Assembly (NCBI GenBank): GCA_024224415.1
Contig: JAAENK010000294.1
Coordinates: 1-39,153 of the forward strand
Length of the DNA stretch: 39,153 nucleotides
From: Gammaproteobacteria bacterium
GTDB taxonomy: Bacteria > Pseudomonadota > Gammaproteobacteria > GCA-001735895
Reading direction: 5' to 3'
Shown here: piece by piece, positions 1 to 39,153 of the stretch
Layout: each line of letters opens with the position of its first letter
Position numbering within the stretch: the stretch's first letter is position 1
Made by a program: the position numbers and the translations under genes
Notes under the pieces: generated by a model
Database searches by the model: none
Seen by the model: only the letters and a program-made list of their open reading frames with translations
What the model was told of the DNA's origin: nothing

Positions 1-2
1 CG

Positions 3-437
3 GGGTATCAGGGTACGTTGGGCTGGGGTCTTGCAACAGGGCTAGGGGCTGCTCATGCGCGCAGGGATGTGCCAGTGGTTGCGATTATGGGTGATGGTGG
101 CGCTTTGTTTTCCATCGGTGAACTGGCAACCGCAGTGCACCATAATATTCCGCTGACGGTTATCGTTTTCAATGACAACGCTTACGGAAACGTACGTGGT
201 TTTCAGAAAGATTACTACAATGGCCGGACCATCGCCTCTGATTTGACCAGCCCTGATTTTGCGGCCCTTGCCAATAGTTATGGCGTTAAAGGGCAAACCG
301 CCGCGACCCCTGAAGAATTGCGCAAATGCTTACGCTCGGCCATCGCATCAGATGGTCCAACGGTGATCGAGGTGCCAGTCGGAAATTTCCCTTCCCCATG
401 GAGGCATTACTTCGCGCCCCGGGTCAGAGGTGTTTAA
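3..437 (+). CDS. TPP-dependent enzyme, C-terminal part (5'-truncated by window edge)
   Basis: The reading frame is open from the first bases of the window, so the gene begins upstream. What remains is the C-terminal TPP-binding domain of an acetolactate-synthase/benzoylformate-decarboxylase-type enzyme. The thiamine-diphosphate/Mg motif is visible: GDGG at 90-101 and NDNAYGN at 171-191, about 27 residues apart as is usual. The protein ends in PSPW...PRVRG, a common C-terminus in this superfamily, so the 3' end looks intact. The family carries out decarboxylation or carboligation of 2-oxo acids or acyl-CoA compounds. The substrate cannot be told from this fragment. It converges on the PPOX-type gene at 596-1036 and may be the last gene of an operon lying outside the window. 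Confidence 0.9.
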   Translation, partial: GYQGTLGWGLATGLGAAHARRDVPVVAIMGDGGALFSIGELATAVHHNIPLTVIVFNDNAYGNVRGFQKDYYNGRTIASDLTSPDFAALANSYGVKGQTAATPEELRKCLRSAIASDGPTVIEVPVGNFPSPWRHYFAPRVRGV

Positions 438-595
438 GGTTGAATCCGACGTTACCACGGCGGGTGCCATTTTCGAACACGGTATTAAAGATCAAGTGGT
501 CAGACTCCCCTGAAACCCAGGTACTGGAAATCCCTGAAACCATTTGGCGCACCACCTGGTGCAAAAGGTCTAGGTGTTAATGGCAAGCAGAGCAT

Positions 596-1036
596 TCAAT
601 TAAAATCATGCGTCAGCATATTTTCCGAAGACAGAACCACAAGCACGCTCTTATCCTCAACATCCCAGGAATCTATATACTCCTGTGCGGCATCATCACT
701 ATCTGAATATCGGCGTACTATTCGCCATACGATTTCACTTACCCATGGTGTAGTGTCCTCAAATAATAGCTCGACTGCACCGCTTAACATTACTGCCCGT
801 GCGTCGGGACTTTCGCCTGCTATACATATACTCATCTGCGGGTTACGACGTAGATTTTTGTATTTGGCGCTTTTTACGCCCATGTATACATAAACCTGGT
901 TATTTTCGTAGAGATACCAAACGGGTGTTATCTGAGGCGGGCCATTCGGTCGGTTTGTTCCGAGAATGGCGTGTCGAGGGGCTTGCAGAAATTCTTCGAT
1001 TTCTGCCGGGGTCATTTCATGGGGCTGGATGGTCAT
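596..1036 (-). CDS. PPOX-fold flavin/F420-dependent oxidoreductase (FDOR-like), 146 aa
   Basis: A small split beta-barrel protein of the pyridoxamine-5'-phosphate-oxidase superfamily, in the group often annotated 'PPOX class F420-dependent enzyme'. Visible hallmarks are the N-terminal ILGTNRPNGPPQITPVWY strand, SAKYKNLRRNPQMSICI and an ARAVMLSGAVEL strand, the usual cofactor-binding core. The ATG at 1036 is preferred over an upstream GTG at 1051 because family members start shortly before this point. A perfect TATAAT sits 6 nt upstream of that ATG, which would give a nearly leaderless transcript. The gene lies on the same strand as the acyl-CoA operon but is separated from it by an inverted-repeat element. 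The F420-synthesis genes in the window favour F420 over FMN as cofactor. That is inference; the fold alone does not decide it. Confidence 0.85.
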   Translation of the reverse strand: MTIQPHEMTPAEIEEFLQAPRHAILGTNRPNGPPQITPVWYLYENNQVYVYMGVKSAKYKNLRRNPQMSICIAGESPDARAVMLSGAVELLFEDTTPWVSEIVWRIVRRYSDSDDAAQEYIDSWDVEDKSVLVVLSSENMLTHDFN

Positions 1037-1042
1037 GACCCA

Positions 1043-1048
1043 ATTATA
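1043..1048 (-). promoter_or_regulatory. Candidate -10 box (TATAAT) of the PPOX-like gene
   Basis: A perfect TATAAT on the minus strand ends 6 nt before the ATG at 1036, so transcription would start about at the start codon. No convincing -35 box was found 16-18 bp upstream. Single consensus hexamers occur by chance in AT-rich DNA. Confidence 0.35.
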
Positions 1049-1059
1049 CACATGATGAA

Positions 1060-1200
1060 ATTAAGGGATCTCTGATTAATTCGAAAATCACTGTCATTGC
1101 GAGCGCAGCGCGGCAATCTTTTTTAGTAATATCAACTTGTTAGAGATTGCCGCGTCGCTAGCGCTCCTCGCAATGACGAATTAATCAGAGCTTCCTTAAT
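1060..1200. repeat. MITE/REP-like inverted repeat element, about 141 bp
   Basis: Two long, nearly complementary arms (1060-1119 and 1144-1200) face each other. Both begin at the outside with ATTAAGG, continue with CTCTGATTAATTCG, then TCATTGCGAG, and end in GCGGCAATCT. The left arm carries about 10 extra bases after ATTAATTCG. This is the typical look of a non-coding miniature repeat that would fold into a long hairpin; no transposase is encoded. Its right tip supplies the TAA stop codon (1196-1198) of the acyl-CoA dehydrogenase, so insertion may have set the end of that gene. It may also act as a transcription barrier between the operon and the PPOX gene. Confidence 0.85.
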
Positions 1201-2362
1201 AAGATTTTGGCAAACCAAGTGCCTTTTCGGCTATATTACATAATATAAGCTGGGGGCTTACGGGCGCCAGTCGGGTGATCATTACTTCACGCAATAAACG
1301 TTCAACATGAAATTCTTTTGCGTAGCCCATACCACCGTGGGTCATAACTGCTTGCGTACAGGCTTTGAACCCCGCTTCGCCAGCAAGATATTTGGCGGCG
1401 TTTGCCTCAATTCCGCAGGATTGTTCCTGGTCGTAAAGACTTGCTGCACGCATCGCCATGAGCCATGCTGATTCGAGTTCCATCCAGTTGATAGCAAGCG
1501 GATGCTGGATGGCCTGGTTCTGGCCGATTGGTCGGTCGAATACTACGCGTTGTTTAGCGTATTCACTTGCACGAGCCAGTGCGTTGCGGCCGATGCCAAT
1601 GGCCTCTGAAGCCACCAGTATCCGCTCCGGATTAAGGCTGTGTAGCAAATAGTAAAATCCCTGCCCTTCTTCACCTATGAGATCACTCTCCGGTATCGGT
1701 AATCCATCGATGAATACTTCGCATGAATCTACTGCAGCTCGACCCATTTTTGGGATACTGCGTACATCGCAGTATTTTCTATCCAGGTCGGTATAAAAAA
1801 GTGTTAAGCCATCGGTGGGTCGCTTTCCTTCAGATTTTGGTGCAGTTCGCGTCAGCAGCATTATTTTGTCTGCTTGCATGGCTGTTGATGTCCAGATTTT
1901 CTTACCATGTGCTACGTATCCATCGTCGCAGCGTACTGCGCGGGTGGTTATGGCGGTGGTATTTAGACCGGCGTCAGGCTCGGTCACTCCAAAACAGCAA
2001 CGTTTTTTACCCGCGATCAAGTCTGGCAACCAGCGTTGCTTTTGCTCCTCACTACCGAATACGGCAACGGGATGTGGACCAAATATATTGATATGAATTG
2101 AAGAAGCGGCACTCATGGCGCCAGACGAATTTGCCACCGCATGCATCATGATAGCGGCTTCGGTTACACCCAGCCCTGCGCCACCATACGCTTCCGGCAA
2201 AGCGATACCCAGCCAGCCGCCATCGGCCATTTGCTGGTAGAAATCAAATGGGAATTCACCACTCTGGTCACGCTTAAGCCAGTAATCGTCATCAAATCCG
2301 GCACAAATTTTTTCGACTGAATCGCTGATTTGCTGTTGTTCGCTGCTATAAGAAAAATCCAT
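1196..2362 (-). CDS. Acyl-CoA dehydrogenase family protein, 388 aa
   Basis: A full-length flavin-dependent acyl-CoA dehydrogenase that would oxidise an acyl-CoA to the 2,3-enoyl-CoA and pass electrons to ETF. N-terminal helices are followed by CCFGVTEPDAG (FAD/substrate contact strand), the beta domain, RVVFDRPIGQNQAIQHPLA, and a C-terminal MTHGGMGYAKEFHVERLLREV segment. Where medium-chain enzymes carry the catalytic glutamate (YEGTSQ), this protein reads RLAPVSPQ, so the base must lie elsewhere. The start is taken as ATG 2362: it shares its A with the TGA stop of the acyl-CoA synthetase (TGATG), so the two are translationally coupled. The stop codon lies inside the inverted-repeat element. 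It is the last gene of the minus-strand operon. Cyclohexanecarboxyl-CoA-type enzymes are one candidate subfamily; the substrate is unproven. Confidence 0.9.
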   Translation of the reverse strand: MDFSYSSEQQQISDSVEKICAGFDDDYWLKRDQSGEFPFDFYQQMADGGWLGIALPEAYGGAGLGVTEAAIMMHAVANSSGAMSAASSIHINIFGPHPVAVFGSEEQKQRWLPDLIAGKKRCCFGVTEPDAGLNTTAITTRAVRCDDGYVAHGKKIWTSTAMQADKIMLLTRTAPKSEGKRPTDGLTLFYTDLDRKYCDVRSIPKMGRAAVDSCEVFIDGLPIPESDLIGEEGQGFYYLLHSLNPERILVASEAIGIGRNALARASEYAKQRVVFDRPIGQNQAIQHPLAINWMELESAWLMAMRAASLYDQEQSCGIEANAAKYLAGEAGFKACTQAVMTHGGMGYAKEFHVERLLREVMITRLAPVSPQLILCNIAEKALGLPKSY

Positions 2363-3990
2363 CAAACTGTTTCCTCCTGGGCTATTTTGTCAGTGATTTG
2401 CTTTAGCAAGACAGATCGTCTGAGTTTTCCAGCGGCTGTCACGGGTAAAGCGTCGATAATATGCAGGCTCTCTGGCCATTTGTTTTTTGCGAGGCCTTTA
2501 CGGCGGGTAATTTCCAGCAAATTGTCAAGGCTTGGATTGTTGCCGTCGGGGTTCGCAACCAGGCAGGCGCATATGCGTTCTCCCAGACGCTCATCTGGAA
2601 TGCCGATAATTGCCAATTGCCCAATTCCAGGTTCACCGATCAGGGCTTGCTCGATCTCCAAAGGTGAAATATTGGCACCGCCACGGATAATAAGCTCTTT
2701 ACGCCTCCCGGTGATCTTGACATAACCCAGACTATCGATAACAGCCAGGTCACCAGTGCGAAACCATCGGTCTGGTAGAAATGACTCTTCGTTTAGCTGC
2801 GGATTACTATAGTAGCCCAGACATTGTTGGGGCCCGCGCATTAACAGGTCACCTTCCATCCCTGCAGAAAGTTCATCACCGTTCAGGTCGACAATTTTCA
2901 ATTCTGTTCCGAGGAAAGCCTCACCGTCGGTGCTAGCCACTATATCCTGAGCAGTGCCAGGCCGACAGCCTGTACCAATACCTTCAGTCATGCCCCAGAT
3001 TACCGATGTCAACGTATCGGGCAGTTTTTCCTGCGCCTTCCGGAGTAAAGTTGCAGGCACATAACTACCACCACAAAGTATTAGCTGCAACGATAACTCA
3101 GTTTTCAACTCGGCAAACCGTTTACAATTAAGCAAATCATCTAGCAGGGTCGGAGTAGCGAGTGTAAAGCTGGCTCTCTCCCGCACCATAGTTTCCAGCG
3201 CCTGATCGGCATTCCAGACATCCTGCAAAATTAAGGTCGCCCCTAGATATATCGCGAGCCTTAGTCCATGCGCATAGCCAGCGGAAAACCCCAGCGGTGC
3301 GGCCATAAATATAATAGTTTCTGAATCAAAATTATAAATAGGGGCCACAGTGGTATTCAGTGCCCCGATTGTGTTGGAACTATGCATCACGCCCTTGGGT
3401 ATTCCGGACGATCCAGAAGTAAACAACAGACAATTCAGGTCATCTGCACTTGCGGGTGATTTAGGCTCGTCAAGCTGCAGGGAATTGTCATCGACGAGTT
3501 CATTAAAAGTAATCCAACCCTGATGTTTTTGATTTGATCCCACTGTAATACGTAAACTGGTATGCGGGCAATTCTTTGCAGCATGATCAACGAGTGATAC
3601 AAAATTTTTATCTTTCAGCAACTCAGGGACAACGATTCCTTTTGCACCACTGACGGCAAGCACGCCGGCAAACTCGTGTTCACCTCCGGTGATTGGCATA
3701 TGCACGCCGACGGCTCCAAGGTAATCGAGTGCCAGCCCAAATATCGGAGCCTGTTGCCAATTTGGCAGAGCGACGACAAACCTGTCACCTTGTTTGACGC
3801 CGCGTTTTCTTAACGCCGCGGCTAAGTACCAGGATTGGGTTGCCAGCTGTTGATAGGTTAGACTGCCAAAACGTGGGTCTTTCACAGCCAGTTTATCTGG
3901 TGAGTGTTGTACCGCCTGTTGCAGAAAGTCGGTCAGCAGACGGTCGCTCCAATAACCCGATTTTCGATAATACTCCTCGTGATTTTGCAT
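2362..3990 (-). CDS. AMP-forming acyl-CoA synthetase (ligase), 542 aa
   Basis: An ANL-superfamily enzyme of normal length that activates a carboxylic acid to its CoA thioester through an acyl-adenylate. The P-loop TSGSSGIPKG is at residues 191-200. It is followed by the WGMTEG motif, the hinge region GDLAVIDSLGYVKITGRRKELI, NISPLEIEQAL, and the C-terminal PVTAAGKLRR with the adenylation lysine. The overall pattern resembles cyclohexanecarboxylate or aryl-acid CoA ligases more than long-chain fatty acyl ligases, but the substrate cannot be read from sequence. It overlaps the dehydrogenase gene by 1 nt and follows the SDR gene by 21 bp. It probably performs the entry step for the acid degraded by this operon. 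Confidence 0.93.
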   Translation of the reverse strand: MQNHEEYYRKSGYWSDRLLTDFLQQAVQHSPDKLAVKDPRFGSLTYQQLATQSWYLAAALRKRGVKQGDRFVVALPNWQQAPIFGLALDYLGAVGVHMPITGGEHEFAGVLAVSGAKGIVVPELLKDKNFVSLVDHAAKNCPHTSLRITVGSNQKHQGWITFNELVDDNSLQLDEPKSPASADDLNCLLFTSGSSGIPKGVMHSSNTIGALNTTVAPIYNFDSETIIFMAAPLGFSAGYAHGLRLAIYLGATLILQDVWNADQALETMVRERASFTLATPTLLDDLLNCKRFAELKTELSLQLILCGGSYVPATLLRKAQEKLPDTLTSVIWGMTEGIGTGCRPGTAQDIVASTDGEAFLGTELKIVDLNGDELSAGMEGDLLMRGPQQCLGYYSNPQLNEESFLPDRWFRTGDLAVIDSLGYVKITGRRKELIIRGGANISPLEIEQALIGEPGIGQLAIIGIPDERLGERICACLVANPDGNNPSLDNLLEITRRKGLAKNKWPESLHIIDALPVTAAGKLRRSVLLKQITDKIAQEETV

Positions 3991-4011
3991 GATTGACCGT
4001 TTCTACCACTA

Positions 4012-4812
4012 TCACATGGCGTAGCCGCCACTGATACTGATGCACTGGCCAGTAATGTAAGAAGTTGTATCAGATGAAAGGAATAACACCATTGGTACAA
4101 TATCCTTCGGCACACCACAACGGCGCAGGGGATAGCGGCGCACAACTTTTTTCAGCACTTCGTCGTCACAGAAAATTTTTGCCTGCGGGCTGTCTGCATG
4201 CCATAAGCTGTTATCACCGGCATCCTGTGTTTCTTCTGGCAGGGTAAGACCCGGACAGACAACGTTTACATTTAATTTGTGACGCCCAAACTCGCGCGCC
4301 AGTGCTTTGCTCAGGGTGATTATGCCACCCTTACAGGCGCCATAGACTGCTTCATTGTATTCACCCACTCGACCTGCATCGGAACCGATGGTAATGATTT
4401 TGCCATAGCTTCTGGAAATCATTGACGGCGCTACCGCACGAATACCATTAATTGGGCCCCATAGGTTGATGGCGATTTCACGTTCGAAATCTGAATAAGG
4501 TTTGTCCATGAACAATGCATTGGCTGTCCAGCCAGCGTTGTTGACAAGAATATCGATTTGACCGTAGCTCTCCAGTGCAGCTTGCGCCATTTTTTCTGTA
4601 TCAGCAGCATCACCAACATCTGTTCTAACAAAAAAAGCGGCGTTGGGACGTATTTTGCATAATTCCTGCGCTACCCTTTCCCCCTGCTTTTCATCAACAT
4701 CGGCGATAACAACATTAGCACCCTCGGCAACAAAACCTTCGGTGATGGCTTTACCTATATTGGATGCTCCGCCGGTAACAATGGCAGTTTTACCCTGTAG
4801 TTCTAAATCCAT
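4012..4812 (-). CDS. SDR-family NAD(P)-dependent dehydrogenase, 266 aa
   Basis: A classical short-chain dehydrogenase/reductase. The nucleotide-binding TGGASNIGK lies at residues 13-21, NNAG at 91-94, and the catalytic triad is S144, Y157, K161 (YGACK). An acidic residue after the second beta strand (ADVDEKQ) suggests NAD+ rather than NADP+. In its operon context it most likely oxidises a 3-hydroxyacyl-CoA made by the crotonase to a 3-ketoacyl-CoA, comparable to BadH in cyclohexanecarboxylate degradation. That assignment rests on neighbours. A purine-rich GAGG precedes the ATG at 4812 by about 10 nt. Confidence 0.92.
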   Translation of the reverse strand: MDLELQGKTAIVTGGASNIGKAITEGFVAEGANVVIADVDEKQGERVAQELCKIRPNAAFFVRTDVGDAADTEKMAQAALESYGQIDILVNNAGWTANALFMDKPYSDFEREIAINLWGPINGIRAVAPSMISRSYGKIITIGSDAGRVGEYNEAVYGACKGGIITLSKALAREFGRHKLNVNVVCPGLTLPEETQDAGDNSLWHADSPQAKIFCDDEVLKKVVRRYPLRRCGVPKDIVPMVLFLSSDTTSYITGQCISISGGYAM

Positions 4813-4856
4813 TGCTTTTGACCTCGTTGGTGAATATTACATATACGGGACTGTAC

Positions 4857-5636
4857 TTACTTTTTCTGGAATAGCTCTAATCGTTGTTTGATTTCATCCG
4901 CGGCATCTTCCCGATTGCGAGCAAAATAAATTTCCTCCAACCACAAAGCATCGGCAGCAGGCATGTCGTAACCGAGCATGGCGACTTCTTTTACCAGGCG
5001 CACGGCTGATTTACCATTGGCGCAAATTGCATCGGCGATTTTCAGCGCTTCGTCAAACAAGTCTTCATCTGCTACAACTTTTTGCACCATGCGCAAGCGT
5101 AGCGCTTCTTCTGCCGAAACAGGGTCTCCGGTCAACATCATCAGCATGGCATCACCAAGACCTATTAAACGCGGTAGCCATTGGGTTCCACCGCCACCGG
5201 GTAACGCGCCCAATTTAACTTCGGGTAAACCAAGTTTCGCGCTGCTGGCCGCTATGCGGATATCACATCCCAGCGCCAGTTCAAAACCACCACCGAAGGC
5301 ATAGCCATTGATCGCGGCAATCGTGGGTTTGCTGATCTTCAAAGAATTCGGGGTCACCCAATGACTAGTTCTGACCTTGGGTGGCAAATACAGAAAATTG
5401 GGCGCTTTTTTGATATCTATGCCAGTAGAAAAGGCACGTCCAGTGCCGGTATAAACCAGTACGCGAAGTTCATCATCGGCCTCGAATTCTTCCAGACGCT
5501 TGCGGTGTTCTCGCATTAAGTCCATGTCGAAGGAATTCATTGCTTTGGGTCGGTTCAACCTGATAATGGCCACCGGACCTCGGGTTTCCCAGATTAACGG
5601 TGCTTGCTCGGCTTCAGTGTCTTTTTCGTCGCTCAT
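4857..5636 (-). CDS. Enoyl-CoA hydratase/isomerase (crotonase) family protein, 259 aa
   Basis: A crotonase-fold enzyme with both hydratase glutamates: E119 in GGGFELAL and E139 in LGLPEVKLG, exactly 20 residues apart as in rat enoyl-CoA hydratase. The oxyanion-hole segments are present (FSTGIDI and NGYAFGGG). It can therefore hydrate an enoyl-CoA or hydrolyse a ring ketone. With the dehydrogenase and SDR it completes a beta-oxidation-like set. BadI/BadK-type ring enzymes belong to the same fold, so ring cleavage is an alternative role. It lies 44 bp upstream of the SDR gene in the same direction, and an AAGG-type ribosome site precedes ATG 5636. Confidence 0.92.
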   Translation of the reverse strand: MSDEKDTEAEQAPLIWETRGPVAIIRLNRPKAMNSFDMDLMREHRKRLEEFEADDELRVLVYTGTGRAFSTGIDIKKAPNFLYLPPKVRTSHWVTPNSLKISKPTIAAINGYAFGGGFELALGCDIRIAASSAKLGLPEVKLGALPGGGGTQWLPRLIGLGDAMLMMLTGDPVSAEEALRLRMVQKVVADEDLFDEALKIADAICANGKSAVRLVKEVAMLGYDMPAADALWLEEIYFARNREDAADEIKQRLELFQKK

Positions 5637-5651
5637 TGATAATACCTTGTC

Positions 5652-6410
5652 TCAATTCTGGGAATGCTTGCTCAGAAAATCGTGAATCAGTTTATTAGTC
5701 GCATCGCAGGCTTCCCAGTGCAAACAATGGCCCGCATCAGGAACTATTACAAGTTCAGAACCTGGAATATTCTGTGCAATTTTTTCAGATGCTCGTGGTG
5801 GACAATACGGATCGGTCTCACCAGCAATGACAAGCGTTGGGCAGTCGATCTGGTTTAGATCCTCTACCATGGGTTCATCAGCAAGCCTAGCCATGGCGCG
5901 ACCTGCATTCAAATAACCGTCTATATCCTTTACCGCGCTGACACGTAATTGCTGGTATTCGCTTATGAGTGCCTGATCACCCAGGGAGAAACAGCCGCAG
6001 GCATCCAGTGAATTAATTTCAATAAGTTTTTCGAGACCACCAGCGCTCACCTGACCCATGCGGTCACGAAAAAACTCCTGCCCTGGTTTGCCAACTGTAC
6101 ATGAACTGGCAATAAGAATCAGACCCTTTGTCAATTCGGGGAAATCCAGCGCAAACCGTTGGGCAATGACTCCACCCATCGAAAAGCCAATCAGCCAGGC
6201 AGGGCCTGTACTTTGAGCGCTAAGAATTTGCCCCAGATCATCGGCCATTTGGGCGACGGTGCCGTTGCCAGCACCGACCGGACTGGCACCAAATCCGCGT
6301 ACATCGTAGCTGATCACCCGCATGGATTGTTCGAGGAAAGCCTGCTGTTTTGCCCAGACATGCCGTGCCTCCGACAGGCCATGGATCAATACGACTGTTT
6401 CTCGACTCAT
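5652..6410 (-). CDS. Alpha/beta hydrolase, 252 aa
   Basis: A cytoplasmic alpha/beta-hydrolase of the 3-oxoadipate enol-lactonase/carboxylesterase type. The oxyanion-hole HG is at residues 10-11, the nucleophile elbow is GFSMGG with S77, the acid is D200 in AGETDPYCP, and the base is H228 in DAGHCLHW. The catalytic triad is complete. It could hydrolyse a lactone, a vinylogous 1,3-diketone (C-C bond) or a thioester made in the pathway. It sits between the LLM oxidoreductase (10 bp upstream) and the crotonase (15 bp downstream), so it belongs to the same transcript. No signal peptide is seen. Confidence 0.92.
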   Translation of the reverse strand: MSRETVVLIHGLSEARHVWAKQQAFLEQSMRVISYDVRGFGASPVGAGNGTVAQMADDLGQILSAQSTGPAWLIGFSMGGVIAQRFALDFPELTKGLILIASSCTVGKPGQEFFRDRMGQVSAGGLEKLIEINSLDACGCFSLGDQALISEYQQLRVSAVKDIDGYLNAGRAMARLADEPMVEDLNQIDCPTLVIAGETDPYCPPRASEKIAQNIPGSELVIVPDAGHCLHWEACDATNKLIHDFLSKHSQN

Positions 6411-6420
6411 CGGTCAAACC

Positions 6421-7422
6421 CTATGTCAGGTGCCTGATGATACCTTCAGACAAGGCTTCCATACGTGCCTGTCGGCCATCTGTGCCAGCACGAAAAGCCA
6501 GCGTCACGCCATGTAACCCCAGTTTTTCAAGGCCTCTTATACGCTCCAGACATTCATCTGCCGAACCGACAAGGGCAACATAGTCGGTGAATTCGTCCGA
6601 AACCACTTTCTTGTGACCTGCGTGTGAGGACATATGCTCATGTCTATCATAACTTTCTCCTGCACGTTGGAAATCATCCTTAAACGGATGAAGAAACTCA
6701 GGCAGGTATTTCCATTTATTAAAAGTCTCGGCCTGCGAGGCAACCCAGTGACTGACATCGTCACGCGCCTGTTCGCGATCGTCTGACATACCGATAGCTG
6801 CCCAGAGGTGGAGTTCAATTTCGTTAAAATCACGACCCACTTCTTCAGCACCACGACGTACGTGATCAATTTGCCATTTGGTAAATTCCTCGTTGGCTCC
6901 CCCCATCAAAATCACGCCATCTGCTACGCGTCCACACATCGCCAGAATTTTGGGTTGGTTAGCAGCAACAAAAATAGGGACTCTTCCTGTAGCTGTGACC
7001 AGACGGTAGGGGTTCCCATCATCACCAACGACTTCTTCACCACTGCAAAGTGTGTTGATGTTATTTATCGATGTCTCGAGGTATTTGATGGTTGCTGGTT
7101 TCAGGCCGATAGAAAATACTCCAGTCCATCCAGAACCAAGACCAATAATTGCCCGACCATCGCTAACTTCGTTCAACGCGGTAAAGCCATTGGCTATCGT
7201 GGTAAAATGTCGTGTCACAGGATTGGTAACACCTGTACCCAGTTTAATGGTACTGGTGTGTTCCGCACAAAGTGCCAGTGCGACATAACAATCTTTCATA
7301 GAGAGCTGAACATCGGCTATCCAGGCGCTGTCAAATCCCAATGCTTCGGCATTTTTGACAACTTCAACGGTATGCGATATAGGCTCTCGGTGGCTTATTC
7401 CCAGTGATACTCCGACTTTCAT
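6421..7422 (-). CDS. LLM-class (F420-type) flavin-dependent oxidoreductase, 333 aa
   Basis: A TIM-barrel member of the bacterial-luciferase-like superfamily, most like the F420-dependent Mer (methylenetetrahydromethanopterin reductase) branch. The N-terminus MKVGVSLGISH, AEALGFDSAWIAD, KLGTGVTNPVTRH, IGLGSGW and IFVAANQPKILAMCGRVADGVIL are typical of that branch, where F420 binds at the barrel mouth. It is the first enzyme gene of the minus-strand operon, 58 bp after the regulator, with a GAGG ribosome site before ATG 7422. F420 as cofactor is inferred from family and from the F420-synthesis genes in the divergent operon; FMN-dependent monooxygenases share the fold. It may reduce or oxidise a ring intermediate by hydride transfer. 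Confidence 0.9.
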   Translation of the reverse strand: MKVGVSLGISHREPISHTVEVVKNAEALGFDSAWIADVQLSMKDCYVALALCAEHTSTIKLGTGVTNPVTRHFTTIANGFTALNEVSDGRAIIGLGSGWTGVFSIGLKPATIKYLETSINNINTLCSGEEVVGDDGNPYRLVTATGRVPIFVAANQPKILAMCGRVADGVILMGGANEEFTKWQIDHVRRGAEEVGRDFNEIELHLWAAIGMSDDREQARDDVSHWVASQAETFNKWKYLPEFLHPFKDDFQRAGESYDRHEHMSSHAGHKKVVSDEFTDYVALVGSADECLERIRGLEKLGLHGVTLAFRAGTDGRQARMEALSEGIIRHLT

Positions 7423-7480
7423 TTTGTGTTATACCTCAAATTTGGCTATACGAAAGTTTTCCGCATTATGCTCTGCCTGA

Positions 7481-8566
7481 TTATATTATTTTCGCCCCGA
7501 TTACAGTTTTTTCGACGTTGAACACATCAGCAAGACACTTGAACTTTACGAGTGAACTGCTCATTCCAGGCCAGGTTGGCATCGTTTGAGAGACCGGCCA
7601 TGCTTCGCGGTATTTGCTTGGATTTTTGTCAAACTGCCTGGTAAATGATTTGGCAAAATGCGAAAAGCTGGGGAAACCACTGGCCATGGATATCTCACGA
7701 ATACTCATCGATGTCTGGGTCAATAACACCCTGGCAAACTGCAATCTCAGAATACGGTAGAAACTAATCGCAGAAGTATCAAGGTACTGCTGAAACAGGC
7801 GTTCCAGCTTGCGTTGCGAAATACCCACGACATCAGCAATATAAGGAATAGGCAGTACTTCCTCCAGATTGCTCTCCATTAAAATAATACATTCACGTAT
7901 CATCGGATGCAGTGTTTTCTGGGTTCCGACGCGGACTTTTCGTTGTGCTGAATCTGCTTCACGAATAGGATCATGCAAAATTTGTTCAGCCACTTCCTGG
8001 GTTAGCTGCATGCCGTGATGTTTCTCAACCAGGTAAAGCATCATGTCAATACCTGCTGTACCACCTGCACAGGTTATTCGGTTGCGGTCGAGCACAAACA
8101 GTTGTTCTTTCAGGTTTACCCGCGGAAATTGTTCCTTAAAGCCAGGAATACAGCTCCAGTGCAGAGTCGCGTTATAACCAGACAGTAACCTTGCCCTGGC
8201 CAGTACCCAGGCACCCATACACATACCGCCAAGGGTAATACCATAATTATCCTGTAATCGTAACCAGCCAAACAGGTGTTCATCTTCATAATGCTCGGCA
8301 TTCCAACTGCCACAGACAATAATAACATTCCACTTCCGGGCATCATTTACAATAGATTCTGTTTCGATTGACATGCCATTACTCGCTTCAACTGATCCTC
8401 CAGTCGCCGAGACAAAATACCATTCATAGAGGTTTTCACCAGCCAGATAATTAGCGATTCTTAACGGCTCAATGGCTGTAGTTAAAGCCATCATATTAAA
8501 CTTCGCAACGAGCACAAAACCAGTCACATGCGGGGATGACCGATGGTGTAAATCAAGCTTACTCAT
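7481..8566 (-). CDS. GlxA/CdhR-family AraC-type transcriptional regulator, 361 aa
   Basis: A two-domain activator. Residues about 10-190 form a DJ-1/PfpI-like (GATase1-like) ligand domain with the elbow GGMCMGAW (C116). Residues about 225-330 form an AraC HTH pair (IADVVGISQRKLERLFQQYL and MSIREISMASGFPSFSHFAKSF). Members such as CdhR, GbdR and ArgR-type regulators activate catabolic operons on binding a small metabolite. This gene heads the minus-strand operon (strong AGGGG ribosome site before ATG 8566) and lies back to back with the plus-strand operon starting at 8727. It is therefore the natural candidate to control both. Near-direct repeats suitable for an AraC protein lie in the 160-bp gap. 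Confidence 0.93.
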   Translation of the reverse strand: MSKLDLHHRSSPHVTGFVLVAKFNMMALTTAIEPLRIANYLAGENLYEWYFVSATGGSVEASNGMSIETESIVNDARKWNVIIVCGSWNAEHYEDEHLFGWLRLQDNYGITLGGMCMGAWVLARARLLSGYNATLHWSCIPGFKEQFPRVNLKEQLFVLDRNRITCAGGTAGIDMMLYLVEKHHGMQLTQEVAEQILHDPIREADSAQRKVRVGTQKTLHPMIRECIILMESNLEEVLPIPYIADVVGISQRKLERLFQQYLDTSAISFYRILRLQFARVLLTQTSMSIREISMASGFPSFSHFAKSFTRQFDKNPSKYREAWPVSQTMPTWPGMSSSLVKFKCLADVFNVEKTVIGAKII

Positions 8567-8584
8567 TATTACCCCTAAAAAGGT

Positions 8585-8645
8585 TACGTCGAATATCCGC
8601 CAATAACGTCGAAAATATCATAACTGAGAGTGGTGGTTATCGTCA
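8585..8645. promoter_or_regulatory. Candidate AraC-type operator with 20-bp-spaced repeats
   Basis: In the gap between the divergent operons, ACGTCGAA occurs at 8586 and again at 8606, each followed by an A/T run (AT and AAAT). The spacing is 20 bp, about two helical turns, as expected for AraC-family dimers binding the same DNA face. A weaker third copy, CGTCAAA, starts at 8641. The assignment is by pattern and position only. Confidence 0.4.
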
Positions 8646-8726
8646 AAAATTGAGCCTGAATTTACAGGTAATAATGTGGCGTATGCGCATAATTTTATTT
8701 TTTGATCTAACCTGGCTCATCACATA

Positions 8727-10835
8727 ATGCAGGCCAGTCGTCGAAATATCCAGAGACTGCTGGCGCCGAGACATATCGCCTTCATTGGCGGGAATGACGC
8801 TGATTTCGCTGCACGACAATGTGCCCAGTATTTTAATGGCCCAGTATGGGGGGTCAATCCAGGCCGTGAGACCCTGGGTGACCAGCCCTGTTATACCTCG
8901 GTAGCAGATCTTCCCGAGGCACCAGATGCTGTGTTTCTAGCAGTGCCGCGTAAAACTGCCATGCAAACAGTTGCTGAACTCAGGGAGATTGGCGCAGGGG
9001 GTATTGTGTGTTACACCGCAGGCTTTGGTGAACTGGGTGCTGAAGGGGCAGCAAACGAGAAAAAGCTGGTAGCCACTGCTGGAGATCTCGCGCTGGTGGG
9101 GCCAAACTGTTACGGCTTGATCAACTATACCAAGAACGCGGTCTTGTGGCCTTATGGCTGTGGCGAGTCCCACGTCGAGCGTGGTATTGCGCTGGTGATG
9201 CAAAGCGGCATGCTGGCGTCAAACCTGACGATGAACCAGCGCTCCGTACCATTGGCCTATGTTATATCAGCTGGTAACCAGGCCATGCTGGCGGTTGAGG
9301 ATTATATCGATGTACTAATCGATGATCCGGCTGTTACTGCGATTGGCCTTTACGTTGAGGGTATTAGTAATGCCGAACGGTTTGGTGCAGCTGCGTTAAG
9401 GGCACTGGAAAAGAATATCCCCATTGTCGCCCTAAAGGCAGGCAGCTCAGAAATAGGTTCAAAACTAACCATAAGCCATACAGGCTCACTGTCCGGGTCT
9501 GACGAGGTGTACCAGGCATTTTTTGATCGCTTTGGCATTATTCGAGTTCGTTCACCTACTTTATTGCTGGAAACACTAAAGCTATTGTCGTTTTCGGGGG
9601 CGCCAAAAGGTATCCGCGTCGCAGCATTTACCTGTTCGGGTGGCGATGCCGCAATGTTGGCAGACGAAGCCGAACATTGGGGGATCGATTTTCCACAGCC
9701 ATCGACAGCTGCCCACGGCAAATTGACCGGCCTGCTACCCGATATTGCCACGGTTTCAAACCCGCTTGATTACACCACACCACTGTGGGGTAACGCTCAA
9801 CAAATGCCACTGGTATTTGGCGAAATGTTGAATGACACATACGATGCAGCACTATTGATCCAGGACTATCCTTCCCCTGAAATGAAGACCAGCAAAGAAA
9901 ATTACCTTCAGGATGCACGATCATTCATGGCTGCCACCCAGCAGGCTGGTATACCCGCTGCAATCTGTAGTGAACTGTCAGAAAATATCGATCGAGAATC
10001 AAGAGAGATTATGATTGCAGGCGGCATAACACCCTTACAGGGTATAGAAAACAGTCTTGCTACTTTTGCGATGGCTGGCAAATATTCACTGCGTCGTGAG
10101 CAAATACTGTCAGCATCAACAAGCCCCGTGGTTAAGCCACTAGCAATAGTTCCAGACGTAGAAGACCTCATTACTCTCGATGAATGGGACAGCAAGCAAT
10201 TATTAAATAAAGCTGGAATTCCGACTCCAAAAAGTCAGCTTGTTAGCGCAGAACAGGTAACTACTGCTGCGGCTGAGATTGGCTTTCCAGTTGTGGCTAA
10301 ACTGGCTCATGCCGAGATACCACATAAAACCGAAGCTGGCGCTATCAAAACAAATCTGATGGACGCAGATGCTGTCACCGCCGCTATCGAGTCGATCCAT
10401 ACATCGGTGCAACGCCACACCCCTGATCTGGCCATCAAGAATTTCCTCATTGAGCGCCAGATACCAGGCTCGCTTGCCGAGTTGTTGATTGGTGTTCGCT
10501 GCGATGCTCAGTTCGGACAAACGATGGTAATTGCATCGGGTGGAATCATGGTCGAGCTGCTAGCTGATCAGGTTACCCTGTTGCTACCGACCGATTCCGA
10601 GACAGTAGTCAGAGCGTTACGTTCGCTACGCATATTTCCACTGCTAAATGGTTTTCGTGGTAAACCCGGGACAGATATGGCCTTGCTCACCGAGACAATT
10701 TTGAAACTGGCTAAATTTGCCGAAGAAAACGCAGCAGAGATTGACGAGCTTGATATCAATCCGCTACTGGTCATGGAATACGAAGTAGTAGCCGCAGACG
10801 GCTTGATGCGAGTATCGAAGAATTTTAAAATCTGA
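8727..10835 (+). CDS. ADP-forming acyl-CoA synthetase (acetate-CoA ligase family), 702 aa
   Basis: A single-chain NDP-forming acyl-CoA synthetase. Order of domains: CoA-binding Rossmann domain (residues about 10-130, with VWGVNP and LVGPNCYG), succinyl-CoA-ligase-like domain with the phosphohistidine motif SHTGSLSG (H251), and a C-terminal ATP-grasp domain (about 480-700; GFPVVAKLAH, HKTEAGAI, DELDINPLLV). It would make an acyl-CoA from acid, CoA and ATP, or run backward to gain ATP. The start at ATG 8727 follows the 160-bp divergent promoter region. Only 3 bp separate its stop from the FAD subunit of the molybdenum hydroxylase, so it probably supplies the CoA ester that enzyme oxidises. Confidence 0.93.
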   Translation: MQASRRNIQRLLAPRHIAFIGGNDADFAARQCAQYFNGPVWGVNPGRETLGDQPCYTSVADLPEAPDAVFLAVPRKTAMQTVAELREIGAGGIVCYTAGFGELGAEGAANEKKLVATAGDLALVGPNCYGLINYTKNAVLWPYGCGESHVERGIALVMQSGMLASNLTMNQRSVPLAYVISAGNQAMLAVEDYIDVLIDDPAVTAIGLYVEGISNAERFGAAALRALEKNIPIVALKAGSSEIGSKLTISHTGSLSGSDEVYQAFFDRFGIIRVRSPTLLLETLKLLSFSGAPKGIRVAAFTCSGGDAAMLADEAEHWGIDFPQPSTAAHGKLTGLLPDIATVSNPLDYTTPLWGNAQQMPLVFGEMLNDTYDAALLIQDYPSPEMKTSKENYLQDARSFMAATQQAGIPAAICSELSENIDRESREIMIAGGITPLQGIENSLATFAMAGKYSLRREQILSASTSPVVKPLAIVPDVEDLITLDEWDSKQLLNKAGIPTPKSQLVSAEQVTTAAAEIGFPVVAKLAHAEIPHKTEAGAIKTNLMDADAVTAAIESIHTSVQRHTPDLAIKNFLIERQIPGSLAELLIGVRCDAQFGQTMVIASGGIMVELLADQVTLLLPTDSETVVRALRSLRIFPLLNGFRGKPGTDMALLTETILKLAKFAEENAAEIDELDINPLLVMEYEVVAADGLMRVSKNFKI

Positions 10836-10838
10836 ACC

Positions 10839-11729
10839 ATGGGCAGCTCCGCGTCGACTATCAGGCCTACTCAATTACCCGATCTGGAGTTGTTTTGGCC
10901 GACACACATCGATGAGTTGATAGAGCACATCAAAGGTGGCGCAAAACTACTCGCCGGAGGTACCGACCTGCTGCTACAGGCCCGCAATCAAGGTCAGCCT
11001 CAGAAGCTCGCATGGATAGGTAACATTGAATCAATGCACAACTTTGCCGAACAGGATGAGCAATGGCAGGTGGGTGCTGGTATTAGCCTGGGAAAGCTTA
11101 TTTCCAACGCGGCTTTTCGTCGCGCTGCCCCGGCAATAGTTGATGCCGCACAATTGGTCGGTTCGGTGCAAATACGCAATCAGGCTACATTGCTTGGAAA
11201 CATTTGTTCGGCTTCCCCAGCTGGTGACACCCTTCCTGCATTACTGGTACACGAAGCCGAAGTTGAAACTGCTAAATCTCATTCCCTGCTCCTGGATGAT
11301 TTTCTGATCGCGCCAGGTCAAACAGCATTGGCACCCGGAGACATACTATTGTCGGTTTCACTGCGGGGATTACGGGCCAATGAAATAAGCTGTTACTATC
11401 GACATACCGAACGCAAGGCACTGGACCTCGCAGTTGCCAGTGTCGCAATCCGATTGAGCTTTGAAGATGATGGATGCACTATTGCAGCTGCTCGGATAGC
11501 ACTAGGAGCTGTAGGCCCAACGGCCATGCTTGCCAAACAGGCGGCAGAATCGCTGGTGGGTCAGCCACTGACAAAAAAGTCCATAGCAAACTGTGCAACT
11601 ATTGCGGCAGAAATCTGCAATCCAATCTCAGATTTCCGAGCCAGTGCCGATTACCGGCGGCTGCTAATTCGTGTGTTGGTTGGGGATGTTATCAACCAGA
11701 TAGAGAAGCGAGTTCAGCTTTTGCCATGA
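10839..11729 (+). CDS. Molybdenum hydroxylase FAD subunit (CoxM/XdhB-like), 296 aa
   Basis: The medium subunit of a xanthine-dehydrogenase-family heterotrimer. It carries the FAD-binding signatures LLAGGTDLLLQ and TLLGNICSASPAGDTLPAL, followed by the CO-dehydrogenase flavoprotein C-terminal domain. It takes electrons from the iron-sulfur subunit and passes them to an acceptor such as NAD+, quinone or possibly F420. Its stop overlaps the ATG of the iron-sulfur subunit (ATGA, 11726-11729), so the two are coupled. The M-S-L gene order is that of Cox, Hmf and Ndh-type clusters. Confidence 0.93.
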   Translation: MGSSASTIRPTQLPDLELFWPTHIDELIEHIKGGAKLLAGGTDLLLQARNQGQPQKLAWIGNIESMHNFAEQDEQWQVGAGISLGKLISNAAFRRAAPAIVDAAQLVGSVQIRNQATLLGNICSASPAGDTLPALLVHEAEVETAKSHSLLLDDFLIAPGQTALAPGDILLSVSLRGLRANEISCYYRHTERKALDLAVASVAIRLSFEDDGCTIAAARIALGAVGPTAMLAKQAAESLVGQPLTKKSIANCATIAAEICNPISDFRASADYRRLLIRVLVGDVINQIEKRVQLLP

Positions 11730-12181
11730 ATACCAGATTAATCCTGCATATCAACGGCAACGAGCACAGCCTGCCAGACGCCTGGCATGGTCGTCGTTTA
11801 CTGGATTATCTGCGTCATGAGCTGAGCCTGATGAGCGTAAAAGAAGGTTGTGGTGAAGGAGATTGTGGCGCTTGCACGGTACTTGTTGATGGCGAACCCA
11901 TGTGCTCCTGCCTGCTACTTGGTGGCGTACTGGCTAACCGAAGCATCGTCACGGTTGAAGGTTTATCCGACGATCACCGGCAGCGTTTTGCCCAGCTATG
12001 CGAGCAACATGGTGGATTGCAATGCGGTTTCTGCACATCAGGATTTACCATGATGAGTGCCTGGCTGGCCGAAGGGGGCAGCGAAACCGGGCAGAACTCA
12101 TCCGATAAACTACTGGCAGGAAATATCTGTCGCTGCGGCGTTTATCAACAGCTTAAAAAAGTAATTGCAGACCTGTTATGA
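11726..12181 (+). CDS. Molybdenum hydroxylase [2Fe-2S] subunit (CoxS/XdhC-like), 151 aa
   Basis: The small subunit with two [2Fe-2S] clusters. The plant-ferredoxin-type set is C42, C47, C50, C62 (CGEGDCGACTV). The four-helix-bundle set is C99, C102, C134, C136 (QCGFC and CRCG). All eight ligands are present, so the electron path from molybdenum to FAD is intact. The frame extends further upstream, but ATG 11726 is right: it gives the usual length of about 150 aa and the ATGA overlap with the FAD subunit. Its own TGA overlaps the next ATG at 12178 in the same way. Confidence 0.95.
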   Translation: MNTRLILHINGNEHSLPDAWHGRRLLDYLRHELSLMSVKEGCGEGDCGACTVLVDGEPMCSCLLLGGVLANRSIVTVEGLSDDHRQRFAQLCEQHGGLQCGFCTSGFTMMSAWLAEGGSETGQNSSDKLLAGNICRCGVYQQLKKVIADLL

Positions 12182-14307
12182 CGTTAAATACCGCCGATTT
12201 CCGTCAACGCGCACTTACAAACGCCCGATATACAGCTGATCTCATCCCCCAGAATGCAATCGTCGCTGGCGTGGCTCGCAGCCCCCATCCTCACGCCCGC
12301 ATTAAGAACATCAACACTGCCGGGGCACTAGCAATTCCCGGGGTATTGGCTGTTCTCACCGCAGAAGATTTCGAAGGCATCAGGCTTGGACACAATGACT
12401 CCGACGAACCGGTGCTAACTACAGTGGCACGCTATGTCGGCGACGAGATTGCTGCAGTAGCAGCGCGTGATCAACAGTCATTGCTGCGCGGCATAGAAGC
12501 ACTTCAAATTGAATACGAAATACTCCCCCATGCAATCACTATTGACGATGCTCTCGATTTACCCACATCAATTCATGACTCCTGTACTGACAATATCACC
12601 GACAGGTTTCAGGCGGCGCGGGGTGATTGGTATGAAATTGAATCGCAGGTCGATATATGGGTAGATAATACATTTGAAACAGCCGCGGTTCCCCATGCTT
12701 ATCTGGAACCCCGCGCCGCTGTAGTGCATGTAAAAGACGATTGTCTGGAACTGGTCTGTGGCTCACATGCTCCCTCTATGATGGCGGATCATTACCGACC
12801 CATCGTCGCCAGTTGGGGCAGTCAACTGGAAATTCATACACCCGCCATGGGTGGCTCTTTTGGCGCAAAATGGCAACACTCCACGCATTTGATCTGCCTC
12901 TTATTCGCCCATCGATTACAGCAGGATGTCGCAATAGTACTCTCTCGCCGAGACGATATGATAGCGGGTCGTACACGGGCGGCAATGCGATTTAAGATGC
13001 GCATCGGCGCTACTGCAACGGGCAAATTGCTAGCAAAGGAAACCATGCTTTGGTCCGATAACGGTGCATATTCACTGCACGGCCCAGCGGTTATGCGAGC
13101 TGCTACTTTTCGTGCCGATAGTCTTTATCGTTTTGCAGCGACCCGCTCCGAAGGGCAGCTCATCTATACCAACAATATCCCATCAGAGTGTTTTCGGGGA
13201 CTTGGTATTACTCAGTCGACCTTTGCCCAGGAACAGTTGATCGATGAATTGGCAAAGCGTTTAAATATCGATCCGATAAAACTGAGAAAGATGAATACTG
13301 TGTGCGAGGGTGAAACCACAATACACGGCTGGCAAGTCGGTAGCTGTGGCATTGTCGATTGTCTCGACAGCATTTCAAATCGTATTAACCAGTATCGTCG
13401 CAATCAAACCTCGGCAACAAACAACCGCTACCGCATCGGTTATGGCGTCGCTGCTTTTATTCACTGCATCGGTAATCGTGGTTACGACCAACACTTTGAC
13501 AGAGCATACGTCAAACTCACGGCCATGCCAGATGGCAGGATTCGTATCAGTTCCGGCGAAGTCGAGTTAGGCTGTGGTACGGTGGAAGTATTAATAAAAA
13601 CCGTCTCCCATGAACTTGCTATTGACCCACAACAACTCGACGTAGTTCTCGGAGACACCGCCATCGGCCCGCATGGTATGGGAAGCTTTGCAAGTCGAAC
13701 ATCTTTTTTTGTAGCCTTTGCGGCAGAGGATGCCTGCCGACGTTTTAACCAGATGGCGCAGCACGAGCTTTTGCAGAACATTGAAGTAACCGGCATTTAT
13801 CAACCGGACAACGTCGTCGTGCCCGATGAGAGTGGCTATGGTAATATTTCGGCGGCCTATACTTTTGGTACACACGGATGTTGTGTACGAGTAGACAGCT
13901 ATACTGGCAAGGTTTCTGTGGAACAGTATTGGGCAGCCCACGATGCCGGTAAAATTGTCGATATCAACGCTGCCGAGGGCCAGGTGATCGGCGGAGTGAT
14001 GCAAGGTCTGGGATATGCTCTTACCGAGTGCACAGCGGTTGACGATAACGGCCAGTTGCTCAATCCCGGTTATCTTGATAATCGCGTACCGACTTTCGCA
14101 GACGCGGTTCCGGTAGATGTGATATTCGCCGATACTTTTGAAAATTCGGGTCCAGCTGGAGCAAAAACAATTGCCGAGCAACCCATTATTCCGGTCGCGG
14201 CCTGTGTTGCTAACGCGGTTCACGATGCTATCGGAGTTCGTCTGAATCGGTTACCGATCAATCCTGAAAGAGTATGGCGAACATTAAACCATGACACAAA
14301 CAGCTGA
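12178..14307 (+). CDS. Molybdenum hydroxylase large (molybdopterin-binding) subunit, CoxL/XdhA-like, 709 aa
   Basis: The catalytic subunit binding the molybdopterin cofactor. Seen in order: SPHPHARIKNI near the N-terminus, AVPHAYLEPRAAV, the glycine motif GGSFGAKW, the active-site loop SECFRGLG, EVELGCGTVEV, and GAKTIAEQP, which keeps the glutamate essential in this family. It lacks the AYRCSFR loop of form-I CO dehydrogenase, so it is not a CO dehydrogenase; aromatic or heterocyclic hydroxylation is more likely. At 709 aa it is on the short side for this subunit. It overlaps the [2Fe-2S] gene by 4 nt and the crotonase gene by 17 nt. Furoyl-CoA dehydrogenase is one attractive analogue, given the linked CoA ligase and crotonase. 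Confidence 0.92.
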   Translation: MTLNTADFRQRALTNARYTADLIPQNAIVAGVARSPHPHARIKNINTAGALAIPGVLAVLTAEDFEGIRLGHNDSDEPVLTTVARYVGDEIAAVAARDQQSLLRGIEALQIEYEILPHAITIDDALDLPTSIHDSCTDNITDRFQAARGDWYEIESQVDIWVDNTFETAAVPHAYLEPRAAVVHVKDDCLELVCGSHAPSMMADHYRPIVASWGSQLEIHTPAMGGSFGAKWQHSTHLICLLFAHRLQQDVAIVLSRRDDMIAGRTRAAMRFKMRIGATATGKLLAKETMLWSDNGAYSLHGPAVMRAATFRADSLYRFAATRSEGQLIYTNNIPSECFRGLGITQSTFAQEQLIDELAKRLNIDPIKLRKMNTVCEGETTIHGWQVGSCGIVDCLDSISNRINQYRRNQTSATNNRYRIGYGVAAFIHCIGNRGYDQHFDRAYVKLTAMPDGRIRISSGEVELGCGTVEVLIKTVSHELAIDPQQLDVVLGDTAIGPHGMGSFASRTSFFVAFAAEDACRRFNQMAQHELLQNIEVTGIYQPDNVVVPDESGYGNISAAYTFGTHGCCVRVDSYTGKVSVEQYWAAHDAGKIVDINAAEGQVIGGVMQGLGYALTECTAVDDNGQLLNPGYLDNRVPTFADAVPVDVIFADTFENSGPAGAKTIAEQPIIPVAACVANAVHDAIGVRLNRLPINPERVWRTLNHDTNS

Positions 14308-15061
14308 AAATATGCAAACATCAGTACAGGTAGAACATCACGACAGGATTGTTACGATTCGGCTAAACCAGCCGGAACGAAAGAATGCTCTGTCTTCAAC
14401 CATGTTACAGGCCCTGAGTACTGCCCTGACAGAGGCCGAACAAAGCGAAATCACCTCACTAATCCTGACCGGAGCGGGTGGCTGCTTCTGCGCTGGTGCA
14501 GACCTGACCGAGTTGACTGGTACAACCGATGATCTTGAAGTGGACAATGCAATAGAAACGGTAGTCAATAAAATTCGTGAATTTCCAGTACCGGTAATTG
14601 CGGCCATAGATGGCCCATGCATGGGGGGTGCGGTAGACCTGGCATTGAGTTGTGATGTCCGTATTGCAGCAAGCAATACTTTTTTTCAACTACCAGCTAC
14701 CCGCCTCAGCCTGTTGTATAACCCGGGTGCGGTCGAGCGTATGTACCATTCATTTGGAAGGGATACGATGATGCGATTATTGATTATTGGCGAACGCTTC
14801 GATGCCAAAGCTGCATTGAGTGTCGGCATGGTATCGCATATTGTTGAAGAGGCAGAATGCTATGAAGCAGCATTCACGTATTGTCAGCAAGCCACTGGTA
14901 ATTCACGGTCTGCGATGACATCAACTAAAAACCTGCTAAATGCCCTTGCAATCAATAGTTACGATGCCGATTACTGGGAAAAGCAACGCCTCCAGCATTT
15001 ATCTTCACCGGAGCGCCTTGCTGCGGTTAGCAAAGCAAAATCCAGATTTACAAAAAAATGA
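14291..15061 (+). CDS. Crotonase-family protein lacking the hydratase glutamates, 256 aa
   Basis: The crotonase fold is clear: CFCAGADLTEL and DGPCMGGAVDLAL form the oxyanion hole. However, the two hydratase glutamates are replaced. D116 stands in place of the first (GGAVDLAL) and A136 in place of the second (FQLPATR), with the normal 20-residue spacing kept. It is therefore unlikely to be a normal enoyl-CoA hydratase. Isomerase, ring-opening or thioesterase chemistry is more likely; HmfE, annotated as a 2-oxoglutaroyl-CoA hydrolase next to furoyl-CoA dehydrogenase, is a conceptual parallel. It starts 17 nt inside the large-subunit gene and its TGA overlaps the ATG of cofC, so it is locked into the operon. 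Confidence 0.9.
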   Translation: MTQTAENMQTSVQVEHHDRIVTIRLNQPERKNALSSTMLQALSTALTEAEQSEITSLILTGAGGCFCAGADLTELTGTTDDLEVDNAIETVVNKIREFPVPVIAAIDGPCMGGAVDLALSCDVRIAASNTFFQLPATRLSLLYNPGAVERMYHSFGRDTMMRLLIIGERFDAKAALSVGMVSHIVEEAECYEAAFTYCQQATGNSRSAMTSTKNLLNALAINSYDADYWEKQRLQHLSSPERLAAVSKAKSRFTKK

Positions 15062-15723
15062 CAGCCCCGGCTAACATTTGGGCGGTGGTACCGGTAAAGA
15101 GTTTTAGCTCGGCAAAGACCCGTCTGGCAAATACTTTGCAGGCCGATGAGCGCAATCGGCTATCGCGCGCCATGATGTCAGATGTATTGAAAGTTCTGCT
15201 GGCATCCCCTCGACTCGCCGCAACCGTAGTAGTGACCTCTGACAATGAAGTCGCCGACTGCGCGAAAGCGGCTGGCGCACATATATTTCGCGAGCAAACT
15301 AGCCGTGGCCCCGCACAGGCAGTAACGACAACCGCACAGTGGCTTGCGGATCAGGGCTGCCAGGGAATGCTTGGAATCATGGCAGACCTGCCAGCGATAA
15401 ATGAATCTGAAATAGACAAACTACTGACGAGTCACGATGATTTACCAGCAGTTACTCTAGCCCCATCATACGATGGCACGGGCACCAATGCCGTGGTTTG
15501 TACGCCACCAGATATTATTGGATTAAGCTTTGGCGCAAACAGTCTTGCCAGCCATTTGGCCAGTGCAAAAAATTCTGGCATTCAAGCAAACATAGTTAAT
15601 CTACCGGGCATCGGGCTGGATCTCGATCACAGGGAAGATTTACAGACTTTCATGAAGTACAGGCTCGATACGCATACCTCACGGTACTTGCGCGAACTGG
15701 GCATAGAGGAAGAAGAGCAATGA
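15058..15723 (+). CDS. cofC: CofC: 2-phospho-L-lactate (or phosphoenolpyruvate) guanylyltransferase, 221 aa
   Basis: A nucleotidyltransferase of F420 biosynthesis that joins GTP to 2-phospholactate, PEP or 3-phosphoglycerate to make the activated side chain used by CofD. Family features are the N-terminal WAVVPVKSFSSAKTRLA, MADLPAI, the SYDGTGTNAVV loop, FGANSLASH and the C-terminal PGIGLDLDHREDL. Which phospho-acid is used cannot be read here. It has 4-nt ATGA overlaps with both the crotonase and the FO synthase. An F420 gene set inside a catabolic operon of a gammaproteobacterium is unusual. The partner genes cofD and cofE are not in this window. Confidence 0.93.
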   Translation: MTAPANIWAVVPVKSFSSAKTRLANTLQADERNRLSRAMMSDVLKVLLASPRLAATVVVTSDNEVADCAKAAGAHIFREQTSRGPAQAVTTTAQWLADQGCQGMLGIMADLPAINESEIDKLLTSHDDLPAVTLAPSYDGTGTNAVVCTPPDIIGLSFGANSLASHLASAKNSGIQANIVNLPGIGLDLDHREDLQTFMKYRLDTHTSRYLRELGIEEEEQ

Positions 15724-18086
15724 GTGTAACAGACGTCAATATTTCTCAAATTCTGAACTGCGGGCGAGCTTCTGAAGACGAAGCATTGGCGCTGGCATCC
15801 AGTGATCTGTCCGAAACTCTACTGGCAGCTGCCAGCGAACTTCGTAACCGTGAACATGGCGACATTATCACTTACTCACGAAATGTCTTTATACCCCTGA
15901 CGAATCTTTGTCGCGATGTTTGTCATTATTGCAGCTTCGCCACGCCACCGAGCACAGGACAGGCTGCCTACATGAGTATGGATGAAGTCCTCGCCGTTGC
16001 CGAAGCCGGGGCGAAAGCGGGTTGCACGGAAATATTGTTTACCCTTGGTGACAAGCCCGAGTTACGCTATAAAACGGCGCGTACGCAATTGGACCAATAC
16101 AACCAGCCTTCAACCTTGTCATATCTAGCAGAAGTGGCTGAGCGCGTTATGCAGGAAACCGGGCTACTACCACATATCAACCCTGGTGTGATCGGTGCTG
16201 AAGACTTGCAGCTACTATGCCAGGTATCTGCCTCGCAAGGCTTAATGCTGGAAAGTGCTGCCGAGCGGCTGTGCCATAAGGGTGGCCCACATTACGGCTC
16301 CCCTGATAAAGATCCACATGCGCGCCTGGAGACAATACGCCTGGCCGGTGAACATGCAATACCATACACCAGCGGGATACTGGTAGGCATAGGCGAAACA
16401 CGCAAAGAGCGTATCGAATCACTGCTGCGTTTACGAGAGATGCATGATCGATATGGCCATATCCAGGAAATTATTATTCAGAATTTTCGTGCCAAGCCAG
16501 GAACGAAAATGAGTAATGCTCCAGAACCTTCGCTTGACGAGCAGCTCTGGACAATCGCAATTGCACGATTAGTGTTCGGCGGGAAAATGAGTATTCAGGT
16601 ACCACCGAACCTGCACGAAGGAATCTTTGCTCGCTTCATAGAAGCGGGTATTAATGACTGGGGAGGTGTCTCTCCGGTAACCCCTGATTACGTCAATCCA
16701 GAAGCTCCCTGGCCACAACTGGAGCATCTCGCCGCAGGCACCGATTCAGCAGGTAAAACCCTGGTCGAGCGAACCGCTGTATATCCCGAGTATATATTCC
16801 CCGAAGATCGTTGGCTGGTTCCCGAATTACGTAATCGAGCGCTTGCAATCGTAGATGCGCAGGGTTACGTCCGTACCGACCCCTGGTCACCCGGCATGTC
16901 AGCTGCACCACCCGAGATACATACCAGCATATCGCCGTCGCCACACAAACGCATTGATTCCATGAGCGGTCTGCTAGCAAAAGCCGCCAGGGGTAACGAT
17001 CTTGACGAAGCCGAAGTTATTCAATTGTTTAATGCCCGAGGCTCAGGTCTTAATCGCGTCCGAGAGGCCGCCGATCAACTACGCCAGGAAGTTAATGGGG
17101 ACACTGTAACCTACGTAGTAAATCGCAATATCAATTACACCAACGTATGTTACTTTCACTGCGGGTTCTGCGCATTTTCCAAAGGCAAAACTGCTGAAAA
17201 AATTCGTGGTCGTGCCTACAACCTGAAAATAGAAGAAATTCTCCAGCGTACACAGGAGGCTAAAGAACTCGGTGCGACGGAAGTCTGCCTGCAAGGTGGA
17301 ATACACCCCCACTACACCGGTGAGACTTACCTGCAAATTTGTCGTGCGATTAACGAAGCTTTCCCTGACATCCATATCCATGCCTTTTCCGCACTCGAAG
17401 TACATCAGGGTGCCAAAACCCTGGGGATTAGCGTTAGGAAATTCCTCAGCCAGCTACGCGATGCCGGTTTACACACGCTACCAGGAACTGCGGCTGAAGT
17501 ACTCGATGATGAAGTGCGTGCACAAATTTGTCCCGACAAGGTTTCCACGAAGCAATGGCTTGATATCATGCAGGCTGCCCACGAAGTAGGGTTATCAACC
17601 ACATCAACTATCATGTACGGGCACGTAGACCGCCCCTGGCATTGGGCACGCCATTTGTTACACATACGCAACTTGCAAAAGCAAACTGGCGGTTTTAATG
17701 AATTTGTACCTTTGCCGTTTATCCATATGGAAGCGCCTATTTTTTCCAAAGGCGGCATCCGCAAAGGACCCAGCTTCCGCGAAGCAGTACTAATGCATTC
17801 GGTGGCTCGCCTGGTATTGCACCCATTTCTTACTAACATACAGACATCCTGGACAAAAATGGGGACAGAGGGTGCAAAGATATGCCTGCAATCAGGTGCT
17901 AACGATCTCGGTGGAACGCTGATGGATGAAAACATCAGCCGAGCTGCTGGTGCACAACATGGTGAAGGAATGAGTCCCCAGGAAATGGAATCCCTGATCC
18001 ACTCTATCGGGCGCACAGCCTTGCAACGCAACACAACATATGGTCCAGGCGCTGAGGACATTAAACGGCACAATGAACTAGGTTAG
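15720..18086 (+). CDS. fbiC: Fused FO synthase CofG-CofH (FbiC-type), 788 aa
   Basis: A two-domain radical-SAM enzyme that makes the deazaflavin FO from tyrosine and the flavin precursor 5-amino-6-ribitylamino-uracil. The N-terminal half is CofG-like with the cluster cysteines C64, C68, C71 (CRDVCHYC). The C-terminal half is CofH-like with C477, C481, C484 (CYFHCGFC). Both CxxxCxxC motifs are intact. Domain order G then H matches actinobacterial FbiC; archaea and cyanobacteria use separate proteins. The start overlaps the cofC stop by 4 nt. It is the last gene of the plus-strand operon; the next gene begins 60 bp downstream. Confidence 0.95.
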   Translation: MSVTDVNISQILNCGRASEDEALALASSDLSETLLAAASELRNREHGDIITYSRNVFIPLTNLCRDVCHYCSFATPPSTGQAAYMSMDEVLAVAEAGAKAGCTEILFTLGDKPELRYKTARTQLDQYNQPSTLSYLAEVAERVMQETGLLPHINPGVIGAEDLQLLCQVSASQGLMLESAAERLCHKGGPHYGSPDKDPHARLETIRLAGEHAIPYTSGILVGIGETRKERIESLLRLREMHDRYGHIQEIIIQNFRAKPGTKMSNAPEPSLDEQLWTIAIARLVFGGKMSIQVPPNLHEGIFARFIEAGINDWGGVSPVTPDYVNPEAPWPQLEHLAAGTDSAGKTLVERTAVYPEYIFPEDRWLVPELRNRALAIVDAQGYVRTDPWSPGMSAAPPEIHTSISPSPHKRIDSMSGLLAKAARGNDLDEAEVIQLFNARGSGLNRVREAADQLRQEVNGDTVTYVVNRNINYTNVCYFHCGFCAFSKGKTAEKIRGRAYNLKIEEILQRTQEAKELGATEVCLQGGIHPHYTGETYLQICRAINEAFPDIHIHAFSALEVHQGAKTLGISVRKFLSQLRDAGLHTLPGTAAEVLDDEVRAQICPDKVSTKQWLDIMQAAHEVGLSTTSTIMYGHVDRPWHWARHLLHIRNLQKQTGGFNEFVPLPFIHMEAPIFSKGGIRKGPSFREAVLMHSVARLVLHPFLTNIQTSWTKMGTEGAKICLQSGANDLGGTLMDENISRAAGAQHGEGMSPQEMESLIHSIGRTALQRNTTYGPGAEDIKRHNELG

Positions 18087-18146
18087 GTCGTAAGAGTGAA
18101 GCAACGAAAAGTCTACTGGTACAGAATTTGAGTAATCACAAATATC

Positions 18147-18980
18147 ATGCGAAAAACAAAACTACCTTCCGGTAACGAAATACCGGTATTCGGGCTCGGT
18201 ACCTGGCGTATGGGTGAACAGCAGAACCGATTTAAGCAGGAGGTTAACGCAATACGCGCCGCGGTGGATCTCGGTATTACCCTGATCGATACCGCCGAAA
18301 TGTATGGCGAGGGTGGCGCGGAGACGGTTATTGGAGAGGCTATTCGAGGCTGTCGTGACAATCTTTTCCTCGTTAGTAAGTTTTATCCCCACAATGCAGC
18401 CCGCGACGACGTGGTGGATGCTTGTGAACACAGTTTACGAAGACTGGATTGTGACTATCTTGATTTGTACCTGTATCACTGGCCGGGCAGCATCGCCTTG
18501 TCAGAAACCTTTGATGCATTGCATGAATTACTCGACAGCGGCAAGATTCGGGGTTTCGGCGTGAGTAATTTCGATCTGGACGATTTGAAGGATATCCCCG
18601 TGGCTGACCAGCCGCTTTTAGGTTGCAATCAGGTTTTTTACAACCTGGCGCATCGTGAAGTGGAATGGGCGGTAGCTGACTGGTGCCAACAAACAGGTGT
18701 TCCGCTAATGGCTTATTCGCCGTTGGATCAGGCTAGTTCGATGTTGCAAGCACCCGCATTGAAAGCTGTCGCCGCACGACACGATGCCACTGCGGCGCAA
18801 ATCGCCCTTGCGTGGTTGTTGCATCAACCGAATACCGTGGTGATTCCAAAGTCGGTAGATCCGCGGCGAATTGAGGAGAATTTAACTGCGCTGAATATCG
18901 GCCTTAGCACGGAAGATCTGGTTGAGCTGGACGAAGCTTTTCCCGCACCTGATATCCCGGTGAGTCTGGGCCTGCGTTAG
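18147..18980 (+). CDS. Aldo/keto reductase, 277 aa
   Basis: An NADPH-dependent aldo/keto reductase of the YeaE/DkgA-like bacterial group. The (beta/alpha)8 signature and the complete catalytic tetrad are visible: D48 and Y53 (IDTAEMYGEG), K78 (LVSKFY) and H111 (YLYHWPG). GVSNF and the C-terminal VVIPKSVDPRRIEENL, which binds the NADPH 2'-phosphate, are also present. It would reduce aldehydes or ketones in the cytoplasm. It follows the FO synthase by 60 bp in the same direction, so co-transcription is possible, but no overlap ties it to that operon. The natural substrate is unknown. Confidence 0.93.
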   Translation: MRKTKLPSGNEIPVFGLGTWRMGEQQNRFKQEVNAIRAAVDLGITLIDTAEMYGEGGAETVIGEAIRGCRDNLFLVSKFYPHNAARDDVVDACEHSLRRLDCDYLDLYLYHWPGSIALSETFDALHELLDSGKIRGFGVSNFDLDDLKDIPVADQPLLGCNQVFYNLAHREVEWAVADWCQQTGVPLMAYSPLDQASSMLQAPALKAVAARHDATAAQIALAWLLHQPNTVVIPKSVDPRRIEENLTALNIGLSTEDLVELDEAFPAPDIPVSLGLR

Positions 18981-18999
18981 TAAATTCAATGGGGCGATA

Positions 19000-19596
19000 T
19001 TAACCCCGTCCCTGGTCTTCCCATTCGTCACGTTTCTGTTTGTGCCCGGTTACCATTGCTTTTGCCAGGTTCTCACCTTCCAGCAGGCTGCTGACCAGAA
19101 CCCCAAGCACATGTACTATTACCAGCAACAAGGTAAGGTTTGCAAAAAACTCATGGGCTCCCTCGGCAAGGTCTTCGCTAATGGAAGCCAGAAAAGTACC
19201 TGCCAGTGGCCCGCTGCCCTCGATGGCTATCAATATAAAACCGGTCAGGGATATCAGTGCGATACTGGCTAACAGGGCAATTACCATTACCGCTGCTACC
19301 GGATTATGGCCTTGATAATGCGGCACTTTGAGGGACAGCATGCTTTTGAAATAACGCAATACAGTGGCCGGCGATTTTACAAATGATATAAAACGGGCAT
19401 GTCGGGTACCGACCAGCCCCCAGATCAGGCGCATGCTCATTAATATCGCTACCACATACCCGGCCAGGATATGCATGGATTCCCAGTCTTCGGTGACATA
19501 TGCAAATAGAAAGAAAAACACCAGGCTCCAGTGGAATATGCGAATAAACGAATCCCAGACTTTTATTGTTGATGATTCGGTGTCATGCGTATGCAT
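19000..19596 (-). CDS. Cytochrome b561-type (cytochrome b/b6 domain) membrane protein, 198 aa
   Basis: An inner-membrane di-haem b cytochrome with four predicted transmembrane helices. Likely haem-ligand histidines are in IFHWSLVF, SMHILAGY, AHEFF and VIVHVLGV. Such proteins carry electrons between the quinone pool and a periplasmic or soluble partner, often c-type cytochromes. It is preceded by GGAG before ATG 19596 and follows the DUF2892 gene by 29 bp on the same strand, so the two probably form one operon. It converges on the aldo/keto reductase with a 19-bp gap. Confidence 0.9.
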   Translation of the reverse strand: MHTHDTESSTIKVWDSFIRIFHWSLVFFFLFAYVTEDWESMHILAGYVVAILMSMRLIWGLVGTRHARFISFVKSPATVLRYFKSMLSLKVPHYQGHNPVAAVMVIALLASIALISLTGFILIAIEGSGPLAGTFLASISEDLAEGAHEFFANLTLLLVIVHVLGVLVSSLLEGENLAKAMVTGHKQKRDEWEDQGRG

Positions 19597-19625
19597 AGCG
19601 GTGACTCCGATCTACCCGACTGCGA

Positions 19626-19829
19626 TCAGGAAAACGCCTCACCCGGCTTGGCGCCCAGAGCTTTCAAAATCTTTGCTAGCGGGCAAAATCCGGTAACGGA
19701 TGCCTGGAGCAGGTTAGCGCCGACGAATGCGGTTAGCCATAGCCAGTAAACATGATGAACTTGTGACATTGCCAGACTGACTAAAATGACAGTTCCGGCA
19801 AACAACAATACTATGCGATCGATAGACAT
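19626..19829 (-). CDS. DUF2892 family inner-membrane protein, 67 aa
   Basis: A very small protein with two hydrophobic segments (about residues 5-20 and 27-45) and a conserved [11 protein letters not shown] tail. This matches the DUF2892 membrane module found alone or fused to rhodanese domains in YgaP. Family members often accompany sulfide- or persulfide-responsive genes. A clean AGGAG ribosome site precedes ATG 19829. A palindromic operator candidate lies about 30 bp further upstream. It is the first gene of a two-gene unit with the cytochrome b561-like protein. Confidence 0.88.
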
Positions 19830-19858
19830 AAATTTCTCCTGTTAAAGATGGGCTTAGT

Positions 19859-19878
19859 ATATTAGCAATTACTAATAT
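19859..19878. promoter_or_regulatory. Candidate repressor operator: perfect palindrome ATATTAG-N6-CTAATAT
   Basis: A 20-bp perfect inverted repeat (7-bp arms, 6-bp spacer) lies 30 bp upstream of the DUF2892 start codon. It is AT-rich and overlaps the likely promoter. Its size suits a winged-helix ArsR/BigR-type repressor, a family that commonly controls DUF2892 genes. The regulator itself is not in the window. Confidence 0.5.
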
Positions 19879-19991
19879 TAACAACACCTTTCAGCTTATT
19901 TTTGTGGGTAGGTCTGTGATGGAAGCGGACAATTAAACTGCTAAGCAGTAAACTCCAGCCAGGCAGTAAGTGTAAAACCAGATGGTACAAA

Positions 19992-20570
19992 ATGAGTACA
20001 GAAGACCGCGATAAATGGAATAAGCGATACGCCGAGGATAGCTATCGCAAGAGTAACCCGGTGACATTACTGGAAGACTGGATACCTCAGGTACCGGTGG
20101 GCAGGGCGCTGGATGTCGCCTGCGGCGCAGGGCGTAATTCAATATTTATGGCACAGTCGGGTTATGATGTTGACGCCATTGATATTTCGCATCAGGGCCT
20201 GGACAAGGCCAGGCAAAATGCCGAGAGCCAGGGCTTTGATATTAACTGGATGGAGCATGATCTCGACCAGCCTTACGAGTTTGAAAGCGATTACAATTTA
20301 ATTGTGGTTATGTGGTATGTAAATTTACCTTTGATTACTCAGCTTTGCGACAAGCTTGCGCCAGGTGGATATTTGCTTTGTGAAGAGCATTTACTTGTCG
20401 ATGAAGATGTGATCGGACCAACCAGCCCCAACTACAGGGTTACATCTGGCGCATTGCGTGATGCCATCAACGGGCCTGAAATTTTACTGTATGAAGAATC
20501 AATAGAAACGAATGCCGAGGATGATCGAGTAGCTAGTGCGCGGGTAGTTGCGAAGGATATCAGAGCATAA
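19992..20570 (+). CDS. Class I SAM-dependent methyltransferase, 192 aa
   Basis: A small Rossmann-fold methyltransferase. Motif I is ALDVACGAGRNSIFMA, motif II is DVDAIDIS, and a post-I acidic residue is present; the strand 4 region reads NLIVVMWYVN. It resembles TehB and other small-molecule methyltransferases, but neither the acceptor nor a named family can be fixed. The start at ATG 19992 is reasonable, since family members often begin with a short DKWNKRY segment as here. It appears to be a single-gene transcript; downstream lies a decayed aminotransferase gene. Confidence 0.9.
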   Translation: MSTEDRDKWNKRYAEDSYRKSNPVTLLEDWIPQVPVGRALDVACGAGRNSIFMAQSGYDVDAIDISHQGLDKARQNAESQGFDINWMEHDLDQPYEFESDYNLIVVMWYVNLPLITQLCDKLAPGGYLLCEEHLLVDEDVIGPTSPNYRVTSGALRDAINGPEILLYEESIETNAEDDRVASARVVAKDIRA

Positions 20571-20619
20571 TCGTTTGCTATATGACTTGTTGGTAAAACC
20601 GGTCAGGGAAGATGAACTA

Positions 20620-20945
20620 ATGAAGTACTACATTTTCGATTTTGAGCAAATGTGTAACATCTCAAAAGGTGGCTACCCCTATACTCCACGTTGCAATTGA
20701 TTCGTGGATTACGCGAAAGCCTGGCAATGTTGCAGGAGGAAGGTCTCAACAATGTATTCATGCGTCACCACCACATCGCCGAGGAGTGTGCAAGGCGATA
20801 GCTGCCGGGGTTTGTTGCTATGTGCGAAGCAGTCCTAACTCTATTCGGATATCGTCAGTGCGGTTTACGTTCCTGAAGGATTTGGATTATCCGATCACGC
20901 CAGGCTCTGGAGTGGGTACTGCACAGGATTTCTACCCAACGTGAA
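20620..20945 (+). pseudogene. Relic of serine-glyoxylate aminotransferase (class V), C-terminal part
   Basis: Homology is spread over shifting frames. Frame 1 (from 20620) gives FDFEQM...GGYPYTP, matching the WDWEEM...GYFPYTP region. Frame 3 (from 20688) gives LIRGLRESLAMLQEEGLNNVF followed by MRHHHIAEECARR and a stop. Frame 1 again (from 20818) gives LCAKQS, a stop, then LYSDIVSAVYVPEGF. Frame 3 ends with PGSGVGTAQDF. Serine-glyoxylate aminotransferase carries these blocks in this order near its C-terminus. At least two frameshifts and two stops are present, and the N-terminal two-thirds, with the PLP lysine, is missing. The gene is dead. The rest of the stretch 20571-20619 shows nothing. 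Confidence 0.8.
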
Positions 20946-21186
20946 AATGTGATTTGTCTCACAATTCTCGATAAAATCTCGCTTAACTTGATAATCCTGT
21001 TTGAAAGTAAAAGCAGAAAGTTGCTTCTTACCATCATCAGTAGGTAACCTAGTCGGAAACACAGATCCAGGAAAATGGTCGGGATATCCAAAAAGAGATC
21101 AAAAAACATTAATATTGATGCTGATATTATTATAATCAGGTCGTCCGGCATATAACAGCCGGGTGAGTAAGACATAACGGGAGCCA
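20946..21186. other. Non-coding stretch before an unrecognised gene; weak promoter and hairpin
   Basis: No credible gene was found here. It contains a TATAAT at 21131-21136, without a good -35, and a small hairpin CCGGC-N8-GCCGG at 21145-21162 just upstream of the next coding region. These may form the promoter and leader of that gene. Short open frames on both strands look random. Confidence 0.4.
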
Positions 21187-21189
21187 GTG

Positions 21190-21693
21190 GTGGAAAACCT
21201 TTATCGAGATATTTCAAAGTATTATGCGGCGAACATATACGATAACCTGCTAATCGTAGGACGGATTATTTTTCAGGATGGCCACTATAACTTTGCAAGA
21301 GATGATATCCAGGGGCCTTTCAATCTGGTCGCCAACCCCGATGCCGACGTGACCAGAATGGTACATGTGATTGGTGAGATCCATCACCACAATGCCCTCG
21401 AAGGCATTCTCGATGTCGATGTTTCATCCTGCCTGTATTTGAATGAAAATACCGACTCCGGTGAAATTGAGGTCCGCTCAATACACAAAGGCATGGGTAC
21501 CTCGATTTATTCCAAGCAGGAATGTCCTCTAATACTATGGAACCCCAACTACGATGAAAATGGCTATTTTGATGTCATCGATATTCAAAATGTATTCAAC
21601 GATGATCGACTCAAAAACAGTTTTATCTCGGTAATTTCCGAAAGCCTGCGCGAGCTGGAGTTATTCCCACCGTTAATGCATTTAAAAAAATAG
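21190..21693 (+). CDS. Hypothetical protein, 167 aa, family not recognised
   Basis: An open frame with an acidic, soluble protein, no signal peptide and no membrane segment. There is no ATG near the start; two consecutive GTG codons (21187 and 21190) follow an in-frame stop at 21175. The second lies 6 nt after GGGAG, the better ribosome-site spacing, and is chosen. Visible features are an IGEIHHHN segment with three histidines near residue 65, alternating strand-like stretches with many D/N, and a C-terminal helix (SFISVISESLRELELF). No known motif was recognised and no function is proposed. It converges on the MttB-like gene with a 25-bp gap. Confidence 0.7.
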   Translation: MENLYRDISKYYAANIYDNLLIVGRIIFQDGHYNFARDDIQGPFNLVANPDADVTRMVHVIGEIHHHNALEGILDVDVSSCLYLNENTDSGEIEVRSIHKGMGTSIYSKQECPLILWNPNYDENGYFDVIDIQNVFNDDRLKNSFISVISESLRELELFPPLMHLKK

Positions 21694-21718
21694 GATCTCC
21701 GCGGAAAATCTGGAACGC

Positions 21719-23242
21719 TTACTCAAGCTTTATATCAAAGCTCTTTCGAATTTTTACGTCGATACTGGCCAGAATATATTCAGGAGCCTGATTCTCCAAT
21801 AATTGCTTTGCCTCTACATTTGCTTTTTTCCAGATATCCCATGCCCCTGCTTCAGCCCAGGTTCTGGGTTCCAGGCGATCACCGAGAGTTGGATAAAAAT
21901 AATCACGCTCCATCGCTTCGAGAGTTTGCTTTTCAGCAATGAAATGACCTGCCCCGGTGATGACATTTTTCATGCTCTCAAATGCCAGGGTTTCTTCGCT
22001 GACTTCGATGCCCCGGATCATACGGTTAACATGTGAGAGCATTTCATTGTCAACGATAAAGGCTTCGAACGAAGCGCCCAACAAGCTTGCCATCATCCCC
22101 GATGATTCGTAGACCATGTTGGCACCCGATAACCCACAGGCAAGTGACGACAGTGCTTTCTCCATACCCATTTGCGCATCAACCGCTTTTGCGTCGGACA
22201 TACATGCAGCGACTCCAGATGGTAAACCGATAAAATTACTAATTTGGGCTGAGGCTGCATTGAGAAGTGAAATTTCTCCTCCACCGCCGCTAAAGGCTCC
22301 GGTACGTAAATCGATAACAAATGGCCAGTTAGAAAATATCATCGGGAAACCAGGTGAAAATACATTCACCATTACCAGACCGGCCAGCGTTTCAGCCAAT
22401 GAGGCTGCAAGCATACCGTCAATGGGAGCCGGAGAAGTTGCGCCTGACATTGCTGCGGTAACATTATTTATCGGTATGCCGCGACGTATGCAGGCCAGCG
22501 CGACGTCAACGGCCTCCGTAGCAAAACGCATTGGCGAAATCACAGGGCTGATATGAGTTTTACAAAATGGCTTTTTGGCAAACTCTCCTTCACCGCCAGC
22601 TACCAGGTCAAACATATCAACAATCGGATCAACGTGGTCAGCATTAATAAAACTGGTACCCACCGGTTTTTGCGTACCACGCATTAAACAATAGGCTGTA
22701 TTAACATCCAGCTCAAAAGCATCTGGCACATCGGTTGGCACACAGCAACGCGTGAACCAACTGACATTTGGTAAGGTATCAACAAGCCGAGTAAAATCGT
22801 ACAGATCCTCCAGGGTGGAGGGTCGATATACATGCGAATCAAGATCCAGGGTTTGCACAGCAGCCCCTCCGGTGCCGAAATAAACTCGGTCACCACCCAC
22901 CTCGAAGCTGTGTTTTGGATCGCGACCATGCAATACGAAGGATTTACAGGCCTGGTCGATAATATCTTCGACCATACTTTGAGAGAAACACAAACGCCCC
23001 AACTCGTTGATTGTTGCCCCGCATTTTGATGCCTGATCAGTTAACTCCTGAGGCGAATCACCCATGCCCAGTTCTGCAAGCATGCGCAAAGCTGTATCAT
23101 AGATTTGTTTTATCTGGTGATCGTTCAGCGGTTTATATTGACCGCCCACCGAGCCAGGTGGCGCAGGATTGATGATAGATGGTTTACTGCGTCTGGCGCG
23201 CATAGCCTCGCGGCTATTTCGACCACGTCGCTTCTCGCTCAT
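21719..23242 (-). CDS. Trimethylamine methyltransferase (MttB) superfamily protein, non-pyrrolysine, 507 aa
   Basis: A full-length MttB-superfamily TIM-barrel methyltransferase. Typical stretches are YFGTGGAAVQTLD, THISPVISPMRFATEAVD, FSPGFPMIFSNWPFVIDLRTG and GANMVYESSGMMASLLGAS. The frame is continuous with no internal TAG, so it belongs to the non-pyrrolysine branch that includes glycine-betaine methyltransferase MtgB. Members move a methyl group from a quaternary or tertiary amine to a corrinoid or possibly folate carrier. No corrinoid-protein gene is near. Its ATG overlaps the stop of the flavoprotein gene by 4 nt, so the two proteins are made together. Confidence 0.92.
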   Translation of the reverse strand: MSEKRRGRNSREAMRARRSKPSIINPAPPGSVGGQYKPLNDHQIKQIYDTALRMLAELGMGDSPQELTDQASKCGATINELGRLCFSQSMVEDIIDQACKSFVLHGRDPKHSFEVGGDRVYFGTGGAAVQTLDLDSHVYRPSTLEDLYDFTRLVDTLPNVSWFTRCCVPTDVPDAFELDVNTAYCLMRGTQKPVGTSFINADHVDPIVDMFDLVAGGEGEFAKKPFCKTHISPVISPMRFATEAVDVALACIRRGIPINNVTAAMSGATSPAPIDGMLAASLAETLAGLVMVNVFSPGFPMIFSNWPFVIDLRTGAFSGGGGEISLLNAASAQISNFIGLPSGVAACMSDAKAVDAQMGMEKALSSLACGLSGANMVYESSGMMASLLGASFEAFIVDNEMLSHVNRMIRGIEVSEETLAFESMKNVITGAGHFIAEKQTLEAMERDYFYPTLGDRLEPRTWAEAGAWDIWKKANVEAKQLLENQAPEYILASIDVKIRKSFDIKLE

Positions 23243-25668
23243 GATTTAACCAACCTGTTTTCAGGATCATAAAGCAGAGGATCAATAACACTGGCAGCGT
23301 AGTGATTGCCAAGAATACCGACTTCAAACTCAGTGCCAATTTCAGCCTGATCGGGATCGACATATGCATAAGCAATATTCTTTCTGACTCGATGACCATA
23401 ACCCGCAGAGGTAACCGTGCCAACCTGTCGATCAGCAGAGAATACCGGGTCTCCACTGTGAGCTGCAGCGATATCGCAGTCGATAACCATGGATACAAAT
23501 AGCTTACGCGGGCCACGTTCGACTTGTTCGAGCAATGCTTTTTTACCGATGAAATCGGGCTTGCTCAAGTCTACAAATCGCTCCAGTTGCGATTCCATTG
23601 GATTGTGTTCAACTATCAAATCAGCCTTCCAGTGACGATAACCTTTTTCCAGACGCATCGACTCGGTGGCGTATAAGCCGAAGTAGCCCGCATCAAAATC
23701 GGCCCTTGCCCTGTTCAGAGTTTGCCATACCAGGTATAGCTGCTCATTGGGAACATGTAACTCGTAAGCCAGTTCACCAGAGAAGCTCACTGTCATTGCC
23801 ATAACTTCGGCGTGATCAATAAACATAGACTTAGCGCGTAACCAGGGAAAGGCATCCCTCGACCAGTCACAACGCTGTGAAACCGATTGCAACAGATCGC
23901 GAGACTTTGGTCCTGCTAACACAAGGATAGTGTACGACGATGCCATTTCAGTAATCTGGACTGACTCGGGTTTGTACTGATTCAGCCAGTCGCGGTCGTG
24001 CCACTCGGCAGCAGCGGCAGAGCCATACCAATAACGATCTTCACCAAGCTTCGCCAGAGTAGCCTCAGTGAGCACATTGCCTTTTTCGGTGAGCAGATAA
24101 CACAGACTCACGCGGCCAGTTTGAGTAGGGATTTTGCCACAGGTCATTTTGTCGAGAAAAGCCTCGACGCCCTCACCACTAATTTCGTAGCGATTAAAAC
24201 CCGAGACTTCCATAATGCCGACGTGTTCCTGTAAATGTGCAACCTCTTTAGCAACAATATCTTTTGTCGGCGTAAAGCGATAGCTATGTTCGTCCACAAA
24301 ATCAGCATTGGGTTTAAAAAACAAAACCCTTTCCCAGCCATTCACCACGCCCCAGGCACAGTTCATAGCATCTAGTACAGGGTAGAGCGGCGTAGTGCGC
24401 GCCAGCCGCGAGGCGGGGCGGTGTTCGTGCGGCATGTGGTAATGAAATTCATTCTGATAATCCTCGATTGCTTTCGGGCAGGTATGCTCAGTATTAGCGT
24501 ATCGCGTGAAGCGCCGCGGGTCGAGGAACCAGGCATCCCACTCACACTCACCATGCACCATGATTTCGGCGAGTACTTTTCCGTGGCCACCGCCTTCGCC
24601 AATGCCCGCACGCAGGCCAATCGCACAATAAGCGTTTTCGATACCCGGGATCTGGCCGATCAGCGGTGCGCCGTCGATGGTGTAGGTAATCGGACCATTG
24701 ATCACGGTATGAATACCAGCCTCGGTGAGGGATGGTAACCGTTCAAAAATACGTTCCATATTATCGAGGCAGCGATCAAGGTCGGAGGGGCATAAAGCCT
24801 GGGTGAAATCTGGATCGATACCATCCATGCCGAAAGTCTTACAACCCTGTTCATAAACACCCACCAACAGGCCATTCTTTTCCTGGCGTGAGTAAAAATC
24901 ATCACCCGGATCACGGATAATCGGTACTCGATAATCGAGCTCCTCGAGTTCAGGGATGGTATCGGTGAGAAAATACATATGCTCCATCGACGTTACCGGA
25001 TGGTTCACGCCGAGCATATTTCCAACCTCGTTAACACGATAGCCTGTGGCATTGACTACCTTTTCGCAGCTAATGTCGCCGTTTTTGGTGTGTACAATAA
25101 ATTCGCCATTACTCTTTCGCGTGATGCTCTCCACCGGGTTAAAACGATACACTTCCGCCCCGGCTTCGCGGGCCTTACGCGCCAGTGCAAAAGTAATTCC
25201 CGCAGGGTCGATATCACCATCGAGGGGATCCCACCAGGCCCCGAGCAAGTTATCGGTATTAATCAAAGGGTGTCGAATACCAACTTCTTTAGCGTCGATG
25301 AATTCCATATCCACACCCATGCCAGCCGCCATACCAATATTATGCAAATAGGTATCAACCTGATCCCGTGTATGCGCCAGTCGCATGCCGCCGGTAATGT
25401 GGTAGGAAATCGGGTTTGTTTCATCGGCGGCCAACTCACGATATAAATCGATACTATGACGCTTCAATGCCACCATAGTCTGGTTGGCGCCAAACTGTGT
25501 GACCTGTGCAGCGGCATGCCAGGTCGAGCCGGAAGTGAGCTCATCGCGTTCGACCAGCACCACGTCGCTCCAGCCTTCGCGGGTGAGGTGATAAAGCGTA
25601 GAACAACCTGCGATGCCGCCACCGATTACAACGACACGGGCATGTGATTTAACCTGTTTGTCTGTCAT
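23239..25668 (-). CDS. Dimethylglycine/sarcosine dehydrogenase-like FAD and folate flavoprotein, 809 aa
   Basis: A two-part enzyme. An N-terminal DAO-type FAD domain carries VVVIGGGIAGCSTLYHL and GSTWHAA, where H51 matches the histidine that binds FAD covalently in dimethylglycine dehydrogenase. A C-terminal GcvT-like tetrahydrofolate domain follows (from about residue 450; EVSGFNRYEI, FSGELAYELHVP, then a GCV_T C-terminal beta domain). It would oxidatively demethylate an N-methyl amine and hand the one-carbon unit to tetrahydrofolate. ATG 25668 (MTDKQ) is preferred to 25683 because family members start a few residues before the GGG loop. The next gene, MttB-like, overlaps by 4 nt; the LysR gene lies divergently 96 bp away. 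Confidence 0.93.
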   Translation of the reverse strand: MTDKQVKSHARVVVIGGGIAGCSTLYHLTREGWSDVVLVERDELTSGSTWHAAAQVTQFGANQTMVALKRHSIDLYRELAADETNPISYHITGGMRLAHTRDQVDTYLHNIGMAAGMGVDMEFIDAKEVGIRHPLINTDNLLGAWWDPLDGDIDPAGITFALARKAREAGAEVYRFNPVESITRKSNGEFIVHTKNGDISCEKVVNATGYRVNEVGNMLGVNHPVTSMEHMYFLTDTIPELEELDYRVPIIRDPGDDFYSRQEKNGLLVGVYEQGCKTFGMDGIDPDFTQALCPSDLDRCLDNMERIFERLPSLTEAGIHTVINGPITYTIDGAPLIGQIPGIENAYCAIGLRAGIGEGGGHGKVLAEIMVHGECEWDAWFLDPRRFTRYANTEHTCPKAIEDYQNEFHYHMPHEHRPASRLARTTPLYPVLDAMNCAWGVVNGWERVLFFKPNADFVDEHSYRFTPTKDIVAKEVAHLQEHVGIMEVSGFNRYEISGEGVEAFLDKMTCGKIPTQTGRVSLCYLLTEKGNVLTEATLAKLGEDRYWYGSAAAAEWHDRDWLNQYKPESVQITEMASSYTILVLAGPKSRDLLQSVSQRCDWSRDAFPWLRAKSMFIDHAEVMAMTVSFSGELAYELHVPNEQLYLVWQTLNRARADFDAGYFGLYATESMRLEKGYRHWKADLIVEHNPMESQLERFVDLSKPDFIGKKALLEQVERGPRKLFVSMVIDCDIAAAHSGDPVFSADRQVGTVTSAGYGHRVRKNIAYAYVDPDQAEIGTEFEVGILGNHYAASVIDPLLYDPENRLVKS

Positions 25669-25742
25669 ATTACACTCGATCATCAGATGAAGATTGAATC
25701 ATCTTCTCGCTGGAAGTAATTGGCAATCGAAAAAAATCGAAT

Positions 25743-25767
25743 CATAGTTTAAAATAATTGAACTATG
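25743..25767. promoter_or_regulatory. Candidate LysR box CATAGTT-N11-AACTATG
   Basis: A perfect 7-bp inverted repeat around an 11-bp spacer has the T-N11-A layout of LysR-family operators. It covers the start codon of the LysR gene at 25765, so binding would block the regulator's own expression and could activate the divergent flavoprotein-methyltransferase pair. Confidence 0.55.
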
Positions 25768-26670
25768 AAACACAATCTCCCACCTCTGGATAGCTTGAAA
25801 GTGTTTGAGTCAGCCGCTCGACATCTAAGCTTTAGTCTAGCCGCAGATGAACTATGTATTAGCAAGGGCGCAGTGAGTTACCAGATACGCAAACTCGAAC
25901 AAACCATCGATTGTGCATTATTCAGGCGCACAGTTAGGCAGGTCTATTTAACCGATGCCGGACAAAAACTACTACAAACAACGCGTCGCCTGTTCGATGA
26001 CCTGGGACAAACACTTGGGCAGCTAACACCAGGAGATAGTCAGCATAATATCTATATCAGTGCCACGACCTATGTTGCGATGCGTTGGCTTTCACCGCGA
26101 ATAGCTGGCTTTAGTGAACAACAGCCCGAAGTGTCGATAGTTTTGCAGCATACTGTAAATTCCGATGACTTCAAACTTCAGGATGTGGACATCACTATTC
26201 AATGGGCGACATGTAACGGCAAAACCAACCACAACCGTTTACTGGAAATACCAATGCCTCTTTATCCAGTCTGTAGCCCGGAGTTTTTGCACAGGTTAAA
26301 ACTAGATAAAAATCCAGCAAAATTGAGGCGGACAAAAATGTTACAACCGGTTTTTGATGCAACACCGTTGTTGTGTGAAGACCGCTCTTTCGATTTATGG
26401 CAAGCCTGGTTTGGCGAGCAGGACAGCCCCCTGGCAAACCCTCGTCGAATTATTACCGACGCCAATGTTCGCACCCAGGCCGCAATAGATGGACAGGGTT
26501 GGACAATGGCGGATGCACTTATGCAAGCTGAAATTGATCGTGGAGAATTGGTCGCACCGTTCCGTCATCGTCTGGAAGGTTTTGGTTATGTTTTGATGTC
26601 TCCACCCGGACGATATTTGAGCCAGAAAGTGAAGGCATTACAGGCGTGGTTGGTGGCTGAAGCCGGTTAA
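25765..26670 (+). CDS. LysR-family regulator, GcvA-like, 301 aa
   Basis: An N-terminal winged HTH (residues about 5-65; LDSLKVFESAARHLSFSLAA, then KGAVSYQIRKLE and LFRR) is followed by a periplasmic-binding-protein-like effector domain. The opening LPPLDSLKVFE and the pattern VYLTDAG are typical of the GcvA group, which often regulates glycine, betaine and dimethylglycine metabolism. It is divergent from the dimethylglycine-dehydrogenase-like gene and is the obvious candidate to control it. Its stop overlaps the stop of the convergent DegT-type gene by 4 bp. Confidence 0.93.
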   Translation: MKHNLPPLDSLKVFESAARHLSFSLAADELCISKGAVSYQIRKLEQTIDCALFRRTVRQVYLTDAGQKLLQTTRRLFDDLGQTLGQLTPGDSQHNIYISATTYVAMRWLSPRIAGFSEQQPEVSIVLQHTVNSDDFKLQDVDITIQWATCNGKTNHNRLLEIPMPLYPVCSPEFLHRLKLDKNPAKLRRTKMLQPVFDATPLLCEDRSFDLWQAWFGEQDSPLANPRRIITDANVRTQAAIDGQGWTMADALMQAEIDRGELVAPFRHRLEGFGYVLMSPPGRYLSQKVKALQAWLVAEAG

Positions 26671-27863
26671 AAAACCCCGCTCGCAACATCAGATATTATT
26701 TCACCAATTACTATCATATCGTCAACACTAAACGTAAGAGGGATGCGTAAATCAAAAGTAGTGGCAAGAATATGCAACGTGTTTGGCAAATGTTGTTTGT
26801 TGTCGAGGTAACGCCAACTATCGTAGCGGCTGGTAAAGCCGTGCGGTTCCTTGCCACCAAACCATTTTAATTCAACACCGCGTGCCGCACAGGTCTGGAC
26901 AAAGTCGTCAATCTGACCCTGATTTAGTTCCTCGATACGAAACTGAAAGGAGCTGCCGACAAAGGCTTCCTTATGAGGTCTCTGCGATAACTGGATACGT
27001 GGATTTGATGAGAGTACTTTTTCCAGAGCGCGATAGCGATCATTCCAGCGCCGGCAGTTTTCATCTAGCAATGGAAGTTGAGCACGTAGAATCGCCGCAC
27101 GTAAATTATCCATGCGTCCGCTGTAGTTTGGGGTGTCGAGTTTGATGTCGGCGAATACGGAAACATCGGGTGCAGCATCGTGTCGTTCGAATAGCATATA
27201 CGAACCCGAGTGCATCACTGCTCGCGCCATAATTTGGGCATCGTCGGTTGTGAGGAAGCCACCCTCGCCGGAATTCAAATGTTTGTAGGTTTGAGTGCTG
27301 AAGCATCCGATTCTACCGAAAGTACCAGATCTTTTTCCATTCCAGTAAGCACCCATGGTGTGAGCGCAATCCTCAATTAGAATAACCTGATGTTGATCGC
27401 ATAGTTTAACAATTGCATCCATATCGGCGATATGTCCGCGCATGTGAGAGATTATGAAAAAACCAGCACGGAATTCAATCATCATTTGTTCGAGGTGTTT
27501 TAAATCGACCAGATAGTTCTCATCAATTTCGACCAGTACCGGTTCACCACCGGCGTTGTTTATCGCACCAGGAACCGGGGCGAGGGTAAATGCATTGGTT
27601 AATACCTTATCACCATGTTTAATGCCTGCCGCTTTTAGTGCGATATGCATAGCATAACCACCGGAAGCACATGCCAGACAGTATTGCTGCCCTATATAGT
27701 CGGCGAACGCGGTTTCAAGTTGCGCTACTTCGGCGGTTTCGCCATCGGCAACGTTGTATCGATGCAGTCTACCCGAACGCAGTACTTCAACGGCGCGTTC
27801 TATACCAGCTTCGGGAATCGCTTCCTGCTGGGTAAATGGTTTGCTGAATACCTTATCTGTCAT
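26667..27863 (-). CDS. DegT/DnrJ/EryC1/StrS-family PLP aminotransferase, 398 aa
   Basis: A fold-type-I PLP enzyme of the sugar-aminotransferase (DegT/AHBA synthase) group. Visible: ACASGGYAMHIALKAAG near the phosphate site, IEDCAHTMGAYWNGKRSGTFG with the PLP-ring aspartate, and TYKHLNSGEGGF with the Schiff-base lysine K194. Most relatives make amino sugars, but no sugar or cell-wall genes are near. The start ATG 27863 shares a base with the stop of the HisD-like gene (TGATG); a TTG at 27866 is the alternative. As third gene of the cuyA-hisD-like unit it probably transaminates or racemises a small amino acid such as cysteate or sulfopyruvate, which is inference. Confidence 0.9.
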   Translation of the reverse strand: MTDKVFSKPFTQQEAIPEAGIERAVEVLRSGRLHRYNVADGETAEVAQLETAFADYIGQQYCLACASGGYAMHIALKAAGIKHGDKVLTNAFTLAPVPGAINNAGGEPVLVEIDENYLVDLKHLEQMMIEFRAGFFIISHMRGHIADMDAIVKLCDQHQVILIEDCAHTMGAYWNGKRSGTFGRIGCFSTQTYKHLNSGEGGFLTTDDAQIMARAVMHSGSYMLFERHDAAPDVSVFADIKLDTPNYSGRMDNLRAAILRAQLPLLDENCRRWNDRYRALEKVLSSNPRIQLSQRPHKEAFVGSSFQFRIEELNQGQIDDFVQTCAARGVELKWFGGKEPHGFTSRYDSWRYLDNKQHLPNTLHILATTFDLRIPLTFSVDDMIVIGEIISDVASGVF

Positions 27864-29167
27864 CAATAATGTTTTTGATCGTAAACTTCAAAATCCCATT
27901 CCTGTTCTGGAAAATATTTACGCAAGCGCCAGTCGCAGGCACGTGCGTGACCTTCCATGCCCTCGATACGTGAAATACGCGAACCAACTGCGCTGAATAC
28001 TTCGTTAGCAGATTCATCGAGCTGTTGGTAGGTGAGTACTTTCATAAACTTCTGTACATTTAAACCCCCACTATAACGACCGGCGCGTTTGGTAGGCAAA
28101 ATGTGATTAGTGCCAGAGCATTTGTCTCCATGAGTAACAGTGCTACCCTCTCCCAGAAAAAGCGAACCGTAATTGTTAAGGTTTTGCTTCCACCATTCGA
28201 GGTCTTCGGCAATAACCTGTAAATGTTCACTGGCGTATTTGTCGCTCACTTCAACGACTTCTTCGCGGCTGTCGCAAACGATGATTTCACCATAGTCGCG
28301 CCAGGCCTGATTAACCACATCGGTATTGGGCATGTCTGCCGCAACTTTTGGAAATAGTTCGTTTACCTTGTCAGCCAAAGTATGTGAAGTGGTGAATAGC
28401 CATACGGGTGAATTAACGCCATGCTCGGCCTGCGATGTCAGATCGACTGCAATCGTCATTGGATCCGCACTGTGGTCAGCAATAATGGCTGATTCGGTTG
28501 GTCCTGCAAATACGTCGATACCAACCTGCCCGAACAGGACACGTTTCGCCTCGGCAACATAAGCATTGCCAGGACCGACGATGATATCCGCTTCACGGCC
28601 GGTAAAGATACCTTTTGCCATAGTTGCGATGGCGTGCACGCCACCCATTTCCAGAATCATATCGGCACCGGCCAGATCCATCGCATAACAAACCGCTGCA
28701 TCGATGGCGCCACCACGCGGTGGCGAGGCAGCAACGACAAAAGGTACGCCGGCAATTTTTGCAGTTGCCACGCTCATGATCGCCGAGGCAGCATGCGCGT
28801 AGCGCCCACCTGGTACATAACAGCCTGCACATTGTACCGGTAGTATGCGCTGACCGAGAATTACACCAGGTTGCGTTTCGACTTCGAAGGATTGCATGCT
28901 ATCGCGTTGCGCCCGCGCGAAGCGTGTTACCTGTTCCCAGGCGAAACGTATATCGGCTTTAACATCTTGCGATAGTGAGCCAATTAGGCGAGCTTTCTTT
29001 TCCTCGCTGAGGATGAAGTCGCCTTCCCAGCCATCAAATTGTTTCGCCAGTTTGCGGATTGCCGATTCACCATTTGCATCGATATCGGCAAGCATGACTT
29101 CAACCGTATCGCGTACCTGACGGTCGGACTCTTCTGGCGAAAGCTCGGCTGTCTTGACTGCTAACAT
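27863..29167 (-). CDS. Histidinol-dehydrogenase-like enzyme (HpsN-type), 434 aa
   Basis: A homologue of HisD, which oxidises an alcohol to an acid in two NAD+ steps. Family residues are kept: the zinc ligands in TSQAEHG and HGDKCSGTNH, the catalytic SEHLQV pair, and a late EGMEGH histidine. The segment GRYSGGLNVQKFMKVLTYQ differs from true HisD and is the form seen in catabolic HisD-like proteins such as sulfopropanediol 3-dehydrogenase HpsN. No histidine genes are near. ATG 29167 follows an AGAGGA ribosome site at good spacing and lies 10 bp after the cuyA-like stop. It likely oxidises a C3 hydroxy-sulfonate or amino alcohol rather than histidinol. Confidence 0.88.
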   Translation of the reverse strand: MLAVKTAELSPEESDRQVRDTVEVMLADIDANGESAIRKLAKQFDGWEGDFILSEEKKARLIGSLSQDVKADIRFAWEQVTRFARAQRDSMQSFEVETQPGVILGQRILPVQCAGCYVPGGRYAHAASAIMSVATAKIAGVPFVVAASPPRGGAIDAAVCYAMDLAGADMILEMGGVHAIATMAKGIFTGREADIIVGPGNAYVAEAKRVLFGQVGIDVFAGPTESAIIADHSADPMTIAVDLTSQAEHGVNSPVWLFTTSHTLADKVNELFPKVAADMPNTDVVNQAWRDYGEIIVCDSREEVVEVSDKYASEHLQVIAEDLEWWKQNLNNYGSLFLGEGSTVTHGDKCSGTNHILPTKRAGRYSGGLNVQKFMKVLTYQQLDESANEVFSAVGSRISRIEGMEGHARACDWRLRKYFPEQEWDFEVYDQKHY

Positions 29168-29177
29168 ATCTGTTCCT

Positions 29178-30191
29178 CTAAACGTAACCTGGCAAGCTGA
29201 AAACATCGGGATAACCGAATAGCGAAATACTGCCGCCGGTATGCAGGAACACTACATTTTCACCTTGCTTGAAATGACCTTTTCGAATCAGATCGATCAA
29301 TCCGGAAAATCCTTTGCCGGCGTAAACCGGGTCGAGCAGGATGCCTTCGTATTGTGCCATCATTTTCACGGCTTCGACCATTGCATCGGTAGGCAGGCCA
29401 TAGCCATCGCCGACATAATCACTGTTGGCAACCACACGCTCACGTTTTACGATATCAGGGTTCAAACCCATATATTCCGCTGTACGCTGCGCAAGACCGA
29501 AGACCATTTCCTCCTGCTTTTGTTTTGGTGCACGAACCCCAACACCGTAAACCGGAATACCACTATTCATGCCTTCCATGCCCAACACCAGACCGGCTTG
29601 CGTACCTGAACTTCCCGTGGCATGTACCAGGTGATCGATACGCAATGAACGATCATTTGCCTGCGTAGTCAATTCCACCGCTGCGTTAACATAACCCAGT
29701 GCACCAATTTCATTCGAACCACCACCCGGGATAATGTATGGCTTTTTGCCATCATCGCGCAACTGCTGCGCCAGGTCTTGCATAGCGGCATTCATATCAG
29801 TATCAGCGGGGCGATTTGAAATCGTCGAGCCGTGTAGCTGGTCTAGCAGTACATTACCATTGTAAACATAGGCGGCATCCTCATAGCCAGTGCGATCCTC
29901 CAGTAATACGTGACATTCAAGGCCGAGTTTGGCTGCGATCGCCGTAGTTTGTCGTGCATGATTAGACTGGGTTGCACCTTGCGTGATGATGGTATCGGCC
30001 TTTTGCTCCACCGCGTCTGCCATGAGGAATTCCAGCTTGCGGGTTTTGTTGCCGCCCGAGGAGAGGCCGGTGCAATCGTCACGTTTAATCCATAAATTGG
30101 GGCCACCAAGATGCTCACTCAGGCGCTGCATGGGCTCTAACGGTGTAGGCAGATGGGCAAAATGTAATCGAGGGTAACGCGAGAGATGCAT
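29178..30191 (-). CDS. cuyA: L-cysteate sulfo-lyase-like (CuyA/D-cysteine desulfhydrase family) PLP enzyme, 337 aa
   Basis: A fold-type-II PLP enzyme of the ACC deaminase/D-cysteine desulfhydrase family. The N-terminus ([16 protein letters not shown]), [20 protein letters not shown] with the PLP lysine K49, [20 protein letters not shown] and [12 protein letters not shown] are strongly like CuyA, which splits L-cysteate into pyruvate, sulfite and ammonia. D-cysteine desulfhydrase is the main alternative. It leads a minus-strand unit with the HisD-like and DegT-type genes, and a LysR gene lies divergently. No sulfite exporter or sulfite dehydrogenase is in the window. Confidence 0.8.
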
Positions 30192-30249
30192 GATTGGGCT
30201 CCAATATTAATTTTATGCATGATTGCACAGAATTACACGCCAATATAAT
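30186..30249. promoter_or_regulatory. Divergent control region with repeated blocks
   Basis: ATGCATGATTG occurs at 30186-30196 (covering the cuyA-like start codon) and at 30215-30225, 29 bp apart. Each copy is followed by a CCAATAT block (30201 and 30240). These repeats between the LysR gene and the cuyA-like gene may be tandem sites for that regulator. A second TATAAT lies at 30244-30249. Confidence 0.45.
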
Positions 30250-30280
30250 GCCATTTTCTTTTGCTAAAGTTAAATAAGGT

Positions 30281-30286
30281 TATAAT
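30281..30286 (+). promoter_or_regulatory. Candidate -10 box (TATAAT) of the LysR gene
   Basis: A perfect TATAAT ends 7 nt before the ATG at 30294, so a transcript from it would be nearly leaderless. The -35 region is weak. An alternative TATAAT at 30244-30249 would give a normal leader. Confidence 0.35.
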
Positions 30287-30293
30287 AGTGGGT

Positions 30294-31208
30294 ATGGACA
30301 TTAAGTGGCTAGAAGATTTATTAATCCTGCTGGAAGAGAAATCCTTTACTCGCGCGGCAGCACGCCGACATGTCACCCAGCCAGCCTTTTCGAGGCGAAT
30401 TCGCCTGCTGGAGAACTGGCTTGGTGTCGATATAGTAGACAGGCGCACCAAGCCGATTAGCCTGCTACCCGAGGGTGCTGAGCTTGAAGAAAGTACACGC
30501 GATCTGGTGAATCGACTTTACGCTTTACGCAGCAATCTACAGGTGCAAGCCCAAAATCAGGATCGTGTTAGTTTTGTCGCACAGCATACACTGGCAATAT
30601 CACTGTTTCCCAGCCTGATTCGTCACATTAAGCAAGCCTTACCGGCTATCGCGTATCGGGTTAATCCTGAGAATAACAACGACTGTGAAACTGTGTTTTT
30701 AAAGGAGTTTCATTTCATGCTGGCATATGAAAGCCAGTATCGACGTTTTGATTTTTCACATTTACCAGTGAATCGACTGGAGATGGGGGCAGAAACCCTG
30801 GTGCCAGTCGCCAGTTCCGGATTTATTGCACGCTACGAAAACCAGACAGAAATGTTTGCCAGCCCATTACCTGTCCTGATGTATCAGCAAGGTGGATTTC
30901 TGGCAGATGCCTTAACAAATAGCTGTCTTCCCGCAGTGATCCGCGACTATCGAATCGAAGTAATATGTGAATCGGCTTTTTCCGCCAGTCTAAAGGAAAT
31001 GGTACTCGCCGATATGGGCATCGCCTGGCTGGCGAGAGGAATCGTCGATCAGGAATTAGAGGCCGCTACGATGATCTCGTTAGAAGATGTATTGGGTAGT
31101 ACAAGCCTGAACATAGTTCTGTTTTACCGAGAGGACAATCGATCAGATCATGCCAGACAGGTTTTCCAGTTGCTTAGTGATACCAAACCATCCAGTGCAT
31201 TAACATGA
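30294..31208 (+). CDS. LysR-family transcriptional regulator, 304 aa
   Basis: An N-terminal winged HTH begins directly after the start (MDIKWLEDLLILLEEKSFTRAAARRH, written here in two parts: residues 1-20 and on to H26), then VTQPAFSRRIRLLENWLG. A substrate-binding effector domain fills the rest. ATG 30294 is chosen over an upstream TTG at 30261 because the HTH of this family starts with such a short lead. It is divergent from the cuyA-like gene and probably senses a sulfonate or amino-acid intermediate of that unit. Its TGA overlaps the ATG of polB by 4 nt, an unexpected coupling to a DNA polymerase gene. Confidence 0.93.
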   Translation: MDIKWLEDLLILLEEKSFTRAAARRHVTQPAFSRRIRLLENWLGVDIVDRRTKPISLLPEGAELEESTRDLVNRLYALRSNLQVQAQNQDRVSFVAQHTLAISLFPSLIRHIKQALPAIAYRVNPENNNDCETVFLKEFHFMLAYESQYRRFDFSHLPVNRLEMGAETLVPVASSGFIARYENQTEMFASPLPVLMYQQGGFLADALTNSCLPAVIRDYRIEVICESAFSASLKEMVLADMGIAWLARGIVDQELEAATMISLEDVLGSTSLNIVLFYREDNRSDHARQVFQLLSDTKPSSALT

Positions 31209-33550
31209 CGCCTGCGTTTCTACTCACAAGACAATGGCAGGACACGGCGCAGGGTATACGTCTGGACTTCTGGCTGGCAACCACGCAGGGACCTGCATCG
31301 GTATCTATTCACCAACAAAAAGCCATATTTTTTATTCGTCAGGTCGATGCTATGCAAGCAGGTAGCTTGCTACCCGATGCGACAATAAAACTACTAGCAT
31401 TAAAAACCTTTAAACAGGAAGAAGTGAGCGGTGTTTATTTCAATTCGCAACGCCAGCTATATCGCGCACGTGATTTGCTCGCGAACCATGCTATCGCCTG
31501 TTATGAGTCGGACATTCGACCAACAGAGCGTTTTCTCACTGAGCGATTTATAACTGGCTCTGTCGATATAGATGCAGAGTATCAAAATAGCAGGCTCGAT
31601 AACGTGCGATTGCAACCGGGTAGTTTTACACCAGATTTTGAAGTTATGTCGATTGATATCGAATCTGATTATCAAAATGATGAAATGTTTTCGATTGCTT
31701 TTGTATCATCAAATTATAAAAGGACATTGATGATTGGCAACGGCACTACCGACGAGTTGATTGAGTATTGTGCCAACGAATCAGAATTATTGCGATGCTG
31801 GATAGCATGGGTTGAAAGAATCGATCCAGATATTTTTATTGGCTGGAATGTTGTTAACTTTGATTTCCGATTGCTACAGAAAAGGTCACAGGTATTAAAA
31901 ATTCCACTACTGATTGGTCGAGGCGGCAGTTTACCATCATGGCGGAAAGCTCAGACAGATGATCATCATTTTGTTTTGATTCCAGGGCGAGTAGTGCTCG
32001 ACGGCATCGACACTTTAAAATCAGCAACCTATAACTTTGCCAGCTTCGGCCTCGATGCAGTGGGACAGGAGTTACTGGGTAGAGGCAAATTAATTCACGA
32101 CGAAGGTCGGCATGATCCGTTGTACAAGGCCAAAGAAATCCGCCGACAGTTTCACGAAGACAAAGCCTTGCTTGCTGCTTACAACCTGGAAGATTGCCAG
32201 TTGGTCTGGGACATTTTTGAAAAAACTGACCTGGTAAATTTCTCCATCGAACGTGCACAGCTCACCGGACTTGAAATGGATCGCATGGGTGGTTCGGTGG
32301 CTGCGTTCGACAACCTCTATTTGCCACGCCTGCATCGTAAGGGCTATATAGCTCCTAATATTGGAGACAACCCGAGCGATACTGGTGCGCCAGGTGGCTA
32401 TGTCATGGACTCCAAACCAGGCTTACACGACAGCGTACTGGTGCTTGATTACAAGAGTTTGTATCCGAGCATTATTCGCACCTTCAAAGTTGACCCTTAC
32501 GCTCGAGTCGTCGCTGAGCAATTATCCGAAGACGAAATTGTCCCGGGCTTTGATGGCGCAAATTTTAGTAAATCAGAAAATATTCTACCCGACATTATAG
32601 CCAGTTTATGGCAAGCACGGGATCAGGCCAAACATGATAAAAACGCCGCTTTGTCACAAGCAATAAAAATTATCATGAACTCATTTTATGGAGTACTTGG
32701 TACTTCTGGTTGCCGCATACACGATTCACGCCTCACCAGTTCAATCACTAAACGTGGCCATCAAATTATTTTGCAAACCGTAGAGTTAATAGAGCAAGCA
32801 GGTTACGAAGTGATTTATGGCGACACCGATTCGGTGTTTGTCGCCTTGCAGAAAAGTTGCGATAATCAACAGGCTGGAAAAATTGGTCAGCAACTGGTGA
32901 AGCTGATTAACCGGCACTGGAGAGAATATTTATCAAATGAATACAACATCGATTGTTACCTTGAAATGGAATTTGAAACTCATTTCAAACAGTTCTTCAT
33001 GCCCACAGTTCGAGGTTCGGAGCAAGGCAGTAAAAAGCGCTACGCTGGCTTGATAGAAGATTCAACGGGCAAACGTGAAATCATTTATAAAGGTCTGGAG
33101 ACAGTACGAAGCGACTGGACTCAACTGGCACGTGACTTTCAACAAACACTTTATCAACGAGTATTCGATGGTGAAGAATATGAGAGTTTTATTCGCTCAA
33201 CAGTCGAAAAGTTATTAGGGGGAGAATTTGACGGCAAGCTGGTTTATCGAAAAAGACTAAGAAAAAAACTCAGCGATTATCAAACTAATATTCCTCCCCA
33301 TGCACAGGCAGCAATAAAGGCAGAGACAGAGTTTAAAAATAATGGCTTACCATCTCGATATCAAAATAAAAGCTGGATCAAATACGTAATAACCGAGACA
33401 GGTGCGGAAACCCTGGAATGTCAGCGCTCAAAACTTGATTATGAACACTATGTTGAAAAACAGTTAGCGCCAATTGCTGATACCATTTTAACTGCTATAG
33501 GAAGTTCGATGGATGCGGTGACGCGTCAACAGCAGGATCTATTCGAGTAA
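31205..33550 (+). CDS. polB: DNA polymerase II (family B), 781 aa
   Basis: A full-length homologue of E. coli Pol II (783 aa), a repair and translesion polymerase usually under SOS control. The N-terminus FLLTRQWQDT...FWLATTQGP matches E. coli. The 3'-5' exonuclease is intact: D151 and E153 (SIDIESD), GWNVVNFD, YNLEDCQLVW. The polymerase site is intact: D415 in LDYKSLYPSII, IMNSFYGVLG, and D540/D542 in YGDTDSVF. It overlaps the upstream LysR gene by 4 nt. No clear LexA box was seen before the LysR gene. Its 3' end overlaps the AsmA gene by 12 bp tail to tail. Confidence 0.97.
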   Translation: MTPAFLLTRQWQDTAQGIRLDFWLATTQGPASVSIHQQKAIFFIRQVDAMQAGSLLPDATIKLLALKTFKQEEVSGVYFNSQRQLYRARDLLANHAIACYESDIRPTERFLTERFITGSVDIDAEYQNSRLDNVRLQPGSFTPDFEVMSIDIESDYQNDEMFSIAFVSSNYKRTLMIGNGTTDELIEYCANESELLRCWIAWVERIDPDIFIGWNVVNFDFRLLQKRSQVLKIPLLIGRGGSLPSWRKAQTDDHHFVLIPGRVVLDGIDTLKSATYNFASFGLDAVGQELLGRGKLIHDEGRHDPLYKAKEIRRQFHEDKALLAAYNLEDCQLVWDIFEKTDLVNFSIERAQLTGLEMDRMGGSVAAFDNLYLPRLHRKGYIAPNIGDNPSDTGAPGGYVMDSKPGLHDSVLVLDYKSLYPSIIRTFKVDPYARVVAEQLSEDEIVPGFDGANFSKSENILPDIIASLWQARDQAKHDKNAALSQAIKIIMNSFYGVLGTSGCRIHDSRLTSSITKRGHQIILQTVELIEQAGYEVIYGDTDSVFVALQKSCDNQQAGKIGQQLVKLINRHWREYLSNEYNIDCYLEMEFETHFKQFFMPTVRGSEQGSKKRYAGLIEDSTGKREIIYKGLETVRSDWTQLARDFQQTLYQRVFDGEEYESFIRSTVEKLLGGEFDGKLVYRKRLRKKLSDYQTNIPPHAQAAIKAETEFKNNGLPSRYQNKSWIKYVITETGAETLECQRSKLDYEHYVEKQLAPIADTILTAIGSSMDAVTRQQQDLFE

Positions 33551-35533
33551 TTTTTTCAGCTTATCTTCGACCTTCTTTTTGGCTTTTGCTTTCGCGGCTG
33601 CTTTCTTTGCTTCGAGTACTGCTTTCTGTTTTTCCAGTTCTTTTTGTTTGGCAGCTTCGAGGGCTGCTTTTTCGGCTTCGATTTCAGCCTCTAGCTTGGC
33701 CTTTTCTGCGGCAATTTTCTGCGCATTTTGTGCCTTTAGCATCTCGTCGAGTTGCACATCGATATTCGGATCAGTAAACGGCCCTTTAATTCGCACAGGT
33801 ATCATCAAACCGCTTAGCTCGTCGCTACTGCCACCCTGCTGCCCCTTCAAGCTACCCACCAGTTTAGCCTTGACCAGGTAATCTACCGTATCATTGTTGA
33901 GGTTGGCTTTACCCGCGCCACTGACGCGTAGGGCTGGCGCCTGCAAATCCAGGTCGTTACTGCTGAATACACCACGATTGATTTTGCCCGTGAGTCCCAG
34001 GGATGAAAAATCGGTTGTTTGTGCGTCTTCATCGGGTATTGCTTCACCACGCAATTTGGCTTTGGCTTTGTCGATGAGATAACGCAAATTAAATCCTTTT
34101 AACGCACCATCGGTAAACTTAAGAGACATATCACCTGTGCTATTTTTCTTCAGCTCACTTAACCATTCTCCACTGGTGGCAACATTCACACTCGCATTCA
34201 TCGTGCCACTGATTTTATCTTCGCCGCTGAAATCAGTGAGTAGCTTACCGACCTGGACAGTTTTTAAAATTTTTCTGATTCGGTATTCTGGCTTGTTACC
34301 CATAGCATTAACCTGTATAGCACCATCAAAATTACCGTCGTAAAGCGCCAGTTGAATCGGCTTTAAATCAATAACGCCATTTTTTGTGTTAACTCTGAGA
34401 TTCACCTGCTCCAGCCACAGGTTCTGCAATTTCAATCGTGCGATAGTGATAGCCCCATCGATTTGCAAGCTGCGTAACAATTCCATCGGCAATTTGATTT
34501 CGACATCTTCAGCGCTACCGGTTTCAACTGGCTGTGGATCGACTTCGGCTGGTTGCGATCCCGGTGGTGGCGTACCCAAAAGAGCATCGACATCAAGTGT
34601 TTCGGCGGCTAATTTGAATGACACCGAAGGCTGCGTGTAATCATGCACATTGACCTGGCCTTTAAACAGCAAATCATTTAAACCCAGCTGTAGACCCTGC
34701 ATATTGATGGCGTTGGCATTCAAATCGAGCATCATCGATTCACTCCCAAAGGCTAGTTTCACTGGGTCGAACGGCATCAGACTACCATTTGCATCGAGCT
34801 TCAAGGAGAGCTGTGACAACTGAAGCCTGTTTTGCTCAATCAAATATTGAATACGTGAATTCAGATCGAGCCTGACATTAATCTCGTCACCGCTTTGAAC
34901 CACGACATGCATTTGCATTGGAAATGGTGCATCGGGCGTAATGCGACCGGTAGTCAAATCGAGATCGCTGATACGATACTCAACACCCGCCTGGTCATCT
35001 TTCCATAACAGGGCTGCATTTTCGATATTCAAGCCACCAAAAGCACCGCTGATTTTTATGGGCTCACCGCCTGCAGTAGCAGATGACGAGCTATCAGTGC
35101 CGACCACGCTACTTTCCTGTTTGAGTAAATCATCCCAGTTACTGACGCCGGAAGAATTTTTCTGTAAATTAATTTCCAGATCGCGTAAAACTAACTGCGC
35201 TACTTCTGGCTTGAAGGCGATAAGTGAAGCTACATCGACACTTATACTGACATGGTTCACCTTGACCATTGGTTGCGCGCCAAACCCTTTGGCGTTGGAA
35301 AAACTCAATGCTCCGAGTTTCATACCCAACACCGGGTAAATCGTCAAACCGACATCACCAAAAAACTGTAAATCCCGCCCGGTCTGTTCACGCACCAGAT
35401 CCTGTAGATCCTGCTTGTAGGCATTGGCATCGAAAGTGGCGACGAATACCCCGGTCGCCGCTGCGACAAACACAACTAATACCAGCACCAGATAGGCGAC
35501 TAATTTGAAAATCTTTTTGATGATTCCTGACAT
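33539..35533 (-). CDS. AsmA family protein, 664 aa
   Basis: An inner-membrane-anchored periplasmic protein of the AsmA group, linked in E. coli to outer-membrane biogenesis and bridge-like lipid transport. Residues about 7-29 form one transmembrane helix (LVAYLVLVLVVFVAAATGVF). Then come the AsmA N-terminal pattern (LQDLVREQTGRDLQFFGDVGLTIYP begins near residue 40) and a long beta-rich domain. The last 60 residues are a charged K/A/E-rich coiled coil (KAALEAAKQKELEKQK and on), longer than in many relatives. ATG 35533 is chosen because the signal anchor starts right after it; an in-frame extension to 35656 has no family support. It is divergent from DUF2333 with a 60-bp gap. Confidence 0.93.
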   Translation of the reverse strand: MSGIIKKIFKLVAYLVLVLVVFVAAATGVFVATFDANAYKQDLQDLVREQTGRDLQFFGDVGLTIYPVLGMKLGALSFSNAKGFGAQPMVKVNHVSISVDVASLIAFKPEVAQLVLRDLEINLQKNSSGVSNWDDLLKQESSVVGTDSSSSATAGGEPIKISGAFGGLNIENAALLWKDDQAGVEYRISDLDLTTGRITPDAPFPMQMHVVVQSGDEINVRLDLNSRIQYLIEQNRLQLSQLSLKLDANGSLMPFDPVKLAFGSESMMLDLNANAINMQGLQLGLNDLLFKGQVNVHDYTQPSVSFKLAAETLDVDALLGTPPPGSQPAEVDPQPVETGSAEDVEIKLPMELLRSLQIDGAITIARLKLQNLWLEQVNLRVNTKNGVIDLKPIQLALYDGNFDGAIQVNAMGNKPEYRIRKILKTVQVGKLLTDFSGEDKISGTMNASVNVATSGEWLSELKKNSTGDMSLKFTDGALKGFNLRYLIDKAKAKLRGEAIPDEDAQTTDFSSLGLTGKINRGVFSSNDLDLQAPALRVSGAGKANLNNDTVDYLVKAKLVGSLKGQQGGSSDELSGLMIPVRIKGPFTDPNIDVQLDEMLKAQNAQKIAAEKAKLEAEIEAEKAALEAAKQKELEKQKAVLEAKKAAAKAKAKKKVEDKLKKLLE

Positions 35534-35593
35534 ATTTTTTAATCCATATATAATGGCGTGAATGTGGCACGAATCAGGTATTGAATCAAGACG

Positions 35594-36646
35594 ATGAACG
35601 AAAAACTGGCAGATTGGATCGGCGGCCTGAAGGATCGATGGGACAACCGCACGCAAAGCAAGGACAAAACATTCGGCTGGTTATCTTTACCGGTCATTCT
35701 TGTCATTTTAATTTTTATTGTACTGGGTATTTACTGGAGTGACGAACCTGACGCCTTCGATATTGCTGAAATCACCAATGCCCGGGCGCCGGAGATAATC
35801 GCCAGGATCACCACCGGCAGTTATACCACCAGCACCGTAATTACCGCGATGGAAACCCTGCTCGACAAACGCGGTGGTTACCTGAGTAACGATATCCTGC
35901 CGCCTTCGATATTTCTCGACAACATTCCCAACTGGGAGTTTGGTGTGCTGGTGCAGGTTCGCGATTTGACGCGCTCGATGCGTAACGACTTCAGCCGTTC
36001 GCAGTCGCAATCGACCGAAGACATCGACCTCATCATCGCCGAGCCACAATTTAATTTCGACAGCAAGTCGTGGATTCTACCCGCCACCGAAGGCGAATAT
36101 CGGGAGGGTATCGACGCACTCTATGGTTACCTCAACCGCCTGCAAAACCCGGCCAACCCGGAGGCACAGTTTTATGCACGCGCAGACAATCTCAAGGACT
36201 GGTTAAACCAGGTCGAGAAGCGGCTCGGTAGCCTCTCGCAACGACTCAGCGCCAGTGTCGGCCAAACCCGGTTTAATACCGATCTCGCGGGCGATGCTGA
36301 AGCCGTGCAATCCACCGAAACCAGCAAACAGGTCGAAGTCAAAACCCCATGGAGCGAAATCGACGATGTATTCTACGAAGCCCGTGGCGCATCCTGGGCA
36401 TTGATTCATTTCCTCAAAGCAGTCGAAATTGACTTCGAACCCATATTGACCAAGAAAAATGCATTAATCAGCCTGCGCCAGATCATCCGGGAACTTGAAG
36501 CCAGCCAGGAAACCCTGTGGAGTCCGATGATCATGAACGGTAGTGGTTTCGGTCTGTTCGCCAATCATTCGCTGGTGATGGCGTCGTACATCTCACGCGC
36601 CAATGCCGCGCTAATCGATTTAAGGAGTTTGCTGGAACAGGGTTAA
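35594..36646 (+). CDS. DUF2333 family protein, 350 aa
   Basis: A conserved gammaproteobacterial protein of unknown function. One transmembrane helix lies at residues about 31-48 (SLPVILVILIFIVLGIYW), with the rest soluble and probably periplasmic. Family stretches include TTSTVITAMETLLDKRGGYLSND, split across residues 78-100, IPNWEFGVLVQVRDLTR and YSSD-free acidic helices near the C-terminus. It lies head to head with the AsmA gene across 60 bp, which suggests shared control and perhaps an envelope role. Its presence supports a gammaproteobacterial host. Confidence 0.9.
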   Translation: MNEKLADWIGGLKDRWDNRTQSKDKTFGWLSLPVILVILIFIVLGIYWSDEPDAFDIAEITNARAPEIIARITTGSYTTSTVITAMETLLDKRGGYLSNDILPPSIFLDNIPNWEFGVLVQVRDLTRSMRNDFSRSQSQSTEDIDLIIAEPQFNFDSKSWILPATEGEYREGIDALYGYLNRLQNPANPEAQFYARADNLKDWLNQVEKRLGSLSQRLSASVGQTRFNTDLAGDAEAVQSTETSKQVEVKTPWSEIDDVFYEARGASWALIHFLKAVEIDFEPILTKKNALISLRQIIRELEASQETLWSPMIMNGSGFGLFANHSLVMASYISRANAALIDLRSLLEQG

Positions 36647-36724
36647 TTCAAGTTATCGCGCAAAGACATTTATTACGCCTACAATCAATGGTATGTTAAT
36701 TTTATAGTGGAATGGGGTAAACCA

Positions 36725-38086
36725 ATGAGTTATGACGAAAGCTTAAGTGTCGAACAGGAACTGGAACGTTTTATGAATGGATTGATTCGTAGAAATCCGG
36801 GCGAAGACGAATTCCATCAGGCGGTGCACGAAGTCGCAGCCACCATTATCCCTTTCATTCATGACAAACCACATTACCGCAAGGCTCGCATACTCGAGCG
36901 CATGACCGAACCAGACCGTGTCATCGCATTTCGCGTCTGCTGGGAAGATGATGAGGGCAATGTTCGCGTTAATCGCGGTTATCGCGTGCAATGTAATAAT
37001 GCCATCGGCCCTTACAAAGGTGGTTTACGCTTCCATCACAACGTTACACTGGGTACGCTAAAGTTTCTCTCTTTCGAACAGACTTTCAAAAATAGCCTCA
37101 CTGGCTTACCCATGGGTGGCGCCAAAGGCGGTTCGGACTTTAATCCCAAGGGTAAAACCGACAGCGAAGTAATGCGTTTCTGCCAGGCCTTCATGACCCA
37201 GCTTTCGCGCCATATCGGTGCTGATACCGACGTACCCGCCGGTGACATAGGTGTGGGTGCGCGTGAAATCGGTTACCTGTTCGGCCAGCACAAACGACTC
37301 ACCAACGAATTTACCGGCGTACTCACCGGCAAGGGCCTGGAATTCGGCGGCAGTCTGGTGCGTCAGGAAGCCACCGGCTACGGCGCCGTCTACTTCCTCG
37401 AAGACATGCTCAAGGAAAAGAATGACGATTTGAAAGGTAAAACCGCGGTGATTTCCGGCTCGGGCAATGTTGCGACATTCGCCGCCAAGAAACTCATGGC
37501 GCTGGGCGCGAAAGTCGTTACGTTGTCAGACTCTTCCGGCTATATCCATGACCCTGACGGGTTGAACGAGGAAAAGCTCAACTACGTTATCGACCTGAAA
37601 ACCGTGAAACGCGGTCGCATCTCCGAATACGCCGACAAATATAATGTCAAATTTTATGCCGATGAACGACCCTGGTCGGTACCCTGCGATGTTGCGATGC
37701 CCTGTGCTACTCAGAATGAATTGAATAAAGGCGAAGCTGAAATTCTGGTGAAAAATGGCTGCATAGCGGTCTCCGAAGGCGCCAACATGCCCACCGAAGA
37801 AGACGCTGTCGAAGTATTCCAGCAAGCCGGTGTCATGTACGCACCTAGCAAAGCCGCCAATGCCGGTGGTGTCGCCGTAAGTGGCCTGGAAATGAGTCAG
37901 AACAGCGCCAGAATCTCCTGGACCGAAGACGACTTAAACAAGCAGCTACGCGAAATTATGGCCCGAATCCACGACCGTTGCGTCGCCCAGGGTCGTGATG
38001 GTGACAAGATCGATTATGTCAGCGGTGCTAATATCGCCGGGTTTATTAAAGTGGCCGATGCAATGCTGGCATATGGGGTGGTTTGA
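36725..38086 (+). CDS. gdhA: NADP-specific glutamate dehydrogenase, 453 aa
   Basis: A hexameric GdhA of normal length (E. coli 447 aa) that makes glutamate from 2-oxoglutarate and ammonia. Signatures are GPYKGGLRFHHNVTLG, LPMGGAKGGSDFNPKG with the catalytic lysine, DVPAGDIGVGAREIGYLFG, VISGSGNVATFAAKKL and AMPCATQNELN. ATG 36725 (MSYDE) fits the family; a GTG at 36707 is a possible extension. TGGGGTA lies just upstream as ribosome site. It forms a single-gene unit between DUF2333 and the ccdAB pair. Confidence 0.97.
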   Translation: MSYDESLSVEQELERFMNGLIRRNPGEDEFHQAVHEVAATIIPFIHDKPHYRKARILERMTEPDRVIAFRVCWEDDEGNVRVNRGYRVQCNNAIGPYKGGLRFHHNVTLGTLKFLSFEQTFKNSLTGLPMGGAKGGSDFNPKGKTDSEVMRFCQAFMTQLSRHIGADTDVPAGDIGVGAREIGYLFGQHKRLTNEFTGVLTGKGLEFGGSLVRQEATGYGAVYFLEDMLKEKNDDLKGKTAVISGSGNVATFAAKKLMALGAKVVTLSDSSGYIHDPDGLNEEKLNYVIDLKTVKRGRISEYADKYNVKFYADERPWSVPCDVAMPCATQNELNKGEAEILVKNGCIAVSEGANMPTEEDAVEVFQQAGVMYAPSKAANAGGVAVSGLEMSQNSARISWTEDDLNKQLREIMARIHDRCVAQGRDGDKIDYVSGANIAGFIKVADAMLAYGVV

Positions 38087-38095
38087 GTATCTCGA

Positions 38096-38413
38096 TTAAA
38101 TACCGGTAACCAGAAAATCGATTGCGGCAACAATCTCATCTCTATTGAAAATCATCGATCCTTCATTTTTCCTGAGAAAGTTTGTTGAAACGCTGGTTAT
38201 CTGATGAGTTAGCAAAGCGAATGACCTGTTTTTTATTTCGAGCAGGGGACACAGATTTTGTGGGTAAGTTTTGCTGGATTTCGTAACAGGTGCTAGTGGT
38301 ATAACGACTCTGCTATTCAAGGTACCTAACAGGTCATTCTGGATATCAATAAAATAGGGATATGTTTTATTTGTATCCTTATCAGTATTCACATACAAAT
38401 CAAATTGTTGCAT
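38096..38413 (-). CDS. ccdB: CcdB-family gyrase-targeting toxin, 105 aa
   Basis: A CcdB/MazF-fold toxin. It begins MQQFDLYVN, continues with TYPYFIDIQNDLL and NSRVVIPLAPV, and ends AAIDFLVTGI, close to the F-plasmid CcdB layout (101 aa). F CcdB ends in WGI, where the tryptophan matters for gyrase poisoning; here the ending is TGI. Activity may be changed or the target shifted. ATG 38413 shares a base with the ccdA stop (TGATG), the usual antitoxin-toxin coupling. It lies 9 bp after gdhA, tail to tail. Confidence 0.93.
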   Translation of the reverse strand: MQQFDLYVNTDKDTNKTYPYFIDIQNDLLGTLNSRVVIPLAPVTKSSKTYPQNLCPLLEIKNRSFALLTHQITSVSTNFLRKNEGSMIFNRDEIVAAIDFLVTGI

Positions 38414-38658
38414 CAAAACACCCGGTGCTTATCCGCAAAAAGACCTTTCTTTTCCACTAATTGGTTACAGGATTGAATCGCTTCACTATTGTCTTTCAAC
38501 CATTGCTTACGCTTCTCCTTTCGCACTTTTTCTATCAGCGCCTGTTCCAGGGTTGCAGAGAGATTGATATTTAAAGCGCGAGCCTCTGTTAACAGGTCAA
38601 TACTAATGCTCAGGTTTGTAGGTTTTTTTACTTTACTACTATCGATCAAGGAGTGCAT
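38413..38658 (-). CDS. ccdA: CcdA-family antitoxin, 81 aa
   Basis: A small antitoxin with an N-terminal ribbon-helix-helix (KKPTNLSISIDLLTEARALNI, in the usual place) and a C-terminal toxin-binding tail (NQLVEKKGLFADKHRVF). The start may be ATG 38658 or the GTG at 38670; the ATG is nearer the family start. CcdA represses its operon, and a perfect palindrome just upstream (38678-38702) is the likely site. It sits 5' of ccdB as in other ccd operons. Confidence 0.92.
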   Translation of the reverse strand: MHSLIDSSKVKKPTNLSISIDLLTEARALNINLSATLEQALIEKVRKEKRKQWLKDNSEAIQSCNQLVEKKGLFADKHRVF

Positions 38659-38677
38659 TGGCTTACTCACTATAAAA

Positions 38678-38702
38678 TTATGCGCATTGCAGATGCGCAT
38701 AA
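38678..38702. promoter_or_regulatory. ccdAB operator: perfect palindrome TTATGCGCAT-N5-ATGCGCATAA
   Basis: A 25-bp perfect inverted repeat with 10-bp arms lies 20 bp upstream of the ccdA ATG and overlaps the probable promoter. Ribbon-helix-helix antitoxins bind such paired palindromes, so this is a strong candidate autoregulatory site. Confidence 0.65.
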
Positions 38703-38770
38703 TCATAGTTGATGACCTATGCCAAGTCAAACAATCCTACAATCGTAAACCACCGGGCAGCACCATGGAC

Positions 38771-38793
38771 GGAAGAGCGCAGCGTAATCCGCC
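38771..38793 (+). repeat. REP-like sequence, left copy
   Basis: The 23 bases here are the exact reverse complement of those at 39033-39055. They contain AGCGCAGCGTAATCCGCC, the complement of the widespread GGCGGATTACGCTGCGCT REP core. The pair flanks a RAYT transposase remnant. Confidence 0.85.
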
Positions 38794-38824
38794 GAAGGAA
38801 CGAACAGACTAATGGACTACTCAA

Positions 38825-39025
38825 ATGCCAAATTATCTAAGAAATCGTATACCCGTCGGAAGCTATTTCTTCACAGTCAATTTGCTGGAACGCTATCAAA
38901 ATACGTTTCTAATTGATGAAATTGATTTGCTCCATTCAAGTTTTCACACTTTGGTAAAGGCACAGGTTTATCCCCCGGATTGGACCGGATGTGCGACCAA
39001 ACTTGATATTGGCAAGCGTGAATGA
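38825..39025 (+). pseudogene. REP-associated tyrosine transposase (RAYT), internally deleted remnant
   Basis: The first about 42 codons match the start of RAYT (IS200-like Y1) transposases: MPNYLRNRIPVGSYFFTVNL, then LLERYQ and IDLLHSSF. The frame then jumps to a C-terminal RAYT motif, VYPPDWTG, and stops after 66 codons. Normal RAYTs have about 150-200 residues with an HxH motif and a catalytic tyrosine; both are missing. An internal deletion near codon 42 explains this. REP copies on both sides show it was a REP-RAYT unit that is now dead and could only move with help from an intact RAYT elsewhere. Confidence 0.85.
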
Positions 39026-39032
39026 GACATAC

Positions 39033-39055
39033 GGCGGATTACGCTGCGCTCTTCC
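39033..39055 (-). repeat. REP-like sequence, right copy
   Basis: GGCGGATTACGCTGCGCTCT plus TCC, the exact inverted copy of 38771-38793, lies 8 bp after the RAYT remnant. Nothing else was seen from 39056 to the window end. Confidence 0.85.
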
Positions 39056-39153
39056 GCCCTACGGCCCTGAAATTTTGTAACGCTATACCTGACATAAATT
39101 TTCACACAGTTAATACGCCCGCCAACACCGGGGAGCCGCGCCAGTGGTGATCC

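Follow-up and report, generated by a model that had tools for sequence, protein, structure and literature searches.

The DNA analysed here (the window) is a stretch of 39,153 nucleotides, contig JAAENK010000294.1 of a gammaproteobacterial MAG (3.07 Mb, 347 contigs, 87% complete, 4.2% contaminated; hereafter G000). Near its right end lies the remnant of a REP-associated tyrosine transposase (RAYT) gene flanked by REPs, from which about 333 internal bp are missing (Table 1). A CcdA/CcdB toxin-antitoxin pair on the minus strand (38096-38730) directly adjoins the remnant, and the gene tail to tail with this pair (36707-38086), read by eye, is presumably a glutamate dehydrogenase gene. On the other side the contig stops 91 bp beyond the element, within a repeat that we call attC-like, after the attC sites of integron cassettes, by its similarity to spaced repeats in relatives. 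It is 84-96% alike over 26-37 bp to three repeats (581 and 1124 bp spacing) in G012:C275 and 89% alike over 36 bp to one repeat in G011:C89, and it occurs a single time in G000 at up to three mismatches. The remnant, together with the ccdAB pair, is possibly situated at the margin of a cassette array. The best match to the left flank of the element was 65% over 304 bp, in G011 (8 of 35 genomes had any match, own included), and the right flank gave attC-like matches only (3 of 35 genomes, own included).

Table 1. Features at the locus, related relics in the source genome, and internally deleted copies with two ends. Positions are those of the window unless a genome or contig is named.
Feature	Position	Strand	Basis or remark
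CcdB-family gene (flank)	38096..38416	-	Pfam PF01845, 105.5 bits
CcdA-family gene (flank)	38413..38730	-	Pfam PF07362, 100.3 bits
Whole REP-RAYT-REP remnant, foot to foot, 298 bp	38765..39062	+	Ends placed from alignments with same-genus copies
Left REP; foot decayed from GTAG to ATGG, with a G-to-A change at the stem base	38765..38794	+	Relatives: CAGCACC-GTAGG-GCGGAAGAGCGCAGCGTAATCCGCC
Fused frame of 66 codons, RAYT N-terminus joined to C-terminus, without HuH or Tyr motif	38825..39025	+	Alignment to intact RAYT
N-terminal RAYT part (MPNYLRNR...IDLLH)	38825..38933	+	Alignment to intact RAYT
C-terminal RAYT part (SSFHTLVKAQVYPPDWTG...), gap of about 333 bp at 38933/38934	38934..39025	+	Jump alignment against two full-length copies
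Right REP, inverted orientation; CTAC foot intact at 39059-39062	39032..39062	-	Sequence comparison of arms
Start of putative attC-like repeat, cut by contig end (flank)	39115..39153	.	Similarity to repeats in relatives
A-type right REP relic	G000 C58:8776-8811		92% over 36 bp
A-type left end relic	G000 C321:4940-4986		79% over 47 bp
Weak B-type mini-unit, about 115 bp	G000, around C164:16976-17006		
The 12 deleted two-ended copies	Window; G025:C68, C390; G011:C38, C48, C127A, C35, C140, C85, C158, C136; G000:C164 (weak)		

The 23-mer GGAAGAGCGCAGCGTAATCCGCC occurs exactly at 38771-38793 on the plus strand and at 39033-39055 on the minus strand, and no match at up to three mismatches was found in 100 dinucleotide shuffles of the window. 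This bears out the exact inverted REP copies described in an earlier, sequence-only reading of this DNA. The arms lengthen to 38767-38794 and 39032-39059, with 27 of 28 positions identical and one mismatch. Element boundaries were placed at the GTAG and CTAC feet, at or within about 14 bp of which the homology of same-genus copies ends; measured from these feet the unit is 298 bp long, so that the short unit seen earlier is real and its extent of about 285 bp was an underestimate. The right foot of the window copy is intact and the left foot is lost, reading CAGCACC-ATGG-ACGG where its closest relatives (G025:C273 and C520) have CAGCACC-GTAGG-GCGG or similar. The whole strand of the element folds back through the two arms as one large hairpin (z -6.8). 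Single REP hairpins folded no better than shuffles (z -0.3, -0.3 and -0.9), with the exception of the single REP of a second subfamily, B, described below (z -2.2).

One open frame of 66 codons joining the two RAYT ends is present between the REPs, as had been proposed. Its 66 amino acids match residues 1-39 and 145-175 of an intact RAYT of the same genus, which supports the view of a RAYT reduced to its two ends. Jump alignment to each of two full-length copies puts the loss at 333 bp (111 codons), at 38933/38934; with one of these copies a break 5 bp earlier scores equally well. Across the junction the fused product reads ...NTFLIDEIDLLH|SSFHTLVKAQVYPPDWTG..., that is, IDLLH|SSFHTLVKAQVYPP. 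The break therefore lies upstream of the junction given before (IDLLHSSF followed by VYPPDWTG), and the C-terminal part starts SSFHTLVKAQ, not VYPPDWTG. Microhomology, raised earlier as a possible mark of the deletion, could not be resolved at the window junction, the two full-length copies used for comparison being only 72-79% alike over their aligned parts and the nearest fragments 82-88%; it amounts to about 1-5 nt at the junctions of several relatives.

The missing part is where the intact protein has its HuH (EHMH) and Tyr (YLHYNP) regions, named after the accessible text of PMC6006769, and the window copy has neither. With its catalytic motifs deleted, the window copy is judged to be a RAYT remnant and not a functional RAYT. 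The fused frame matched NCBIfam NF047646 (REP-associated tyrosine transposase) at positions 1-43 only, with 20.2 bits and thus below the cut-off of 80, as against 193 bits for the intact subfamily A protein of G011 and 206 bits for the intact B protein. The G011 protein in turn matched E. coli TnpA_REP (4ER8) over residues 4-175 of 177 (E=5e-50). On the strength of its alignment to both ends of an intact RAYT, and of the matches of the intact proteins, the window element is assigned to the RAYT family by descent. The ribosome-binding stretch of the window frame is degraded (AATGGA versus AAAGGA in relatives).

Within G000 the element is single-copy: neither a second copy of the remnant nor a full copy of its own RAYT subfamily (a cognate RAYT) was found in this 87% complete MAG. 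At up to three mismatches the 23-mer occurs twice in G000, both times within the window. The sole match to the Y1_Tnp family, a 229-aa RAYT-like gene at C50, is distant; considered as a full RAYT of the window's kind, it was rejected as a member of another RAYT-like group (57.6 bits versus a cut-off of 80). A single copy in a genome lacking any REP or RAYT family had been named beforehand as what would refute a MITE in the making. The copy is single, but looser matches revealed three further degraded REP relics, none of them intact, at C58, C321 and C164 (one weak). Plasmid and viral collections gave no match to the window element.

Relatives were sought in 57 genomes: the source genome itself, 30 of the same genus, five of the same family and 21 of the same class. 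DNA of the window element was matched in three of these, namely G000 and two same-genus MAGs, G011 (JAUVCH01, isolate CSMAG_266) and G025 (JAAEOZ01, isolate Cca_20), with 74-88% identity to the G025 copies across shared parts. The window-type REP at up to two mismatches gave 12 matches, only in the same three genomes, each of them terminating a RAYT sequence or a remnant of one. A RAYT protein search had matches in 27 of the 57 genomes, many distant; a class-wide search, listing best matches first, had a match in 156 of 369 genomes, and the counts of deleted copies given here are kept apart from that listing. A contig scan confirmed four loci of 80 candidate stretches.

REP-RAYT-REP units were found at several loci in two same-genus MAGs. 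Our catalogue comprises 36 places, 22 of subfamily A (the window type) and 14 of subfamily B (REP GTAGGATGCGGT...), and covers the A and B places of G000, G005, G011, G012, G015, G017, G024 and G025 only, leaving aside RAYTs of other genera, weak protein matches (about 35% identity or less) and same-genus genomes lacking DNA-level matches. G012:C353 and C287, which have the same flank, were counted once, as was G025:C503 with its two RAYT pieces. Three places are full length, G011:C32 and C47 (open) and G025:C793 (frameshifted); full-length A copies occur in G011 (open) and in G025 (frameshifted). Twelve, among them the window copy, have an internal deletion and retain both REPs at least in part; they range from about 461 down to 115 bp, although in G011:C38 the right REP is without its CTAC foot. 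Eleven have one or both ends lost or truncated, five are cut by a contig end and fall in no decidable class, and five are solo REPs, single ends or double-foot REPs; G024:C92, G015:C79, G005:C22, G017:C77 and G025:C350 were classed from alignment extents only. Deletion lengths measured against diverged parents may be off by small indels, as for C390 (334 versus one parent, 333 versus the other).

Several places in the catalogue have unusual structures. Double-foot REPs of 33 bp (GTAG...CTAC) occur in G012:C353 (L134:99-131) and G012:C143 (L133:504-536), and their shape is that expected from a central deletion between two inverted REPs. Double-foot REPs were already known, and such a deletion could produce them, according to the sections consulted of PMC6006769. 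At G011:C127:34000-34559 (L176:1-560) a B-type miniature with a truncated right REP stands immediately before a 217-bp A-type miniature with both REPs. Four B-type copies (L128, L129, L130 and L082) have at one end a REP with an expanded loop of about 20 extra bases, similar to ACCCCACTGGGCATAAAAGG; the other end is whole only in L130 (C136), and there it is without the expansion. At G025:C503:15800-16806 (L084) a RAYT 3' end and REP are immediately followed by the central part of a second RAYT, itself internally deleted (DLLRAVV|KRERG); this deletion is outside the 12 above, and we read the arrangement as a REP unit apparently joined to, or inserted in, another RAYT. Lastly, a 43-bp stretch, 95% alike and resembling the 3' end of a flanking gene, is found left of one A-type end and right of another (L089/L090; G025:C483 and C520), and is possibly a duplicated target region or a product of strain variants.

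The relatives also bear on movement of whole units. The full copy C47 and the deleted copy C140, both of G011, are 98.2% and 95.7% identical across their shared parts, and their alignment begins 4 bp outside the left GTAG and stops at the last base of the right CTAC; in other copy pairs homology ends no more than about 14 bp from the feet. No element occupies the C140 site in G012, G000, G003 and G008, which have 1, 21, 195 and 113 bases, respectively, between the two matched flanks. The site lies between a presumed transporter gene and a gene that, read by eye, we take to be lysS. In G011 a further 125 + 49 bp of unshared intergenic DNA flank the copy, and with relatives this diverged the exact target site was not readable from the empty locus. 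We infer that the genus-wide set of units spread as units and that most of them have decayed by internal deletion or end loss.

Whether deleted forms moved as well can be approached through their junctions. All seven A-type two-ended deletions, the window included, have different junctions, which is the pattern of separate decay, and no other copy with the window junction was found among the 57 genomes (own included) or in a 10-genome search. In subfamily B, C85 and C158 of G011 have a junction in common, which lies inside a 9/10 direct repeat, and a second one is common to C89 (right REP lost) and C136 of G011, with equal length and one differing base. Site patterns pair C85 with C158 (9 informative sites versus 1 and 1; 323 columns, unrooted), as would be expected if the deleted form was copied. 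Raw identity had placed C85 closer to C47 than to C158, which would suggest parallel deletions; the site patterns reverse this grouping, and either history is possible. C85 and C158 do, however, carry different bases at the junction position that distinguishes the two parent repeats. Over 74 positions C89 and C136 differ at 9, C89 and C47 at 3, and C136 and C47 at 9, so that the similarity of C89 to C136 does not exceed that of either copy to the full-length C47.

Right breakpoints of the B-type deletions of G011 gather at element positions of about 400 and 515, and the right breakpoint of C140, a copy that groups with C47, almost coincides with that of C85 and C158. Nine of 21 B-type pairs fell within 6 bp (expected 0.6), and with one copy per shared junction four of ten did (P 0.0004, assuming uniform breakpoints over 200-600 of the element, with mid-points of tie ranges and the weakly alignable G000:C164 left out); A-type right breakpoints showed no clustering (0 of 21 pairs). 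The clustering fits recurrent deletion at hotspots, which is able to give the same junction twice. The shared junctions may thus mean that gutted copies moved, or perhaps only that breakpoints have hotspots. Internal deletion leading to two-ended miniature units, as proposed for this locus, is supported for the family, in which 11 further such copies stand among the 36 places; for the window copy a MITE in the making is not supported.

Intact proteins of the genus resemble those of RAYT/REPtron systems (E. coli TnpA_REP, PDB 4ER8) in matching the family model and 4ER8, and inverted GTAG-tagged REPs flank the gene in same-genus units, as they do there. In the accessible parts of the literature, REPtrons generally have one full-length gene per REP type and seemingly do not move as whole units (PMC6006769), extant RAYTs are said to occur in single copy and, it seems, cannot mobilise themselves (PMC3116915), and in some marine gammaproteobacteria the REPs cluster near the rayt gene (PMC2817692). 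In contrast to RAYT/REPtron systems as described, one genome here has several copies of the unit at separate loci, and the window copy is without the catalytic part. The REPIN, a REP doublet thought to be mobilised by RAYTs in the same excerpts of PMC3116915, likewise has two inverted REPs around a spacer, but in the window element RAYT coding sequence forms the spacer and there is a single copy; a short doublet free of RAYT sequence and amplified genome-wide is not what lies here, the 23-mer occurring only at the two arms in G000 at that threshold. IS-derived bacterial MITEs share the size and the inverted ends and differ in that the window form lacks copy number, with one copy in G000 and none sharing its junction in the genomes searched, that no target duplication was seen and that no transposase source was found in G000.

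The closest published parallel that we found, in the available portions of PMC3119063, is the PATEs of Haloquadratum walsbyi, some of which arose from IS605-type transposons by repeat-mediated core deletion. There, too, an IS605-type core was deleted leaving palindromic ends, and decay and mobilisation are hard to separate. In the window copy the ends are kept and the core removed, with no repeat resolvable at the junction and short microhomology in several relatives. PATEs differ from it in having near-terminal palindromes and no inverted terminal repeats, as against GTAG REPs in inverted orientation, and in that some of them were amplified and the window form was not. The open-access literature on RAYT mobility and on internally deleted RAYTs, in the portions available, yielded no report of internally deleted RAYT copies.

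The history that we consider probable is that an IS200/IS605-like element of the RAYT family, with the structure REP-RAYT-REP, inserted beside the ccdAB pair and that illegitimate recombination subsequently removed about 333 bp from its transposase gene, leaving an immobile member of a genus-wide decaying set. As it can yield no transposase, the remnant would be unable to move on its own, and its movement in trans now seems unlikely, since no cognate RAYT was found and the left GTAG foot, which TnpA_REP enzymes read, is lost. Of three enzymes studied, the E. coli system tolerates no change in GTAG and two others tolerate some, in the results available from PMC8266576, so that damage to a single foot does not necessarily prevent movement in trans. 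The incomplete MAG of 347 contigs could also lack a second copy or a cognate RAYT, since assemblies of this kind readily lose near-identical repeats. The fusion has left the frame open, and the shared B-type junctions could mean that deleted forms are able to move.

These points bear on the proposal, made in the sequence-only reading, of a MITE in the making, that is, a non-autonomous MITE- or PATE-like element whose two REPs suffice for a cognate RAYT in trans and whose deleted forms spread. Both REPs being at least partly kept in a third of the places (12 of 36), their inverted orientation with the whole strand forming one hairpin, and the two junctions each found at two G011 loci would all fit such an element. 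The C85/C158 quartet is unrooted, however, and the pair differs at the telling junction base; hotspot deletion (four B-type pairs within 6 bp) can give one junction twice; and C136 stands no nearer to C89 than to C47. The window copy itself is single, with an unshared junction, a lost left foot and no full RAYT of its subfamily found in G000, and we regard its mobilisation as improbable. Retention of the fused frame as a small DNA-binding or regulatory peptide appears more doubtful by far: the frame is open across the junction and five of eight coding-to-coding deletions are in frame, but this share is within chance (P 0.09; four of the 12 two-ended copies were excluded, C158 for having two deletions and C35, C136 and G000:C164 for at least one breakpoint outside clear coding alignment or two deletions), the HuH and Tyr regions are absent, the ribosome-binding stretch is degraded, and a single sequence of the window form leaves no second for a selection test. 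An artefact of binning or assembly, either a chimaeric contig end or a collapsed repeat mistaken for a deletion, is hardly credible. The nearby contig end, 91 bp past the element in the attC-like repeat, and 4.2% contamination of the MAG would allow for it, but the element lies wholly inside the contig, its divergence (74-88% to G025 copies) speaks against collapse, and the same kind of deletion recurs in other MAGs. The window copy is thus most probably an ordinary RAYT unit that has decayed into an immobile relic.

Taken alone, the window carries a modest message, that of a decayed element marking past activity. The genus as a whole bears on the origin of REPINs, a widespread miniature mobile DNA, whose origin is so far a matter of proposal. 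We suggest, tentatively and as one possibility, that it holds the transition predicted by REPIN theory: RAYT units still spreading (several loci, up to 98% identity), together with core-deleted forms graded in size (from about 461 down to 115 bp, and on to 33-bp double-foot REPs), of which some were copied to new loci, with the window copy as a dead member. RAYT units present at several loci that lose their cores and keep both REPs are natural material for asking whether REP doublets originate when a unit that is still mobile loses its core. Since units are found here at several loci, and RAYTs have mostly been described as single-copy and immobile as units, the genus may preserve steps from RAYT unit towards REPIN, and the family offers a useful and uncommon series from the one to the REP doublet.
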